Positions 1-64,000 of a DNA stretch of 64,000 nt are shown here, piece after piece. Position 1 is the first letter of the stretch. Every line of letters begins with the position of its first letter. The DNA is from Haladaptatus cibarius D43 (GTDB lineage: Archaea > Halobacteriota > Halobacteria > Halobacteriales > Haladaptataceae): the NCBI RefSeq assembly GCF_000710615.1, contig NZ_JDTH01000002.1, positions 798,082 to 862,081 of the forward strand, written 5' to 3'. Under the pieces are notes generated by a model. It made no database searches, was not told the DNA's origin, and saw only the letters and a list, made by a program, of their open reading frames with translations. Both the position numbers and the translations under genes were made by a program.

Positions 1-2083
1 CGGCAGTTCGCAGGGCGCGAACCATCGTGCCCTGCTTTCCGCCGTCGCCGAACCAGCGGCCTGTCGCCGAACCTTCGAGGTTCGCAAGCGCCCAATCTCG
101 CGGGTAGTAGCTTTCGTCCAATCCCGCTTGTTCGAACTCGTCGCCGAACGTCTCGTCGTGAAACGCGTCGAACCAGTGGACGAACAGCAGGGCACCCCGA
201 GAGTCGCGTTCCATCCTGAAATTCCAGTCTGCCAGCATTTCGACTGGCGACTGAAGGTCATTCTCCCCGCTTGCGGATTCGACCAGTTCCGGCACGAGAT
301 TTCGGGCGCGGATGTCGAACGTGTCGTCCTGAATCCGTTTCATTGTCGCCACGTCGATGTCGCTGGATTCGGCCGCCTCGTCCAGCATCTCGTAGATTCG
401 TTCTCCGCGATACGGACTGGAGTAGCCCTCCGAAAGGTACGGGTCGTCTGTCACTCGCTGGTTCGCGGTCGCCAGCACGTCGGGGTTGACGACGTGCGGT
501 TTCTCTTCGAACGGGACGAATCCCTCCCACGACGAGACGCCAAAGGGAGTGAATCCTTCCCATTCGCCTTCTCCGGCAGAACCGTCGAAGATTCGATTTC
601 CGCGAACTTGCTCCCCATCTACCATCCGCCGCGGAATTCGCCCCGTGACGTAGTAGAGCGTGTTGCCGGATTCGTCCGCGTACACGAGATTCTGCGTCGG
701 CAGGTCGAACTGCCGAGTCGCAGAAAGAACGTCCTCCATCCCCTCGCTCTTTGCGTACTGATGAATCGCCAGCGTCGTCTCGGTCGCCGTGTGGCCAGTC
801 CACGCGACGCCGACGCGGTGGCCTTCGCGCTCCAGCATCGGCCCGTGAACCGTCTTCCGGGTGGTTATGGTTCTGTTCTCGCCGTCCGCGACCTCGATTT
901 CTCGCTGTTCCGTCTCGAATTGCCGCCACTCATTTCGGTAGCGATAACGATTTCCGTCCGTCTCGTACCGATAGAAGTCGATAACGTCCGCCCCGGTGTT
1001 CGTGAAGCCCCACGCTCCGGCGTGATTTTCCCCGATGACGACGAACGGGACACCCGGGAAGGTGACGCCGCGTGTCCGCGTTTCGCCGACTTCGAGATTC
1101 ATCTCGTACCAGACCGGCGGGGCCATCAGACTGAGGTGCGGGTCGTTCGCCACGATTGGCTGGCCGCTTTTCGTGTGGTTCCCGGAGACGACCCAGCTGT
1201 TCGACCCGATTCCGTGGTCGCGTTCGAACTCGCCCAACCAGTCAAGTAGAGGCGTTCCGACCGAATCCACCGCCGATGTTCCGTCGCTTCCGCTCACCGA
1301 TTTCCTCTCGCTTTCCGTCGCTGATTTCTCGGCGGTTAGTTCGCCTGGCGAACCAACCGCGTTCGTGGACTCCTCACTGGCATCCCCGTCGTTTCGGATG
1401 ATGGGCGAATCGTGGTCGAGGCGTGCCGGATACAGTTGATTTGCGGCCTCCTTTCCGAGCACCTCGGCGACCTTCGCCCGGCGCAGTGTTAGAAAACTTC
1501 CCGTCAGATTCCACGAAATCTGTTTTTCCATCAACATCGTGTCCGCGGGCGTCCACGAGTCGGGTTCGTACTCCAACAGGGAAAATTCGAGCGGGAGCGG
1601 TTCGTTCTCGATGTAGCTGTTAACGCCGTCGGAAAACGCCCGAACGAGGTCGCCGGTTTCGGTGTCGGCAACGTGGTTCCACGTCGCTGCCGCCGCGCCC
1701 GCGAAATCCATCCGGATGTGGAACTCGTCGCTCGAAACCGTCGATTCGCCGACCACGGCGGACACTTCCCCGCGCATCAGTCGGCGCTGAAGGTCGAGTT
1801 GAAACAGTCTGTCCCTCGCCTGTGCGTAGCCAACCGCGAAGTAAAGTGCCTCCTCGCGTTCGGCGGTGATATTCGGAACCCCGTCCTCATCGTATCGAAG
1901 TTCCGCCGAACCGTAGGAACTTTCCACCCGGGAGTTGGTGCGGTCGGTCGCACCCTCCCACGCCGTCCCGCTGAGTGGGGCAAACTGCTGGAGATAGCTC
2001 CGAACCGGTGAGAGCGTGCCTCCGGCGACGCTCCCGCCGATAATCGCCGCGACGAGCGCCCGCCGCGTGATGTCTGTGTCCAT
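1..2083 (-). CDS. penicillin acylase family protein (partial, C-terminus outside window)
   Basis: Ntn-hydrolase of the penicillin amidase / acyl-homoserine-lactone acylase family, expected to cleave an amide-linked acyl group. Translating the minus strand from the ATG at 2083 gives an open frame to the window edge (at least 694 aa). An RR pair at residues 7-8 followed by a hydrophobic stretch suggests a Tat or anchor signal, so it probably acts outside the membrane. GSNSWVVSG places the autocatalytic nucleophile at Ser294, the expected N-terminus of the beta chain after self-processing. A low-complexity Ser/Glu stretch just before it would be the spacer peptide. Substrate unknown; quorum quenching or peptide/amide scavenging are both possible. 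Confidence 0.88.
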   Translation of the reverse strand, partial: MDTDITRRALVAAIIGGSVAGGTLSPVRSYLQQFAPLSGTAWEGATDRTNSRVESSYGSAELRYDEDGVPNITAEREEALYFAVGYAQARDRLFQLDLQRRLMRGEVSAVVGESTVSSDEFHIRMDFAGAAAATWNHVADTETGDLVRAFSDGVNSYIENEPLPLEFSLLEYEPDSWTPADTMLMEKQISWNLTGSFLTLRRAKVAEVLGKEAANQLYPARLDHDSPIIRNDGDASEESTNAVGSPGELTAEKSATESERKSVSGSDGTSAVDSVGTPLLDWLGEFERDHGIGSNSWVVSGNHTKSGQPIVANDPHLSLMAPPVWYEMNLEVGETRTRGVTFPGVPFVVIGENHAGAWGFTNTGADVIDFYRYETDGNRYRYRNEWRQFETEQREIEVADGENRTITTRKTVHGPMLEREGHRVGVAWTGHTATETTLAIHQYAKSEGMEDVLSATRQFDLPTQNLVYADESGNTLYYVTGRIPRRMVDGEQVRGNRIFDGSAGEGEWEGFTPFGVSSWEGFVPFEEKPHVVNPDVLATANQRVTDDPYLSEGYSSPYRGERIYEMLDEAAESSDIDVATMKRIQDDTFDIRARNLVPELVESASGENDLQSPVEMLADWNFRMERDSRGALLFVHWFDAFHDETFGDEFEQAGLDESYYPRDWALANLEGSATGRWFGDGGKQGTMVRALRTA

Positions 2084-2150
2084 ATCACAACGTGTGGCGT
2101 GGACGATATAAATATCGTCATCCTGAAATGAGCGGGTAGTCGATTACCGG

Positions 2151-2489
2151 TCACTTCCACGGATTCGTCACGAGGTCGGTTTGCACGTCGCTTCCGACTT
2201 CGATTTCGCAATCCGACTTCGCTCGCGCAATGCAGAGCAGAACGTATCCGTCTTCTTTCGAGTCGTTTTTCAATCCTCTCGGTGGCCGCAGATGCTCGAT
2301 TTTCCCCGTAAGCAGTCGCCCGGTACAGGTCGCACACGCACCGGTTCGACAGCCGAACGGGAGGCCGACATCGGCCCGTTCTGCCGCGTCGAGAATCGAC
2401 TCGTCGCTCTCGGCGCGGACGATTTCGGTTCGTCCGGTTCGCCCGTTTCGCCCTCGCCACCGGAGTTCGATTCGGTGTCGGTCGCTCAC
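2151..2489 (-). CDS. plant-type [2Fe-2S] ferredoxin
   Basis: Small electron carrier of 112 aa. The cluster ligands are visible as Cys47, Cys52, Cys55 and Cys86 (C-x4-C-x2-C-x30-C). I start it at the GTG at 2489 because this lies 10 nt after the stop of the upstream oxidase gene and gives a normal ferredoxin N-terminus; the frame stays open upstream but that part is basic and lies within the oxidase gene. Co-transcription with the methanethiol-oxidase homologue suggests a redox partnership (inference). It is shorter than the roughly 129-aa main haloarchaeal ferredoxin and lacks its acidic insertion, so it is probably a specialised paralogue. Confidence 0.85.
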   Translation of the reverse strand: MSDRHRIELRWRGRNGRTGRTEIVRAESDESILDAAERADVGLPFGCRTGACATCTGRLLTGKIEHLRPPRGLKNDSKEDGYVLLCIARAKSDCEIEVGSDVQTDLVTNPWK

Positions 2490-2499
2490 TGTCGCTCGT

Positions 2500-3903
2500 T
2501 CACTGCCATACGTCGCTCGTGCAGTCGCCGTCCGGCCATCGAATCTCGTGCGCTCGGGCCGGGCCATTCGGCATCTCGCCGAAGTCCACGAGGAAATCCT
2601 CGTCCAGCGTCATCGTTCCCTTCCGTGGATTTACGTCGGCTTTCAGCATCACGGAACCGCGTTCTGCCTCCTCGGGGTAGAACTGGTTGTCCCACGTCGA
2701 GAACAACGAGGTCGTCCAGTAGAGTCGCTCGCCGTCGATGGACAACTGGAGCATCTGCGGCCCGGCGATAACCTCTCGGTCGTCTTCTCCAGTCGGATGT
2801 CGCGGGCCGAACAGGCCGCCAGCCCACAGTTGGTCTGCCAACCGCGGATTTTTCGGATCGCTCACGTCGTACATTCGGACGTCGCCGTGGAGCCAGTTCG
2901 AGAAGAACAGATATCGGTCGTCCATCGAGACGAGGAGGTCGGTGATGAGGCCCGGAACGGGCATATCCCAATCCTCGTGTTCGCGCGGTTCCACGTTGAT
3001 TACCTTCTCCGCGAACCACTCTTTTTCGCGCTCGTAGAAGTGGAACATGTTCGAAGAAAGCGCCGCACCGACGTAGCCGTGGGCGGCCTCGGGACTGTGG
3101 AGGAATCTGACTTCCAGCGGAATCAGGCCCTCTTCTCCCAAGTCGATGGTTTGCTCGACGGTTCGGTTCGTCCAGTCCCAAATGTTGATTTCGTGGCCGT
3201 AGTTGCCTTTCTCCACGTCCTCCAAATCGAAGCCGGGATAGTACGTCTTCGGCGCGGCCCATTCGCTCGAAACCATCACGTTGTGCCGCGGTTGGTACCA
3301 GAAATCGTAGTTCATGCCGATTTCGCCCGGTGGGTCCCACCGGCCTTCGATTTCGAAATCGTCGTTCAGTTCGAGAAAGCCCCCCGGCAAATCGCCGTCC
3401 TTGTCCCCGAGCATCGAGACGAGAATCTCGCCGTCGGGAATGCAGTGAACCGTATGCGGTGCCGACAGGTCGTACTCGTACACTTCCTCGGGTTCGATGA
3501 CGTCCACGATTTCTGGACTCTCCCGGTTTTTCGTGTCCACGATGTGCAGTCGGGACGACCGCTGGCCCGGAACGACGAGGTGTCGCCGTTCCAATCCTTC
3601 GACGTGACAGGACGACGAACAGGCGTTCCAGCCGAAGTGGTGCAGTTCGTCGCCCTTGTTCGGCATTTCCACCGTGTCGATGACCTCGCAGTAGGTGGTA
3701 GAATCCGGGTCAACGTCCACGACCGACAGAAAATCCGGCGCGTCAACGTCCGTCCCGACGTACAGCGACGGAACGTAGGAGATTTTCTCGCGGTCGGCTT
3801 GCTCGATTGCGGCCTGCGGCGTGGCATAGCCCGGCCCTTCTACGTCGTGGTGATGTTCGTGATGCTCGTGCGCCCCGCTTTCGGGTGATTCGATATCGCT
3901 CAT
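2500..3903 (-). CDS. methanethiol oxidase / SBP56 (selenium-binding protein) family
   Basis: Homologue of SELENBP1/MtoX, the copper-dependent oxidase that converts methanethiol to formaldehyde, sulfide and peroxide (family knowledge). 467 aa from the ATG at 3903, the usual family length. The family motif GWNACSSSC is at residues 91-99, followed by the beta-propeller blades. The N-terminus carries a histidine cluster, HEHHEHHH at residues 12-19, which could hold or pass copper. The gene leads a two-gene operon with the ferredoxin. There is no signal peptide, unlike periplasmic bacterial MtoX, so a cytoplasmic enzyme is implied. The selenium-binding name is historical. Confidence 0.88.
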   Translation of the reverse strand: MSDIESPESGAHEHHEHHHDVEGPGYATPQAAIEQADREKISYVPSLYVGTDVDAPDFLSVVDVDPDSTTYCEVIDTVEMPNKGDELHHFGWNACSSSCHVEGLERRHLVVPGQRSSRLHIVDTKNRESPEIVDVIEPEEVYEYDLSAPHTVHCIPDGEILVSMLGDKDGDLPGGFLELNDDFEIEGRWDPPGEIGMNYDFWYQPRHNVMVSSEWAAPKTYYPGFDLEDVEKGNYGHEINIWDWTNRTVEQTIDLGEEGLIPLEVRFLHSPEAAHGYVGAALSSNMFHFYEREKEWFAEKVINVEPREHEDWDMPVPGLITDLLVSMDDRYLFFSNWLHGDVRMYDVSDPKNPRLADQLWAGGLFGPRHPTGEDDREVIAGPQMLQLSIDGERLYWTTSLFSTWDNQFYPEEAERGSVMLKADVNPRKGTMTLDEDFLVDFGEMPNGPARAHEIRWPDGDCTSDVWQ

Positions 3904-4050
3904 TTTTCCCCTTTCCCCCAAAAATGGGCTACGGTAGCAATGGGCGTGGTGTGGCGGGTTGCGGCAAATGTTGCCTGAAAATGCCCGAAAGCGACCTCTC
4001 TTCCGTCTTGTAGTCTACAGAAATGAAACGGAATCGAAGTCAGTCGTGGC

Positions 4051-4509
4051 TTACTCGTACAGCCACTCGGCGTCGATTTTCTCGTAATCGACCAGTTCTG
4101 CTTCGTCGAAGAAGAGGTCGATTTCCCGCTCGTTTGCGCCCTCGTCCTCGTGGTCGGAGCCGTGGATGACGTTCCGGCCGAGGTCGAGTCCGAAGTCGCC
4201 GCGGATGGTGCCCGGGGCGGATTCGGCGGGGTCGGTTTCGCCCATCATTCGGCGAACCTGTTGCGTTGCATCTTGTCCTTCCCAAACCATTGCGAAGACT
4301 GGGCCGGACGTGATGAAGTCAACGAGGCCGTCGAAGAACGGCTTGCCCTCGTGTTCTCCGTAGTGGTCGTGGGCGAGTTCTTCGCTGATCTGCATGAACT
4401 TGCCGCCGACCATCTTCAGACCGCGGTCTTCGAATCGGGAGACGATTTCCCCGATGAGGCCGCGCTGAACGCCGTCCGGCTTGACCATCACGAAGGTTCG
4501 CTCGCTCAT
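4051..4509 (-). CDS. ndk: nucleoside diphosphate kinase
   Basis: Transfers the gamma phosphate of ATP to NDPs through a phosphohistidine. 152 aa, full length. The active-site motif NVIHGSD gives catalytic His116, and the N-terminal beta strand [10 protein letters not shown] is canonical. Last gene of the rpl7ae-rps28e-rpl24e-ndk operon: its ATG overlaps the rpl24e stop by 4 nt, which points to translational coupling with the ribosomal-protein genes. Confidence 0.97.
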
Positions 4510-4697
4510 TCGCTACCACTCTGTGCTTGGCCGTCCGCCGTCCATTCGAGGTCGCGGGGTTCACGACCGAGGTCGGCGTTCTTCTCGCATTTGCTGGAGC
4601 AGTAGTGAATAGTCGTTCCGTCCGTGCGGACGAACATCGTTCCCGTACCGGGTTCGATGTCGTCGCCGCAGTAGTCACACTCTCGTGTTTGTGGCAT
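4506..4697 (-). CDS. rpl24e: 50S ribosomal protein L24e
   Basis: Archaeal/eukaryotic large-subunit protein, 63 aa. A treble-clef zinc site is visible as Cys7, Cys10, Cys33 and Cys37. The start shares one base with the stop of rps28e upstream, and the end overlaps ndk by 4 nt, so the operon is tightly packed. Confidence 0.96.
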
Positions 4698-4924
4698 TAT
4701 TGTCCTCCGATGGAGTCTGCCTCGCGTGCGGTTTCACGCAACTGGAGCACGTCGCCCTCGCGAACGGGGCCGAGACAGTTGCGCGTGATGATACGCCCTT
4801 GGTTTTCTCCCTCGCGGATGCGGCATTTGACCTGCATGGCCTCGCCGTGCATCCCCGTCTTACCGACGATTTCGATGACCTCGGCGGAGGTGGAGTCCTC
4901 CTGTCCGGTCTCTTCAGCACTCAT
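4697..4924 (-). CDS. rps28e: 30S ribosomal protein S28e
   Basis: Small-subunit OB-fold protein, 75 aa. The core from [10 protein letters not shown] to the C-terminal LRETAREAD is typical of archaeal S28e, preceded by a short acidic extension common in haloarchaea. Second gene of the L7Ae operon, 11 nt after the L7Ae stop. Confidence 0.96.
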
Positions 4925-4935
4925 CGTGAGTCACC

Positions 4936-5298
4936 TCACCGAAGTTCCTCGACCTTCGAGGCGATGTCATCAACGTCGTCGCTGGCTTCGCCAGCGTCAA
5001 CGATGGCGGCGGCGGCACTGCCGACTTCGAGTCCGGCCGCGTGACCGACATCGTCCTGCGTCTCGACGAAGACGAAAGAGATACCCTTCTCGTCGGCGAG
5101 TTCCGGCAGGTGCATGACGATTTCTTCCGGCTGAACGTCTTCTGCGACGTAGATGAGGTCGGCGTTGCCGCGCTCGACTGCCTTGGTCGTTTCGTTGGTT
5201 CCTTTCTTTACGGTTCCCGTGTCCCGTGCGACCTCGAGCGCGTCGAGCGCTCGGTCTTGAAGGTCGGCTGGGACGTCATAGTTGACATATACTGGCAT
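4936..5298 (-). CDS. rpl7ae: ribosomal protein L7Ae (kink-turn binding)
   Basis: 120-aa RNA-binding protein that recognises kink-turns. It is a ribosomal subunit and also the core protein of C/D and H/ACA RNPs and of RNase P in archaea (family knowledge). Motifs [12 protein letters not shown] and the C-terminal IVDAG helix are canonical. It is the first gene of a four-gene operon. Its leader holds an 11-bp inverted repeat and a box C/D-like pair, reported separately, which matters because this protein binds such structures and could control itself. A purine-rich GGTGA lies about 10 nt before the ATG. Confidence 0.97.
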
Positions 5299-5325
5299 GG
5301 TTGTTCACCTATCCTACGTGCTGGC

Positions 5326-5374
5326 TCAGGCTCCCCTGCCGTTCGAAGTCCTGTGCGGCTAGGAGCATCATCAA
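5326..5374 (-). ncRNA. possible box C/D-type element in the L7Ae leader
   Basis: Reading the minus strand, TTGATGA (5374-5368, one mismatch to box C RTGATGA) is followed 38 nt later by CTGA (5329-5326, box D). This could be a C/D sRNA processed from the leader or a kink-turn for L7Ae autoregulation. The flanking terminal stem is weak and no clear C'/D' pair is visible, so this is tentative. Confidence 0.25.
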
Positions 5375-5408
5375 CCCCACGCAGGTTGTACTCTTGAGTT
5401 GATGATGC
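5365..5408. repeat. 11-bp perfect inverted repeat in the L7Ae operon promoter/leader
   Basis: GCATCATCAAC at 5365-5375 is repeated exactly in inverted form at 5398-5408, with 22 nt between. On the minus strand a TATA-like TTTTTATG sits at about 5412-5419, so the distal arm abuts the promoter and the proximal arm falls in the leader. It could be an operator or an mRNA hairpin. No regulator gene lies nearby. Confidence 0.6.
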
Positions 5409-5490
5409 CCCCATAAAAACGCTTTCAAATGAATGACGGGGTGCCACGCTTGCACATGCGGTCGTGACCGGCGGTTTCGACCGATTTCCG

Positions 5491-5718
5491 TCAATCGTCC
5501 GAATTGCTCGTCCATTCGTCACGGAGAAGGCCGTAGAAAAATACGTCCCGATACTCGCCCCGCGAAAAGAGGTGGTCACGGAGTCGGCCTTCCCGCGTGA
5601 AACCCAGTCGTTCGACGAACGCCTGCGAACCGTCGTTGAAATCCCCGACTTTTGCGACGACTCGATGCAGACCTCTTGTGACCGAGAACGATACTGACTG
5701 CTGACAAAAACGCTTCAC
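5491..5718 (-). pseudogene. C-terminal fragment of a GNAT (RimJ/RimL-type) acetyltransferase
   Basis: About 60 residues match the end of ribosomal-protein-type N-acetyltransferases: GLHRVVAKVGDFNDGSQ, then FVERLGFTREGRLRDH and a C-terminal strand. The first 100 or so residues of the family, including the start of the acetyl-CoA site, are absent. The frame upstream runs into the start region of cox3, so the gene was probably truncated by a rearrangement. No function expected. Confidence 0.65.
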
Positions 5719-5815
5719 TTTGGCTATCTGAGGTTGGGTTACAAAATCAGGTTCGAAACCTCTCCGACAAATCCGAATGAGCGTTTTGTGGATTCGGAAC
5801 GTACTACTATCGAAT

Positions 5816-6673
5816 ATGAGTGGGGGAAACGTCGGGGAGGAACCGGAGCATCAGCACCATCCGGCACCGGAGGATTGGCCGCGAGGGTTCGGCGAAGCGT
5901 CGTGGTGGCCGTTCGTGTCGGCGCTCGGCGTGGCAGGAATATACGTCGGTGCGGGACTGTACGTGCTTAGTCACGGCGGAAACGACTACGTTTCACCGCT
6001 GTCCAGTGCGACGGTTTTCGTCGCTAGCACGGTGGTCTTCCTCGTCGGCTTGTACGGTTGGCTGTATCACGGATTCGTTGACCACTACTGGAGTACCGAG
6101 GGAAGCGGCGCGACGAAACTTCGCTGGGCGATGGTGTTGTTTCTCATTACCGAAGTGGCGACGTTCGGCGCTGGGTTCGTCTACTACTTTTTCATTCGCG
6201 CGGGAGCGTGGCCGCCGACTGGCCAGACGATTCCACCGTTGATTAACTCGCTCGTCCTCGTCAACACGCTCCTCCTCGTCACGAGCAGTGTCACGCTCCA
6301 CTTCTCGCACGTCGCGCTTCATCGCGGGAAGCGGCGGCAGTTCGTCGGTTTGCTCGCCTTGACAGTTCTGCTGTCGGTCGTCTTCCTCGGCGGGCAAATT
6401 TTCGAATATTACGAGTTCATCACGCACGAGGGATTCACGCTCACGTCCGGCGTGTTCGGAAGCGCCTTTTTCGGCCTGACTGGACTTCACGGACTCCACG
6501 TTACACTCGGAATCGTCCTCATGACGATTTTGCTCGGGCGCGCCCTCATCGGGCAGTACAGTCCCGAGCGGGACACCTCCGTCAGCACGGTTTCGATGTA
6601 CTGGCACTTCGTGGACGCGGTCTGGATATTCCTCGTGGTGTCCATCTACGCGGGGGCATCGCTTTCCGGTTAA
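5816..6673 (+). CDS. coxC: heme-copper oxidase subunit III (cox3)
   Basis: Membrane subunit III of a cytochrome c/quinol oxidase. 285 aa from the ATG at 5816, chosen over an upstream in-frame ATG because it gives the usual soluble His-rich N-terminus ahead of the first helix. About seven transmembrane segments are visible, with the subunit III signatures LITEVATFGAGF, GLTGLHGLHVTLG and the C-terminal YWHFVDAVWIFL. Subunits I and II are not in this window, so the oxidase genes are dispersed. Followed by 187 nt with no gene. Confidence 0.93.
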   Translation: MSGGNVGEEPEHQHHPAPEDWPRGFGEASWWPFVSALGVAGIYVGAGLYVLSHGGNDYVSPLSSATVFVASTVVFLVGLYGWLYHGFVDHYWSTEGSGATKLRWAMVLFLITEVATFGAGFVYYFFIRAGAWPPTGQTIPPLINSLVLVNTLLLVTSSVTLHFSHVALHRGKRRQFVGLLALTVLLSVVFLGGQIFEYYEFITHEGFTLTSGVFGSAFFGLTGLHGLHVTLGIVLMTILLGRALIGQYSPERDTSVSTVSMYWHFVDAVWIFLVVSIYAGASLSG

Positions 6674-6860
6674 ATTGTCATAATTTTGCAACCACCACAA
6701 AGCATTTAGTGTATGCTATGCACTGTGTATTTGGCGAGGTCCCCGCAACACTATGCGAGCGGGTTGGCGCCATCACCTAACCCCACCTCGCCGCTGCTCC
6801 TGACCTTCCAGTGTTCGACCGAAGAGAAACATCCTTGCGGTGGTCGGACCAATTCCGTTT

Positions 6861-9152
6861 ATGGACGTATCGTTGGCAACTGCCTTGCAAAACGAGGCCC
6901 GCCAGTCGAACGAGCGACGGATGGTCGTCTTCTCAGGCGACCGAGATGCTGGATACGAGGCCGTCCGAGACGCACTCGCCACCGCCACAATCGCATCCAA
7001 AGAGACGGTACAGGTCGCCCCCCAGTGCGAACTCGACTGCGAGCAAGTTACCCAACGTCGCGCCGGAAGCCTGCTCGGAACCACTCACGAGGCGGTCGTT
7101 TTCGACGCGCACGACGAACTCCGCCCGAACGCCTTGGGCCGAGTTATCGGCGCAGTAGACGGCGGTGGCCTGTTTTTCCTGCTCGCACCGCCACTCGATT
7201 CGTGGTCGAACCGCCGCGACGAGTTCGACGAGTCGCTGGCGGTGGAACCATTCGACGTCGAAGACGTTTCCGGAAATTTTCGCGCACGCCTCGTCGCTAC
7301 GCTCCGCGCGCACCCCGGCATCGCAATCGTGAACGTGGATGTCGGAACCGTCGAAAAAGACGGATTGACGAACTCCGCGCCGAGACTCCTTCCCTCCACG
7401 CTCGCCTCCCGAGCGCGTTCGGGAGGCGAGACTGATTCTTTCGAGGGTCAATTCCCCGCTGTCGCCTACGACGCCTGCCTCACCGACGACCAGCGCTCCG
7501 TCGTGAATGCGCTCGAATCGCTCCGCGAACCGACCCGCGCAGTCGTCGTGGAAGCAGACCGCGGACGGGGAAAATCGAGCGCCGGCGGCATCGCAGTCGG
7601 CTGTCTCGCCAGCGAAGGAAACGACGTTCTCGTGACGGCCCGGAACTACCGGAGTGCCCGCGAGGTGTTCGTCCGCGCCGAAGCCATCCTCGATGCGATG
7701 GGAGAACTGGCCGACACGAACCACGACCCACCGACGCGAATCGAATCGAAATCCGGTGGCTCGATTCGTTTCGAAAAGCCGACGACTGCTGTCGAGCCGG
7801 ATGGGGATGGCACTGGCGAAATGGACGCCGACGTGGTGCTGGTGGACGAAGCCGCCTCGCTCTCCGTCGGTCTGCTGGAGGAATTCCTCGATTTTTCACG
7901 CCTCGCGTTCACGACGACAGTTCACGGTTACGAAGGTGCAGGCCGCGGTTTTTCGGTGCGATTCCGCGACCGACTCGAAGCAAGCGACCACGAGGTGACC
8001 GAGGTGAGCGTGGTCGAACCGATTCGCTACGCCCCCGGAGACCCAATCGAGGTGTGGGCGTTTCGCGCGCTCGCGCTCGACGCCCGGCCCGCAGTCGAAC
8101 CGCTGGTGGATGACGCGACTCCCGAAGGAGCAACCTACCGGAAACTCACTCCCGGGGATTTGCTCGCGGACGAACACCTGCTTCGGGAGACGTTCGGCTT
8201 ACTCGTCCTCGCACACTACCGAACCGAACCGGCCGACCTCGCTCGACTGCTCGACGCGCCGAACGTCGTCGTTCGGGCGCTCTGCTGGAACGGCCACGTC
8301 GTCAGTGTCGCCTTGCTCGCCCGCGAGGGGAACCTCCCTGAAGCACTGCGCGAGCGAATGTACGACGGGGAACGCGTGAACGGAAACATGCTTCCAGACG
8401 TGTTGACGACCCAACTCCGCGATATTTCGGCCGCAGTTCCAGAAGGACTGCGCGTCATGCGAATCGCAACCCACCACGCGGTTCGCTCTTCGGGGTTGGG
8501 GTCGCGTCTGCTTCGAGAGATTCGCCAAGAGTTTTCGGAAGTCGATTGGCTCGGAACCGGATTCGGCGCGACGCCCGAACTGCTCCGATTCTGGCGCGAA
8601 AACGGCTACAGCACGATTCAGCTTTCGACCACCCGAAACGACGCCAGCGGCGAGTATTCCGTTCTCATGCTCTCCCCGGTGAGCGACAAAGGTGAGGAGT
8701 TGTACGACCGCCACGCACGCCGGTTTTCGGCGCGAATCGCGTCGGTGCTTTCCGACGCACTGTCCGACATGGAACCGGACGTGGTGCGCGAAGCGTTACG
8801 AGCGACAAGCGCCACCGTCCCGCTTTCACTTTCCGATTCGGAATGGCGCCACGTTTCGGCCAGTGCGTTCGGGCCGGGACAGTTCGACCACGACCCCGGC
8901 CCATTCCGGCAAATCGCCGTGAAGCATTTCATCGACCCCGAGGACATCGAATCGGGTGTTCTGTCCCTCCGGCAAGAGCGTCTGTTGGTACGAAAAGTGC
9001 TACAGACACGGGAGTGGGTCGAAGTCGCCGATGAACTCGGTTTTCATTCGACGGGGGAGGCCATGCGAACCCTCGGAAAAACGTTCAGACCGCTCGTGCG
9101 ACAGTACGGGAACGAATCCGCGAAAGAAGAAATGTGGCGATACGTCGATTAA
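6861..9152 (+). CDS. tmcA: tRNA(Met) cytidine acetyltransferase TmcA
   Basis: Uses acetyl-CoA and ATP to make N4-acetylcytidine at the wobble C34 of elongator tRNA-Met; archaeal homologues can also modify rRNA (family knowledge). 763 aa. An N-terminal region is followed by a RecD-like helicase/ATPase module with Walker A DRGRGKSS near residues 229-236 and Walker B VLVDEAASL. A GNAT module follows around residues 530-590 (RIATHHAVRSSGLGSRLL), then a C-terminal tRNA-binding tail. The ATG at 6861 is preferred over one seven codons upstream. Its stop overlaps the convergent regulator's stop within a shared TTAA. Confidence 0.95.
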   Translation: MDVSLATALQNEARQSNERRMVVFSGDRDAGYEAVRDALATATIASKETVQVAPQCELDCEQVTQRRAGSLLGTTHEAVVFDAHDELRPNALGRVIGAVDGGGLFFLLAPPLDSWSNRRDEFDESLAVEPFDVEDVSGNFRARLVATLRAHPGIAIVNVDVGTVEKDGLTNSAPRLLPSTLASRARSGGETDSFEGQFPAVAYDACLTDDQRSVVNALESLREPTRAVVVEADRGRGKSSAGGIAVGCLASEGNDVLVTARNYRSAREVFVRAEAILDAMGELADTNHDPPTRIESKSGGSIRFEKPTTAVEPDGDGTGEMDADVVLVDEAASLSVGLLEEFLDFSRLAFTTTVHGYEGAGRGFSVRFRDRLEASDHEVTEVSVVEPIRYAPGDPIEVWAFRALALDARPAVEPLVDDATPEGATYRKLTPGDLLADEHLLRETFGLLVLAHYRTEPADLARLLDAPNVVVRALCWNGHVVSVALLAREGNLPEALRERMYDGERVNGNMLPDVLTTQLRDISAAVPEGLRVMRIATHHAVRSSGLGSRLLREIRQEFSEVDWLGTGFGATPELLRFWRENGYSTIQLSTTRNDASGEYSVLMLSPVSDKGEELYDRHARRFSARIASVLSDALSDMEPDVVREALRATSATVPLSLSDSEWRHVSASAFGPGQFDHDPGPFRQIAVKHFIDPEDIESGVLSLRQERLLVRKVLQTREWVEVADELGFHSTGEAMRTLGKTFRPLVRQYGNESAKEEMWRYVD

Positions 9153-9829
9153 TCGCGTCGTTTGTCTCGGTCTACCGCGCTTTCACTCTTGGTGAGCACG
9201 TACCGGCTCATCGTTTTGTGCGCCCGTCGAAGCCGTTTCGAGAGCGCCTGCGGTGTAATATCGAGTTGCTCCGCCAGTTCGCTTAGATTCGCCTTTCTCG
9301 GTACGTCGAAATAGCCCGCGTCGAGGGCGACCGTCAGTGCGATTCGCTGTTTCGGCGTGAGCATGAACTGTCCATCCACCGTCGGCGCTTCTGGCGCGTA
9401 CAGGCGTTTCAGTTCGACGGATACGTCGCGGTCGTTGAGATTCTCCTGTAGCTTCGAGATGCTCTTTTGGTCGCCGAACCGAATTTGGAAATCCCAACCC
9501 TGTCTGGCACCGGTTCCGGTGATGATTATCGGGTCAACTTTCAGAATCTCTTCTATCGTGAACTGCGTCTCCCGACACCAGCGAATGTGATAGAGCGACC
9601 CGCCGTCGAGTTCACTGAGTTTGGTGACTGCCGTCGTCGTCGGGTCATCTTGTAGCGTCGCCTCGACATCGTTCCCGGTTTGCCCGACAGTCCAGATGTA
9701 TGGCATCGTTCGATTGTCCGGGTGCACCACCATTCGTTCGAGTTCGACGACCAATCCGGGAACCGATTCGAACGTCTCTGCGAGCGCAAGTTCGTCCGCG
9801 GGAATCGTCACTTCGGCGATGACCGTCAT
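9149..9829 (-). CDS. Bat-type transcriptional regulator (HTH_10)
   Basis: 226 aa. The N-terminal ~150 residues resemble the ligand/sensor module attached to haloarchaeal Bat-like regulators, and the C-terminal ~65 residues form the HTH_10 DNA-binding domain (LTPKQRIALTVALDAGYFD, then LSELAEQLDITPQALSKRL). These regulators often sense redox or small molecules, but nothing here names the signal. Convergent with tmcA. The HalOD1 gene upstream on the same strand hints at a shared signalling role. Confidence 0.9.
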   Translation of the reverse strand: MTVIAEVTIPADELALAETFESVPGLVVELERMVVHPDNRTMPYIWTVGQTGNDVEATLQDDPTTTAVTKLSELDGGSLYHIRWCRETQFTIEEILKVDPIIITGTGARQGWDFQIRFGDQKSISKLQENLNDRDVSVELKRLYAPEAPTVDGQFMLTPKQRIALTVALDAGYFDVPRKANLSELAEQLDITPQALSKRLRRAHKTMSRYVLTKSESAVDRDKRRD

Positions 9830-9873
9830 TGTGTGATAGTCCCTCCACCCCGTGTCGGCAACCTGGGGAGCAT

Positions 9874-10161
9874 TCAGTTTTCGTCGGGTTCCACAAGAAC
9901 CCGACCAGTGCTACAGACATGTATCTTACACTCGCAGTACATAAATCCAATACGGCCCCGATTCCGCGAGGTGCCATCGTAGCTATCCGAAAATAAGTCA
10001 TTCAGGGCATCGACATCGACGCTCTCGTGGAGTGGCGGCACCTCGGTCATCGACAGTCCGGTCGCGTTTCCAACCGCGGTGATGACGCCGTCGGTGACGC
10101 TTTCTTCGTCGTCCATTCGGTATACGTACTCGGCGCGTTCCATCGTCTCACTCGTGTCCAT
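9874..10161 (-). CDS. HalOD1 output-domain protein
   Basis: 95 aa from the ATG at 10161. It matches the stand-alone haloarchaeal output domain HalOD1: a conserved mid-segment VTDGVITAVGNATG, then DVDALNDLF and a C-terminal beta region with a CEC pair. HalOD1 proteins are predicted signal-output modules whose target is unknown. It lies 44 nt upstream of the Bat-type regulator on the same strand, so the two may be co-expressed. Confidence 0.85.
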   Translation of the reverse strand: MDTSETMERAEYVYRMDDEESVTDGVITAVGNATGLSMTEVPPLHESVDVDALNDLFSDSYDGTSRNRGRIGFMYCECKIHVCSTGRVLVEPDEN

Positions 10162-10267
10162 GAGCAACGAAGTTGCCCAACGTCCCTGAAGAAGGGGGTT
10201 ATTCTCGAAACCAGTTTAAACCACGTCCGACCGTGATGGGGATTAGCCTCGAAACCGTATTTCGAAC

Positions 10268-10420
10268 ATGGAATGCACAGAGGACGACTGCGAGAACGAG
10301 GCTGCGGTTCGACTCCACATCCCGTGGGCCGCCAACTGCGAGGTGTGTACCGCCCATGCCCGAGTGCTGGTGCAAAAAGACGGTGTGGTTGCCGAACCAT
10401 TGGACGATGTCGAGTGGTGA
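10268..10420 (+). CDS. small cysteine-rich, probable zinc-binding protein (50 aa)
   Basis: A 50-aa reading frame starting at the ATG at 10268. Cys3, Cys8, Cys24 and Cys27 with His30 could form one zinc knuckle or ribbon. The C-terminus (EPLDDVEW) is acidic as in other haloarchaeal small proteins. It stands alone on the plus strand, divergent from the HalOD1 gene. Haloarchaea encode many such CPxCG-like micro-proteins, mostly uncharacterised. Supported by the Cys pattern and codon usage only. Confidence 0.6.
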   Translation: MECTEDDCENEAAVRLHIPWAANCEVCTAHARVLVQKDGVVAEPLDDVEW

Positions 10421-10672
10421 TAGCGAGGAGTGGAAATTGTCGCGTCTTACTCAAATTTTCAGCCCACCGGAAAACGACAAACGGACGAGAAGCTAGCTAC
10501 CACCGACTCTAAACGAAGCCCTCGCTCCTTGCAGTCGCTCGCCCTTCATCCACCAGGCCCGCCCTGCCCTTCCCCGCCGACTGCGAAACTCGCCGTACTG
10601 GCTCGTTTCGCGGTGGTGGCCGCGTGGACGGTGAAAAATCAAGAAGCCGTAAAAACAGAAATTCGATTTCGC
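10421..10672. other. gene-free interval, possibly a degenerate intergenic element
   Basis: No convincing gene on either strand. CCACCG near 10502 and CGGTGG near 10611 bracket a GC-rich stretch that looks vaguely like the ends of the three intergenic elements described later, but the match is too weak to call a copy. The remainder is the 3' side of gltX. Confidence 0.3.
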
Positions 10673-12391
10673 TCAGTCGTGGGTGTAGTAGGTCACGATT
10701 TCGTCGCCGCCCTGACTATCGACTCGCACGAATCCAACGCGCTCGAACTGGACGATATCGTCAATCTCGGTGTCTGCGAAGTCCGGTTCGGCGCGACCCG
10801 CAACGTCGCCGTCCATGGTTCGCATGCGAACTGAAACGTTCTCCTCGGCGGGCACCCAGTGAATCACGTCCACGCCTTCATCACGAACTGCGCTGATGTC
10901 GTCGCCCGTGTACTGGAGCGCATCGCGGGTGTGCTGGAAGCAACCGAGTCCTTTCAGCCAGATTCGGTCGCCGTGATCGGGAATGTCGCCCGACTCGATG
11001 AGCACGGCTTCGCCCGCCGGAATCGTTCGCGTGCCTCTGTCCTCGTGGTCGGGGTGAACCGCGGGTTCCGCGACTTCGGGATGCTCGCCGATGAGCGGAT
11101 ATTCGACGCCGTCGCGGACGAAGAAGAATCGTGGCGCGTCGTCGTCCACCAACTCGCGGTTGTTGGCGTAGATGGTGCTCATGGCCAAATCGACGTTGCT
11201 CGTGGAGGTGCCGAGTCCCACCATCGCTTCCGTGATGGCTTCGCCCCGGATTCCCCGTCGGCGGACGCTCTGGAGCGTGGGTGCACGTGGGTCGTCCCAG
11301 CCGTCGAGTTCGCCCTTTTCGATGAGTTCGCCGATTGTCGAGGTGGACATCTTGATGTCGTATTCGTCAACCTGCACGTGGCCCCAGTGGATGACCTCGG
11401 GGTACTCCCAGTCGAAGTAGTCGTAGACGAACCGCTGGCGCTTCGCGGAGTCCTGTAGGTCGATGCCGCGAATGATGTGCGTGATGCCCTTCAGCTGGTC
11501 GTCGATGCCGGACTGGAAGTCGAGCATGGGCCAGCACCGATACTCCTCGGCTTCCTCGCGTGGGTGTGGCGTGTCTATCATCCGGAACGCTACCCAGTCG
11601 CGCAGGGCCGGGTTTTTGTGTTCGATGTCCGTCTTCACGCGAAGCACCATCTCGCCGGAACTGTACTCCCCGGCAATCATGTCCTCGAACTCGGCCATCG
11701 TCGTCTCCACGTCCTTGTCGCGGTGCGGACACGGTTTGGCGTCGTTTTTCAGGTTCGAAAATTCCTCGCCTGAACAGGAGCAGGTGTACGCGCCGCCTTT
11801 CTCGATGAGGTCGCGGGCGTGGTCGTAGTAGATTTCGAGACGGTCGGAGGCCGTCATCACCTCGTCCGGTTCGAAGCCGAGATAGTCGATGTCCTCCAAA
11901 ATGTCGTCGTAGGCGTCCATGTCCGGTCGCTTCGTCTCCGGGTCGGTGTCGTCGAACCGAACGAGGAACCAACCGTCGTACAGGTCTTTGTACGTCCCGA
12001 TAACGGCAGGCATTCGTCCGTGCCCCATGTGCCACGGGCCGTTCGGATTCGGCGCACAGCGCATTCGAATCTGGTCGTACTCCTCCGCGTTCGGGAGGTC
12101 GGGAAGCACTCGGTCGTCTTCCTCACCCTCGGCATCCAACTCTTCGACCAGTTCGGGGTCGATTTTCGCGAGTCGCTCTCGCTTTCCCTCGGTGTCCAAC
12201 TGGTTCACCTGCCCGATGACTTTCCCGGCGACGCCCGGAATTTCATTTCCGTGCTCGCGGAACTCCGGATTTTCGCCCATCAGCGGCCCCATGATTGCAC
12301 CGACATCCGCGTCGCTTTCGTGTTTCAGCGCGTTGAACAGCGCGTGTTTTTCCACTTCAGTTTCGATTTGGGCACGCAAATCGTCGTTCAT
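10673..12391 (-). CDS. gltX: glutamyl-tRNA synthetase (archaeal GluRS)
   Basis: Charges tRNA-Glu; in archaea GluRS is discriminating or not depending on the lineage. 572 aa from the ATG at 12391; the frame is open for 88 codons upstream but without family-like sequence. Class I signatures are present: HMGH in the NPNGPWHMGHGRMP segment (HIGH motif) and KMSTS for KMSKS. A CSC...C pair in the middle is typical of a zinc-like insertion. A haloarchaeal acidic insertion precedes the catalytic domain. Monocistronic in this window. Confidence 0.97.
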   Translation of the reverse strand: MNDDLRAQIETEVEKHALFNALKHESDADVGAIMGPLMGENPEFREHGNEIPGVAGKVIGQVNQLDTEGKRERLAKIDPELVEELDAEGEEDDRVLPDLPNAEEYDQIRMRCAPNPNGPWHMGHGRMPAVIGTYKDLYDGWFLVRFDDTDPETKRPDMDAYDDILEDIDYLGFEPDEVMTASDRLEIYYDHARDLIEKGGAYTCSCSGEEFSNLKNDAKPCPHRDKDVETTMAEFEDMIAGEYSSGEMVLRVKTDIEHKNPALRDWVAFRMIDTPHPREEAEEYRCWPMLDFQSGIDDQLKGITHIIRGIDLQDSAKRQRFVYDYFDWEYPEVIHWGHVQVDEYDIKMSTSTIGELIEKGELDGWDDPRAPTLQSVRRRGIRGEAITEAMVGLGTSTSNVDLAMSTIYANNRELVDDDAPRFFFVRDGVEYPLIGEHPEVAEPAVHPDHEDRGTRTIPAGEAVLIESGDIPDHGDRIWLKGLGCFQHTRDALQYTGDDISAVRDEGVDVIHWVPAEENVSVRMRTMDGDVAGRAEPDFADTEIDDIVQFERVGFVRVDSQGGDEIVTYYTHD

Positions 12392-12536
12392 TGCCCGATG
12401 GTTTGTGGGTCTGAATGAAAAATCTCGCTCTTTCGTACTCGGACGTGCGAAAAAACAGGTCGCCCTCCTCGAATCGGCGTCGGGGAACGAACAAAAATGA
12501 TTTCGTCCGGTGAAATGCTCGGTTGTGCTCTGGGAC

Positions 12537-13592
12537 TCAGTGCCCGCGCTCGATGAGATAGTCCGCGATTTCTTCGAGCAGGTAGCGCGATTCGTTGTCC
12601 GGCAGGACATCGAGCCGACCCTTACCACGTCGGACGAGTTCCTGCGCTTTCTCACGCGCGTAGTCGATACTTCCGGCGTCTTCGAGTCGTGCGACCGCGG
12701 CGTCGATTTCTGGCTCGGTCACGTCGCCGACATCGTCGGTTTCGACCAGCGAATCCACGTCGATACCCTGTTTGCGAGCGTGAAGCGTGATGATGGTCTG
12801 TTTGTTCTCGACGAGGTCGCTCCCACGCTGTTTGCCGAGTTTCTCGCTCGGAACCGTCAGGTCGAGCACGTCGTCTTGAATCTGGAACGCGCGACCGACG
12901 TCGATACCGTACTGGTAGAGTTCTTCGACGACCTCGTCGTCGGCACCCAGCAGAACGGCGGGAACTTTCGCCGCCGCCCCGTAGAGGACGGCGGTTTTGT
13001 TCTCTATCATCTCCAGATACTCTTCGGGGAGCACGTCCGGGCGCTCCTCGAATGCTACGTCGAGGGCCTGTCCCTCACAGATTTTCGTACAGGTTGATGC
13101 GAGTACGTCCAACGCACGGACACAGCGCTCCGGCGACGCCCCCGTGTCCAGCATGATTTCGAATGCCTTCGAGTACAGCGTGTCACCGGCCAGAATCGCC
13201 GTTTCAACGTCGTAGGCTTCGTGAACCGCCGGAACACCGCGGCGCAGGTCGTCGTCGTCCATGATGTCGTCGTGGATGAGCGTAAAGGATTGAATGACCT
13301 CGATGCTCACCGCAGCGGCCATCACGTCCAATTCGGTTCCGTCGAGCGCGGGGAACTTCCGGTACGCTTCCGACATGGGTTCGACGTCGGCCAGCGAATC
13401 CGCGACTAACAACAGCACGGTCGGGCGAAGCCGTTTCCCGCCCGCGTCGAGCAGATACCGAGATGCCTCGTAGAGGCGCTCCGGCTTGACGATTGGGAGG
13501 TCTTCCTCGATGGCCTCGTTGACCAACTCGCGGCGCTGTTCGACCGTCTGCATGACGAGTTCTTCGCGTGATTCCGTACTCGCGTCAGTCAT
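12537..13592 (-). CDS. idsA: geranylgeranyl diphosphate synthase (polyprenyl synthase)
   Basis: Builds C20 (or C25) prenyl diphosphate for archaeal ether lipids. 351 aa. The first Asp-rich motif begins at Asp108-Asp109 (HDDIMDDDDLRRG) and the second is FQIQDDVLD. The N-terminal GGKRLRP phosphate-binding motif is present. The start lies 1 nt after the RNase J stop, so the two genes are transcribed together, a coupling seen in many haloarchaea. Product length cannot be fixed from motifs alone. Confidence 0.94.
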   Translation of the reverse strand: MTDASTESREELVMQTVEQRRELVNEAIEEDLPIVKPERLYEASRYLLDAGGKRLRPTVLLLVADSLADVEPMSEAYRKFPALDGTELDVMAAAVSIEVIQSFTLIHDDIMDDDDLRRGVPAVHEAYDVETAILAGDTLYSKAFEIMLDTGASPERCVRALDVLASTCTKICEGQALDVAFEERPDVLPEEYLEMIENKTAVLYGAAAKVPAVLLGADDEVVEELYQYGIDVGRAFQIQDDVLDLTVPSEKLGKQRGSDLVENKQTIITLHARKQGIDVDSLVETDDVGDVTEPEIDAAVARLEDAGSIDYAREKAQELVRRGKGRLDVLPDNESRYLLEEIADYLIERGH

Positions 13593-13593
13593 A

Positions 13594-14940
13594 TCAATCG
13601 ACAAGCTGGATGAGATTGCCGTTTCGCGTAGCGTGGAGGTCTCTGCCGAGGCGGTAGCCTTGGCTCTCACAGAGATCCACATACGGCGCGTAGCCCTTCA
13701 TGTTCTGGTGGGCCGGAATGACGTGTTGCGGTTGCAGCGCATCCAACATCTCGTAGTGGCCTTCTTCGCGGAGGTGGCCGGAAACGTGGACGTCGTCGAA
13801 AATCCGTGCGCCCTGCATCTTCAGGAGTCGCTCGGACTGGTAGCGCTGCCCCTCGTTCGTCGGCTCCGGAATGACGCGGGCGGAGAAGACGACTTTGTCG
13901 CCGTCTTGCAGTTGGTACGGCGTCTCGCCACGACCCATTCGGGTCAGCATCGCGCGTGGCTCTCCCTGGTGCCCGGTGACGATTGGGAGGTAGTTCTCCT
14001 TTCCTTCCTTCATGATGCGTTTGAACGTTCGGTCAACCGATTTTCGGTGGCCGAACATCCCCATGTCCTCTGGGAAGTCAACGAAGTTCAGGCGTTCTGC
14101 GGTGCCGGAATATTTCTCCATCGAACGACCGAGCAGAACCGGCGTTCGACCGATGTCGTCGGCGAACTCCACGAGACTCTTGACACGGGCAATGTGGCTG
14201 GAGAACGTCGTCGCCACGATACCGCCGTCGTAGTCCTGAATGCTGTACAGGACGTCTTTCAGGTGACGGCGAGCGACCGATTCGCTCGGCGTGCGACCCT
14301 TGCGACCCGCGTTCGTACAGTCCTCGATGTAGGCGAGGACGCCGGGGCCTTCGCGGCCGATTTCGCGGAAGCGCTTCATGTCGATGGGGTCGCCGAGAAC
14401 CGGCGAGTGGTCCATTCGTTTGTCGAGTCCGTAGACGATGGCACCCTCGGGGGTGTGAACCACGGGGTTGATTGCGTCGATGATGGAGTGAGTGACGTTG
14501 ACGAACTCCAGTTCGACTTCATCGCTCAACTGCATCGTCTCGCCCGCTTCCATCTTCATGAGGTCGTTTTCGACCCCGAACTTCTCCTCGCCCTGAATCT
14601 GCTGTTTCACCAGTTCGATGGTGAACGGCGAGGCGACGATTGGTGCGTTGTATCGGTGGGCCAACTTGCTGATGGCACCGATGTGGTCTAAGTGACCGTG
14701 CGTTGGGACGATAGCCTTCACGTCGCCTTCGAGGTCGGACATGACCCGGTCGTCCGGAATCGCGCCCATGTCGATTAAGTCGAGGCTGTGTAGTTTTTCC
14801 GTCTCAACGTTGTCGTGAAGGAGCACCTTCGACAGGTTCAGTCCCATGTCGAAGATGACGACGTCGTCTCCCGCGCGCACGGCAGTCATCTGCCGTCCAA
14901 CTTCTTCGTAGCCGCCAATGGTTGCAATTTCGATTTCCAT
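13594..14940 (-). CDS. rnj: ribonuclease J (archaeal 5'-3' exonuclease)
   Basis: Beta-CASP metallo-beta-lactamase nuclease acting on 5'-monophosphate RNA. 448 aa. Zinc ligands are in THGHLDHIG (His81, His83, Asp85, His86), and the beta-CASP region and C-terminal HVSGHLREE motif are present. First gene of an operon with GGPP synthase. A TATA-like TTTTTATTA on the minus strand near 15121-15130 would leave a leader of about 160 nt, long for haloarchaea, which tend to leaderless mRNA. Confidence 0.94.
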
Positions 14941-15355
14941 AGTTGGTTTTCCTCAAGCATTGAAACGCCACGCGACGTGGCGGTTGCGTTGCTCACTGAA
15001 ATCCTCGCGGGGCCGCGAGCGTCAGACCCCGGCGTCTTGCAGCACGTCGGTCTGGCACTCGCGCGCGGCAAAGCCGCTCGCCCGCGAGTTGCCCAGTCTG
15101 AGCGCACCTACGCGCCCCGGTAATAAAAACTGCCGGGATTGTGTTCGTCGGGGGGTAGTAACGGGTCGGTTAGAATTTAGTTTCAGCGCTTTCAGAATCT
15201 ATTAATTTGGTATTCCTCGTCAACAGACGTCTCCGTTTGTTGTTTTCTATTTCTTGTCCAGCTATCGACTTTTCGCCCGTGTGAAATTTTAGCACATAAA
15301 ATGGCGTTTCAGGAATTTTGTCGCGATACTATTTTCTGTGAATCCGTCGTGACTA
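14941..15355. other. RNase J leader and AT-rich spacer, no gene
   Basis: No supported gene. 14941-15120 is GC-rich and probably the transcribed leader of rnj. It contains a 7-bp inverted repeat (CGCCACG / CGTGGCG) around 14964-14981. 15130-15355 is AT-rich and ends at the terminal repeat of the intergenic element that begins at 15356. Confidence 0.5.
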
Positions 15356-15780
15356 GCAAATCACGACTCCGATGAAACCGCCACCGCACCTCGTCTTCTC
15401 CAACCTCCTCACTCCTCCGTCGCTCGTCCATCGGAAGACGTTCCTGCTCGTTTGCGACTTCCGAGCCTTCCGTCGCACGGAAAGAGACACGCTCTTTCCT
15501 GCTTTCGTTCGCTCCTCTGTCACTCACGAAACTCCACTCGAAAGACCTCGCGCGGGCGAACCGGGAACCGGTTCGCCTTCCCGATCCATGTCGTTTGTTT
15601 GGATTTTACGAATTTACACAAACCTCGTGGCGCGTGCGCCGGGAGGCCTGCGGGACACCCGCAGGCCTCCTGATTACCGCGCGAGGGGCGACTGAAATGA
15701 GCGTCAGCGAGTAAAGGAGTCGGTTGGGGAGGCGTGTGGGCGGATGCGGTGCAGGGCGGTTATGTGTTGTCGTGATTTGC
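15356..15780. repeat. intergenic element, copy A (terminal inverted repeats plus hairpin)
   Basis: 425 bp, non-coding. Perfect 12-bp terminal inverted repeats: GCAAATCACGAC at 15356-15367 and its complement at 15769-15780, each followed inward by a GC-rich AACCGCC...GCACC block. Inside is a 13-bp perfect stem with a 3-nt loop (15642-15670) framed by GGCGCGTGC and CGCGAGGGGCGAC. Copies B and C share the ends, and B shares the inner block. No transposase is encoded, and no target-site duplication is obvious. Could be a MITE-like element, a structured RNA gene, or both. Confidence 0.7.
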
Positions 15781-15889
15781 GAACAGCATAAAAAACAACT
15801 GAAAGTCCCTAGCGACTTACTCACACCATAGTTCAACTACGAGAATAAGACGGAAACGAGAGAGTCACTCGGGAACCGACTCTACCCCC

Positions 15890-16981
15890 CTAGTCGTCAG
15901 CACTCACTGGGGCGCTCCCGACCTCGATTTTACCCGAATCGAGGTCGGCCTCTATCTCACGCGCGGCCGTGACCATGTTCTCCATCTTACCGTACGCCAC
16001 CTCACGGGGGAGCAGTTTCAGGCCACAGTCCGGACTCACGGTCAACTGCTCGGGCGGGACGATTTCTAAACCTTTCTCGATGTTCGCCTTGATTTCCTCG
16101 ACAGTCTCGACTTCAGCGGTGTGGGCGTCGGTCACGCCGAGCGCGAGATTCGCGGTGAACTCGGGATCGCGGAACACGTCCAGTTGGTCGTAGTCGCCGT
16201 TTGCCAGTTCGAGGTCGAACTCGTCCACCGGGAAGTCCAAAATTTCGGGGTAGATGCGCGAGTAGTCGCCGTAACAGACGTGCAGACCGAGGTAGACATC
16301 ATCTGGGACGCCATCGGCGATTCGCTCCAAACATTCGCCGACGATGGCGTGGTCGTCCGGCGTCGTCGCCAATGCGGGTTCGTCGATTTGGATGTAGCGC
16401 GCGCCAGCATCGACCAGTTTCTCGATTTCCTCGTTGACCAAATCCGCGAGGTCGTAGGCCAGCGATGCTTCGTCCTCGTAGGCTTCGTTGAAGCTCCAAC
16501 TCGCAAGCGTGTAGGGGCCGGTAATCGGCACTTTGACAGGGCGCTCCGCGACCTCCTTCGTAAATTCGTACTCGTCCACGAGCCACGATTCGTCGTATTC
16601 GACCTCGTTCACGACGCTCGGTTTGTCGAAACAGTTGTGGCCCCACACCTTCACCGGCCCGTTGAACTCGTAGCCGTCGATGCGGTGGGCGAAGAACTCG
16701 ACCATCTCGTTTCTGCGCATCTCGCCATCGACCACCACGTCCAAGCCCGCGCGCTCGTGTTCGTCGGTAATGAGTCGGCAGGCGTCGTCTTTCGCCTCGT
16801 TCCACGCTGTTTCGTCGAAGTCGGCTTCCGGGTCGTTGTACAGGTCGCGCGCCCTGTCCACCCACTTCGGTTTCGGGTAGCTTCCGACGACGGTCGTCAG
16901 GATGAAGTGGTCGTTGTCGTGGTCGTCTGGGCGGAACTGGTTTCGTGCGTTCCGAGATTCATCCGAAACCTCGCTACTCAT
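15890..16981 (-). CDS. metE2: methionine synthase, C-terminal-type catalytic half (MetE-like)
   Basis: Cobalamin-independent homocysteine methyltransferase module. 363 aa from the ATG at 16981. The zinc-site pattern is visible: His and Cys in GLHVCYGDYS and a downstream Cys in SPDCGL, with the Glu of the family between. IDEPAL marks the homocysteine barrel. The ATG overlaps the stop of the companion N-terminal-type gene by 4 nt. Haloarchaea use such short split proteins instead of the ~750-aa bacterial MetE. The methyl donor is uncertain; corrinoid or folate donors have been suggested for archaeal forms. Confidence 0.88.
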   Translation of the reverse strand: MSSEVSDESRNARNQFRPDDHDNDHFILTTVVGSYPKPKWVDRARDLYNDPEADFDETAWNEAKDDACRLITDEHERAGLDVVVDGEMRRNEMVEFFAHRIDGYEFNGPVKVWGHNCFDKPSVVNEVEYDESWLVDEYEFTKEVAERPVKVPITGPYTLASWSFNEAYEDEASLAYDLADLVNEEIEKLVDAGARYIQIDEPALATTPDDHAIVGECLERIADGVPDDVYLGLHVCYGDYSRIYPEILDFPVDEFDLELANGDYDQLDVFRDPEFTANLALGVTDAHTAEVETVEEIKANIEKGLEIVPPEQLTVSPDCGLKLLPREVAYGKMENMVTAAREIEADLDSGKIEVGSAPVSADD

Positions 16982-17973
16982 GCTTTCACCTCCTCCAACT
17001 GCGCGGCTTCGGCGAGCGCAGCGAGTTTCTTCTCGAACTTGCTGTACGGCAGATAGAACGTCTCGGTGTTCGTCGTCAGATAGACGGTGTCGAACTCGTT
17101 GACGGGCGTGTTCTCCTCGAACCAATCGACGCGCTCGGCGACGGTTTCGGGCGATTCGACCAGCGTGTTCTGACCGTCCACGAGGCCGAGCGAGACGGAA
17201 TCTTTCGTCCCGTACTCGTTCACGTTGGACAGACAGCCATCGTGGTCGCTGACGAGGTCGTAGCCCACGGCGTCCACGTCGGCGTCGAGCAGGTGCGCGT
17301 GAACTTTCTCGGAAAGCGACCCGAAGTAGGGTTGGACGACGACTGCGGCGTCGGTTGCATCGGCCACGACATCGATGGCTTCGCTGGCGCGCGCATCTTC
17401 GCCGTCTTCCGGCGGGTTCTCCACCAGTGACGGTTCGAGGAGGAACAGCGTTTCAACGTCGGGAAACGCATCGACTTCGCCAGCAAGAAAGTCGGCGACA
17501 GCGGCGAGGAACTCCTCGTCGTCGTCGTAATATTCGTCGGCCGCCAAATCCGCGAGCGAGTACGGGCCGGGAAGAACTGCCTGCACGTCACCTGCGAGTT
17601 CCGCGGTCGCTTCCAGTTCGGCGGCTACGTCGCCGTCGAAGGTGAGTTCGTCCACGACGACGGGGTCGCGGTAGAAGTTGTTGTTGTCGTAGTAGCGCAC
17701 GATACCGCCGGTTTCGACGGAGTCGTGAACCGTGAGCGGATGGGCGAGCATGTCGTCCCAGCGGAGCTGTCCCTCCACGATTCGGTCGAGTCCAGCGTCC
17801 TGCTGTACCGTGACGATCTCCTCGCGGGCCTCGTCGTACACGGCGGTCAGTTCCGGGCCTTCGTCGCCGGTAATCAGGTCGTCTTTCTGGTGGCCCTTCA
17901 GGTCGGAACAGTCGTCTTTCGCCCAATCGGGAAGCGGAAACACACCCGGTGTGGTTGCGATGCGCTCGGTCAT
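16978..17973 (-). CDS. metE1: methionine synthase, N-terminal-type half (MetE-like)
   Basis: 331-aa TIM-barrel partner of the downstream MetE-like protein, with the family motif GPYSLADLA and an acidic surface. It lacks a convincing zinc ligand set, so like the N-terminal half of MetE it probably shapes the donor site rather than catalysing alone (inference). First gene of a two-gene overlapping operon. A TATA-like AATATTAAA around 17999-18007 on the minus strand would give an essentially leaderless transcript. Confidence 0.85.
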   Translation of the reverse strand: MTERIATTPGVFPLPDWAKDDCSDLKGHQKDDLITGDEGPELTAVYDEAREEIVTVQQDAGLDRIVEGQLRWDDMLAHPLTVHDSVETGGIVRYYDNNNFYRDPVVVDELTFDGDVAAELEATAELAGDVQAVLPGPYSLADLAADEYYDDDEEFLAAVADFLAGEVDAFPDVETLFLLEPSLVENPPEDGEDARASEAIDVVADATDAAVVVQPYFGSLSEKVHAHLLDADVDAVGYDLVSDHDGCLSNVNEYGTKDSVSLGLVDGQNTLVESPETVAERVDWFEENTPVNEFDTVYLTTNTETFYLPYSKFEKKLAALAEAAQLEEVKA

Positions 17974-18051
17974 GTACCCGACCCTATGATATGCCGGTGT
18001 TTAATATTTTCCGTTCTAAAAAATGCACATGGGTAATTCCAGTTCAGCGAA

Positions 18052-18627
18052 TCAGCGAACGAGTTTCAGTATCGACAGCGTCTCGAAGGGGAACGATTCG
18101 TCGCGGAGCGCCACCGCGCTGAATCCGTTCTCGCTCGCGCGGGAGACGACTTCCTCGACGCCCGATAAACTGCTCACCAAGAGGTACACCCGCCCGTCGG
18201 GCGCGAGGACGCGCCCGACAGCATCCAGAAATGGGTCGATGACTTCCCTGCCGGATTCGCCGCCGGAAAGCGCGCGTTCCATCCAGTCGTCGCGCTCCTC
18301 GTCCGGGTCGGTCGGCAGATACGGCGGATTGAACAGCACGGCGTCAAACCCTCCGTCTCGAAACGGCGAAACGAGGTCGGCGCGAACCGCTTCGACCCCG
18401 CGCTCTCGCGCGTTCGCACATGCGTGAGGATTTACGTCCGACCCGAGGACGCGAGCATTCGTCTCGTTCTTGACAAACTCTGAGACGTATCCCGACCCGG
18501 TCCCGACTTCCAGCACGAGGTCGGATTCATCGATATCTCCCGCCGCAACCTCCGCGAGCAGATGGGAATCTTCTGCCGGTTGATACACGTTCGTTTCCAT
18601 ACCGCGTCGTTCCGCGAGGTCAGTCAT
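18052..18627 (-). CDS. HemK2/Mtq2-type class I methyltransferase
   Basis: 191 aa, SAM-dependent. The SAM loop is LEVGTGSGYVSEF (residues 39-51) and the catalytic NPPY at residues 100-103 is the signature for methylating Gln/Asn amides or adenine N6. The short form without the bacterial N-terminal domain matches archaeal/eukaryotic HemK2, which methylates the GGQ glutamine of release factor aRF1. Last gene of a run with mscS and ksgA; its start overlaps the mscS stop by 4 nt. Confidence 0.88.
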   Translation of the reverse strand: MTDLAERRGMETNVYQPAEDSHLLAEVAAGDIDESDLVLEVGTGSGYVSEFVKNETNARVLGSDVNPHACANARERGVEAVRADLVSPFRDGGFDAVLFNPPYLPTDPDEERDDWMERALSGGESGREVIDPFLDAVGRVLAPDGRVYLLVSSLSGVEEVVSRASENGFSAVALRDESFPFETLSILKLVR

Positions 18628-19841
18628 TTGTCGTCTCCTCCGTTGGTTTTGTCGCCACTCGTTGCATCATCCTTGTACTCGTCACCGAACCGTCGCCCGG
18701 TTTCTTCCCCACCGTCCGCTGTCGGGCCAAGTTCGCGCTCTTGCTTGCTCGCAACCTGAAAGCCACCCGTCTCCTGCCTGCCCGAGAGTTCGCGCTGTGG
18801 ATACGGGATTTTGACCCCTTCGCTGTCGAATGCGTCTTTGACCGCGCTAATAACCCTCGTTCGCGCGCGCCATTTACGGCGCGCACTCGGTTTGTCTATC
18901 CAGAACCGCAGTCCGAGGACGATTGCCGAGTCGCCGAACTGCTTCGTGACGACCTGCGGCGACGGAACCGTCAGCGCATCGTCCACCTCGCCCATTGCGT
19001 CTTCGGCGAGTTCCGCGGCCCGGTCTACGTCCGCTTCGTAATCGACACCGACGTCCACTTCCAATCGGAGTCGGCCTTTCCGACTGCGATTCGTGATGGT
19101 GCTTCCGCCGACCACTTCGTTCGGAATCATCACGAACTCGCCGTCGAACGTCTGGATTCGCGTGTTGACGATGGAGATGTCCGTCACGATTCCTTCCCGC
19201 TCCTCGATTTCTACCCAGTCGCCGATTTCGAACGGGCGGGAAAACATCAGCATGAATCCTGCCAACAGCGACCCGAGCGTTTGGCGGGCCGCCATGCCCA
19301 CCACGATGCCGAGGAATCCGGCACCGACCAGCAGGCCGGTGAGGTCAACATTCCAAAAGCCGAGGACGGCCGCAAATGCGACGACATACACCGACACCTG
19401 CGCGACACGAACCATCACTTGCGTCTGGTGCTGTGAAAACGTGTCGCGCTGGTCTGTCATGCGCTCGATTGCCTGCTTCGTGATTCCGGCGGCGACATAG
19501 GCAACGGCGAGTGTTATGACGGTTAACGTAACCTTGACGCCGGTCCAATTATTTATCAAATCCGTCAGCCATTCCTCCCAATCCGCGGGGAAGATGAGCG
19601 CCGTGTTGACCACTTCCCAAAGGAACAGCATCGTCACTCCAGCAAGTATGAGAAATACGGTAACTGAACCAATGACGATGACGTTCGCTAATGCATCCGG
19701 CATCTGCTCTTGCAATCGCGGATATCCTCGCCACGCAAGAACGAGTACCGCGACTACGGAAAGCGCAACAAAGACGGTTATCAGTATCCGTATGTCGATG
19801 ATTGCCAGGTCACCTATCTGCCGATACAGATTCTGCGCCAT
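18624..19841 (-). CDS. small-conductance mechanosensitive channel (MscS family)
   Basis: 405 aa from the ATG at 19841, which overlaps the ksgA stop in a TGATG. Four to five N-terminal transmembrane helices are followed by the MscS pore helix and beta domain (LLAGFMLMFSRPFEIGDWVEI, 21 residues shown here only by its ends LLAG and WVEI). The C-terminal ~60 residues are polar and charged. It releases solutes on hypo-osmotic shock. Its placement between two RNA/protein methylase genes is odd functionally, but the overlaps show co-transcription. Confidence 0.9.
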   Translation of the reverse strand: MAQNLYRQIGDLAIIDIRILITVFVALSVVAVLVLAWRGYPRLQEQMPDALANVIVIGSVTVFLILAGVTMLFLWEVVNTALIFPADWEEWLTDLINNWTGVKVTLTVITLAVAYVAAGITKQAIERMTDQRDTFSQHQTQVMVRVAQVSVYVVAFAAVLGFWNVDLTGLLVGAGFLGIVVGMAARQTLGSLLAGFMLMFSRPFEIGDWVEIEEREGIVTDISIVNTRIQTFDGEFVMIPNEVVGGSTITNRSRKGRLRLEVDVGVDYEADVDRAAELAEDAMGEVDDALTVPSPQVVTKQFGDSAIVLGLRFWIDKPSARRKWRARTRVISAVKDAFDSEGVKIPYPQRELSGRQETGGFQVASKQERELGPTADGGEETGRRFGDEYKDDATSGDKTNGGDDK

Positions 19842-20725
19842 CAACCACCACCTCGACCGTACTCGTCTGCGACCCGTGTCATCGCCGCGAACTGCGCAGG
19901 TGTGACGTTCCCGGCGCGCTTCCGAAGAATGTCTTCGGGCAACACGTCCGTGTCGGGGTTTTCCAGTGCATCCACGACTGCATCACCGTCGTCCAATCCG
20001 GAGATATGCACCGTGTTGCGAATCGCATTCCGAATGGTCTTTCGGCGTTGGGTGAAGACGGCTTTCACGAAGTCGAGGAAGAACTCCTCGTCATCGACTT
20101 CGTAATCGGGATTTCGCGGCGTGGTGCGCACGATGGCACTCGACACCTCCGGCGCGGGCGAAAACGCCTCACGCGGGACGATTTCCACGACTTCAACGTC
20201 AGCGTAATGCTGTGCGGTTACCGAAAGACGGCCATAATCGTCGGTACCGGCCTCGCCTGCCATTCGCTCCGCGAACTCCTGTTGGAACATGAGGAGCATC
20301 GGTTTCCCCAGCGGAAGCAATCGGAACGTGATTTCGCTGGAGATACCATACGGAAGGTTAGCGACACAGGCCGTAAAATCCGGCAGTTCGACGTTCAAGG
20401 CATCGCCTTCCACGACTGTCAGTCGTCCATCTTCGCAGTCGTCCGCGAACTCCCGACGGAGGAAATCAGCGAATTTCCGGTCGCGTTCGACGACCGTCAC
20501 GCGGTCTGCGACCGCCAGCAAGCGGTCGGTCAGCACGCCCGGCCCGCCACCGATTTCGAGGACGTGCGAGAAATCCATCTCCGTTCCGTACTCCGGTATT
20601 CGGTCAACGACTCGGTCGTCAACGAGGAAATGTTGGTCACGGTTCGGGTCGGCCCGGACGCCTGCCCGTCGAATCAAGGCGTCGGGGTTCCTCGTGCCGT
20701 GTCCTTCGTGTGGCGAACGTCCCAT
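19841..20725 (-). CDS. rsmA: 16S rRNA dimethyladenosine transferase (KsgA/RsmA)
   Basis: Dimethylates the two adjacent adenines near the 3' end of 16S rRNA late in small-subunit assembly. 294 aa. SAM motif EIGGGPGVLTDRLL and catalytic NLPYGISSE are clear. It is longer than bacterial KsgA at the N-terminus, as in other haloarchaea. Preceded by a 116-nt gap with a palindromic TATA-like TTACTATAGTAA at about 20793-20804, so it probably has its own promoter besides read-through from DUF655. Confidence 0.96.
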   Translation of the reverse strand: MGRSPHEGHGTRNPDALIRRAGVRADPNRDQHFLVDDRVVDRIPEYGTEMDFSHVLEIGGGPGVLTDRLLAVADRVTVVERDRKFADFLRREFADDCEDGRLTVVEGDALNVELPDFTACVANLPYGISSEITFRLLPLGKPMLLMFQQEFAERMAGEAGTDDYGRLSVTAQHYADVEVVEIVPREAFSPAPEVSSAIVRTTPRNPDYEVDDEEFFLDFVKAVFTQRRKTIRNAIRNTVHISGLDDGDAVVDALENPDTDVLPEDILRKRAGNVTPAQFAAMTRVADEYGRGGG

Positions 20726-20841
20726 TATCTCTGGCCTACCGGTGCGAGTGGCGTAAACCCACCGAGTTGCCGTGAGAACCGGCCGCCATTCTTACTATAG
20801 TAACCACCAAATCGTTGAAACGAACGGAGAGGACGCCGGGA

Positions 20842-21414
20842 TTAGTCCCGTCGCGCGAACGTCCGATATTTCAGGTCGTCCTCCCGAATTTCTTCGAGGA
20901 TTCGCTCGACAAGCACGCCCTCCGGGTCGTGAAGGCCCGAAACTCGGTCTTCGAGGTCGTCGAAGCTTTCAAACGGGTTTCGTTTTCGCGCTTCCAACAC
21001 GTTGTTCCGCAGTTTCTTCCCGATCCCCGGAAGCAGGTTCAACTGGTGGAGTCTGAGGGTAATCGGTTGCGCGTCGTTGTAGAAATCCACGAATCGCTCT
21101 TCATCGCGCTCGATGATGTCCACCACGGCGTGTTCGAGTTCCGACTGGGAAGCCGAGGTGAGGTCGTCGTACTCGATTTCGCGCAGTTTTTGAATGTGTT
21201 CACGGGCTTCCAGCGGTTCGACGGGGATGCTGTCGCCGATGCCGACGCTCTCTTCTTTTTCGAGCGTGAGTTCGAGGAGGCGAAAGTCCGATTCGGTCAG
21301 CGCGTATGCGACTGGCTCTTTCTGGTACTGGGGCCTGTCGTCTTCCGCCCGTCCGTGGGGGAGAAAGTCGAGCACCACAGCCATTGCTTCGCGGCCACTC
21401 TCGGATTCACTCAT
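20842..21414 (-). CDS. DUF655 family protein
   Basis: 190 aa from the ATG at 21414. DUF655 proteins are conserved in euryarchaea beside rpl21e-rpoF. A C-terminal helix-hairpin-helix is visible (LLPGIGKKLRNNVLEARK), suggesting nucleic-acid binding, after an OB-like N-terminal region (VVLDFLPHGRAED). Function unproven; the constant neighbourhood of ribosomal and RNA-polymerase genes points to RNA metabolism. Confidence 0.93.
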   Translation of the reverse strand: MSESESGREAMAVVLDFLPHGRAEDDRPQYQKEPVAYALTESDFRLLELTLEKEESVGIGDSIPVEPLEAREHIQKLREIEYDDLTSASQSELEHAVVDIIERDEERFVDFYNDAQPITLRLHQLNLLPGIGKKLRNNVLEARKRNPFESFDDLEDRVSGLHDPEGVLVERILEEIREDDLKYRTFARRD

Positions 21415-21457
21415 TACAGTACAGTACGGCGACGAGTAACTTAAAGAATCGGTGAAG

Positions 21458-21814
21458 TCACTCGTACTTCGCAACGACGTTCAGAATCTCGTCCAACTCG
21501 TCGCCCGAAAGCGCGAACCGCTGTTGTGCGTAAATCGCTCGCAGTTCGTCGCGGTCTTTCGGCAGGAGGTCGGCGATTTTGAACGCCGTCGGTTCGTCCA
21601 CCTTTTCGAGTTCGAGCAGTTCGTCCACGAGTTCGTGGGACTCTTCGGCGTCCAACGCCGCAAAGCGGTTGACGTGCTCGATGGCCCGCGAGAGATTGTA
21701 CGGCATCTCTCGGGTTTCGTCCAGCGCTCGGTCTTGCTCGATTTCGGCGAGCAGTTCCTTGGCTTCCGCCGTGGTGAGATAATCCTCGTGGAGCTTTTCC
21801 TTGAAAATCGTCAT
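21458..21814 (-). CDS. rpoF: RNA polymerase subunit F (Rpb4)
   Basis: 118 aa, the archaeal Rpb4 homologue that forms the polymerase stalk with Rpo7/E. All-helical, with the HRDC-like C-terminal part LLPKDRDELRAIYAQQRF. It starts 3 nt after the L21e stop and is followed by DUF655, the standard archaeal order. Confidence 0.95.
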   Translation of the reverse strand: MTIFKEKLHEDYLTTAEAKELLAEIEQDRALDETREMPYNLSRAIEHVNRFAALDAEESHELVDELLELEKVDEPTAFKIADLLPKDRDELRAIYAQQRFALSGDELDEILNVVAKYE

Positions 21815-21817
21815 ACG

Positions 21818-22108
21818 TTATTCCTGTGCGCGGAGGTGTGCTGGCATCGTGATGAGCGTCTTTTCTTTCTTGCCATCGACGATGCTGACTTTGTAGGCTT
21901 TGCCCTGTTTGCCAGTGACTTCGCCCGTGCGACCGTTGAATCGTGCGTGGAAACGGCCTTTACGCACGCTCGGGTCGATTTTGAGGTGGACTTTCTGTCC
22001 TTCCTCGTAGGACTGCACTGCGCGCTGTGGCGGCGAGGTGCCGCGTTTTCGGGGGTCGTTCGAGAGCTTGTTACGGGTACTGTGGTTGGGTCCGTGCGAA
22101 CTCGGCAT
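21818..22108 (-). CDS. rpl21e: 50S ribosomal protein L21e
   Basis: 96 aa from the ATG at 22108. Archaeal L21e signatures are the Ser/His-rich N-terminus, PSVRKGRFHARFNGRTG and the C-terminal KTLITMPAHLR. It leads the rpl21e-rpoF-DUF655-ksgA run. Intergenic element copy B lies about 150 bp upstream. Confidence 0.96.
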   Translation of the reverse strand: MPSSHGPNHSTRNKLSNDPRKRGTSPPQRAVQSYEEGQKVHLKIDPSVRKGRFHARFNGRTGEVTGKQGKAYKVSIVDGKKEKTLITMPAHLRAQE

Positions 22109-22256
22109 AGTCGTATGACGCTCTTGTTCGGTGACCGTTATAAAACGTCCGTTCCACGACGACGAGAACACAGGTGGGGAGTGGTTTATCGACAGTCACA
22201 ATCTGTTGTATCTCCGAAGGAGTCGCTAAATAGCATATTTTCGTGAGAGGCGCTAG

Positions 22257-22650
22257 GTAATCACGACTCCACTGAAAACCGCCACCGCCCTGCAACCGTC
22301 CACACGACACCCCAACCGACTCCCGCCACTCACTCCGGAAGCGCAAACTCTTCCGTGCTCTCGTTCACTCCTTCGTCGTTCACGAGAACTCCGTTCGTTC
22401 TGGTTGCCCCTCGCACGCTTTGGCTCGACTTCGAGGCCGCGATGTCCTCGAAGTCTCGCAAGCGCGCCACTTCGGTTGGTTGGAATTTCGAATCGACGCA
22501 ATCGCTTTGGCGCGTGCGTCAGCAGGGCTGAGGATTCCTCAGCCCTGCCGATTATCACGCGAGGGGCGACCGAAACGAGCGCCAGCGAATGAGGGAGTCG
22601 GTTGGGGAGGACGTGGTCTGCGGAGGCGGTGGCGGTTATTTTGGAGTCGG
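22257..22650. repeat. intergenic element, copy B
   Basis: About 390 bp between divergent rpl21e and the cystathionine gene, non-coding. The left end GTAATCACGACTCC...AACCGCCACCGCC is mirrored at the right end by GGCGGTGGCGGTTATTTTGG AGTCG. The internal 12-bp stem with a 3-nt loop (22522-22548) sits at the same place as in copy A but with different sequence, and the flanks GGCGCGTGCG and CACGCGAGGGGCGAC are shared. The right-hand block GGAGTCGGTTGGGGAGG is identical to copy A. Confidence 0.7.
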
Positions 22651-22778
22651 CAACTGCTAACATCACCCTGAAAAACACGTTTCCGTCGGAAGACTCGCAA
22701 AAACGGAGTTGTACTCGAAAGCGGCAACGTCGACGGAGAAGGGGAAGAATAACCTGTCCGCACTGCGTCCCCTCGCGC

Positions 22779-23945
22779 ATGACCGACGAAGACGATTTCC
22801 GGTTCGAAACGCGTTCCATCCACGCGGGACAGGAACCCGACGAGGAAACGGGCGCGCTGATGACGCCGATTCACGCCAACTCGACCTACGTACAGGACGC
22901 CCCCGGCGACCACCGCGGCTACGAATACTCGCGCACGGGCAACCCGACGCGCACCGACCTAGAAGACAACCTCGCCAGTCTGGAAGGCGGGGAGTTCGGC
23001 CGCGCCTTCTCCAGCGGAATGGGTTCCATCAACACCGTGCTGAACCTGCTGTCTTCGGGCGACCACGTCATCGCCAGCGAAGACGTGTACGGCGGCACGC
23101 ACCGAATCTTCACGCAGGTGTACGCGGACTACGACATCGAATTTTCCTTCGTGGACATGACCGACGTGGACGAGGTGTCCGACGCAGTCCGCGACGACAC
23201 GGAACTACTGTGGGTCGAAACGCCGACGAACCCGCTGCTCAACGTCGTGGACATCGCCGCGATAGTCGATATTGCAGAGGATGCCGACGCGCTCTGCGCT
23301 GTAGACAACACCTTCGCCACGCCGTACCTCCAGCGACCGCTCGAACTCGGTGCGGACATCGTCTCGCATTCGCTGACGAAGTACCTCGGCGGTCACTCCG
23401 ACGTGGTCGGCGGCGCGCTCATCACGAACGACGAGAAACTGGACGAGCAGATCGGCTTCTACCAGAACAGCGTCGGCGCGACCCCCGGCCCGCACGACTG
23501 TTTCCTCGTCCTCCGCGGAACCAAAACGCTCGGCGTCCGGATGGATAGACACTGCGACAACACCCGCGACATCGCGGCGTGGTTGGACGACCACGAAGCC
23601 ATCGAAACTGTGTACTATCCCGGCCTCGAATCCCATCCGAATCACGAACTTGCGGCGGAGCAGATGGACGACTTCGGCGGGATGGTCAGTTTCGAACTCG
23701 ACGCAAGTTTGGAGGAGGCCGCGGAGGTCGTGGCCGAGACGGAGATTTTCACCCTCGCGGAAAGCCTCGGCGGCGTCGAATCGCTCATCGAGCAACCCGC
23801 GACGATGACCCACGCCGCGATTCCAAAAGAAGAACGACTGGCCGCAGGGCTGTCCGACGGCCTCATCCGCGCCAGCATCGGCATCGAACACGCGGACGAC
23901 CTGAAAGCCGACCTTCAGCAGGCGTTCGATGCGGTGCTGAACTGA
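22779..23945 (+). CDS. cystathionine gamma-synthase/lyase (trans-sulfuration PLP enzyme)
   Basis: 388 aa from the ATG at 22779. Cys/Met-metabolism PLP family: PLP lysine Lys201 in SHSLTKYLGG, phosphate-binding SSGMGSINTV, and the C-terminal ESLIEQPATMTHA substrate segment. It could act as gamma-synthase (methionine synthesis) or gamma-lyase (reverse trans-sulfuration). With metE-like genes and a cysteine synthase in the same window, either fits. Monocistronic, divergent from rpl21e across element copy B. Confidence 0.92.
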   Translation: MTDEDDFRFETRSIHAGQEPDEETGALMTPIHANSTYVQDAPGDHRGYEYSRTGNPTRTDLEDNLASLEGGEFGRAFSSGMGSINTVLNLLSSGDHVIASEDVYGGTHRIFTQVYADYDIEFSFVDMTDVDEVSDAVRDDTELLWVETPTNPLLNVVDIAAIVDIAEDADALCAVDNTFATPYLQRPLELGADIVSHSLTKYLGGHSDVVGGALITNDEKLDEQIGFYQNSVGATPGPHDCFLVLRGTKTLGVRMDRHCDNTRDIAAWLDDHEAIETVYYPGLESHPNHELAAEQMDDFGGMVSFELDASLEEAAEVVAETEIFTLAESLGGVESLIEQPATMTHAAIPKEERLAAGLSDGLIRASIGIEHADDLKADLQQAFDAVLN

Positions 23946-23997
23946 CGAGGGGAAATCAGCCGAATCTTTCAGGCTTGTTGCTCCCGTCACCTGTCGC

Positions 23998-24666
23998 ATG
24001 GAACTCGACCAGCACGTCTATTCGTTCCCACTCACGTTCGACCGCGGCGACCGCGAAACGACGATTCATCCATCGGGCGTCGAAACCGAAAGCGGACTCA
24101 TCCTCCTCGATGCGGGGTTTCCCGGGCAGATAGAGGACTTGGAATCGGCACTGGCGGAACACGGCTTCGAACTGGACGACGTGGAACTCCTAGTTTTGAC
24201 TCACCAAGACGGCGACCACGTCGGTTGCGCGGGGGAACTCGTCACTCGAACTGACGCGACTGTCGTGGCGCATTCGGGAGACACCCCAGCAATCGAGGGC
24301 GACGAAGCCCCCATCAAATCCTCCGGCGACCGCTATCCGCTGGTTTCGGTGGACGTACAGATTGTCGAAAACGTCGTCTTCCGAACCGAAGCCGGCCCAC
24401 TGCGAGTCGTTGAAACCCCGGGACACACGCCCGGCCACGTTTCGCTCGTGCTACCCGAGGCCGACCTGCTCCTCGCTGGCGATGCGACGGTTGCCGACGA
24501 GGACGGCCTCGTCGGGCCGAACGAGCGATTCACGCCCGAAATGGACGACGCAATCGACTCGCTCGGCAAACTCGCCGAATTGGACGTGAACCGAACACTC
24601 TGCTATCACGGTGGATTCGTCGAAGATTCGGACGTTCGAGCGACGTACGAGTCGCTCACGGAATAA
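23998..24666 (+). CDS. metallo-beta-lactamase fold hydrolase
   Basis: 222 aa. MBL fold with an unusual first metal motif THQDGDHVG: the second His of HxHxDH is replaced by Asp. The remaining ligands are visible as HTPGHVS, GDATV and YHGG. This variant occurs in glyoxalase-II-like and quorum-quenching-like MBLs of unknown substrate. It follows the cystathionine gene by 52 nt on the same strand and may be co-transcribed. No signal peptide. Confidence 0.85.
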   Translation: MELDQHVYSFPLTFDRGDRETTIHPSGVETESGLILLDAGFPGQIEDLESALAEHGFELDDVELLVLTHQDGDHVGCAGELVTRTDATVVAHSGDTPAIEGDEAPIKSSGDRYPLVSVDVQIVENVVFRTEAGPLRVVETPGHTPGHVSLVLPEADLLLAGDATVADEDGLVGPNERFTPEMDDAIDSLGKLAELDVNRTLCYHGGFVEDSDVRATYESLTE

Positions 24667-24721
24667 AACGACAAAACCGAAAAGTCGGACGGTTGGACGA
24701 CCGGATAACCGGATTCCCGGT

Positions 24722-24988
24722 TTATATCCGACCGACGTTCTGCACTTCGACGCTCTCGACTTCTTCGACGGATGCGAAGCGCTCTTCGACGGCTTCCGTG
24801 CCGCCCGCGTCGTCGGGGACGATGACGGTCGGCAGGAGCGCGACCAGACCGAACGCGACGTTGTCGCGCTCGAAGCCGTTGATTTTTGCTCCTTCCGGGA
24901 GCGAATCCTCAAGTTTCTCTTGGAGGTCGTCGAGGTCGATTTCGGGGCTTTGCGGCATAACCTTGATTTTAGCGGCTACTTTTCCCAT
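24722..24988 (-). CDS. ef1b: elongation factor 1 beta
   Basis: 88-aa guanine-nucleotide exchange factor for aEF1A. The ferredoxin-like fold is seen in [13 protein letters not shown] and the conserved C-terminal [15 protein letters not shown]. It follows the small zinc-ribbon gene by 3 nt, a pairing conserved in haloarchaea. Confidence 0.95.
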
Positions 24989-24991
24989 AGT

Positions 24992-25168
24992 TTACGGTCC
25001 GAGGAACCCACAGTCGGGGCACTCGTAGAGGTTGCTCTGTTTGCGGCACTTTGCACAGCGGTAGATGGTCTGCCCGCAGTCGGGGCACTTGAACGACGCG
25101 GCGTTCGTGCCGGAGATGTTAATCCCGCACGAGACGCATTTCCGCGCCTGCTTTTGCGTCTGACTCAT
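24992..25168 (-). CDS. four-CxxC zinc-ribbon micro-protein (HVO_2753 family)
   Basis: 58 aa, with eight cysteines in four CxxC pairs: 11/14, 28/31, 38/41 and 50/53, two of them in CPDCG context. This is the family of Haloferax HVO_2753, a small zinc-finger protein tied to swarming and biofilm formation (established for that species). It is immediately upstream of ef1b, so it may have a translation-linked role. Full length compared with the family. Confidence 0.93.
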
Positions 25169-25239
25169 ACCCCCACGTTCCGCCGCGCGGCTTTTAACGC
25201 TTCCCTTCTTGATTCGAAACCCGCGTTTCGGAATGCGCC

Positions 25240-25644
25240 TTAGAATGCGCCCGTCTCGACGGACGTCTCTGCGTGGAGGCTGTCTTTCAGCGCGTCGTGA
25301 ACCTTACAGAGTTCGAACGCGCGGTCGATGACGTTCTGAGCGGTTTCGTCGTCCGTTTCGGTTTCCCATTTAATGTCGAACGAGACGGCGTCGAGTTTGT
25401 CGTCGTCGTTCAGTTCGCCGTCTACCGTGATTTCGATTTTACCGAGGTCGCCAGCGTCGCGCTGTTCGCCGCCGACGCGCAGGGCTGGGACGTAGCACGA
25501 GCCGTAGGCCGCGAGCAGTGTTTCGAGCGTGTCGGGTGCGTCCTCGCCCGTCGCGTCGATGGTGAGCGAAAAGTCGCGGACGTCGTTCTCTGCGCTGTAT
25601 CCTGCTTCGGACGTGGTAGTGACTTCTGGCATTGCAGTTTGCAC
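25240..25644 (-). CDS. OsmC family peroxiredoxin-like protein
   Basis: 134 aa (130 if the ATG at 25632 is used). The OsmC/Ohr fold reduces organic hydroperoxides using two cysteines, here in GSCYVPAL and in [10 protein letters not shown], spaced as in OsmC. Cytosolic. Upstream (on the right) lies intergenic element copy C, about 200 bp away. Confidence 0.88.
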
Positions 25645-25844
25645 GTCTGTCGCAACACTCCTAAGGTTTGTTCTTCCGGCTTTGTTTGTTGCGACGAGAC
25701 TCGTATTTTGTAGTCCGTGTTGCTTTGGACTACTGTCTGTCCTCTAGAGCGGGCGATTCGAGCGCCACTGGCAATTCTCGACTCCGAGACAATCGGCACG
25801 ACGGAACCAGAAGTGGGTGGTTCAAACGAGGGTCGTTTCCGGAA

Positions 25845-26181
25845 GCAAATCACGACAATCCATGACCGCCACCGCACCGCAGTCCCCCCCCATTCTTCCC
25901 CGCCAGCGCGGAAGTTGCACTCAGTGCTCGCTTCGCTCACTCCTCGTGCGAACGCGCTGGCACAACCTTTCGGCTGACGAACCGAGCTACGTGGCGCGTG
26001 CTGGCGAGCCGTCGAGGAGTTCACCTCCGAGAATGCGAGACGAAGTCGCGCGAGGTCTTCGCGAGCGGAGCGAGCGAATGGCTCGTCGGAGTTCATCTCC
26101 GACGGTGGACGAGCGAAGCGAGTCGGCCGAGGAGGCATGTGGGCGGTTGTGGTGCGGGGGCGGTCATGTGTTGTCGGGAAT
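25845..26181. repeat. intergenic element, copy C
   Basis: About 337 bp, non-coding. The left end GCAAATCACGAC is identical to copy A and runs into ACCGCCACCGCACC. The right end GCGGGGGCGGTCATGTGTTG TCG mirrors it imperfectly (8 of 12 in the outermost bases). Several local stems are present, e.g. GTCGGAG (26085-26091) with CTCCGAC (26097-26103), and runs of GCGAGCG-type repeats. GTGGCGCGTGC is shared with A and B but the central hairpin is rearranged. Confidence 0.6.
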
Positions 26182-26275
26182 CGTTCCAGAATCGAGAATA
26201 GTCTCCTTCGAATGCGGTTATTCACCCGTTAGCATCTCTATCACATCAAAAAGAATCCTGCCTGAACGCGAATCC

Positions 26276-27013
26276 TTAGTACGAGAGTTCTTCGGAGAGG
26301 TCGAACGACTCTTCGCCCTCCAACACTCGAACGTCGGCATTACAGCCCATCGCATCGACCTCTTTCGCAAAGTCCTCCGGGTCTTGTTCGATTGGCGGGA
26401 ACGTGTCGTAGTGCATCGGGAAGGCGAAATCGGCGTCCAACCAGTCCACAGCGATGGCGGCCTGCGCAGGCCCCATGGTGAAGTGGTCGCCAATCGGTAG
26501 CGCAACCGCGTCGGGTTCGAGAAACGGGCCGATGACTTCGCGCATCTCGACCATCAGCGAGGTGTCGCCCGCGTGGTAGAACGTCTCGCTCTCCTCGTCC
26601 GACACCTGCGTCGGTTTCGTATCCGAGATGACGAATCCGGCGGGCATCCCACCGGTGGCACCGTAGCTCGTGTCGATGCCGTTGGTGTGGTCCGCGCGAA
26701 CCATCGTAACGAACGCGTCGCCGCATTCGACGGTTCCGCCGAGGTTCATTCCCATGCCGCCGACGGCGTCGTAGTCGCCGAACTCGTCGTTGCAGTAGCC
26801 GACGACTTCGGGAGTCGCAACCAGCGTGGTTCCTTCGTAGCGGTCTACGTCGCCGATGTGGTCTGCGTGCCCGTGCGTGAGAAGGAGGTAATCCGGGTCG
26901 AGTTCTTCCGGGTCGGTGTCGGTTTTCGGGTTGTCGAAAAACGGGTCGATGAGGAGGTCAGTGTCCCCGACTGTTACGTGCCACGTCGAATGTCCGTACC
27001 AAGTGAGTTCCAT
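26276..27013 (-). CDS. UPF0173-type metal-dependent hydrolase
   Basis: 245 aa. Metallo-beta-lactamase fold of the UlaG-like/UPF0173 group: the N-terminus [18 protein letters not shown] metal site, RADHTNG and C-terminal [10 protein letters not shown] are all family marks. Substrate unknown. Monocistronic, promoter side facing the divergent FAH gene. Confidence 0.92.
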
Positions 27014-27118
27014 AGTGCGAATTTGGGTAGGGCGTAATCAGTCTTAAAAGATGTTGGCGATGTGTGGGGCGTTACCGGAGTCCGAACGATTTAGGCCTAC
27101 GGATTCGACAACCGACAT

Positions 27119-27850
27119 ATGAAACGAGTCCGATTCCGCGACCCCGCTGGCTCAGTCCGAACCGGCGAATGGACAGACAACCGAATCCACTTCGCAGACG
27201 ACAGCTACGACCCGGACGAAGTCGAAATCCTCGCGCCGACCGACCCCTCGAAAATCGTCTGTGTCGGCCTGAACTACGCCGACCACGCGACGGAGCGAAA
27301 CAAAGACCTTCCAGACCGTCCGCTTTTGTTCCTCAAACCGCCGAACGCGGTCGCTTCCCACGACGACACCATCACGCTCCCGTCCGGAAAGGAACGAATC
27401 GACCACGAGGCGGAACTCGGCATCGTCATCGGCGAGCAGTGTCGCAACGTCGCGGAAGAAAACGCGATGGACGTGGTTGCTGGATTCACCTGCGCGAACG
27501 ACATCTCCAACCGCGACGACCAAGACAAGGAACAAAACTGGGTTCGCGGAAAGGCCTTCGACAACTCCTGTCCACTCGGCCCGGTCATGGCGACTCCCGA
27601 CGAAGTACCCGAAGATGCGGCAGTTAGACTGCGCGTGAACGGCGAACTCCGACAGGATTCCTCGCGCGACCAGTTCATCTTCTCCGTGCCGGAACTCATC
27701 GCGGAAATCACGACATACCTCACGCTCGAACCCGGCGACGTGGTCATTACCGGCACTCCAGCGGGCGTCGCGCCGCTTTCCGACGGCGACACTGTGGAAG
27801 TCAAAATCGAGGGTATCGGAACGCTTTCCCACGACGTTCGGATTCCTTGA
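27119..27850 (+). CDS. fumarylacetoacetate hydrolase family protein
   Basis: 243 aa. FAH-fold C-C hydrolase/decarboxylase/tautomerase. The core signature CVGLNYADHATE, metal-binding HEAELGIVIG, GFTCANDISNRD and GTPAGVAPL are intact. Such stand-alone enzymes act on acylpyruvates, 2-hydroxyhepta-dienedioates or as oxaloacetate tautomerase/decarboxylase; the context does not decide. Confidence 0.92.
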   Translation: MKRVRFRDPAGSVRTGEWTDNRIHFADDSYDPDEVEILAPTDPSKIVCVGLNYADHATERNKDLPDRPLLFLKPPNAVASHDDTITLPSGKERIDHEAELGIVIGEQCRNVAEENAMDVVAGFTCANDISNRDDQDKEQNWVRGKAFDNSCPLGPVMATPDEVPEDAAVRLRVNGELRQDSSRDQFIFSVPELIAEITTYLTLEPGDVVITGTPAGVAPLSDGDTVEVKIEGIGTLSHDVRIP

Positions 27851-27940
27851 GAGTGGACTTTTGAGCATGGATCGACTTTCTGCACGAAGTCGCCACTACG
27901 GAATCACGAAAACAAAAACGAAAAGACCGTTATTCCGCGA

Positions 27941-29104
27941 TTACAGCGAGTCCCACGCCTTGAACGCGCGATTCCACGAGGTGATGTCCGCAATCCAGCG
28001 TGCGGCGATGACCTTCTTCAGGATTTCCGCCGGAGCCGAACTGAACGTGCTGATTGGAACGTCCATCCCGCCAGCCTTGACGCTGTGGGCAACTGCGTCG
28101 TCACCGATGGAGATGACGGTTCCCTTGTCGTCGAACGTCCACGTTTTGAGCGGTTGACCGCGGATTTCGCGCGCGATGTTCTCCCCGACGACTTCGGCGG
28201 CCTGCCACGCGGCCTGAGCGGTCGGTGGTGCCGGGTTCTCGCCTTGGTCGATGATGGCGCTGTCGCCGATGGCGAACACGCGGTCGTCGCTGGTCTGGAA
28301 GTTGGCTTCCGCCGTGACGCGGTTGTGCTGGTTGTCGAGGTTGCAGTCGTCCAGTGCTTTTCGTCCCGTGACGCCGCCAGTCCAGACGAACACGTCGTAG
28401 TCGAGCGGTTCGCCCTCGTCGAACTGAATCTCCTCTTCGGTGGCTTCCGTAATCGGGTCGTCCGTGAGGATGTTGATGTCCTTTTCGAGGAGGTGTTTTT
28501 TCACCGTGCCCTGAAGCTCTGGGTCTTGGCCGGGCATAATTTCGTCCATCGCCTCCACGAGGTAGATGTCGATTGGCGCGCGGTGTTTGTCGCGGTACTC
28601 CGCGACTTCGCCCGCGCTCTGAATGCCGGAGAGTCCGGCCCCGCCGATGACGACTTTTGCGGGGTCGTTTCTGGATGCGGTTTTCGCGGCCTCTTTGACT
28701 TGGTCGTGAATTTCGAGTGCGTCGTCAAGCCCTTTCAGCGTGAGCGCGTTCTCGGCCATGCCGGGGATGCCGTAGAATGCGGTGTCACTGCCGAGCGCGA
28801 CGAGCAGGTAATCGTAGTCGAGGTCGTTTCCGTCTTCGAGTTCGACGGTGCGCTCGTCGGTGTCGATGGCTTCGACCGTATCCTGCACGAATCGGGTACT
28901 CGGCGATTTGATTTCGTGAATCGGGAGCGTGATTTTGTCTTTCACTCGTGGGTCGCGGATGACCCTGTGGGATTCGTGTAGGACGAGATGGTAATCAGTG
29001 TCCGACACCCACGTGATGTCGACGTCATCGAGTTCTGCTTCGAGTTGCTGTATCGCTCCGGCACCAGCGTAGCCAGCACCAAGAACGACAACCTTCGCAG
29101 TCAT
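27941..29104 (-). CDS. ndh: NADH dehydrogenase, type II (NDH-2)
   Basis: 387 aa from the ATG at 29104; longer frames upstream are not family-like. FAD-binding VVVLGAGYAGAGA at the N-terminus, NADH-binding VVIGGAGLSGIQSAGE mid-protein, and the FAD-closing VFAIGDSAIIDQG. Membrane-peripheral and non-proton-pumping, passing electrons to menaquinone. A second, truncated homologue is at the right edge of the window. Confidence 0.9.
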   Translation of the reverse strand: MTAKVVVLGAGYAGAGAIQQLEAELDDVDITWVSDTDYHLVLHESHRVIRDPRVKDKITLPIHEIKSPSTRFVQDTVEAIDTDERTVELEDGNDLDYDYLLVALGSDTAFYGIPGMAENALTLKGLDDALEIHDQVKEAAKTASRNDPAKVVIGGAGLSGIQSAGEVAEYRDKHRAPIDIYLVEAMDEIMPGQDPELQGTVKKHLLEKDINILTDDPITEATEEEIQFDEGEPLDYDVFVWTGGVTGRKALDDCNLDNQHNRVTAEANFQTSDDRVFAIGDSAIIDQGENPAPPTAQAAWQAAEVVGENIAREIRGQPLKTWTFDDKGTVISIGDDAVAHSVKAGGMDVPISTFSSAPAEILKKVIAARWIADITSWNRAFKAWDSL

Positions 29105-29239
29105 ACCCGAACCTCTGGAGTCATGCGATACAAAGGTGTTGAAACCCGAAGCAGAATGCGAGATATTCTCACACTCGGGGTCGCTCCTCATTCGTTGGCT
29201 GTAAGCTTTAAAAGCAACCGCGCTAAACATCTCGGTACT

Positions 29240-29485
29240 ATGGGAAAGCAGGATTTGCGGAAGCAGGCACACGACCTCGATGTGACCGTCTGGGTTGGAA
29301 AAAGTGGCCTCGGTGCCGTCACCGAAGAACTGAAAAATCAACTGAAAAACGAAGACCTCGTCAAGGTGAAGTTCCTTCGCGCGGCCCGCGGCGATTCTTC
29401 GACTGACGAACTCGCCGCGGAACTGGCTGATGAGGTGAACACCGAACTCATCGAAACCCGTGGAAATACGGCGGTGTTCCACTGA
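29240..29485 (+). CDS. YhbY/CRM-domain RNA-binding protein
   Basis: 81 aa from the ATG at 29240. CRM domain with the GxxG loop in WVGKSGLG and the terminal IETRGNTAVFH. Bacterial YhbY associates with pre-50S particles, and archaeal versions probably act in ribosome assembly. Its stop overlaps the start of the next gene by one base. Confidence 0.92.
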   Translation: MGKQDLRKQAHDLDVTVWVGKSGLGAVTEELKNQLKNEDLVKVKFLRAARGDSSTDELAAELADEVNTELIETRGNTAVFH

Positions 29486-30399
29486 TGCAACAGGAAAGCG
29501 GGAACCAGGGGGCAAACACGGCAATCGAGGAGTTGCTGGTTGACGCTGGACTCGGGGCAGACATTGCCGGGCCTTTCTCTCAGGCGCTCGTGTTCATCGT
29601 CGCGTTCGTCGTCATCTACATCCTCGGCCGAATTTTCGTCATCCCGCTCATCAAGCGACTCCTCGACAGTCGCGGCTACGACGAGAACGTCAAGAAACCG
29701 CTGACGAAAGCCACGCAGTTAATCGTCCTGTTCGCGGCAGTCGGGATGGCCTTCGCCTTCGCGGGATACGGAAACATCCTCACTGCGCTGGCAACCGTCG
29801 CCGCCGCCGCGACGTTGGCAATCGGTTTCGCGCTCCAGAACATTCTCGCCAACTTCGTCGCTGGAGTGTTCATCTTCACGGACAAACCGTTCAAAATTGG
29901 CGACTGGATTGAATGGGACGATGGGACGTACTCGGGTATCGTCGAGGACATCGACCTTCGCGTAACTCGCGTTCGAACCTTCGACAACGAACTCCTAACC
30001 GTGCCAAACGCCGTCTTAACCGACGGCGTCATCAAAAATCCGGTCGCCAAAGACGAACTCCGGATTCAGTTCCTCTTCGGTATCGGCTACGACGACGACA
30101 TCCACCAAGCCACGGACATCATCGTTGAGGAGGCCGAAAACCATCCGGAAATTCTGGACACTCCCGAACCGTCGGTTCGGCTCACGGAATTGGGCGACTC
30201 CGCAGTCGGACTGAAATCCCGATTCTGGATTGCCGACCCGAAGCGCGGTGACTTCGTGAAGACGCGCGGCGAGTACGTCACCGCCGTCAAGGAGCGATTC
30301 GACGCGGCAGGCATCGACATGCCGTATCCGCACCGCCAACTCACTGGCGGCGTCGAAGTCGCCAACCCTGCGGAGTTGGAGACGCTCAGCGGCGACTAA
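29485..30399 (+). CDS. mechanosensitive ion channel (MscS family), short form
   Basis: 304 aa, three predicted transmembrane helices. The pore-lining third helix is AAAATLAIGFALQNILANF, followed by the Sm-like beta domain (FKIGDWIEW, VRTFDNELLTVPN). This is the E. coli-like short MscS. It is translationally coupled to the CRM-domain gene (TGATG overlap). The C-terminal MPYPHRQLTG matches the other MscS in this window at the same place (IPYPQRELSG). Confidence 0.93.
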   Translation: MQQESGNQGANTAIEELLVDAGLGADIAGPFSQALVFIVAFVVIYILGRIFVIPLIKRLLDSRGYDENVKKPLTKATQLIVLFAAVGMAFAFAGYGNILTALATVAAAATLAIGFALQNILANFVAGVFIFTDKPFKIGDWIEWDDGTYSGIVEDIDLRVTRVRTFDNELLTVPNAVLTDGVIKNPVAKDELRIQFLFGIGYDDDIHQATDIIVEEAENHPEILDTPEPSVRLTELGDSAVGLKSRFWIADPKRGDFVKTRGEYVTAVKERFDAAGIDMPYPHRQLTGGVEVANPAELETLSGD

Positions 30400-30484
30400 G
30401 CGACGACGGAAAATCCGACTCCCTCCCTTTAATTTCAATAGTCGTGAAATAGTGTTGAAGTAGCTCGGGCTGTATTTTCACCGT

Positions 30485-31387
30485 ATGAAGAAAAGTAGAC
30501 GCGCCTTCCTTTCCGCCCTCGGCACTGCCTCGGTCGGTGGGACTGTCGCGCTCGCTGGTTGTGCTGGCGACGGCCCGCAGGACGCGAAAGCTGACTCGAC
30601 GGGAACTGTCGGAACGACACAGGAAGGGGCAGAGACGACTGCCCAGAGCGATAGTAAGCCGGAACAGACCGTCACGACTTCCACAATCCGTGCCGGAACC
30701 GAACAGGAAACGACCCTGTACGAAATCCAATCCGAGAAATCCGGGCCAACAGCCTTCGTCATCGGCGGCATGCACGGCAACGAAGAAAGCGGCTACTGGG
30801 CGGCCAGCGATATTCGAGAATGGGAAATCGACGCCGGAACGCTCGTCGTTCTTCCGGAAGCGAACACGCAGGCAATCGAACAGGAGCGTCGAAAGTTGCC
30901 GGAGGGAGTGGATTTGAATCGGCAGTTCCCAATCGGCGAACCGCCGAAAAACACCCTCGCGCAGGGAATTTGGGATGCAATCAGCCAACACGACCCGGAC
31001 GTGCTGATGGATCTCCACAGTTCGAAGGGGATTTTGGAGCGGGAGAACGACGAGGGTGTCGGCCAGAACATCTTTCGGTCGAGTCACGAAAAGATAATTC
31101 AGAGCAACCAGACCGCCATCGAACTGCTGAACGAGGAATACGTGACGGGATACGACCCAATCTACGATTTCGTCCACACACTGATGGACAAGACGGAATA
31201 CGCGACTGCACCCGTACTCATGAACAAAACGCGAATCGACCTCGATATTCCGTCGTGTCTGTTCGAGGTCACGCAGGACGACGTGGAACCGGAAAAACGC
31301 GCGCGATGGACGAAAGTGTTCGTGTCCAGCATGCTCGATACGTGGGGTGTTCGAGCGTTCCAGATGGACGACGAAGCGGGTTTCTGA
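30485..31387 (+). CDS. Tat lipoprotein, succinylglutamate desuccinylase/aspartoacylase family
   Basis: 300 aa. Tat motif SRRAFLS (residues 4-10) and lipobox LAGC with Cys26 predict a lipid-anchored protein outside the membrane, followed by a Thr/Ser/Glu-rich linker. The M14-like zinc site is HGNE (His97, Glu100) and His178 in DLHSS, with substrate-binding DLNRQFP at 143-149. The family removes acyl or amide groups or trims peptides; the substrate here is unknown. Confidence 0.88.
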   Translation: MKKSRRAFLSALGTASVGGTVALAGCAGDGPQDAKADSTGTVGTTQEGAETTAQSDSKPEQTVTTSTIRAGTEQETTLYEIQSEKSGPTAFVIGGMHGNEESGYWAASDIREWEIDAGTLVVLPEANTQAIEQERRKLPEGVDLNRQFPIGEPPKNTLAQGIWDAISQHDPDVLMDLHSSKGILERENDEGVGQNIFRSSHEKIIQSNQTAIELLNEEYVTGYDPIYDFVHTLMDKTEYATAPVLMNKTRIDLDIPSCLFEVTQDDVEPEKRARWTKVFVSSMLDTWGVRAFQMDDEAGF

Positions 31388-31435
31388 TTCTTCTCTGGGT
31401 AGCGTTTTGACTCACCAGTAGAATACGATATGAAT

Positions 31436-31740
31436 GCGGACGGCCGGAGTTGCCCGGCGTTCCGGGCCGGGGAGTCCCGGTTGCCTCCTCCACCCCGCGA
31501 TCCTACGAGCGACAGATGTCCGATGGTCCGCTGCTCACTTCCGTGCCTGACGGATTGCCACCGACTAACTGCGACGAGACACCCCTGCGAGTGTTCGACG
31601 CAGACCGCTGGCCCCGCAGGACGAGGCTTCTGCGTTGGCTTCCGGGGCCCGACCCGGTCTGACCGGACGAGTCCGGAGTTCGGTTCCCGCTCAAGACCAC
31701 AGCGCGGGCAAGGAGCAGGGCCTAACTGCTCAACCTAGTC
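31436..31740 (-). ncRNA. ffs: 7S signal recognition particle RNA
   Basis: Scaffold RNA of the SRP. On the minus strand the helix 8 core is unmistakable around 31529-31556: GTCAGGCACGGAAGTGAGCAG, with the GGAA tetraloop and the SRP54-binding internal loop, flanked by long complementary arms. A promoter-like CGAAAGGCCCTTAAGG lies at about 31762-31778, giving a start near 31740 and a length near 305 nt, normal for archaea. Ends are estimates. Confidence 0.9.
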
Positions 31741-31818
31741 CACTTCCAACTACTCCTCTCCACCTTAAGGGCCTTTCGGGTTCCGCGCCGCATCCCGATT
31801 CCATCCCACAGTTCATCG

Positions 31819-32148
31819 TCATCCGACAGTTGCGATGGCGATGATGTTGGAAACGACGACCAGCACTCCGATGACGAGATACACCAAACTTCCGAGCCGA
31901 AACGTCTGCCGCGAGTACTGCGTCCATCCCGACAGAACGACCAGTAAAAGGACGGTAATTGCCTTGATGAAAACCAAGCCAAGCAGTCCCATCTCCTTCA
32001 ACAGGTGCGCGACGAAGGGATTGCCTTCTTTCAACCCGAGTTGGAGTCCCACTCCGGTCGTCACAACGTCGCCGAGCATCACGCCGAGAACAGCGACTAA
32101 CAGGGGCAAGGAGACGTGTGACCACAGATTCGAGTTGTCGGGTGACAC
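31819..32148 (-). CDS. DUF5658-like membrane protein
   Basis: 109 aa with three predicted transmembrane helices. A small polar loop DVVTTGVGLQLGLKEGNP follows the first helix and resembles the DUF5658 family (helical membrane proteins with a D-x-x-T-T motif near conserved NP). Function unknown. Same strand as the SRP RNA and 78 nt upstream of its start. Confidence 0.75.
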   Translation of the reverse strand: MSPDNSNLWSHVSLPLLVAVLGVMLGDVVTTGVGLQLGLKEGNPFVAHLLKEMGLLGLVFIKAITVLLLVVLSGWTQYSRQTFRLGSLVYLVIGVLVVVSNIIAIATVG

Positions 32149-32229
32149 ACCCCATCTCCGCCGTCACGGCACTTTGTTATAGGGAGACTGTCGGAGAGTA
32201 ACAACTCGCTGTGCGACGAAAAGGGATGA

Positions 32230-32634
32230 CTACAGCACGTTTCGGGCGTACCAACCCGCACTTACCGGGACGGCAAACGTGACGAGTGCAAAGGCCCAGC
32301 GATGCCCCGACAGCGAGTCCATCCGCGCCGCTTCCACGAGCGTATCCGCCGGAGTTACGACTGCCCACCAGAGCGTAATGACGGCCATGAACGCACCGAG
32401 GGCGAGGGTAACGCCAGCGACGGTCGCGGGGTCGCTCCGGTTTTGCAGGCCGGAACCGAACGCGATGATTGCCACGAGTGCAAAGAGCGTATCGAGGAGG
32501 TGGACGGGAACCGGAATCGTTCCGTAGTACGCCCCGACCACCGTCGCCGGTGCGAGGAAGTACGGCAGCGAGAGGAGCAAAAGCACTGCTACACACGACG
32601 CGATTCCGACTTTCGGCGCGAGTCGCTTGCTCAT
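32230..32634 (-). CDS. small four-helix membrane protein, unknown function
   Basis: 134 aa from the ATG at 32634. Four hydrophobic segments with conserved-looking polar elements (YYGTIPVPVHLLDT, VTPADTL). I do not recognise a characterised family; it looks like a conserved haloarchaeal membrane protein. It may be co-transcribed with the DUF5658-like gene downstream (81 nt gap). Confidence 0.7.
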   Translation of the reverse strand: MSKRLAPKVGIASCVAVLLLLSLPYFLAPATVVGAYYGTIPVPVHLLDTLFALVAIIAFGSGLQNRSDPATVAGVTLALGAFMAVITLWWAVVTPADTLVEAARMDSLSGHRWAFALVTFAVPVSAGWYARNVL

Positions 32635-32715
32635 GTCCGAAGCCACTCACCGAACTGAGTTAAACGCCGCGTTTGAGTCGGAAAAATCACATTACTTCGG
32701 AACGAACGGCCGAAC

Positions 32716-33045
32716 ATGGGATTCGGAAGCACGGCCAAAAAGATTCAGAAAGTAGCAGACACCGCCGAAAAACTGTACGCCAAACTCAACGAACTGCGTG
32801 AGCAAGTGCTCGCCATCCGCGATTCGTTAGAAGACACGGACGAGCGCGTCCAGAAACTCGAAGTCGAAAACGCGGAACAGAAAGCCCTCATCGAGGCACT
32901 CGCCCGCGAACAAGGTATCGACGTCGAGTCGGTGCTGGATGACGTGGAAACGCCAGAGAATGTCGAAGAAGACGTTGCGGACGACAAGACTGACGGGCAA
33001 AGCGAAGAGAGCACGAAAGACGAATCCGCGCAAGCGAGCACATAA
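32716..33045 (+). CDS. coiled-coil protein, DUF5798-like
   Basis: 109 aa. A short N-terminus (GFGSTAKKIQKVADTAEKL) leads into a heptad-rich coiled coil to about residue 70, then an acidic disordered tail. Conserved in haloarchaea as DUF5798; role unknown. It lies 35 nt before the cysteine synthase gene on the same strand, so they are probably co-transcribed. Confidence 0.82.
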   Translation: MGFGSTAKKIQKVADTAEKLYAKLNELREQVLAIRDSLEDTDERVQKLEVENAEQKALIEALAREQGIDVESVLDDVETPENVEEDVADDKTDGQSEESTKDESAQAST

Positions 33046-33080
33046 CAACGACTAACAGTCCGGCCTTCCTTTTCTCGCGC

Positions 33081-34061
33081 ATGACGACACATCGGGAACC
33101 GCTCGATTCGGTGCTGGACACCGTCGGGCAAACGCCGCTCGTCCGCGTTACGGACGCACCCGACGAGGTGCCTGTGTACGCGAAGTTGGAGTCGTTCAAC
33201 CCCGGCGCGAGCGTCAAAGACCGCATCGGGAAGTACATGCTCAAACGGATGCTCGAAGACGGCGAACTCGTCCCCGGCGGGACGGTCATCGAACCGACCG
33301 CCGGAAACACCGGAATCGGCTTCGCGGTCGCCGCGGGACAACTCGACGTAAACGCCGTCTTCGTCGTTCCCGAACGGTTCAGCGTCGAGAAACAGCAACT
33401 CATGGCCGCACTCGGCGCGGAAGTTATCAACACGCCGACTGAGGACGGGATGGGCGGCGCAATCGACCGCGCCCACCAACTCGCAGAAGAGACTGAAAAC
33501 GCGGTGGTTCCACAGCAGTTCGGCAACCCGCTGAACGTCGAAGCCCACTACGAGACGACCGGGCCGGAAATATACGACGCACTGGACGGGGAAGTCGGTG
33601 CGGTCGTCGCTGGCTGTGGCACCGCGGGAACCCTGATGGGAATGGCGAAATACGCCCGCGAGCAGAATCCCGATACCTACGTCGCTGCCGTCGAACCCGA
33701 GGGGTCGCTGTATTCGACGACGAAAGGAGCGGACGTGGACGAAGAAGAGTACAAAATCGAGGGAATCGGCACCCACAATCCGGCGACGAACGAACTGTTC
33801 GAATCCGACCTCGTAGACGAAATCGTGCAGGTGCCGGACGAAACCGCCCACGACGAACTGAAACGACTCGCACGCGAGGAAGGCCATCTGGTCGCCTCCA
33901 GCGCGGGCGCGGCGAGTGTCGCGGCCCGACAAGTCGCGGAGAAAATCGAGAGCGGGGAAATCGACGCTCCATACGATTCGGTCGTCACCGTTTTCGCCGA
34001 TTCGAGCGAGCGATACCTCTCGAAGGGAATCTACCGTTCGTTCGCGGAGTGGGATGGATAA
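33081..34061 (+). CDS. cysK: cysteine synthase (PLP-dependent)
   Basis: 326 aa. O-acetylserine (or O-phosphoserine/cystathionine) beta-replacement enzyme. PLP lysine Lys46 in NPGASVKDRIG, substrate loop EPTAGNTGIG, phosphate-binding GCGTAGTLMG. Together with the trans-sulfuration enzyme at 22.8 kb and siroheme reductase at 57 kb it covers sulfur assimilation. Cysteine synthase versus cystathionine beta-synthase cannot be settled by motifs; no CBS regulatory domain is present. Confidence 0.92.
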   Translation: MTTHREPLDSVLDTVGQTPLVRVTDAPDEVPVYAKLESFNPGASVKDRIGKYMLKRMLEDGELVPGGTVIEPTAGNTGIGFAVAAGQLDVNAVFVVPERFSVEKQQLMAALGAEVINTPTEDGMGGAIDRAHQLAEETENAVVPQQFGNPLNVEAHYETTGPEIYDALDGEVGAVVAGCGTAGTLMGMAKYAREQNPDTYVAAVEPEGSLYSTTKGADVDEEEYKIEGIGTHNPATNELFESDLVDEIVQVPDETAHDELKRLAREEGHLVASSAGAASVAARQVAEKIESGEIDAPYDSVVTVFADSSERYLSKGIYRSFAEWDG

Positions 34062-34253
34062 ACGAGTTCTCCTCCGTCCTCCGAAGTAGTAACAGGTGAC
34101 GTCTGAAATCGAAGACGTAGTCCGCGAACTCCGTTCTCATATATAGTAAAATTACAAAAATACTAATCGGCATCCGTCCGCATTCTTTACGCCAGACCAA
34201 CCTGCTCTCGGTCGGCGACGTTCGACAAGCGCGGAAAACCGGACAGACGAACC

Positions 34254-34682
34254 ATGTCACGTACCAACAAAAGCAGTGCTATCGATGAGGGCGAATCGGT
34301 GTACCGAGAATACATATTAGGCGTCAGAATCGTCACGGTACGACTTCCGGGCGAGGACGAGCCGCAGTATCGGTTCGAGGCACCGGAACATATCGAAATT
34401 CGCTTCGAGAACCCGGAACTGGCGGAACTGTACGCCGATATTTACTTCGACGTAAACGGGTTCGAAGAGGCTGGCACGGGTGAACGCGGCGTCCCACCGG
34501 AGATAATTCAGGCAGGCCGGGATACGCTGGCCGCGTACTTTCTCACCCAACCGTACTCGGACATCAACTGGGTCGCGTCGTTTTACGGCAAGAAACCCAC
34601 GGAAATCGAGCGGTACATCGCTTCGGTTCGAAAACGCGCCCAAGAGATACGCGACGGGGCAGAAGAGATGGGAATGGAGTAA
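34254..34682 (+). CDS. conserved hypothetical protein (142 aa)
   Basis: Acidic, soluble, no signal or membrane segment. Predicted mixed beta (residues 18-50, VYREYILGVRIVTVRLP) then alpha-helical C-terminal half ending in a charged helix (IERYIASVRKRAQEIRDG). No cysteines. I do not recognise the family. Codon usage is typical of the genome. AT-rich spacers flank it on both sides, and it has its own promoter region (34141-34170 is strongly AT-rich). Confidence 0.7.
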   Translation: MSRTNKSSAIDEGESVYREYILGVRIVTVRLPGEDEPQYRFEAPEHIEIRFENPELAELYADIYFDVNGFEEAGTGERGVPPEIIQAGRDTLAAYFLTQPYSDINWVASFYGKKPTEIERYIASVRKRAQEIRDGAEEMGME

Positions 34683-35037
34683 CAGCGTTCCGCCTTCTTA
34701 CAGACGCACATCGTATCTTCTAACTATCGTATTTTAGATGCTCCTCTGTCGAGGCGTATCGGGTTTATACCGTATGCAACACTACATGCTTCTGAAAGGC
34801 TGCTGTCTGATTCCATCTATTACGTTGGAATATAGACCGACGGAACCCACTTTTCTGCGTCAATGCGGCGATTTCACACCGCAGAAAGTAGCATTTCGAT
34901 GGCAAGTAGAGATATATAAAAATGCAAATAATATAACCAAAGTCGGTACATATACATCATTGTGTTTGTGATTACGGCATATATCAAATATATCTATTAT
35001 AAATTTACATATGATCGGAACGTATCTACCTGACTGC
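34683..35037. other. AT-rich spacer upstream of phoX, no gene
   Basis: No supported gene. The only frame of note (77 codons on the plus strand from 34738) has unusual composition for this genome and no RBS. The last 60 nt (34976-35035) are very AT-rich with TATA-like elements and probably hold the phoX promoter. Confidence 0.5.
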
Positions 35038-37224
35038 ATGGTCGAGTTCACCCGACGCAAACTGATGGCGACGTCCGCGGCCGCCGCCTTGGGCGCGAGC
35101 GTTTCCTCGAACGTCACCGGAATCGAGAGTACAGAACCTCCAGAAGACGACGACACGCCTCGCGCACCCTACGTGAAGGGCGGCCTCAAACGGTTTTCAT
35201 CGACGGCGTTCGGTGCGGAAGTCACGGGGCCGTTCGTGTTCGAGGACGGAACCCCACTTTACAGCCTCCAGCACCCGAGCCGGGACAACCCGGCACCCTA
35301 CAACAAATCCGGAATCGGCTATTTCAGCGGTTTCCGGTTCTCAATGGGCGGGAGCAACGACGATTTCGACGAGCTATCGACGCCCCAGACGAACGAAGAA
35401 CAGGGAATGATTCGGAGTGCAGACGGGGAGTACGTATTCCTCGCGCAGGAAGAAGACCGCATCAACGGCGGCACCGAACGCCTCGGTGTCGTTCAAACAC
35501 CCGACGGGTGGGACATCACCCGAGACGTTTTTGCGGGAACCCAGTACGGGGACGCCGCCTACAACCCGGACTGTAACGAGTTCGTCGCTACGAACGACGA
35601 GGGAACCGAAGGCTACCTGTTCACCAACTGGGAAAACAGCCCCGGGAACATCTCCCGTATTCCAATCAGTCAGGACGCTGACGGCGAGTGGAGTGCCGAC
35701 TTGGAGTCCGCCATCAACCTCGCAAACACGGAACCTCTGCGCGAACTCGGCGGCACGCGAATCAACTGCTACGGTGACCTCTCGCCGTGGAATACGATGA
35801 TTTCGTCCGAGGAGAACTACGCACACCCTCGCGTTTCGCTCACCGCGACAGTGGGCGACATCGTAGAACAGGGAACCGGGAAAAATCTCATCGGTGCCGT
35901 TCAGTTCTGGAACCGACCGAATCCGAACGAAATTCAGGAGGCCATCGACGGCTACTACGGCGACGAATCGTGGGCCGTGCAGGGATACTGGGCGTTGACG
36001 GGACTCGAATTCCTCGCATACTATCTCGGCGCAGAGCAGATTGACCAAACTTCGAGTCCGGTCGACCAATCCGCAGAAGACGAATCTAATACGGCCGAAC
36101 CAATCGGCGACGTCTACCCGAACCCGTACCGCTATGGCTACCACGTCGATGTCCGCGAACCGACTGCGGAAACGCCACAACCGGTCAAATACTACGTCAT
36201 GGGTCGGGCCGCGTGGGAGGCACCGGACGTACAGAGCGACCTGAAAACGGTGTACGGCTGTTCCGACGGCGACAGCAAGGGCATCTACAAGTTCGTCGCC
36301 GACGAACCGATTCCGGACTTCTGTGACCCCATGGACACCGCCGGAACGCTGTACGCGCCGAAGGTGACCAATGAGGAGGCCGCAAAGAAGAATCCGCCAG
36401 CCGATGTCAACCTCGAATTCGAGTGGATAGAACTGGGCCACGCCACCAACCGCGAAGCCGAGGAGTGGATTGCCGAGTACGACGACATCACGCAGGTGGA
36501 TTACCTCGAAACGCACGCAGAAACCGACTGGGAAGAAGACCTCGACGCGGCGCTCGAAGAGGCCGACAAAGAAATCGTCGAGAACGGCAACCAGAACTAC
36601 ATCACGAACGAGGAAATCCTCGCGTGGGCAGAACAGTTCGAGCGCGACGGGCCGGACGGCGTGGACGACGAACTCCGCAAGGTTCCGTTCCTCGAAACCC
36701 GCGCCGCCGCCAAAGAAATCGGTGCGACCATCGAGTTCAACAAGGCCGAAGGAGTGGACAGCGTTGCAGGAGCGCAACCCGGCGACTACGTCTACTTCGC
36801 AATCTCGGAACTCAACGACGCCATGGCCGACACGTTGGGCGACGTTCGACTCGACCGCGTGGACGGCGGTGTCGTCTACCGCGCCGAACTCGAAGACGAC
36901 TACAACGTCTCGACCCTCGAACCCGTCATCGTCGGCCCAGACGCGAGCGACCCCGCCGACGTGGCGGACGACGCGCTCATCAACATCGACAACGTCTACG
37001 TGATGGACGACAGTCGCGTCCTCTGCTGTGAGGACGCCGACAAGTTCGGCCGGTCGTACAGCAACGACTGTCTGTACGTGTACGACCCGGAAACGGACGA
37101 CGACCGTGGCCACGGAAACGACGACGGCGACGACGAGGATAATCCCGGCAAGGGAGACGGAAATCCGGGGAAAGGAAATTCCGGCAACGGGAACGACTCT
37201 GGTAAGGGCAAGGCAAACAGCTAA
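35038..37224 (+). CDS. phoX: PhoX-like alkaline phosphatase (DUF839), Tat-exported
   Basis: 728 aa from the ATG at 35038. Tat motif TRRKLMATS near residues 5-13, then a typical h-region, so exported folded. PhoX enzymes are Ca/Fe-dependent phosphomonoesterases used in phosphate scavenging (family knowledge). Family segments include GDLSPWNTMISSEENY and the repeated six-bladed propeller core (YGYHVDVREP). The last ~45 residues are a low-complexity Asp/Asn/Gly/Lys tail with repeated NPGKG units, atypical for the family. No Pho regulator nearby. Confidence 0.88.
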   Translation: MVEFTRRKLMATSAAAALGASVSSNVTGIESTEPPEDDDTPRAPYVKGGLKRFSSTAFGAEVTGPFVFEDGTPLYSLQHPSRDNPAPYNKSGIGYFSGFRFSMGGSNDDFDELSTPQTNEEQGMIRSADGEYVFLAQEEDRINGGTERLGVVQTPDGWDITRDVFAGTQYGDAAYNPDCNEFVATNDEGTEGYLFTNWENSPGNISRIPISQDADGEWSADLESAINLANTEPLRELGGTRINCYGDLSPWNTMISSEENYAHPRVSLTATVGDIVEQGTGKNLIGAVQFWNRPNPNEIQEAIDGYYGDESWAVQGYWALTGLEFLAYYLGAEQIDQTSSPVDQSAEDESNTAEPIGDVYPNPYRYGYHVDVREPTAETPQPVKYYVMGRAAWEAPDVQSDLKTVYGCSDGDSKGIYKFVADEPIPDFCDPMDTAGTLYAPKVTNEEAAKKNPPADVNLEFEWIELGHATNREAEEWIAEYDDITQVDYLETHAETDWEEDLDAALEEADKEIVENGNQNYITNEEILAWAEQFERDGPDGVDDELRKVPFLETRAAAKEIGATIEFNKAEGVDSVAGAQPGDYVYFAISELNDAMADTLGDVRLDRVDGGVVYRAELEDDYNVSTLEPVIVGPDASDPADVADDALINIDNVYVMDDSRVLCCEDADKFGRSYSNDCLYVYDPETDDDRGHGNDDGDDEDNPGKGDGNPGKGNSGNGNDSGKGKANS

Positions 37225-37288
37225 ACGCCACCCGCGAATCCCTTCATTCCGCTTTTTTAAGAAGTAGCTCGTACGCTAAAAACAGCGC

Positions 37289-37699
37289 TTACTCCAGCAA
37301 CCGCTGATGTTCGACTTTCATACAGTGGTCTTGTACGACCCGTTTTCCGGCCGCTTCCGCGCGGTTCGCGGCCTCGTCGTCTCGAATTCCTAACTGCGTC
37401 CACACGACGCCTGCGTCATCGCGTTCGATAGCGTTGTCCACGATGTCGCTCACTTCCTCGCTCGGGCGGAACACGTCCACGATGTCGATTTCCTCGTCTA
37501 CGTCAGTGAGCGAGTCGTAGGCAGTTCGGCCGAAAATCTCGTCCGCGAAGGGGTTGACCGGGATGACGTCGTAGCCGTGTTCGCGGAGGTAGTTCGGAAT
37601 CTCGTGGGCGTCCTTGCCAGGCGTCGAGGAACAGCCGACGACGGCCACGGTGTCGAGTTCGAGGATGTCACGAAGTTCATCGTCGCTTTCGATTGGCAT
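37289..37699 (-). CDS. CoA-binding domain protein (YccU family)
   Basis: 136 aa Rossmann-fold protein like E. coli YccU: AVVGCSSTPGKDAH nucleotide loop, VIPVNPFADEIFG, and C-terminal VVQDHCMKVEH. It binds CoA derivatives, but its physiological role is unknown. Monocistronic. Confidence 0.9.
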   Translation of the reverse strand: MPIESDDELRDILELDTVAVVGCSSTPGKDAHEIPNYLREHGYDVIPVNPFADEIFGRTAYDSLTDVDEEIDIVDVFRPSEEVSDIVDNAIERDDAGVVWTQLGIRDDEAANRAEAAGKRVVQDHCMKVEHQRLLE

Positions 37700-37805
37700 G
37701 GAAGAACTGACGCTGCGAACGTGGAAAAGGATTTGGCCCCGCGACCGGCGTTGGCCGATAATTTCGGTTGTAGCGGCCGATAACTCCAGCCGATGACTCC
37801 GGGCG

Positions 37806-38447
37806 CTACAACGGTTGCCAGCCAGCGGTTTTGCCGACGCCTTTCATCCGGAGTTCGGATTCGTTCCCGTCGGCCTCTCGAACTTCGATTTCGCCGTCGA
37901 ACAACTGCCGGAGCGTACTCATCGTCTGATTGTCGTGGGCCGTCGAGTCGATGATGAACAAGCCGAGGGCTTCCGCGCTCTGGACGCGCCCGGTAAAAAC
38001 GTGCAGGAATCGGAAGACGGTCTGGAGATTCGAATACATGAGAAGCGTCGAAAGCGAGTCGAACGCGATTCGGTTCGCACGCACGCCCGAATCGTAAAAT
38101 CGCTGCAGGAACGCTGACAGTTTGATACCGATGCCAGTCATATCGACCGGCGAGGACGCGAATTCGACGCTATCGACACGACGCGCGGACATCCCTTGCT
38201 GCTTCGAGACGCAATCGACGATGCCGACAGGTGACGACGGGGTTTCGAGGCGCGATTCGTACTCCTTGAGCACGTGTTCGCCGCTATCCTTCGTCGTCAC
38301 GATAATCGCGCCGTCGCCATCGTTTCCACCGTCTGCAAGGGTGTCGAGCGCGAGGCTCCTCTTGCCAGTCATCGGTGAACCCGAAATGAGCAGGTTTGTC
38401 CCCGGGTCGACTTCCAACTCCGAGAACACATTGTCTAACGTATACAT
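37806..38447 (-). CDS. RecA/KaiC-fold (RAD55-like) protein with altered Walker A
   Basis: 213 aa, one RecA-like domain. The P-loop position reads GSPMTGKRS: the residue after Lys is Arg rather than Ser/Thr, so nucleotide binding may be weakened. The Walker B-like strand NRIAFDSLSTLLMYSN and the C-terminal beta region fit the KaiC/RAD55 superfamily. Haloarchaea have many such single-domain proteins, some linked to signal transduction. Preceded by an AT-rich spacer with a probable own promoter. Confidence 0.82.
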   Translation of the reverse strand: MYTLDNVFSELEVDPGTNLLISGSPMTGKRSLALDTLADGGNDGDGAIIVTTKDSGEHVLKEYESRLETPSSPVGIVDCVSKQQGMSARRVDSVEFASSPVDMTGIGIKLSAFLQRFYDSGVRANRIAFDSLSTLLMYSNLQTVFRFLHVFTGRVQSAEALGLFIIDSTAHDNQTMSTLRQLFDGEIEVREADGNESELRMKGVGKTAGWQPL

Positions 38448-38588
38448 CGTGGTACCTCACACCAGTGTAATGGACAGAAACGGACACAGATACCGTGTCC
38501 CTTTTCTCCCCCTGCCTTATCTGGGATTAATATATTGGAGTCCACTTATATTCTTTTTGATTGTTGATTGAGCGGTTCGGTCAGTTAC

Positions 38589-39479
38589 TCACGCTAACAC
38601 AGCGACTCGGCCGACGACGAACGCGATTGCGGCGAGAAACATTCCGTACTTCAGATGGTTTTGTCCCGCTGTCGGGTTATCAACGCTCTCGTACACTGCA
38701 TAGAGCATGAGGGCATCTGCCGGGAGAACGACCGCGAGATACGGGAGGCCGAACGTCTCCCACACATACGGAAGCGGACTCGCCAATACGGCGAGTACGA
38801 GGAAAACGGCTCCGACGAGGATTGCCGGTCGCGCACCGATTGCCAGCGGAAGCGTGTTCAACCCCTCCTCGCGGTCGCCCGCCATATCCTCTACGTCTTT
38901 GATGATTTCGCGCGTGAACGTCGAAAGCCCTGCCAGCAAGAACAGAATGAATGCGGCGCGAACCCCCGCATCAGACCCGAGTGAAATCGCAGTGTTCTCT
39001 GCATCAACGGCGACCGCGACGCTCCCGAAGAGGAACGTGCTCCCACCGAGATACGCCACGACCGCGTTGCCGACTCCCGGGAGTCCCTTGAACAGTTTCG
39101 TGTAGGCGACGAGTGCAAGGAGATTTATCGCCGCAATTGCGATTGCGAGCAGGGGAAGCACGAGCGCCGAAACGACTGCACCTGCAAACAGTAGTCCGCT
39201 GAAGAGCAGGGCACCGCGCGGTGAAACTGCACCGCGCGGAATCGGTCGCTCCGGTGCGTTGATGCGGTCGATTTTCCGGTCGAAGTAGTCGTTAATCGCG
39301 TTTCCCGCACCGGTCGCTAACCACGTCGCCAGCACCGCTCCGGCGACTTGTACCGGCTTTGCGTCGGTGACAACGCCGCCCGCGACGAACGCACCGATAA
39401 ATGTCAGCACTCCCGCCGCGAACGTGTTCCCCGGGCGCGTGAGTTCGAACAGTCCCCTTGCACGCCCGTCAGTAGCCAT
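38589..39479 (-). CDS. ubiA: digeranylgeranylglyceryl phosphate synthase (UbiA family)
   Basis: Adds the second geranylgeranyl chain to GGGP, making the archaeal lipid core. 296 aa from the ATG at 39479. About eight or nine helices; first Asp motif NAINDYFDRKID and second DVEDMAGDREEG (prenyl diphosphate/Mg sites). The PERPIPRG motif is typical of archaeal DGGGP synthases. A functional partner of the GGPP synthase at 12.5 kb. Confidence 0.93.
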   Translation of the reverse strand: MATDGRARGLFELTRPGNTFAAGVLTFIGAFVAGGVVTDAKPVQVAGAVLATWLATGAGNAINDYFDRKIDRINAPERPIPRGAVSPRGALLFSGLLFAGAVVSALVLPLLAIAIAAINLLALVAYTKLFKGLPGVGNAVVAYLGGSTFLFGSVAVAVDAENTAISLGSDAGVRAAFILFLLAGLSTFTREIIKDVEDMAGDREEGLNTLPLAIGARPAILVGAVFLVLAVLASPLPYVWETFGLPYLAVVLPADALMLYAVYESVDNPTAGQNHLKYGMFLAAIAFVVGRVAVLA

Positions 39480-39581
39480 ACGGCGTCGTACTCGGCCCAC
39501 CCGGTATAAATGGAGTGGATGCGATTTCCGCGATTCGAAACCACGACGTTTAAAAGGTACCACCCAATAGATGTGGGTACA

Positions 39582-39656
39582 GGGCGCTTAGCTCAGTCTG
39601 GACAGAGTGCTTGGCTTCGGACCAAGCTGCCACGGGTTCAAATCCTGTAGCGCCCA
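39582..39656 (+). tRNA. trnR-TCG: tRNA-Arg (anticodon TCG)
   Basis: 75 nt. Acceptor GGGCGCT pairs with AGCGCCC, D arm GCTC...GAGT, anticodon stem GCTTGG/CCAAGC with loop CTTCGGA (anticodon TCG), and T arm with GGTTCAAATCC. CCA is not encoded. A TATA-like TTTAAAAG at 39550-39557 is a plausible promoter. Its last 14 nt recur at 47750-47763 and, with two changes, at 48648-48661. Confidence 0.97.
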
Positions 39657-39716
39657 TGTTTCTGCGACGAATAAAGGTGCGAAGCGAAAGATGTAGCGCA
39701 AAGGATTTTAATTAGA

Positions 39717-39756
39717 CCAGACGCAGTTCGCGCGCGAAGCGACCGAAACCGTCTGG
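39717..39756. repeat. nested inverted repeat downstream of tRNA-Arg
   Basis: CCAGACG (39717-39723) pairs with CGTCTGG (39750-39756), enclosing the palindrome TTCGCGCGCGAA (39727-39738). It lies in the 190-nt gap between tRNA-Arg and the convergent ABC ATPase gene. Could be a transcript-end structure; function unknown. Confidence 0.4.
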
Positions 39757-39848
39757 ACGTAGTCGAATTCTGGTACCGCTGTCTGTTTCTAATCGTAGAC
39801 ACACAAGAAAAACGACGGACAATACTCGATCCGTGAACCTCGACCGAC

Positions 39849-40709
39849 TCACTCCTCGATGGCGCGGTGTGGTGCAATGTGCGGCCCGGTCGAACTCCTG
39901 CTATCGACGTCGGCATCGACACAGAAGACATCGGCGAGCAACCTTTCCGTCACGACGTCGGTTGGCGGCCCCCAGTCGTACAGTTCTCCGTCTTTCATCG
40001 CAACGAGATTGTCCGCGAATCGCGCGGCCTGTCCGATGTCGTGGAGGACGATGCCGACGGTGACGCCTTCCTCGCGGTTGAGCGTTCGAACGACCTCCAT
40101 GACCCGAAGCTGGTGATGGAGGTCGAGATACGTGGTCGGCTCGTCGAGCAGGAGAATATCCGTGTCCTGCGCGAGCACCATCGCAATCCACGCGAGTTGT
40201 TTCTGCCCGCCACTGAGGTTGCTCATCTCCTTGTCGCGGAGATGACCGACACCGGCCAACGCTATCGCTCGCTCGACTGCCTCGCGGTCGCGCTCCGAGA
40301 CGGCTTCGAAGAATCCGCGATGCGGGTATCGACCGTGGAAGACCAAATCTTCGACCGTAAGGCCCCCCGGGGAGTTGTTCTCTTGGGAGAGAAGCCCGAG
40401 CTGTTGTGCGAGCTGTTTCGACTCCATCGATTGAATTTGGCTTCCGTCGAGGAGGATACGCCCTCGTTCGGGGGAGAGCTGGTTCGCCATCGACTTCAGG
40501 AGCGTACTCTTCCCCGACCCGTTCGGTCCAACGAGGGCCGTGACCTCGCCTGCCGGGAGTACGACCCTCTCGCACTCGACAATCGGTTCAATTGAGGTCG
40601 GATACCCGATTGCGAGTTCCTCGCCGACCAGTTCGCTCGCCGCATCAACTTCGTTGGGGTGCCCGGACTCGTCCACCGAGTCGTCGGCGATTGCCCGGTG
40701 TTCGGTCAT
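39849..40709 (-). CDS. iron/siderophore (FecE/BtuD-type) ABC transporter ATPase
   Basis: 286 aa. Walker A GPNGSGKST, signature LSGGQKQLAW, Walker B ILLLDEPTTYLD, with an N-terminal ~30-residue extension. Its start overlaps the permease stop by one base. Last gene of the SBP-oxidoreductase-permease-ATPase operon. Fec and Btu ATPases are not separable by motif; the DtxR-type sites upstream argue for iron rather than cobalamin. Confidence 0.92.
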   Translation of the reverse strand: MTEHRAIADDSVDESGHPNEVDAASELVGEELAIGYPTSIEPIVECERVVLPAGEVTALVGPNGSGKSTLLKSMANQLSPERGRILLDGSQIQSMESKQLAQQLGLLSQENNSPGGLTVEDLVFHGRYPHRGFFEAVSERDREAVERAIALAGVGHLRDKEMSNLSGGQKQLAWIAMVLAQDTDILLLDEPTTYLDLHHQLRVMEVVRTLNREEGVTVGIVLHDIGQAARFADNLVAMKDGELYDWGPPTDVVTERLLADVFCVDADVDSRSSTGPHIAPHRAIEE

Positions 40710-41824
40710 CAGATTTCACCCATCTTGTCCTGTTTACGCATGAGGTAGAGGAAGTACGGGCCACCGATGAGGCCGGTAACGATGCCGACCGGAACCTGCA
40801 CGGGATTCAACGCGAGGCGTGCGCCGACATCGGCCGCGACCATCAACGCCGGGCCAGCGAAGAGACACCCGACGATAAGCTTCTTGTAATCGCTTCCGAC
40901 GACGTTTCGAACCATGTGCGGAACGATGAGTCCGACGAAGCCGACGATTCCGGCGACTGCGATGCTTGCGGCGGCGGCAAGCACCGCAACGCCCGAGAGC
41001 GCAAATCGAACCTTTTCGACGCTCATTCCGAGTGATTGCGCCGTATTTTCACCGAGGAGGAGCACGTTCAATTGCCGAGAGCTAATCAGCGCGAGCAACA
41101 TTGCGACGGCTGTCCACGGCAGTGCCATCCGAACCTGTTCCCAGTCGGTTCCGGTCAGCGACCCGGTCGTCCACGCGATGGCCGACTGCACGACGCCGAT
41201 GTCGTCGGCGAAGAAAAACAGCGCGGTCTGAATCGACCCGAAGATGGTGCCGACGATGACGCCCGCGAGGACGAGCCGAACCGGCGACGTCCCGTTTTTC
41301 CACGCGATGCCGTACACGATGACGAACGCGAGTGCGCCGCCCGCTGAGGCGATAAGCGGCAGGAACGCCGACAGTCCGGAGAAAACAACGAGTGTGAGGA
41401 GAATTAGTAATCCAGCGCCCGACGAAACTCCGAGGATAAACGGACTCGCGAGTTCGTTCCGGGTGACCGCTTGGAAAATCGCTCCCGAGACGGCGAGATT
41501 CATCCCGACGAGGATAGCGACGAACACCCGAGGAAGGCGGATGTTCCAGACGATGAGGCTCTGTTTGTTCATCTCGGGGACTTCGTTACCGAATAAGAAC
41601 GCGTTCCACGCCTGCCGGTTAAATATCACCTCGGGATTGAACACCGCCTGCCACGCTTCGACGAGCGTCATCGAAAACGCGCCGAAGCTCACTTGTACGA
41701 GGGCTCCGGCGACGACGACAATCACGCTTCCGAGACAGAGCGTAATCAGCGACGCATCGAACCACTCCAACAGTTGGTCGCGCCGAGAGGGTGTCGTCGC
41801 ATCGCCGGTCGCTTCGCTCGCCAT
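40709..41824 (-). CDS. FecCD-family ABC transporter permease
   Basis: 371 aa, nine to ten transmembrane helices. FecCD hallmarks: NIRLPRVFVAILVG coupling region, FILGVSSGAG, and the C-terminal GFVGLIVPHMVRNVVG, LPVQ-type end. An N-terminal cytosolic leader of ~25 residues is present. Translationally coupled to the ATPase. Confidence 0.93.
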   Translation of the reverse strand: MASEATGDATTPSRRDQLLEWFDASLITLCLGSVIVVVAGALVQVSFGAFSMTLVEAWQAVFNPEVIFNRQAWNAFLFGNEVPEMNKQSLIVWNIRLPRVFVAILVGMNLAVSGAIFQAVTRNELASPFILGVSSGAGLLILLTLVVFSGLSAFLPLIASAGGALAFVIVYGIAWKNGTSPVRLVLAGVIVGTIFGSIQTALFFFADDIGVVQSAIAWTTGSLTGTDWEQVRMALPWTAVAMLLALISSRQLNVLLLGENTAQSLGMSVEKVRFALSGVAVLAAAASIAVAGIVGFVGLIVPHMVRNVVGSDYKKLIVGCLFAGPALMVAADVGARLALNPVQVPVGIVTGLIGGPYFLYLMRKQDKMGEI

Positions 41825-41826
41825 GG

Positions 41827-42792
41827 TTAGTCGTCTCCTTCCAGCGATTGGCCGTCAGTGCCAATGTACTCACGAATCGAATCGTCGGCTATCGCGTCGA
41901 GGAGTTCTTCCTCGCCGACTGCGGCGACGACTGCCTCCGAATCGAGGTGCTCGGCCAGCGTTTCGTGGCCGGTTTCGGCTCGCGCCTCGATTTCCTCCGG
42001 AGTGATGTACGCGGAGAGCGAGGCATCGACCGATGCCTCGCGCACGCGGCGGAATCGCTCGGAATCAGCACCCACGGGTGCACCGTCTGCGTAGTAGTCG
42101 TCGAACCACTCGACCCGCGTTTCGCGCTTGGCCCACTTCTCGTCGAGTTCAGCCTGACGGCGCACCCAATCGACACCACCGGCCACTTCCTCCCACCAAC
42201 CGTCATCTATTCGAGTGTCCGTGATGACGCGGCGCGCAACCCACGCGCCGCGACCGGCCGCGATAATCGCCTGTTTGTCCGCTCTTTCGGAGGGAGAGGC
42301 GACGTAGAGTCCCGACACGGGCGTCGTGCCGTCGTCGTCGGCGTAGCTGCGGTCGAATCGCTCGTGTTCTTCGTCCCCGTGTTCGTACGTCTCGAACATC
42401 GCCGCATCGTCGTCCAGTCCGCGCATGTACTCGCCGTCGTAGCGCGTCGCCGCGACGACTCGCCGGGTGGTAACCGGCGTTCCTTCTTGCGGGGTGACGA
42501 CGAACCCGTCGTCATCGTCGGTTCTATCGACCGATCCGACCAAGTCGGGAACGATGTCACAACCCGCACTCTCGGCGTGCGCGTGCATCAGTTCGTACAG
42601 CGTTTCGATGTCGATTCCCTCGGGAAAGCCGAGATAGTTTTCGAGATGGGCACATCGCAGTACGGAAGAGCGTCCCCGATCGAAAATCACCGTGTCGAGT
42701 CCCTCCCGCGCAGTGAACACACCTGCTGAACAGCCTGCTGGCCCGCCGCCGACGATAACGACGTCGTGGTCAGTGTCCGTCGTTTCACTCAT
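41827..42792 (-). CDS. FAD-dependent oxidoreductase encoded within the iron-uptake operon
   Basis: 321 aa from the ATG at 42792. N-terminal dinucleotide-binding motif VVIVGGGPAGCSAGVF and a short TrxR-like segment LENYLGFPEGI, then a C-terminal ~110-residue acidic helical region with no known match. The TrxR active-site CxxC and the usual NADPH-binding subdomain are not visible. It sits with 2-nt gaps between the binding-protein and permease genes. By position it could reduce ferric-chelate iron after uptake (inference). Confidence 0.8.
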   Translation of the reverse strand: MSETTDTDHDVVIVGGGPAGCSAGVFTAREGLDTVIFDRGRSSVLRCAHLENYLGFPEGIDIETLYELMHAHAESAGCDIVPDLVGSVDRTDDDDGFVVTPQEGTPVTTRRVVAATRYDGEYMRGLDDDAAMFETYEHGDEEHERFDRSYADDDGTTPVSGLYVASPSERADKQAIIAAGRGAWVARRVITDTRIDDGWWEEVAGGVDWVRRQAELDEKWAKRETRVEWFDDYYADGAPVGADSERFRRVREASVDASLSAYITPEEIEARAETGHETLAEHLDSEAVVAAVGEEELLDAIADDSIREYIGTDGQSLEGDD

Positions 42793-42794
42793 GT

Positions 42795-44018
42795 TCAGAA
42801 CGCTCCGTTGATGATGTCTGCAACCCGTTGGCGGTCGAACAACTGTTGGTCCTCGGGAACCTCTGGATATGGGCCGTTGTCGTAGGATGGCCACTCCCCG
42901 AACTGCTCGGGATAGAGCTGTTTGGCGGTCATCTCCACCTGGAAGAGGTTCAAAATCGGCCCCTGATACCGCGCACCCTGTGGATGGGTGCGGCCGTTTT
43001 TCACGGCCGCAATTTCCGAGGCGACGGCGTTCGATTCGAGCGTCGCACGGAGGTTGCCCATGTCCGTCGTCGGGAGCATACCCCCGAGGAACAGCATCAC
43101 GTCGGGGTCGGCTTCCAGCAACACTTCCAAGTCGATGACGGTGCCGGATTCGACCGACCCCTCGAACGCATCGCGCGGCTTGAGCGGGCGCGTGTGCGAG
43201 GTGAGGAATCCGGGATTGCTCAGCGTGTAGGCGTAGATGTCGCCCTCGATGTCGGCCGACCCGATCATCACCGCGGTCGGTCGTTCCGATTCGGGCGGGA
43301 GGTCTGTCTCGATTGTTGTGAGTATCTCAGCTCGAATCTCGGCGAGCGCCTCGTACCGCTCTTCTTCTTGGAACACCTGCGCGACTTTCTCGAATTGCTC
43401 CCACAGACTGGGGTACTCGTAGTCGCCCTCCCAACTGTCCGGCGGCGTCTGCTGACGGGCGCTGAACGAGTTGCCGAACCACGGGCTGATGTTTTGCTCG
43501 ACCTCCTCGATGTCCGCCATGCTCCAGCTACCGAGTGCCAGCACCGACGCCGGGTCGGCGAGATGGACGTCGCTGTCCAGTTCGTAGAGTTTCTCCTTGC
43601 CGACCTCCCACGAGGAGTACAACCCAGTCCAGTCGAGCGAGACGCCAGGGAGTCGCTCCACGAACTGATTCCAGAGTTGGTCGTAGTAGTCCGGCGCGTG
43701 CATCGCGTTGATTCCGTCCCCACGACCGAGTGCGAACGCCATATCCGCGTGGTGAGTGAGACGGGTGAACACTGTCTCCGGCGGCGACTCGAACTCGACT
43801 TCGCCCATGGGTGACATCGTCACCGTGTACGGCCCGTCCGTCGCGCCGTCGCCTGCCAATGTGGCCGTCTCAGAATCGGTTCCCGTTGCGGTCGGCGTGG
43901 AATCCAAACTGCTGTTGCCCGTACAGCCCGCGAGTCCTGCACCACCGATGACTGCACCGCCGTACTTCAGATACTCGCGCCGTGTTGGTGCTCCGTGTCC
44001 GCCTCTTTTTTTGGACAT
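42795..44018 (-). CDS. iron(III)/siderophore-type substrate-binding lipoprotein
   Basis: 407 aa. Tat motif TRREYLKYGG (residues 12-21) and lipobox LAGC with Cys32, so lipid-anchored on the outer face. The body resembles periplasmic-binding-protein class III (FhuD/FecB type): VFTRLTHHADMAFALGRG at the N-lobe, VLLEADPDVMLFLGG mid-way and a long linking helix. First gene of the operon; a TATA-like CTTTAAAT at 44040-44047 places transcription start at or next to the ATG, i.e. leaderless. Confidence 0.9.
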   Translation of the reverse strand: MSKKRGGHGAPTRREYLKYGGAVIGGAGLAGCTGNSSLDSTPTATGTDSETATLAGDGATDGPYTVTMSPMGEVEFESPPETVFTRLTHHADMAFALGRGDGINAMHAPDYYDQLWNQFVERLPGVSLDWTGLYSSWEVGKEKLYELDSDVHLADPASVLALGSWSMADIEEVEQNISPWFGNSFSARQQTPPDSWEGDYEYPSLWEQFEKVAQVFQEEERYEALAEIRAEILTTIETDLPPESERPTAVMIGSADIEGDIYAYTLSNPGFLTSHTRPLKPRDAFEGSVESGTVIDLEVLLEADPDVMLFLGGMLPTTDMGNLRATLESNAVASEIAAVKNGRTHPQGARYQGPILNLFQVEMTAKQLYPEQFGEWPSYDNGPYPEVPEDQQLFDRQRVADIINGAF

Positions 44019-44022
44019 GAGT

Positions 44023-44038
44023 TTTAGGCTCGCCTAAA
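44023..44038. promoter_or_regulatory. DtxR-type iron box 1
   Basis: TTTAGGC TC GCCTAAA, a perfect 7-bp-arm palindrome just upstream of the binding-protein ATG (5 nt), between start and TATA. It matches the TTAGGYNNRCCTAA pattern bound by DtxR/IdeR/Idr repressors, so a metallated repressor here would block transcription start. Confidence 0.8.
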
Positions 44039-44058
44039 GATTTAAAGCGTTTTCGGAA

Positions 44059-44074
44059 TTTAGGCCAGCCTAAA
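44059..44074. promoter_or_regulatory. DtxR-type iron box 2
   Basis: TTTAGGC CA GCCTAAA, identical arms to box 1, centre 36 bp upstream of it and on the far side of the TATA element. Two boxes flanking the promoter suggest tight, possibly cooperative repression. Confidence 0.8.
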
Positions 44075-44366
44075 CTTTGATGATTTGTCAATATTTTACT
44101 TAATACGAGTGTTATCTGTAGAGAATTAATATTTATCGCCGCACTCATGGCATTTCAGGGCTTATTTCCCAACTTCTAATCTGGATGAATATAATGTCAA
44201 TATTTCATCTGGTTCCGGATGTTCGATTGAAATCGACACAGTCCGCCGAAACCGTCGGTAACAATGTACCGTTCGGCAGTCGAACGAACACCTATTGCAC
44301 GCGCAGTATCGCGGTACGACTACTGTCAAAAAGTATTGTTATTCCCTGTAGTCCCGTGATATCGCG
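44075..44366. other. AT-rich spacer, no gene
   Basis: No supported gene. A 72-codon plus-strand frame at 44185-44403 lacks RBS, runs into the doxX-like gene's antisense and has poor composition. A 6-bp inverted repeat (GCCGAA/TTCGGC) lies near 44241-44276. Confidence 0.5.
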
Positions 44367-44810
44367 TCAGTTACGCAACGGTCGAAGTCGCCAGCGGCCA
44401 TAGGCGACGAACGCGGCGAGTACTCCCACAACAAGCGGGACGAGCGCCAGTGCGCCACCACCGCCCAACAGCGTGAGCACCGTCGCACCGCACATGATGA
44501 GTACCAATCCTGCGGCGGCCAACGGTGTCAGTCCACTCCGAACGCCCAGCAGGCCGGGGAGAATTAGTCCGACTGCGCCGAGCACTTCGGCGACACCGAT
44601 GAACTGCAGGAACACCCCCGGAAGCGGTATCGCCATCTGTGCTGTCATCACCCCGATCGGGAGGAGCAGTTTCATCCCGCCCGCATAGAGGAAGAGGGCG
44701 GCGAGTAGCCCCTGCACGAGCCATAATGCACCGCTCACAATCGACCGTCGGTGTCGTAGCTGTGCGAGGATTTTCGGTATCCCGAGTCGGTAATTTACGA
44801 CCATGCTCAT
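44367..44810 (-). CDS. DoxX-family membrane protein
   Basis: 147 aa from the ATG at 44810, which overlaps the stop of the SRPBCC gene. Four transmembrane helices; DoxX features GLLAALFLYAGGMKLL and FIGVAEVLGAVGLILPG. DoxX-like proteins take part in redox or sulfur chemistry in some organisms, but most are uncharacterised. Last gene of the ArsR-led operon. Confidence 0.88.
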   Translation of the reverse strand: MSMVVNYRLGIPKILAQLRHRRSIVSGALWLVQGLLAALFLYAGGMKLLLPIGVMTAQMAIPLPGVFLQFIGVAEVLGAVGLILPGLLGVRSGLTPLAAAGLVLIMCGATVLTLLGGGGALALVPLVVGVLAAFVAYGRWRLRPLRN

Positions 44811-45271
44811 TCCACCAACTGCGCGAGGTTTTCGAGGGAGTTCATCCATCCCGCATTGGCATCGTCAACGGGAACGTCCTCGGGGATTCCCTCTTGATGA
44901 ACTGTGACTGCAGTCCCGTCGGAGACTGCCTCGAAGGTGACCGTGACCGTCATCTCACCGGTCATTCCCGGGTCATCTGTCTCGAATTCGTCCGTGTGGA
45001 CGATTCGCTCGCCCGGCACCAGTTCCACGTACGTTCCGTGAAACGACTGTGAGTAGGGTTCAAGCTCCTCCGTCTCGGCGATAAACGTCATGCGGAACTG
45101 GCCACCCTCTTCGGGTTCTAATTCGTGTACTTCCGCCCTGAAACCGTCCGGAGGGAGCCACTCGCCGAGTTCGTCGGGGTCGAGGAACGCATCGTAAACC
45201 CTCTCGGGTGGTGCCTCGATGGTGCGGTTCACCGTCATACTTCGCCCTTCGTTCGTCGTGTCGTCGGTCAT
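44807..45271 (-). CDS. SRPBCC (AHSA1-type) domain protein
   Basis: 154 aa START/Bet v1-like fold with the AHSA1 signature IEAPPERVYDAFLDPDELG EW at the start and a C-terminal amphipathic helix (GWMNSLENLAQLVE). In bacteria such proteins are often encoded beside an ArsR regulator, as here, and are of unknown ligand. Coupled by 4-nt overlaps to both neighbours. Confidence 0.9.
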   Translation of the reverse strand: MTDDTTNEGRSMTVNRTIEAPPERVYDAFLDPDELGEWLPPDGFRAEVHELEPEEGGQFRMTFIAETEELEPYSQSFHGTYVELVPGERIVHTDEFETDDPGMTGEMTVTVTFEAVSDGTAVTVHQEGIPEDVPVDDANAGWMNSLENLAQLVE

Positions 45272-45411
45272 CGGTCGTCTCCCGTTTCCGGCTTTGCAGG
45301 TAACTCGGTGTCTCTTTCTCCGGTTTCGCGTGCGCTGGTTTTCGCTCGTTCGTTCGATTCGGCGGGTGGTGTCATCCCGCTCGTTTCAGGAGGAGTCTGG
45401 TCGGTCGTCAT
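45268..45411 (-). CDS. small disordered protein (47 aa), translationally coupled
   Basis: An ATG frame at 45411 overlapping the ArsR gene end by 26 nt and the SRPBCC start by 4 nt (ATGA). The product is Pro/Thr/Glu-rich with no hydrophobic core, so it may be a genuine micro-protein or just the reading frame that carries ribosomes between genes. Support is the exact overlap geometry only. Confidence 0.4.
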   Translation of the reverse strand: MTTDQTPPETSGMTPPAESNERAKTSARETGERDTELPAKPETGDDR

Positions 45412-45745
45412 TGTCTTGGTTCTCCAGATGGTTGGCCAGTGCGTCCAATCGGTCGTCCCAGAGGACGCGGTAGCGAGTCAACCAGCCGAACGCTGCACTT
45501 AGCGGCGTTGCATCCAAGTAGCAACGACGAATCCGTCCATCCTCTTCGACCTCTATCAGGCCCGCATCTTCTAACACGTGGAGGTGTTTGGAGATTGCGG
45601 CTAGCGAGACGTCGTGAGGGTCGGCCAACTCACTGACGCTCTTCGGCTCGGCGGCCATCTGTTCGATGAGTTCTCGCCGGGTCGGGTGAGCCAGGGCTTT
45701 GAAGATTACGTCGAGGTTCGGTTCGTCCGGTGGTTGTTCAACCAT
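45386..45745 (-). CDS. ArsR-family winged-helix regulator
   Basis: 119 aa. wHTH: FKALAHPTRRELIEQM, then DHDVSLAAISKHLHVLEDAGL-type recognition helix (written here from residues ~45-65) and a wing EEDGRIRRCYLD. No obvious metal-binding cysteine pair, so probably not a metal sensor; this subgroup pairs with SRPBCC genes. Its ATG lies inside a large palindrome, so it very likely represses its own operon (arsR-47aa-SRPBCC-doxX). Confidence 0.9.
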   Translation of the reverse strand: MVEQPPDEPNLDVIFKALAHPTRRELIEQMAAEPKSVSELADPHDVSLAAISKHLHVLEDAGLIEVEEDGRIRRCYLDATPLSAAFGWLTRYRVLWDDRLDALANHLENQDNDDRPDSS

Positions 45746-45790
45746 CCGGTTAACTGTTAGCGCTGCAAGATAGTTAACCTGTTGGTTGAA
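45737..45790. promoter_or_regulatory. two-tier palindromic operator at the ArsR start
   Basis: Nested perfect arms: TTCAACC (45737-45743) with GGTTGAA (45784-45790), and GGTTAACT (45748-45755) with AGTTAACC (45772-45779), around a 16-nt core. The left arm covers the ArsR ATG (45743-45745), so binding would block a leaderless start. Confidence 0.75.
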
Positions 45791-45928
45791 TAAGTTGGGA
45801 ACCGTTTAGTTGTCCGGTAAACGCCGTTTGCCGGAGAGTCCGTCAGGTTACTCGGCATCAATACCTTCGATACGGTCGTTCTCGCCCACGTGGAACGGTT
45901 TTTTCTACCGAAGTTTGCGAACGAGTCG

Positions 45929-46447
45929 CTACCGGACTGACAGTGCCGCGAGATACGATGCGAACGAAACCACTGCGGCTATCGTTCGAACATGGTTCCA
46001 CCGCGTCCAGCGGGCACGAACTTCGGCCCACTCGTCCGGCGGTGACGCCGACGACCACGTTGCGATATCGTCGTTCATCGGAATGTGAATTCGCATCGTC
46101 ACGGCGAACGTCCCGAGTACGTAGACGACAACTCCTACGAGGAACAGTCGGCCGGACAACGTCGTCCAGTCCCCCCAAAACACGAGTATAACCATGCTGA
46201 TGGCTGGGACGACGACAGCACCGAAGAACACGACGCCGAACACTGCGTTGAGAACTTTTTCGTTGATTTCCTGCATCACCGTCGTGTACGTCGCCGCTGA
46301 CAGGGTATCGAGCGCCAGAACCACACTGACCGAATAGGCGAAAAAGAATCCAGCCATCAGTCCCGTGAAGATGGTCGATACCGCAATCAACGGGCCGAGT
46401 AGCTCCCCGGACAGCACGCTCTGTCGTATCATCTCGAAGAAACCCAT
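45929..46447 (-). CDS. DUF1772 family membrane protein
   Basis: 172 aa from the ATG at 46447 (an upstream GTG would add 15 residues). Four transmembrane segments; FAYSVSVVLALD near the N-terminus and the C-terminal WTRWNHVRTIAAVVSF match DUF1772 (anthrone-oxygenase-like fold in fungi). Role in haloarchaea unknown. Divergent from deoxyhypusine synthase. Confidence 0.85.
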   Translation of the reverse strand: MGFFEMIRQSVLSGELLGPLIAVSTIFTGLMAGFFFAYSVSVVLALDTLSAATYTTVMQEINEKVLNAVFGVVFFGAVVVPAISMVILVFWGDWTTLSGRLFLVGVVVYVLGTFAVTMRIHIPMNDDIATWSSASPPDEWAEVRARWTRWNHVRTIAAVVSFASYLAALSVR

Positions 46448-46636
46448 TTCAGCGTCAGTGATAGTTCGGCGAATTCGGGGTGGAAGTGACACAACGTCAT
46501 ATTGCTCACGGCTATCTACGAGCTACACGCCCATGGTGATAGCGCCGAACACCGAATCAACGAGCCGCGGGATTTCGCATTCGACACCAGCCACGATTTC
46601 GAGTGATTCAAATCGGCGGATACGAGAAGAACTAGT

Positions 46637-47608
46637 ATGACCGAAGACGACACGCACGACCACGTCGTACCCGGGAGTGACGAAGAAATAGACACCCTCG
46701 ACGTTCGCGGCTACGACTTCCGCGAACCGTTCGATTTCGGTGACCTCTTGGAATCGTATGCAACGACGGGCTTTCAAGCGACACAACTCGCTGAAGCCAT
46801 CGACATCGCAGAACAGATGCAGGCCGAGGATGCGACCGTCTATTTAACGTTCACCTCGAACATCATCTCCTCCGGTCTCCGTGAGGTCGTCGCGTACCTC
46901 GTCCGTGAGGGTTACGTCGATGTACTCATCACGACATCCGGGTCGCTCACCGAGGACGTTATCAAGACCGCGAAACCGTTCAAAATGGGCGAATGGGACG
47001 CCGACGAAGGCGAACTTCGGGAGCGAGGAATCAACCGCCTCGGAAACATCTTCGTCCCCTCCGACCGGTACGTCTGGTTAGAAGAGTACCTCTATGACTT
47101 CTTCGACGACTTCTTCGCGGAGGAGAAAGTTCGGACGCCGACGGCGTTCGCACGCGAATTAGGAGAAACGCTCGACGACGACGATTCGGTGCTGAAACAG
47201 GCCGCGGACAACGACGTCCCCATCTACTGTCCCGCGCTGACGGATGCAGAGGTCGGCAACTTCCTCTACTACTACCGGCAAGGGTACGATTCGGAGGTCG
47301 GAATCGAGATTCTGGACGACTACGACTCGCTCATCGAGGACGGTCTACTCGCGGACGAAACGGGCCTCATCGCCGTCGGCGGCGGCGTTCCGAAGCACCA
47401 CGCTATCATGACGAACCTCTTCCGCGGCGGCGCGGACTACGTCGTCTACATCTCGACGGGCGTCGAAGGCGACGGGTCGCTCTCGGGCGCACCGCCGAAC
47501 GAAGCAGTGTCGTGGGGGAAAATCAAAAACCACGACACCAACTACACGCAGGTCGAAGCGGAAGCGACGCTCGTGTTCCCGTTGTTGGTCGCTGGTGCGT
47601 TTCGGTGA
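46637..47608 (+). CDS. dys: deoxyhypusine synthase
   Basis: Transfers aminobutyl from spermidine (or agmatine-derived) to a lysine of aIF5A. 323 aa. NAD site TFTSNIISSGLRE, and the catalytic-lysine segment PNEAVSWGKIKN near the C-terminus. Haloarchaeal versions use agmatine-linked routes (family knowledge). An essential core gene, located inside the stretch bounded by tRNA-Arg-like repeats. Confidence 0.96.
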   Translation: MTEDDTHDHVVPGSDEEIDTLDVRGYDFREPFDFGDLLESYATTGFQATQLAEAIDIAEQMQAEDATVYLTFTSNIISSGLREVVAYLVREGYVDVLITTSGSLTEDVIKTAKPFKMGEWDADEGELRERGINRLGNIFVPSDRYVWLEEYLYDFFDDFFAEEKVRTPTAFARELGETLDDDDSVLKQAADNDVPIYCPALTDAEVGNFLYYYRQGYDSEVGIEILDDYDSLIEDGLLADETGLIAVGGGVPKHHAIMTNLFRGGADYVVYISTGVEGDGSLSGAPPNEAVSWGKIKNHDTNYTQVEAEATLVFPLLVAGAFR

Positions 47609-47743
47609 GTTGCAGAGGTAAGAGGAACAAATACGTCGTTTTCGGCGGAAGTAGGTAAGAATCGAATAGCCTCGGATAGTGCGGTTCTGAAAATCGATGA
47701 ACACGTCTATCGACCGAATATGAACTCACGTTTATCGATGAAA

Positions 47744-47763
47744 CGAACGCCTGTAGCGCCCAT
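47744..47763 (+). repeat. tRNA-Arg 3'-end-like repeat 1 (att-like)
   Basis: The 14 nt CCTGTAGCGCCCAT at 47750-47763 are identical to the end of the tRNA-Arg gene at 39644-39657. The 20-nt form beginning CGAACG is repeated at 48642-48661 with two changes. Typical of scars left by tRNA-targeting integrases. Confidence 0.55.
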
Positions 47764-47904
47764 AGATTTTTAGTCGCATGACTATGTTATGGTAGCTGTT
47801 TTGTTTATCTATGAATCGTTCGGGAGTCAAACAAACTCACGTTCGTGATTTCAGGAAGAAAGAATCGGTATTATTTATTCATCTTCGAACAGTTGCATCT
47901 GATA

Positions 47905-48425
47905 ATGAGTAACTCGGAGGACGAGTTCGAATATCTCTTCACCGAAGACATGCTGACGATTCACGAAATCATTGCCGAAAGCAACGACGACACGGAACCC
48001 GGAGTCTCTACACCGGCGATGTCGAATATGCAGTGGACAATATTCGAGAGGGACACTTCGGCCAAATGCCGGAGACGATTCACGAGAAAGCATTTCAACT
48101 AATGCGACTCCTTGTTGCGAACCATCCGTTCGTCGATGGGAATAAACGGACTGCGCTTGCCGCAGTCGTCTCACTGTACGCGCTGAACGGCTACGATTTA
48201 AATTACGGTTCAGAAGTCAAAGACGTTCTCAAGCGACTTGCGACGGACGAGGCAGAAGTCAGCGAAGCAAAGGTAATCGAATATCTCGAAAAGACGACAA
48301 TTGAACTCCCGGAAGAGTACGAGGCGACGTATCAATTGTGGCTCGACCGAATCGGAAGCGGAGTGTCCCACTCCGCGAGTGACGAACAGAACGGTTATGA
48401 CTCGTGCGAAACAAGAGAAAAGTAG
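47905..48425 (+). pseudogene. Doc/Fic death-on-curing toxin, frameshifted
   Basis: The N-terminal part (residues 1-32, ending TEPGV) is in one frame from the ATG at 47905. The rest, SLYTGDVEYAVDN onward with the Fic core HPFVDGNKRTAL, is in another frame, crossing near 47998-48003. Joined they give a normal ~173-aa Doc protein that would AMPylate or phosphorylate targets such as EF-Tu. As read, the gene is broken by one indel unless the break is a sequencing error or programmed shift. No Phd-like antitoxin upstream. Confidence 0.7.
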
Positions 48426-48429
48426 GAGA

Positions 48430-48567
48430 ATGGCGACCGAAGACACTTCTAAGACGACGGACGCGGATACTTCGGCAAAAGAGGCCCGTCGTCATCTGAT
48501 TCGTCTCATCACGCGCCAAGACATGGACGAACACGACGAGATTTACGAAGAATTGGCTCGAGAGTAG
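48430..48567 (+). CDS. small acidic protein downstream of doc (45 aa)
   Basis: ATG frame at 48430, with an alternative ATG at 48397 overlapping the doc end. Short helical segment RRHLIRLITRQDMDEHDEI. It might be an antitoxin placed after the toxin or an unrelated remnant; the family is not recognised. Confidence 0.5.
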   Translation: MATEDTSKTTDADTSAKEARRHLIRLITRQDMDEHDEIYEELARE

Positions 48568-48641
48568 CGCTCGCACAATTTCTGAGAACGTACAAATGAA
48601 AGGCTCTACTATCAGAAAGTGAATTGTTATCACCTGTCGAA

Positions 48642-48661
48642 CGAACGTCTGTAGCTCCCAT
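48642..48661 (+). repeat. tRNA-Arg 3'-end-like repeat 2 (att-like)
   Basis: CGAACGTCTGTAGCTCCCAT, 18 of 20 identical to the copy at 47744-47763 and 12 of 14 to the tRNA-Arg end. Together the two copies bracket the doc cassette (about 0.9 kb). Confidence 0.5.
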
Positions 48662-48716
48662 TCAGGTACATACAATCGTCCAAAAACGACGGCCCGATAC
48701 GCGTCGAGCGATTCGC

Positions 48717-49208
48717 TTAGTCGCTGACAATCTGTTGTTCGTCGAACTGCTCACCGGCCTGCGACAGTTCGTCCAGCGCCGATTCTTCCTCGCGGAGGGT
48801 TTCCTCTAAGCGGTCGGCGGCCTCGTCGTAGCCGAGTTTGCCAGCCAACGACGCGAGGTTGCCGTAGGCGGCGATTTCGTAGTGTTCGGTTTTCTGCCCA
48901 ACTTCGATGTTGTACCGGTCGAGAACGTCACCCTCATTTTCTTGTGCGAACTGCTCGTGTTCGTCGATGAGCGCGTCCACGACTTGCTCATCCATCGTTT
49001 GAGGCTCCTTGCCGATTTGTTCGAACACCTGCTCCAGTCGGTTGACGTGTTCCTGCGTCTCGTCGCGGTGTTCCGAGAACGCCCGACTGGCGGTTTCGTC
49101 GTTCGTCTGCTCGGCGAGCGTCTCCAGCGCGTCGATGAATTGCTGTTCGGCGTAGTACAGTTCCTGAAGGCCGTTGACGAAGAGTTGTTCGATTGAGTCT
49201 GTTGTCAT
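48717..49208 (-). CDS. DUF892 (YciE-like) ferritin-like protein
   Basis: 163 aa, all-helical. The DUF892 pattern is clear: QLFVNGLQELYYAEQQFIDAL, repeated E...H pairs (EHRDETQEHVNRLE), and HYEIAAYGNLASLAGKLG. Ferritin-like di-iron fold, linked to stress responses in bacteria. Monocistronic. Confidence 0.92.
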   Translation of the reverse strand: MTTDSIEQLFVNGLQELYYAEQQFIDALETLAEQTNDETASRAFSEHRDETQEHVNRLEQVFEQIGKEPQTMDEQVVDALIDEHEQFAQENEGDVLDRYNIEVGQKTEHYEIAAYGNLASLAGKLGYDEAADRLEETLREEESALDELSQAGEQFDEQQIVSD

Positions 49209-49303
49209 GGGTTCTCATCTGCTGTATTTGTTCGCGGAGTCAATGAGCGACGAGGCTACATTCGCAGGCTGACTAAAACGGGGGCGAGAACGGCTGAATC
49301 GTA

Positions 49304-50326
49304 TCAGGAACGACGGATGATTCCGTAATAACTGCCGATTACTTCCACGCTCGTTTTGAACAGACCGAGGAGAATTGGTCCGACGAACAATCCCATCGCG
49401 CCGAAAAGGTAGGTGCCGCCCACGACGCCGACGAAAACGACTGCAGAGTGCATCTCCGACTGTTGGTCGATTATCACCGCACGCAGGTAGTCGTCCGTGA
49501 CGGCGACGGACGTGACTCCCCAGATGACGACGAACGCCGCGGATAGCACCTCGCCGTTGATGAAGAGGTAGACGACAGCGCCGCCGAGAACCGGCGCGAC
49601 CCCGATAATTGGAACGATTGCGAGAACCATCATCACAACCGTAAGGAGGGCTGCTCCCGGCACGCCAGTGAGAAAGAGGCTGATACCCGCGACGAATCCT
49701 TGGATGATTGCGACGAGGACGTGTCCTTTGAGGACTGCCCACATCATGTCGTTGGCCGACGTGAACAGTTCGTTGCGCACGGATGGCGCGAGCGGTGTCA
49801 TTTGTTTCACCCACTTGATAAACCGCGAACCGTCTTTGAGAAGGTAGTAGAAGACGAACACGAGGAGCAAAAATCCGATGACGGCGTCGAAGCTGGTGCG
49901 AACGATAGTCGGCGCACGGTCACCGACGTATCCACTCAATCGTTCGGCACTCTGTCGGACAGAGGACTGAACCGGAATCGAGATACCGGTATTCTGGCGA
50001 AGAATACGCTCTAGCTGTTGTACGCCGCTGGCTTCGGAAAATCCCTCTAGAAGCGTGGTTCCTCTCGCTAGTGCCGCGTTCAATCCGAACGCCAGCGGAA
50101 TGAGAACGACGAGGACGACGAGAACCGAAAGCAACCCTGCGGAGAGTCGTGCGCCGATTCGGTTTTCGAGTCGTCGGTGAAGCGGAAAGAACACGAACGC
50201 GAGAAATCCCGTTGCGAGTAGCCACGAGAGAAACGGTTCTACGAGCAGCCACGAGAGCATCGCCAGCACGGTCACCAGTATCCATGCGAACACCGTTCGA
50301 GCGTCTATCCCCACGGTCCCATCCAT
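49304..50326 (-). CDS. AI-2E/UPF0118-type membrane transporter
   Basis: 340 aa from the ATG at 50326. About eight transmembrane helices with the family GLFVGPILLGLFK near the C-terminus and FLLLVFVFYYLLKDG mid-protein. Members export AI-2 or act as Na+/H+ antiporters; the haloarchaeal substrate is unknown. Confidence 0.9.
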   Translation of the reverse strand: MDGTVGIDARTVFAWILVTVLAMLSWLLVEPFLSWLLATGFLAFVFFPLHRRLENRIGARLSAGLLSVLVVLVVLIPLAFGLNAALARGTTLLEGFSEASGVQQLERILRQNTGISIPVQSSVRQSAERLSGYVGDRAPTIVRTSFDAVIGFLLLVFVFYYLLKDGSRFIKWVKQMTPLAPSVRNELFTSANDMMWAVLKGHVLVAIIQGFVAGISLFLTGVPGAALLTVVMMVLAIVPIIGVAPVLGGAVVYLFINGEVLSAAFVVIWGVTSVAVTDDYLRAVIIDQQSEMHSAVVFVGVVGGTYLFGAMGLFVGPILLGLFKTSVEVIGSYYGIIRRS

Positions 50327-50552
50327 ACCCACACACGTCTCCTCGAACCGAGGAAGGTATTGTGGGGAGTACTGGCCAGCGCATAGTCACGACCTACGGC
50401 GTGAGGACGGTCGGGGCGTATTTAAAAGGCAAAAGTAGCGGGCGTTCGGCCGCTCCGTCGCACTGTTTGCCGACAGTTCCGATGACTTGCGGGTTACCAC
50501 GTAACGGGCGTGTTAGCGAACGATTATGATTCTCGTTCCCATCTACCAACTC

Positions 50553-50774
50553 ATGGTGTGTCCGTATCTCGAATACGCCGGGGCAACCGACGAAACCGAT
50601 AGGACGGCGTTCGATGAACCACGCGCCTTCTGCACCGTCATCGACGAGTTCGTCCAACCGATGCGTGCGGACATCTGCAACGACCGCTACGAACTGAGCC
50701 ACGAGTATCACTGCGAAATCTACCGCGAACACACCGACGGAAAAGACGAACACGCCGCGGAGAAATCCGAATGA
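50553..50774 (+). CDS. cysteine-containing small protein upstream of BKACE
   Basis: 73 aa from the ATG at 50553 (MVCPYLEY). Cys3, Cys27, Cys42 and Cys54 are well spaced for one metal or Fe-S site. Its stop overlaps the BKACE start by 4 nt, so both proteins are made from one transcript. A conserved haloarchaeal type by appearance; function unknown. Confidence 0.75.
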   Translation: MVCPYLEYAGATDETDRTAFDEPRAFCTVIDEFVQPMRADICNDRYELSHEYHCEIYREHTDGKDEHAAEKSE

Positions 50775-51613
50775 GCTACGAAAACTATCTCGGAGACGAA
50801 CCGCTCATCGTTACGGCGGCGGTGACGGGCGGCGTCCACGGCAAGGAAGCCAACCCGAACGTGCCGGAAACGCCGGAAGAAATCGGGCGTGCCGCCGCCG
50901 CAGTCGAGGAGGCGGGTGCTGCAGTGATTCATCTCCACGCCCGGAAATCGAACGGCGAGCGTACGTTTTCGACCGACCGATTTCAGGAGATAGACGACGC
51001 GGTCAGGGAACACACCGACGACATCATCATCCAGCATTCGACGGGCGGAACCGGAGCGTCGGACGAAGACCGTCATCTGCCCCTGCGAACCGACCCGCCG
51101 CCGGAGATGGCATCGTTGGACATGGGGCCGCTGAACCGGTACGACCACCTCACGAGCGAGAACACGCGAGGACTGGTCAATAGCCTCTACGACGAGATGC
51201 AAGAGCGCGGAATCAAACCGGAGTTGGAGGTGTTCAACGACGGCCACCGAAACGAGGTGTTCGGACTGCTTTCGCGCCGCGACCTCGACGAACCGGTCTA
51301 CGCCACGCTCATCTTCGGGCCGGGGACGCTGACGCGCCCGACGCCGCAGAACTTCCTGAACGCAATCGAGGATTTGCCCGACTGCGCGCTGTTCAACACG
51401 CTCGGGTTCGGCAGACACCAACTCCCGTTTGCCGCGATGGGAATCGTGTTCGGCGGCCACATCCGGGTCGGATTAGAGGACAACGTCTACTACCGACGGG
51501 GTGAACTCGCAGAAAGCAATGCGCAACTCGTCCGTCGATCAGTGCGCCTCGCGGACGAACTCGAACGAGAAGTTGCATCTCCCGCACAGGCGCGAGAGAT
51601 TCTTGGATTGTGA
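50771..51613 (+). CDS. beta-keto acid cleavage enzyme (BKACE, DUF849)
   Basis: 280 aa. Zn-dependent TIM barrel that condenses a beta-keto acid with acetyl-CoA. Zinc ligands are in VIHLHARK, and the C-terminal GGHIRVGLEDNVYY catalytic segment is intact. The substrate varies across the family (3-keto-5-aminohexanoate and others) and cannot be read from sequence alone. Confidence 0.92.
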   Translation: MSYENYLGDEPLIVTAAVTGGVHGKEANPNVPETPEEIGRAAAAVEEAGAAVIHLHARKSNGERTFSTDRFQEIDDAVREHTDDIIIQHSTGGTGASDEDRHLPLRTDPPPEMASLDMGPLNRYDHLTSENTRGLVNSLYDEMQERGIKPELEVFNDGHRNEVFGLLSRRDLDEPVYATLIFGPGTLTRPTPQNFLNAIEDLPDCALFNTLGFGRHQLPFAAMGIVFGGHIRVGLEDNVYYRRGELAESNAQLVRRSVRLADELEREVASPAQAREILGL

Positions 51614-51672
51614 TTTTGACCATCCTCCGCAATCACGGGATTCAAACCGACTGCACACGACTTTCGACTTGA

Positions 51673-52341
51673 ATGCTTCCCCTGTTTCACGATTTCGCTG
51701 GCGAGACAGTCCTCGTTTTCGGCGGGGGTCGCGTCGGCTGTCGGAAAGCCCGGTTTTTCGCGCAGGAAGCAACCGTCATCGTCGTCGGCGCAGAGTTCGC
51801 GGGCGAACTACGCGCTGAATCCGTGTCGCAAATCAAAACACGCGTCTCGAAAGAAGACCTTGCGGACTGGTTCGACCGAACTGCGCCCGCGCTCGTCGTC
51901 GCCGCGACCGACGACGGCGCGCTCAACAAGGCAATCGAGATAGAGGCCGGGAAACGAGATATCTTCGTCAACCGCGCCGACAGGCACGGGAACAGAGAAA
52001 TCGGAAGCGTCGTCGTCCCGGCGACGGTGAGAGATGGAGACGTGATTGCGGCGGTCGGAACCGGCGGACGAAGCCCCGCTTTGAGCAAACATCTTCGCCA
52101 GCGAATCGAGCCACTGCTTTCGGGCGCAGACCAGATGGCCGAACTGACCGCGGCAATTCGACAAGAACTGAAGGAACGAGACGTTCCCGCGAAGAACCGC
52201 CGGGAGGCGGTTCGAGCAGTCATCGATTCTGAAGCAGTTTGGAAGGCTATCGAGTGCGAAAGAAGGAGGAGCGACAGCGACGAAACAAGCGCCCTAAACG
52301 AAGCAAAACGAGTCGTCAGTGACGTTCTCAACCGAGACTGA
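51673..52341 (+). CDS. precorrin-2 dehydrogenase / sirohydrochlorin ferrochelatase-like (SirC/CysG-N)
   Basis: 222 aa. NAD-binding VLVFGGGRVGCRKARFF, then the dimerisation/chelatase part ending in helices. It oxidises precorrin-2 to sirohydrochlorin and may insert iron, directly supporting the nitrite/sulfite reductase at 57 kb. Convergent with the ferredoxin gene, overlapping it by 14 nt at the stops. Confidence 0.88.
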   Translation: MLPLFHDFAGETVLVFGGGRVGCRKARFFAQEATVIVVGAEFAGELRAESVSQIKTRVSKEDLADWFDRTAPALVVAATDDGALNKAIEIEAGKRDIFVNRADRHGNREIGSVVVPATVRDGDVIAAVGTGGRSPALSKHLRQRIEPLLSGADQMAELTAAIRQELKERDVPAKNRREAVRAVIDSEAVWKAIECERRRSDSDETSALNEAKRVVSDVLNRD

Positions 52342-52624
52342 CGGTGCCGTCGCCGTGCGGGTTCGGCGCGATTTCGTCCCCGGTTTTCCGGTCGATGACG
52401 TGGATGGCGCCAGCATCCTTTTTCGCGGGACAGACCTCCGCGGCGCGGACGTTTGCTGCGAGTTCGCCTTCGCCAATGAAGTACGTTTTCGGCGCGCCGA
52501 GTCCGGTCGAAAAGTCCATCTCCCAGTTGTCCGCCACCTCGGCGCATTTTCCAGCACCGAAACAACGCCCGCCCTCGAAGACGATTTTGTACGGTTTTTC
52601 CTCGACTGGCGGCGTGTTCGTCAC
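52328..52624 (-). CDS. small single-cluster ferredoxin
   Basis: 98 aa, GTG start inside the TrpD-like stop (GTGA overlap). Cys ligands are sparse: CFGAGKC and VCPAKKDAG, fitting a 3Fe-4S or 4Fe-4S single-cluster ferredoxin. Its place in the siroheme operon suggests it feeds the reductase or the Fe-S domain of the CbiX fusion (inference). Confidence 0.8.
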   Translation of the reverse strand: MTNTPPVEEKPYKIVFEGGRCFGAGKCAEVADNWEMDFSTGLGAPKTYFIGEGELAANVRAAEVCPAKKDAGAIHVIDRKTGDEIAPNPHGDGTVSLG

Positions 52625-53670
52625 GCGACCCTCCGCAATTTTGAGAGGCTGTCGAGGGCTTCCCCGTCTGCAATCACCGCTTTGGCCATCTCCAATCCGT
52701 CTTCGAGCGACTCCGCGTCATTTCCGGCGTAGATTCGGAACGCCGCGTTCAGCGCGACCGCATCGGCGAACTTGTCGTCGCGCTCGCCCGAAAGCACCGC
52801 CTCCGTGATTTTTGCGGAGTCGGCGGGAACGTCCGCGACTTCGAGGTCGTCGCGTTCGAACGACATCCCGTAGTTCGCGGTTTCGATTTCGTAGTCGGTC
52901 AATTCCTTCGAACCGTCGCTCCACTCGGCGACTTTCGTGTAGCCCGGGCGAATGTCGTCGTAGCCCTCCAATCCCTGAAACAGAATCGCTCGTTCGACCG
53001 TCGAAGTCCGACTTTCCCGAAGCGTCTCAATGATTCGCTTCGCAAAGGAGAGATGGTAGAAACTACCGAGGTGAACCCGTGTGTCGGCGGGGTTGGCCAG
53101 CGTTTCCACCGTGTTGATGAACGTCCGAACGCCGACCTCGGAGCGACGGTCGGAGAGTGCATCGACGCCGGGGTTGTATCGTGATTGGTCGTAGAATCCG
53201 AAGCCGACCGAATCGACCATTTCCGCGCTCGCTTCGGGTTCGAGGTCGGTTTCGACCCCGAGTTCGGCGAGGACGTGCCGGTACGCACACCCTTCGGTCA
53301 TCGGCACCCGGTCGCCGCTGTGGACGACGACGGGCACACCTGCGGCGGCGGAAACCAATCCCGCGGCCACGCCGAGCAGTGCGGTTTCGCGTTTTCCGTC
53401 GTAGTTCGCGCCGCAGTCCACCGGATTCGCGTTGGGGGAAACAGCCTGTACAGAGTTCTCCCGCATGGCGTCGAGGAATCCGGCTAGTTCTTCGGGCGTG
53501 TTGCGCTTCCAGCGGTTCGCCACCCAAAATCCGCCGAGTGCGGTCGGGTCGGCGTCGCCTGAGAGGATTCGTTCGAAGGCCGAGTAGGCCTGCTCGTAGC
53601 TCATGTCCTCCGCGGATTTCGGGCCGGAACCAACCTCCGACATTAGGTCTCGTAATTCTCCCTGCGCCAT
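52621..53670 (-). CDS. anthranilate phosphoribosyltransferase-like protein (TrpD2-type)
   Basis: 349 aa from the ATG at 53670. Nucleoside-phosphorylase/transferase class III fold: ANPVDCGANYDGKRET at the active-site region, helical N-domain. It is not in a tryptophan operon but between cobA and the ferredoxin, so it probably has another role (E. coli TrpD2/YbiB binds nucleic acid). Translationally coupled to both neighbours. Confidence 0.85.
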   Translation of the reverse strand: MAQGELRDLMSEVGSGPKSAEDMSYEQAYSAFERILSGDADPTALGGFWVANRWKRNTPEELAGFLDAMRENSVQAVSPNANPVDCGANYDGKRETALLGVAAGLVSAAAGVPVVVHSGDRVPMTEGCAYRHVLAELGVETDLEPEASAEMVDSVGFGFYDQSRYNPGVDALSDRRSEVGVRTFINTVETLANPADTRVHLGSFYHLSFAKRIIETLRESRTSTVERAILFQGLEGYDDIRPGYTKVAEWSDGSKELTDYEIETANYGMSFERDDLEVADVPADSAKITEAVLSGERDDKFADAVALNAAFRIYAGNDAESLEDGLEMAKAVIADGEALDSLSKLRRVA

Positions 53671-54497
53671 CACTCCACACCCCTGTCCGAAACTGCCGTC
53701 TCGGGTGCGGGCGCGAACCCGACCGACGGCGCGCCTTGAAGGTATTCGACGACCTTGTCCCGGACGGTCACCACGTCGCCGACGACGGTGACTGCGGGCG
53801 GTTCGATGCCGACTTCGTCCCGCCGTTCCACGATGGTTCCGAGCGTTCCAGTGACAGTGAACTCGTCGTCGCGGGTCGCACGCTCGACCATTGCAACTGG
53901 AGTGTCTTCGGCGACTCCACCTGCTCGAAGCGCCGCCACGTTGTCCGGAAGTCTGCCGACACCCATGAGGATGACGAGCGTTCCGCCCGCCTGAACCATC
54001 GTAGACAGTGCGTCCCAGTCGAGCGCGCTCTCCGGTTTCGTCGGGTCTTCGTGGCCCGTGAGGACGGTGACGCAGGATGCGTGGTCGCGGTGTGTTACTG
54101 GAATCCCAGCAACGCCCGGTCCCGCAACCGCGCTCGTGATGCCGGGGACGATTTCGAAATCTATTCCGGCGGCGGCGAGGTGTTCCCCCTCCTCGCCGCC
54201 GCGCCCGAACACCGTCGGGTCGCCGCCCTTCAGTCGAACCACGTCCTTCCCGTCGCGCGCTTTGCGAACCAGAAGGTGGTGAATCTCCTCCTGCGTGGTT
54301 CGCTCGCCGTCCGGGCCGGGTCGCTTCCCGACGGAAATAATTTCGGCGGCGTCCGAACAGGACTCCACGATTCGGTCGTCCGCCAACCTATCGTGGAGAA
54401 CCGTATCCGCCGAATCCAGTAGCTTGCGTGCCTTTACCGTCAGCAGTTCCGGGTCACCCGGCCCTGCACCGACTAAGTAGACTGTTCCTGTGTGCAT
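53670..54497 (-). CDS. cobA: uroporphyrinogen-III C-methyltransferase (CobA)
   Basis: SAM-dependent methylation of uroporphyrinogen III at C2 and C7, giving precorrin-2 for siroheme and cobalamin. 275 aa. VYLVGAGPGDPELLTVKA at the start, then DRL and VRLKGGDPTVFGRGGEE, all family marks. It overlaps the TrpD2-like start (TGATG). Confidence 0.95.
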   Translation of the reverse strand: MHTGTVYLVGAGPGDPELLTVKARKLLDSADTVLHDRLADDRIVESCSDAAEIISVGKRPGPDGERTTQEEIHHLLVRKARDGKDVVRLKGGDPTVFGRGGEEGEHLAAAGIDFEIVPGITSAVAGPGVAGIPVTHRDHASCVTVLTGHEDPTKPESALDWDALSTMVQAGGTLVILMGVGRLPDNVAALRAGGVAEDTPVAMVERATRDDEFTVTGTLGTIVERRDEVGIEPPAVTVVGDVVTVRDKVVEYLQGAPSVGFAPAPETAVSDRGVE

Positions 54498-54501
54498 CGT
54501 A

Positions 54502-56154
54502 TCATCGCTCCGCTGTGAACTGCTTCGCGCGGCGGTACCGCGCCCGGTAGCGGTTCGCGGGGTCGCTCACCTCGCCGTCGCGGACGGATGAGTCTGAAAC
54601 ATCGTCCACGAACGCCAGTTGCGCTAGTCGCTCGTTCGCATCGCGCCCCGTGGGTCGTTCGAACGTCGGTTCTGTCCTTTCTGCATCTCCCTGCTCCACC
54701 GCCAGAAATTCGCGCGCCGCGGCGACGAACAGCGAACACGGCTCTCTGCACGGGAATTCGCCGTCGCCACGGGGAACGTCGATTTCGTCGTTTTCGCTCG
54801 CGTCCCACTCTCTACGCTTTCGACACTGCGAATCGGCACAGCAGGCCACAACTGCGTTTTCCAGCGCCTCCCGGTCGAGGTTCCCGATGTTCGCGTAGAT
54901 TCCGGTTTGACGCTCCGCCGTCTCCTCGAACTGCGTCACGTCGAGGCTGTCCTCGCGCTCCAAATTCCAATTAGCAATCGTCGCGGGGTACACCCAATCC
55001 ACGACGCGATAGAGTTCGTCCGGATTTCCTGTTTCGAACGACCACCCAGTCGGCAGGGTCGGGGCGGTTCGGAGCGGGCGGTAGTCGCCGTCGTCCGTGA
55101 ACCGCGACAGGTCGCGTACCACGGTCGGGTCGCGGTAGATGTCGAGAGCGGAGGAATCCTTTTCTCGGTCTTCGACGTGGCGAACTTCGTATTCGCGTTC
55201 TCCATTTTCGGTCAATCGAATCAAGATGGACAGTTGCCCCCACGTTTTGATGACTTCGGCTTCGGTTTGGGGTTCTGAAATCGGCCGACTCGCACTTTCC
55301 ACCCATTGCAAAAACTCACGGCGAGGTTCGAATGCCGAATCAGTTTCATTCGATTTGGTTACACTCTCGCTCTCCGATTCCTCGATTTCCGCACCAGCAT
55401 CCATCGCGCGTTCGAGAACCACGTCGGCGACGAGGGGTTCCGTTCCGACTGCACCAGCATACCAGACGGTTTTCCCGTCAACTTTGGCAGGAACGTCGTA
55501 GCCAGCGCGTGCGTCGTCGGTCAGCCCGATGTCCTCGGGAATATCCTCCTGCGTGTGGTAGCCATCCGCGATGAACAGCGGGACGACCACGAGTTCGTCG
55601 CTCTCGAAGTGCTCGGTGAGATCGTCGATTCGTGGGTCTTCGTCCATAAACAGCGCGCGAACCTCGTCAAATCGTTTCTGTTCGCGGAGGCGGTCTGCGT
55701 GAGCCTGTGTCGCTCTCGCGCTGTTTTCGTTGCGCTCGGTGCCGTGACCGACGACGGCGAGGCCGACGCCGGAACCGACGTTCGGATTGTTCGTCACGCG
55801 CTCGGCACGCCGGGTGATGACCTCCGTCATCGCCTCGTGGGTGCCGACGGGGTCGGTGTAGTGAACTGACTTGTCCACGTCGAGATTCCAGCCATCCGCG
55901 ATTCTGAGTTCGCGGGGAATCACCTGCTCGGTAAAATAGCCTTCGCTGGTGAACAGCGGGACGACGTACACGTCGTCCTGTTCGACGGTTCGAAGCACCT
56001 CGCGGGGTGAGGGTGCTTCTTTCCAAAATGCCTCGTGGACGGCGTCGAACACACCGTGCGAACGGATTTCGTCGGCGTGGTCGTACAGCGGTCGGGCGGA
56101 TTCGGGGTCAAGATGCGACCCGTGCCCGACCAGTACGAGTGCAGTGCTGTTCAT
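54502..56154 (-). CDS. cbiX: CbiX/SirB-type chelatase fused to a DR2241 Fe-S domain
   Basis: 550 aa. Two CbiX-like halves: VLVGHGSHLDPESARP at residues 7-22 and VVGHGTERNENSARA near residue 134, with VVPLFIADGYHT. A long linker leads to a C-terminal DR2241-type domain with CCADSQCRKR and FPCREPCSLF, four cysteines arranged for a [4Fe-4S] cluster. It inserts Fe (siroheme) or Co. Stop 4 nt before cobA's start; its own ATG overlaps the small gene upstream. Confidence 0.9.
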   Translation of the reverse strand: MNSTALVLVGHGSHLDPESARPLYDHADEIRSHGVFDAVHEAFWKEAPSPREVLRTVEQDDVYVVPLFTSEGYFTEQVIPRELRIADGWNLDVDKSVHYTDPVGTHEAMTEVITRRAERVTNNPNVGSGVGLAVVGHGTERNENSARATQAHADRLREQKRFDEVRALFMDEDPRIDDLTEHFESDELVVVPLFIADGYHTQEDIPEDIGLTDDARAGYDVPAKVDGKTVWYAGAVGTEPLVADVVLERAMDAGAEIEESESESVTKSNETDSAFEPRREFLQWVESASRPISEPQTEAEVIKTWGQLSILIRLTENGEREYEVRHVEDREKDSSALDIYRDPTVVRDLSRFTDDGDYRPLRTAPTLPTGWSFETGNPDELYRVVDWVYPATIANWNLEREDSLDVTQFEETAERQTGIYANIGNLDREALENAVVACCADSQCRKRREWDASENDEIDVPRGDGEFPCREPCSLFVAAAREFLAVEQGDAERTEPTFERPTGRDANERLAQLAFVDDVSDSSVRDGEVSDPANRYRARYRRAKQFTAER

Positions 56155-56288
56155 TCTTCGACCGTTTCCTCGTCTTCGTCCGCGTCTCGTCGCTCGGAGA
56201 GGTGTTCCCAGATTTCGGTACAGCCGCTCCCGTCCGGGACGTCCTCCAAGTGGTCGTCCGCGTGGCCGTCGGTTCGGCTATCGGTCAC
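56151..56288 (-). CDS. small acidic protein, first gene of the siroheme operon
   Basis: 45 aa with a GTG start at 56288; its stop overlaps the CbiX start by 4 nt (ATGA). Highly acidic, one cysteine in GCTEIWEHLSERRD. The conserved-looking core and coupling suggest a real micro-protein in the siroheme pathway. Function unknown. Confidence 0.65.
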   Translation of the reverse strand: MTDSRTDGHADDHLEDVPDGSGCTEIWEHLSERRDADEDEETVEE

Positions 56289-56604
56289 GTCTCGACACCT
56301 CCCGATTCGTCGGTTCTGCGACTGTGTCGTAGAGGTACCGGCGTTCGTCGCTGTCGTTGCTTCTCATCACCTCCCGATTTACGGTACGACTCCTAAACGG
56401 TGCGTCTTGGCGTAATACCAGCCGATGCTCCTACGTCACGGTAATATTCGAGGATAACTCTGACGGGCATAAACGGCTTACTTTTGGGTTTCGTCCCGAC
56501 ACGAAATCCGAGCCGGCGGGTTTGCCGGTCGTGACGCGTCATCCGACGCGGCGTAGATTGCGACTGCCGACGCGTTCAGGTCACGCGCTGTCCGATGTGC
56601 TGGC
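56289..56604. other. divergent promoter region, no gene
   Basis: No supported gene. It contains the promoter side of the siroheme operon on the minus strand. Confidence 0.4.
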
Positions 56605-56907
56605 ATGACTATCGCGGTTCGCACGCTGGACGAGGGTGCGTGGGTGAACGTGGAAAACACTCGAATCGTCGGCGTGAGCAACGTTTGGAAGCTGGCTCGC
56701 CACGATGTTTGCGACTGCGATGTCGCCTTTTTCGTGGTCGAAGTGTTCACCGACGTGGGTGTCGATGGTCGCTGGGTCGAAGCCCGCGCCGGGGGTCAGT
56801 GCATTGGCTGTGGCGAACACGGAACCACGGGCTGGCTCCAAATCGGAAAAATGGGTGAAAATCGTTTCCGCCCTGTCGAAGTCGAAGGCGTCCATTCACC
56901 GCAGTAG
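56605..56907 (+). CDS. possible CDC/CxxC zinc-binding protein (100 aa), strand uncertain
   Basis: ATG at 56605. Two cysteine pairs, CDC (36/38) and CIGC (66/69), in a beta-rich small protein suggest a metal site. A nearly equally long frame on the minus strand (56895-56581, 104 aa) covers the same bases with similar third-position GC, so strand choice rests on the Cys pattern and the plausible start. Either, or neither, may be real. Confidence 0.4.
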   Translation: MTIAVRTLDEGAWVNVENTRIVGVSNVWKLARHDVCDCDVAFFVVEVFTDVGVDGRWVEARAGGQCIGCGEHGTTGWLQIGKMGENRFRPVEVEGVHSPQ

Positions 56908-57025
56908 CCAACTTCCGACTTCTGCCCGTGTCGCACCTCTCCGAAATTGTTGCCGGTATTCCCGACCCCCGGCGGACATTGACGGGGAGCGCGGGGGTTT
57001 ACGGGTGGGTTTTGTACGATTTCCC

Positions 57026-58804
57026 ATGCCGACCGACGTGGAGAAATGGAAGGACGAACTGTACGGCGAGGAGATACGTGAACACATGCTCCGGTTCGCC
57101 GAAGAAGGCTGGGACGCCATTCCGGACGACGAACACGACGCATGGTTCGAGCGGTTCAAATGGTGGGGCCTGTACCATCAGCGCGACGGGCAGGAGAGCT
57201 ACTTCATGATGCGAATCGGGCCGCCGAGCGGCGTCCTCTCCCCCGGTCAACTGCGCGTCATCGGCGAAATCGCGCGCGATTTCGCCGTCGGCCCGGCCGA
57301 CAATCCCGAGTTCGGAAACGGCTACGCCGACGTAACGACGCGGCAAGCGGTGCAATTGCACTGGGTCAACATCGAGGACGTGCCGAAAATCTGGGACAGG
57401 CTGGAGGATGCGGGACTCTCGACCAAGCAGGCCTGCGGCGACTCGTGGCGTAACATCGTGGGCTGTCCTGTCGCTGGCAAGGACAAACGCGAGTTCGTTG
57501 ACGCGCTCCCCGTCGTGCAGGATTTGAACGAGAATTTCAAAGGAAATCCGAAGTACGAAAACCTTCCCCGGAAGTGGAAGGTGTCCGTGACAGGGTGCCG
57601 GGAAGGCTGTGGACAGGGCGACATCAACGACATCGGCATCGAACCCGCCGAGAAGGAAATCAACGGAGAGGCGGCTCGCGGCTTCAACGTCCGCGTCGGT
57701 GGCGGACTCGCTGGACGCGAACCGAGATTTGCACGCGACATCGACGTGTTCGCGGAACCCGACGAAGTCGTTCCGGTTCTGGGTGGCCTCTCGGGCCTGT
57801 TCCGCGATTACGGCAACCGCGAGAACCGCCGACGCGCCCGCATCAAATTCCTCGTGGACGAGTGGGGAACCGAAAAAATCCGAAAGGTGTTGCAGGAGGA
57901 GTACGTCGATTTCTACCTCAAAACCGCTGGCGATGACCTCCGCGAGGAGTATTCGTACAACGCCGGAGTTCCGGACGACCACGGCCACGCAGACCACGTC
58001 GGCGTCCACGAACAACCCGATGGCAACTACTACGTCGGGCTGAACGTCCTCGTCGGGAGAGTGGGCGCGGAGGACATGATAGAGATGGCCGACATCGCCA
58101 CGAAGTACGGTTCCGGCGAGGCGCGACTCACCCAGCGTCAGAACATCATCCTCACCGACGTTCCGGAAGACCGCCTCGACGCGATGCTTTCCGAACCGCT
58201 GTTCGACCGCTACAGTCCCGACCCGCATCCCTTCCAGCGCGGGTCGATTGCCTGTACGGGAACGGAGTTCTGTTCGCTCTCTATCGTGGAGACGAAGAAC
58301 CGACAGGTGCGCCTCTCACGCTGGCTTCGGGACAACGTCGAACTGCCGGAGGACACCGAGAATTTCCATATCCACCTCTCGGGGTGTACCGCCTCCTGCG
58401 CCCAACCGCAAATCGCGGACATCAGCCTGCGCGGGATGAAAACCAGAAAGAACGGCGAAGCGGTCGAAGCCCTCGACATCGGCGTCGGCGGCGGACTCGG
58501 CCAAGACCCGAGCTTTGCGACATGGATTCGGGAGCGAATCGCCGCCGACGAGGTTCCGGGCGCGATTCGGAACTTGATTCACGGCTTCGCGGAGGAACGC
58601 GAAGATGGCGAGACGTTCCGCGAGTTCGTGCAGGCTCGCCACGAGGACAGACTGGAAACCCTCGCCAAGCCCGAGGAAACCTCCTACGACGACCCGTACA
58701 TGCACAACACGAAGAAGACGTGGTATCCATACGCCGAGGACGACGCGATGGAGGCCAGTCCGGCCCCAAACAGCCCGGACGACGCGATTTCAGGGGACGA
58801 CTGA
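57026..58804 (+). CDS. nirA: ferredoxin-dependent siroheme nitrite/sulfite reductase
   Basis: 592 aa from the ATG at 57026. The siroheme-[4Fe-4S] ligands are CTGTEFC and SGCTASCAQ, and the duplicated ferrodoxin-fold halves are seen (VTTRQAVQLHW, VGGGLAG). It reduces nitrite (or sulfite) to ammonia (or sulfide). Adjacent to siroheme synthesis genes. Nitrate reductase is not in the window, so nitrite or sulfite specificity cannot be settled. Confidence 0.93.
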   Translation: MPTDVEKWKDELYGEEIREHMLRFAEEGWDAIPDDEHDAWFERFKWWGLYHQRDGQESYFMMRIGPPSGVLSPGQLRVIGEIARDFAVGPADNPEFGNGYADVTTRQAVQLHWVNIEDVPKIWDRLEDAGLSTKQACGDSWRNIVGCPVAGKDKREFVDALPVVQDLNENFKGNPKYENLPRKWKVSVTGCREGCGQGDINDIGIEPAEKEINGEAARGFNVRVGGGLAGREPRFARDIDVFAEPDEVVPVLGGLSGLFRDYGNRENRRRARIKFLVDEWGTEKIRKVLQEEYVDFYLKTAGDDLREEYSYNAGVPDDHGHADHVGVHEQPDGNYYVGLNVLVGRVGAEDMIEMADIATKYGSGEARLTQRQNIILTDVPEDRLDAMLSEPLFDRYSPDPHPFQRGSIACTGTEFCSLSIVETKNRQVRLSRWLRDNVELPEDTENFHIHLSGCTASCAQPQIADISLRGMKTRKNGEAVEALDIGVGGGLGQDPSFATWIRERIAADEVPGAIRNLIHGFAEEREDGETFREFVQARHEDRLETLAKPEETSYDDPYMHNTKKTWYPYAEDDAMEASPAPNSPDDAISGDD

Positions 58805-58805
58805 G

Positions 58806-59087
58806 ATGGCAGACCGCGTCCTGTCGGTGAACGCCTACACTACGTTCGACCTCATCGACGCCGTCGCCGAAGGTCATGGCTGGACAGAGGAGGCCGTGGG
58901 GGTTCTGAACGTCAAAACGCCCCGCGGCGAGGATGCACCCGACGAGGTACTGCTCCAACTCGAACTGGACAACACGGGGTTGGAACATCTGCCTGCTCAT
59001 GCCGACACGGTTACTCTGTCGCCGGAACAGGCACGGGAGTTGGCCGGGGAGTTTGAGCGGTGTGCTAATGTCGCAGAGAAAAAATAG
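58806..59087 (+). CDS. DUF6360 family protein
   Basis: 93 aa from the ATG at 58806, one base after the reductase stop. The segment LSVNAYTTFDLIDAVAEGHG and the C-terminal helix ADTVTLSPEQARELAGEFE match DUF6360, a haloarchaeal family often next to nirA. Role unknown, probably linked to nitrogen or sulfur reduction. Confidence 0.85.
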   Translation: MADRVLSVNAYTTFDLIDAVAEGHGWTEEAVGVLNVKTPRGEDAPDEVLLQLELDNTGLEHLPAHADTVTLSPEQARELAGEFERCANVAEKK

Positions 59088-59097
59088 CAACGGTCAG

Positions 59098-59964
59098 TTA
59101 TTGAACTTCTGCGCGACTGAACCGCCAATAGCCGATAGAGAGTGGAAATGCAACCCAGAGGAACAGAACGACAAACCCGAACACATTCTCGGGAACGTTC
59201 ATCGGGACTGTGATGGCAGCGTCTGCGTTCGGGTTTCCGGACTCTAGCAGTTCGAGCAGAATCCCACGACTTGCCTGATAGATCTTCACTGGATTGACCC
59301 GCTGGACATACAGATACCATGTCGGGCCATCAGCGAAGGCGATGGGCTTCAGGCCTCCCATCGACGCACCATCTGCGAACAGGTAGGCAAGAATCGGGAG
59401 TACGTTCTGTTGCCAAAAGAAATGCGTTATCGCGTACAAGCCGAACACACCACCGACTGCCTGGAATCGAGTCGTTGCCGCCGCGGAGATGCCGACACCG
59501 ATACCAACCCAAACCAACCCGTAAAGTAGCAAAAGTGCAGTGTGTGCCATTAATTGCGGTAGCGCAACCCCACTGTGTAGCACGATATTCAGCGCAACGA
59601 GAAGGAATACGGAAGTCAACAGCGCAATAGTAAACACTATCGAACGCCCGAGAAGCTTCCCGAACAGGATTTCACGCCTCGTCGTAGGGAGTCCGAGTAG
59701 AAATCGAATACTACCCGATTCTCGTTCACCGACAACTGCTTTGTACCCCGAAAGTAATGCGATAATCGGCATAAACCGGAAGAGGTTCAGTGGAATATTT
59801 TCGGCGACAACTCCTAACGATGCCGGTGGCGGTGCGTTCAGGTACATCGAGATTGTGGAAGAAACTGCCATCAGCACCAACGTCACGACTGCACCCCACA
59901 ACATTCGAGATCGGATAGAATCCATGAGCTCCTTCTTTGCAATTATTAGTGAGTGTGATTTCAT
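59098..59964 (-). CDS. ABC-2 type transporter permease
   Basis: 288 aa, six transmembrane helices. N-terminal IAKKELMDSIRSRMLWG and GERESGSIRFLLGLPTTR are classic ABC-2 permease features (NatB/YhaP group). It overlaps the ATPase gene stop by 4 nt. Divergent from the Tat-exported Cys-rich precursor: a candidate exporter or self-protection pump. Confidence 0.9.
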   Translation of the reverse strand: MKSHSLIIAKKELMDSIRSRMLWGAVVTLVLMAVSSTISMYLNAPPPASLGVVAENIPLNLFRFMPIIALLSGYKAVVGERESGSIRFLLGLPTTRREILFGKLLGRSIVFTIALLTSVFLLVALNIVLHSGVALPQLMAHTALLLLYGLVWVGIGVGISAAATTRFQAVGGVFGLYAITHFFWQQNVLPILAYLFADGASMGGLKPIAFADGPTWYLYVQRVNPVKIYQASRGILLELLESGNPNADAAITVPMNVPENVFGFVVLFLWVAFPLSIGYWRFSRAEVQ

Positions 59965-60884
59965 ATCGTGGCCTCCTGTGAGTGTTTTTCCGCGGTGTAT
60001 TCCACGAACAATTCCTCTAACGATGTTTGCTCGATTTCGACATTTCGGATAGTCGTTCCTGTTCGGTTCACTTCGTCCAGTACTTGGGTCTTTGCCTCTG
60101 GCGTTGAGTACGAAATTTGGAGTGTCGAATCGAAGACGAAAACGTCGCTGACGCCGTCTATTTCCGTGAGTCGATGAGACTCGGGAATCATATCGACCGA
60201 GAGAACAAGCGTTTCGCGTGTGCTGGCTTGTTCGTGCAGTGCCTCAATGGTGTCCACAGCAATGAGTTCGCCATGGTTCATAATACCGACACGGTCACAA
60301 ATCATCTTGACTTCTTGCATAACGTGGCTTGAAAAAATCACGGTTGCACCGCGCTCTTTTTCCTCTCGTATGATGCTTCGCATCTCCCGGATTCCGTGTG
60401 GGTCGAATCCAGACGATGGCTCATCTAAAATCAGTAGGTCTGGTTCGCCGACGAGGGCAATTCCGAGGCCGAGCCGTTGGCGCATTCCCTTCGAAAAATT
60501 TCCGACAGGGCGGTTTTCCTCGTTCACCAGTCCGATTCGCTCCAAAATGTCTTCTGCCGAGGTATCACAGGATTTCATCTGCACGACGAACTCTAAATGT
60601 TCGCGTGCCGTGAGTCGGTCATAAAGTCCGTAACCTTCAGGGAGGATTCCCATTCGCTCTCGTATTGTGCGCGCTTCCATCCACGGATTACGGCCGAGTA
60701 CTGATGCATCACCCGCAGTCGGTTGGAGGAAGTCTAAAAGCAGATTCAGCGTGGTTGATTTTCCCGCTCCGTTCGGACCAAGGAGTCCAAATATCTCGCC
60801 TTCTTTCACAGTAAGGTCAAGATTGTGAACCGCGGTCACCTCGCCGAATCGCTTTGTTAGGGCTCGCGTTTCGATAGCAGTCAT
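59961..60884 (-). CDS. ABC-2 type transporter ATPase
   Basis: 307 aa. Walker A GPNGAGKST, signature NFSKGMRQRLG, Walker B LLILDEPSSGFDP, and a C-terminal domain of the drug/peptide exporter ATPase type (CcmA/NatA-like). First gene of a two-gene operon; an AT-rich 250-bp gap with an inverted repeat separates it from the precursor gene. Confidence 0.93.
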   Translation of the reverse strand: MTAIETRALTKRFGEVTAVHNLDLTVKEGEIFGLLGPNGAGKSTTLNLLLDFLQPTAGDASVLGRNPWMEARTIRERMGILPEGYGLYDRLTAREHLEFVVQMKSCDTSAEDILERIGLVNEENRPVGNFSKGMRQRLGLGIALVGEPDLLILDEPSSGFDPHGIREMRSIIREEKERGATVIFSSHVMQEVKMICDRVGIMNHGELIAVDTIEALHEQASTRETLVLSVDMIPESHRLTEIDGVSDVFVFDSTLQISYSTPEAKTQVLDEVNRTGTTIRNVEIEQTSLEELFVEYTAEKHSQEATI

Positions 60885-61001
60885 ATATGTGTTCTAGTGT
60901 ACACAGAACGGTTCTGAACTATTCTTTTCAAATATATCGTATAACTATTTTCTAACATTTTATGTATATTCTTTTATTAATATATCGTAGTACTATTTAA
61001 A

Positions 61002-61018
61002 TGTCTAACTCTTAGACA
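61002..61018. promoter_or_regulatory. inverted repeat in the exporter/precursor intergenic region
   Basis: TGTCTAA CTC TTAGACA, perfect 7-bp arms. It lies upstream of a TATA-like TTTAAATA near 61050-61058. A second small palindrome CTACG AAA CGTAG is at 61063-61075. Possible operator for divergent control. Confidence 0.6.
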
Positions 61019-61134
61019 CTATTAATGTTCTCCTACGAATGTGTCCGTATTTAAATATGGCTCTACGAAACGTAGCGTCAAACACTATTCAGTGGGTTAA
61101 TTTTATTGTTCACAAATGTATTAATTTCTATTGT

Positions 61135-61788
61135 ATGGTAGAAGATGAAAATTCAGATGGTAGACTAATTCGAAACAGACGAAGTTTCCTGAAAAAAGCA
61201 GCAACAACCAGTGCATTAGGATTCACGGCTGTCGCTGGCAGTTCTGGGTCTGCCGTTGCAACAAGAAAGGGGCCGAGCGTCAAACAAAAGCCACTCCAGC
61301 GAGAAGCGATTCTCATTTTCAGAAGGTTTGGTAGCGACCTCCTCACACTACTTGCAGAGGAAGGGTTATTGGAAAGAGGTGCTGTCTTGGAACTCCCACT
61401 CGACAAACCTGCAGATTACGGCGCGGTCGCTTCCAAGTCTACCGAGGGAGTCAATTTCGCGGCATGGGACTCAGAACATGCTGATGAGTATCGTGCGGTA
61501 AAGCATCTCGCAGAGGGTATTCTTTCTGTTGCAATCCAACCGGCAGAAGATCATGCCTACGCATTTTATGAGCCATACGATACGGATAAAACGTATATCG
61601 CAAAAGCAGGTCACGGGATGGAAAACGTAGAGACATCAAGCCATAGTTGCAACGACGAATGCTACTGTGTAGACCAGTGCGGAAACTCCGTCTGGGCAGA
61701 CCGTTACTGCTGTGTTCTCTACCCATGTGAGACGGATACGTCGTGTTCATGGAACACATATTGTGACTGTTGTAACGGCTGTTCATAG
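61135..61788 (+). CDS. Tat-exported precursor with a C-terminal 12-cysteine module (halocin-like candidate)
   Basis: 217 aa from the ATG at 61135; an upstream ATG would only add residues ahead of the Tat motif. NRRSFLKK and a hydrophobic h-region ending SAVA (residues ~37-40) form a Tat signal. A middle domain of ~125 residues has no cysteine and no family I recognise. All 12 cysteines lie in the last 48 residues, at 172, 176, 178, 182, 192, 193, 198, 204, 210, 212, 213 and 216. This resembles the halocin C8 layout (Tat leader, cysteine-free domain, Cys-rich peptide), but the cysteine pattern differs. Coding DNA and flanks are AT-rich. The divergent ABC-2 exporter is the only neighbour that could secrete or protect. 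Confidence 0.85.
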   Translation: MVEDENSDGRLIRNRRSFLKKAATTSALGFTAVAGSSGSAVATRKGPSVKQKPLQREAILIFRRFGSDLLTLLAEEGLLERGAVLELPLDKPADYGAVASKSTEGVNFAAWDSEHADEYRAVKHLAEGILSVAIQPAEDHAYAFYEPYDTDKTYIAKAGHGMENVETSSHSCNDECYCVDQCGNSVWADRYCCVLYPCETDTSCSWNTYCDCCNGCS

Positions 61789-61913
61789 AGCGAAATTCGT
61801 TCATTTTTATCGTAGTCGAAGTTACAATGCCCATAACCACTCCGTAACACGCCATTTAACTGCTCTATAACTTTAGGTATGGGTGTTCTTTCCCTTGACG
61901 GGGATGATTCACT

Positions 61914-62270
61914 ATGCCCCAACCACAAAACGGCGATAGAGATCGTAACGACAGCAGTCAACGAACCACACAGAAAGAAACTGCTGGACAGGGCAGTGCA
62001 AACCAGCAACCACAAGCGCAGGACAACCGTCGCAAAAACGAGAGTTCGTCGAACTGGCTCGCGAAGACCGGCATGATGTCGGGACTCGCAGTCGTTGGCT
62101 TCGTGTTGTTGCTGTTCGCACTCGGCCAGGCCGTCGGTTTCGACCTGCTGGGGCTGTTCGCGGAAGCGGTCAGTTCCCAGACGGGACGCTGGCTCGTCGT
62201 CGCGCTCTTCGCCCTGCTCCTCATCGGAGTAGCTGAGCGGGGACTTCGCGGCACGCTTCGCCGCGTCTAA
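61914..62270 (+). CDS. small membrane protein (118 aa)
   Basis: A ~50-residue polar Gln/Asn/Ser-rich N-terminus, then two transmembrane helices (MSGLAVVGFVLLLFALG and TGRWLVVALFALLLIGV). Unknown family. It lies 125 nt downstream of the 12-Cys precursor on the same strand, so an immunity role is conceivable, but it could be unrelated. Confidence 0.7.
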   Translation: MPQPQNGDRDRNDSSQRTTQKETAGQGSANQQPQAQDNRRKNESSSNWLAKTGMMSGLAVVGFVLLLFALGQAVGFDLLGLFAEAVSSQTGRWLVVALFALLLIGVAERGLRGTLRRV

Positions 62271-62319
62271 CGTTCCCCGGCTCGATTTTGTTAAAAGTGA
62301 ACGCTGGCACGCGGTTTTC

Positions 62320-62535
62320 TCAATCCATTCGAACCGTCGCACAGCCGCAGGTGACGACCGGGTCGAGTAACTCATTGACCGGCATCGCCTCTCCACAGTC
62401 TGTGCAGACGACATGTGGCTCCGAACGTCGCTGTCGTTCTCGATAGTATTTGACTGCCCGTGTGCCGATTACTGCGACGGCACCTGCTCCAACCGCGCCC
62501 ATCAAAATCGTGTCAAGTGTGCTTTCGCGTGCCAT
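62320..62535 (-). CDS. small zinc-finger membrane protein (71 aa)
   Basis: From the ATG at 62535. One N-terminal transmembrane helix, a basic patch YYRERQRRS, then CTDCG and CGC, a short zinc ribbon. Such membrane-tethered zinc fingers are common in haloarchaea with unknown role. Confidence 0.75.
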   Translation of the reverse strand: MARESTLDTILMGAVGAGAVAVIGTRAVKYYRERQRRSEPHVVCTDCGEAMPVNELLDPVVTCGCATVRMD

Positions 62536-62665
62536 GGTGAGGCAAGGATAGGCCAGTACCTTAAAGCTACTGCTGGATTTATACATAATATACTTTTCGG
62601 CCACGAACACCCTTCCGAAAGACAAGCGGTTCATATAAAAATAGGTTCGCCGTAGAACGATTCGT

Positions 62666-63022
62666 ATGATATCCCTCACTGGGTCAGTTGTCGGGTTCGT
62701 CGTGAGCCTGCTCATCGGCGCGCTCGGCATCTACATCGGTGCACGAGTCGTGACGGGAACCGACGACTACGGATACGCGCTCATCACGGCCATCGTCGGG
62801 TCGATAGTTGGCGTCATCGTCGCGTTCCTCCTCGGTTGGCTGTTCGGTTGGATAGTCGTCCTCATCGCGTGGATTTGGGTCATCAACTTCCGCTATCCCG
62901 GCGGATGGGGCAACGCGATTGGAATCGCGCTCATCGGGTGGCTGTCGGTCGTCGCCATCACCTACGCGTTGGCCATTCTGGACGTTCTGACGTTCAACAC
63001 GCTCGGCATTCCGGCGGTCTAA
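62666..63022 (+). CDS. membrane protein, three to four helices (118 aa)
   Basis: Hydrophobic throughout with a GTDDYGYAL loop and GGWGNAIGIALIGW segment. Conserved-looking haloarchaeal membrane protein, function unknown. Its stop overlaps the convergent oxidoreductase stop. Confidence 0.78.
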   Translation: MISLTGSVVGFVVSLLIGALGIYIGARVVTGTDDYGYALITAIVGSIVGVIVAFLLGWLFGWIVVLIAWIWVINFRYPGGWGNAIGIALIGWLSVVAITYALAILDVLTFNTLGIPAV

Positions 63023-64000
63023 TCGCCTAATTCTTCTCCGAGCAAATCCACCGCATTCCGAACAGCGCCGACTGAGGACAGATACCCCGCGCCGACCGTC
63101 GTTTTGAGTGCTTTCGCTGGCCTCCCAGTCACGACCGTCGGGCCGACTTGGGCAACTGCACCGTCCCCCACGGAAACCAGCCATCCCGGCGAGTTGAACG
63201 AAAACTGGTCGAGTCGCGGTTCGAATACGTCATCATCGTCGTCATTCGTGTCCTCCACCAGTCGCGCGATATTCGTTGCGACGACTCTCGCCTCTCGAAT
63301 CGCGGATTGGGCGCTCGCCGGAACCGCTTCCCCCTCGGCGTCCACGACTGTTCCAGCATCGCCGACGACGAAGGTTCCGTCGCCGAGTCGGAGCGTGCTA
63401 TCGACCTGCGGCCGGTCGCCGCCGAGTGCATCCGGGCCGCGAATGCCGCCCGTCCAGATGAACTGGTCGTAGAGAAGCGCGGTTCCGTCGGCCAGCGTGA
63501 TTTTTTCGTCTTCTGCACGTTCGACGGCGGTTCCGGTTCGAATCTCCACATCGCGCTTTTCCAGTTCTTTTTGGACTGCCTGCTGGAAATTGGCGGGGAA
63601 CGAGGGCGCGACGTTGCCGAACTGCTCAAGAAGCACGATTTCCGTGTTCATTTCCTCCTCGCGGGCGAGCGCGGCGAGTTCGCCCGCGACCTGCACGCCC
63701 GACAGTCCTGCACCGCCGACCACGATACGACCGCCGTCGTTGTCGAAGAACTCCTCCCGAATTGCTTCGGCGTGGTGTAATCGCTTCAGGGGAGTTGCGT
63801 ACTCTTCGACACCCGGTAGGTCGTAGAAGGCGGTTTCCGCGCCGAGACAGACTCCGGCGTAATCGTATTCGAGTACGTCGGTATCTCCGTCCGACCCCAG
63901 TATGATTCGGTTTTCATCCACGTCCATAGATTCGACTCTCGCCTCTCGAACTTCGCAGCCAAGTACGTCTTCGAGGGGAATCGAAATATCGTCGGCCAAG
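63019..64000 (-). CDS. NDH-2-like FAD/NAD(P)-dependent oxidoreductase (partial, N-terminus outside window)
   Basis: The visible ~326 residues hold the NADH-binding IVVGGAGLSGVQVAGE and the FAD-closing TFVVGDAGTVVD, as in type II NADH dehydrogenases and sulfide:quinone-type enzymes. The N-terminal FAD-binding motif lies outside the window, so no true start is visible; the frame remains open at the edge. A second homologue is at 27.9-29.1 kb. Confidence 0.88.
   Translation of the reverse strand, partial: LADDISIPLEDVLGCEVREARVESMDVDENRIILGSDGDTDVLEYDYAGVCLGAETAFYDLPGVEEYATPLKRLHHAEAIREEFFDNDGGRIVVGGAGLSGVQVAGELAALAREEEMNTEIVLLEQFGNVAPSFPANFQQAVQKELEKRDVEIRTGTAVERAEDEKITLADGTALLYDQFIWTGGIRGPDALGGDRPQVDSTLRLGDGTFVVGDAGTVVDAEGEAVPASAQSAIREARVVATNIARLVEDTNDDDDDVFEPRLDQFSFNSPGWLVSVGDGAVAQVGPTVVTGRPAKALKTTVGAGYLSSVGAVRNAVDLLGEELGD

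Follow-up and report, generated by a model that had tools for sequence, protein, structure and literature searches.

A family of haloarchaeal Tat-type precursors that probably yield cysteine-rich antimicrobial peptides, and its association with ABC-2 transporters in some subfamilies

Introduction

Sequences are known for very few antimicrobial peptides of archaea, and the chief survey of archaeal toxins, halocins included, is that of Makarova (mBio, 2019). Precursors of the halocin C8 family (ProC8, TIGR04449) are haloarchaeal proteins of the Tat type in which a middle domain is followed by a cysteine-rich C-terminal peptide. The halocin C8 precursor carries its immunity domain within itself (reviewed in PMC11509114). 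Halocin H4 is secreted as a precursor from which an extracellular halolysin frees the active fragment, HalC8 too yields a C-terminal fragment, and HmHapP releases its N-terminal part (PMC12893001); cysteine is nowhere mentioned in that paper on halocin H4 and HmHapP.

We analysed a stretch of 64,000 nucleotides of Haladaptatus cibarius D43 (NZ_JDTH01000002.1, positions 798,082 to 862,081, forward strand), called the window below. It contains a gene for a predicted secreted peptide precursor next to an ABC-2 gene pair. The precursor belongs to a family of ~100 relatives that probably make archaeal antimicrobial peptides.

Results and discussion

The locus is a cassette at 59066–61830, delimited by the points at which flank homology breaks in relatives. 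Its reverse strand encodes an ABC-2 permease of 288 aa with ~6 transmembrane segments (59098–59964; PF12679, E=3.3e-37) and an ABC-2 ATPase of the DrrA/BcrA type with 307 aa (59961–60884; PF00005, E=1.4e-30; PF13732, DrrA1-3_C), and the two genes overlap by four bases (ATGA). On the forward strand, beyond a divergent intergenic region (60885–61134), lies the gene for a Tat-type prepropeptide of 217 aa (61135–61788). The longest open reading frame starts at 61039 (249 aa), and the ATG at 61135 was chosen as the start that fits the alignment of homologues. A sequence-only reading of this DNA had proposed a Tat-type precursor with a cysteine-free middle facing a divergent ABC-2 pair in AT-rich DNA. 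We confirmed this arrangement, and GC content is 48.5% in the locus and 28% in the intergenic region versus 61% in the flank. Homologues with the same layout were found in dozens of genomes, which argues that the locus is more than a chance arrangement.

The divergent promoter region contains a 20-bp direct repeat (60931–60950 and 60979–60998) and a palindrome, GTTCT-N9-AGAAC (approximately 60891–60909), both possible regulator sites. The palindrome also occurs upstream of an ATPase gene in locus L124. We dropped it as a conserved operator candidate, as the closest relative lacks it.

The precursor begins with a signal region of the twin-arginine type (NRRSFLKKAATTSALGF...; 61135–61260, end approximate) with the motif NRRSFLKK. 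Its score against the NCBIfam Tat model TIGR01409 (16.2 bits) is just below the cut-off (16.7), so the Tat assignment is drawn from the motif and from related proteins: the RR motif is conserved across the family alignment, and for several relatives Tat models give matches at E<=0.1. The middle (pro-) domain of ~125 aa (61261–61647), conserved in an alignment whose HMM found 103 ORFs, is free of cysteine. All 12 cysteines fall within residues 172–217, in a predicted mature peptide of ~46 aa (61648–61785) with the spacing C-3-C-1-C-3-C-9-CC-4-C-5-C-5-C-1-CC-2-C. This peptide is hydrophilic and acidic (GRAVY −1.26, net charge −6), with a cysteine density of 22%. Against NCBIfam at E<=1, the precursor matched Tat-signal models and nothing else. 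Structure prediction from a three-sequence alignment gave a mean pLDDT of 34.9 and no predicted fold; searches of solved structures returned no match for the peptide and, for the middle-domain profile, only matches at E above 0.07.

By BLAST, relatives of the precursor were located at 19 places; these are spread over 13 of 391 Halobacteria genomes, and one is a second copy in the genome of the window. We then used a profile of the middle domain, built without the signal and without the cysteines. It matched 47 of the 391 Halobacteria genomes and 24 of 86 genera; within the taxonomic family of the window, 20 of 28 genomes were matched, at up to seven places each, and the window's own genome had five matches. 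Since this query was free of cysteine, the tails constitute an independent test of the architecture. Nearly all matches terminate in a cysteine-rich tail, and the small number that do not are frameshifted or weak. The order of Tat signal, cysteine-free domain and cysteine-rich tail thus recurs in ~100 ORFs, with C-termini of 23–86 aa and 6–22 cysteines, and the expectation of a new peptide-precursor locus, traceable by a separate search with its middle domain, was borne out. For scale, 39 of these 391 genomes have a halocin C8 domain.

Signal-peptide models apart, we found no convincing match for the window protein or for family members in Pfam, NCBIfam or PHROGs. The precursor family is new to these three databases, and some members may figure in the earlier survey of archaeal toxins. 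Its distribution is patchy, with multi-copy genomes, and searches of plasmids, phages and viral contigs returned no relatives of the precursor. Tandem members occur in the window's own genome (L130, contig 1, approximately 104984–106114; 16 and 12 cysteines, no ABC-2 pair), and locus L148 (5170–7499) has a tandem of three members whose cysteine frameworks differ.

The cysteines are confined to the tail throughout the family (1090 of 4996 peptide residues, compared with 5 of 13075 residues in the middle domain). In the mature part, 98 of 102 members have an even number of cysteines and four an odd one, a tally that takes in a frameshifted pair. After clustering of the peptides, all 31 clusters had an even count, whereas among control proteins from the neighbourhood with 6–23 cysteines only 42 of 91 did. 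Given this even count, set against a control that is about half even, it is very probable that every cysteine of the peptide is disulfide-bonded. Spacing is diverse, with 83 different patterns among 100 members. Defensins and conotoxins likewise combine a conserved pro-region with very diverse cysteine frameworks; the present family differs in being archaeal and in its Tat-type signal, and we saw no sequence relation to them.

An extracellular metal-binding module, metallothionein-like or zinc-binding, served by a metal-related ABC pump, would also account for the very high cysteine density of 22%. An even cysteine number is expected if all cysteines are paired outside the cell and is not predicted by metal binding, however, and together with the variety of spacings (83 of 100) it fits disulfides better. 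Neither solved structures nor family models gave a match, and we regard a metal-binding role as very improbable.

Between orthologues the peptide is mostly conserved at least as well as the middle domain, and dN/dS estimates are mostly below 0.4. We therefore rejected rapid diversifying selection on the peptide; its diversity resides between subfamilies. Purifying selection that is usually at least as strong as on the middle domain points to the peptide as the likely functional product, or payload. The same observation suits a secreted signalling or developmental peptide that would share export and cleavage with a halocin, be sensed by kin and have the ABC-2 pair as its sensor or as a means of uptake or clearance. 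Some members, in several subfamilies, hold one chromosomal site across species, which is less typical of bacteriocins, and several different peptides are encoded per genome; both are in keeping with signalling. On the other hand, we observed no recurrent linkage to receptor or two-component genes, 6–22 cysteines in 23–86 aa would be unusual for a pheromone, and at one locus a single ABC-2 pair is common to a family member and a halocin-C8-domain precursor. We consider a signalling role unlikely.

That locus (L216, genome G073, contig 6; 2290–3024, 5202–6994 and 7947–8708) has an ABC-2 pair with a family member to one side and, to the other, a precursor that scores above the TIGR04449 cut-off, and is a physical link between two precursor classes. 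The resemblance to halocin C8 extends to an even number of cysteines (21 of 22 halocin C8 sequences, mostly with 10) and to prevalence (39 versus 47 of 391 genomes), besides the precursor type and the shared pump in G073. The halocin C8 peptide, however, is longer (71 versus 48 aa), poorer in cysteine (14% versus 22%) and hydrophobic (median GRAVY +0.64 versus −1.17). The NCBIfam scan found no TIGR04449 domain in the window precursor, and HHalign of ~100 family middle domains against ~20 of the C8 type gave a probability of 0.1%, indicating no homology. The earlier view that the cysteine module is unlike HalC8 thus held. Without a C8 domain, without middle-domain homology and with a hydrophilic rather than a hydrophobic tail, the window precursor, as far as its sequence indicates, works like the halocin C8 system yet is not a member of it. 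A pump common to all halocin C8 loci was also considered and rejected: a clear permease homologue lies within ~6 kb in only two of 20 such loci, and few of the 20 have an ATPase of the window type.

We next consider the ABC-2 pair. In a neighbourhood survey starting from the precursors, such a pair was absent near most of the ~100 members. We then ranked permease homologues across ~410 genomes (391 from the class and 28 from the family, with 10 common to both sets). Those next after the window's own were in genomes G408 (60% identity), G328 (45%), G073 (44%) and G321 (46%). The first three adjoin family members, and that in G321 adjoins a Tat-type precursor with a hydrophobic, cysteine-containing tail. 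Further top homologues paired with precursors were found in G350, G230, G162, G338 and on contig 1 of G408. Other homologues are unpaired, among them two more pairs in the window's own genome. By a rough hand estimate, the chance that a random gene lies less than 3 kb from a family member is well under 0.1%. In a permease tree, precursor pairing appears on several separate branches.

Part of this paired set had been reached through the ABC genes, and we therefore used the precursor on contig 1 of G408 (L231) as a query blind to them. It located eight loci in 341 genomes, and an ABC-2 ATPase and permease were close by in all eight. One of these, in G123, is divergent as in the window, with 8 bp between the ORFs; at two other G123 loci the ATPase gene follows the precursor by 15–16 bp on the same strand. 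The suggestion that precursor and ABC-2 pair would be found together elsewhere was thus upheld, and we conclude that the pair is a true partner of the precursor. In G185 (L218, contig 11) an ABC-2 locus of the G350 type is missing the adjoining precursor gene, so that precursor presence varies among close relatives.

The sequence-only reading took the pair for an exporter and the middle domain for a possible immunity protein. The strict pairing in some subfamilies (8/8) and the immunity domain within the halocin C8 precursor (PMC11509114) are compatible with this. However, a Tat-type signal is already present on the precursor and most relatives are unpaired, so that an ABC exporter is probably unneeded; the ATPase lacks a C39 peptidase domain by Pfam, and there is no homology between the middle domain and its counterpart in HalC8 precursors. 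Export by the pair is accordingly doubtful, and we judge the combined exporter and immunity reading quite unlikely. A bacteriocin exporter with a C39-type peptidase was rejected as a candidate in view of the missing domain and of a leader that is of the twin-arginine and not the double-glycine type. PADLOC matches at the locus proved to be generic ATPase matches.

The ATPase resembles instead those of the DrrA (TIGR01188; E=5e-72, 242.7 bits, cut-off 312.45) and lantibiotic-protection models (TIGR03740; E=2e-59, 201.1 bits, cut-off 309.75). The pair shares with self-protection ABC-2 systems of the DrrAB/BcrAB/LanFE type an ATPase with a DrrA C-terminal domain and a separate permease of ~6 transmembrane segments; it differs in falling below both cut-offs and in having a Tat-type peptide precursor as partner. 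Pumps of this type protect antibiotic producers, and for this reason we read the pair as self-protection.

The surroundings of the cassette bear on its origin. In two relatives of the Haladaptatus group, homology stops at 59065 and restarts at 61831, with ~56–66 bp between, and in three further species both flanking genes are less than 1 kb apart compared with 3.6 kb in the window. In total, five related species have both flanks in place and no cassette. The extra stretch (59066–61830) holds exactly three genes, those for precursor, ATPase and permease. We saw neither a target duplication nor a transposase at the cassette. The nearest relative, G408, has the same cassette among different neighbours, again with a drop in GC (54% versus 68%). 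Acquisition of the locus as a horizontally transferred cassette, supported by the empty sites and the low GC, forms part of our best explanation.

Small disulfide-rich folds are often inhibitors. A surface-bound structural or protease-inhibitor mini-protein that is not a weapon would fit with the Hvo_1808-type surface proteins that adjoin members of some subfamilies, but it leaves the matched ABC-2 pair and the joint insertion unexplained, and we hold it to be improbable.

On balance we favour, with some reserve, a halocin-like peptide that is exported by Tat and activated by proteolysis, with an ABC-2 pump that serves to protect the producer and is not the exporter of the peptide. According to this proposal the precursor, given its motif, would cross the membrane by Tat, and its C-terminal ~46 residues would fold into a compact peptide with six disulfides. 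The middle domain would hold the peptide folded and inactive until an extracellular protease frees it, and may add immunity. Cleavage outside the cell is suggested by analogy with halocin H4, likened here by its activation route through halolysin, and the window's genome has many subtilase genes. The freed peptide would then act against competing haloarchaea, presumably killing them, while the ABC-2 pair may clear it off the producer's own membrane as a peptide-matched immunity pump. Several findings weigh against a weapon: most of the ~100 members are unpaired with ABC-2 genes, selection on the peptide among orthologues is purifying and not diversifying, and the peptide is hydrophilic and acidic, unlike the hydrophobic HalC8, with a pLDDT of 35.

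The wider proposal is that of a widespread new class of archaeal disulfide-rich antimicrobial peptides, about as frequent as halocin C8, with one cysteine-free pro-domain, dozens of frameworks and subfamily-specific ABC-2 immunity pumps in compact cassettes; we put its chances at about even. With ~100 precursors now searchable, the conserved domain can be used to find more. Both the rule of even cysteine numbers and the pairing with pumps predict directly what mass spectrometry and knock-outs should show. The pump partner makes self-protection testable genetically, and thanks to the empty sites, carrier and non-carrier species form natural pairs in which killing can be assayed.

Other genes also adjoin family members. 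At six loci (L144, L153, L157, L164, L173 and L148) the neighbour is a DDxxD-like protein resembling the isoprenoid-synthase fold, of which the one copy tested had no Pfam match. A 270-aa protein with two transmembrane segments and a conserved CxPC motif, for which no family match was found, follows precursor genes in two genomes (L148, 7698–8513; L161, 6014–6826) and is a possible thiol-disulfide partner. At L108, L115, L128, L151 and L163, a membrane-anchored Hvo_1808-related protein is encoded within ~40 bp of the precursor; some copies have an HExxH-like motif, and the protein is a possible processing or immunity partner.
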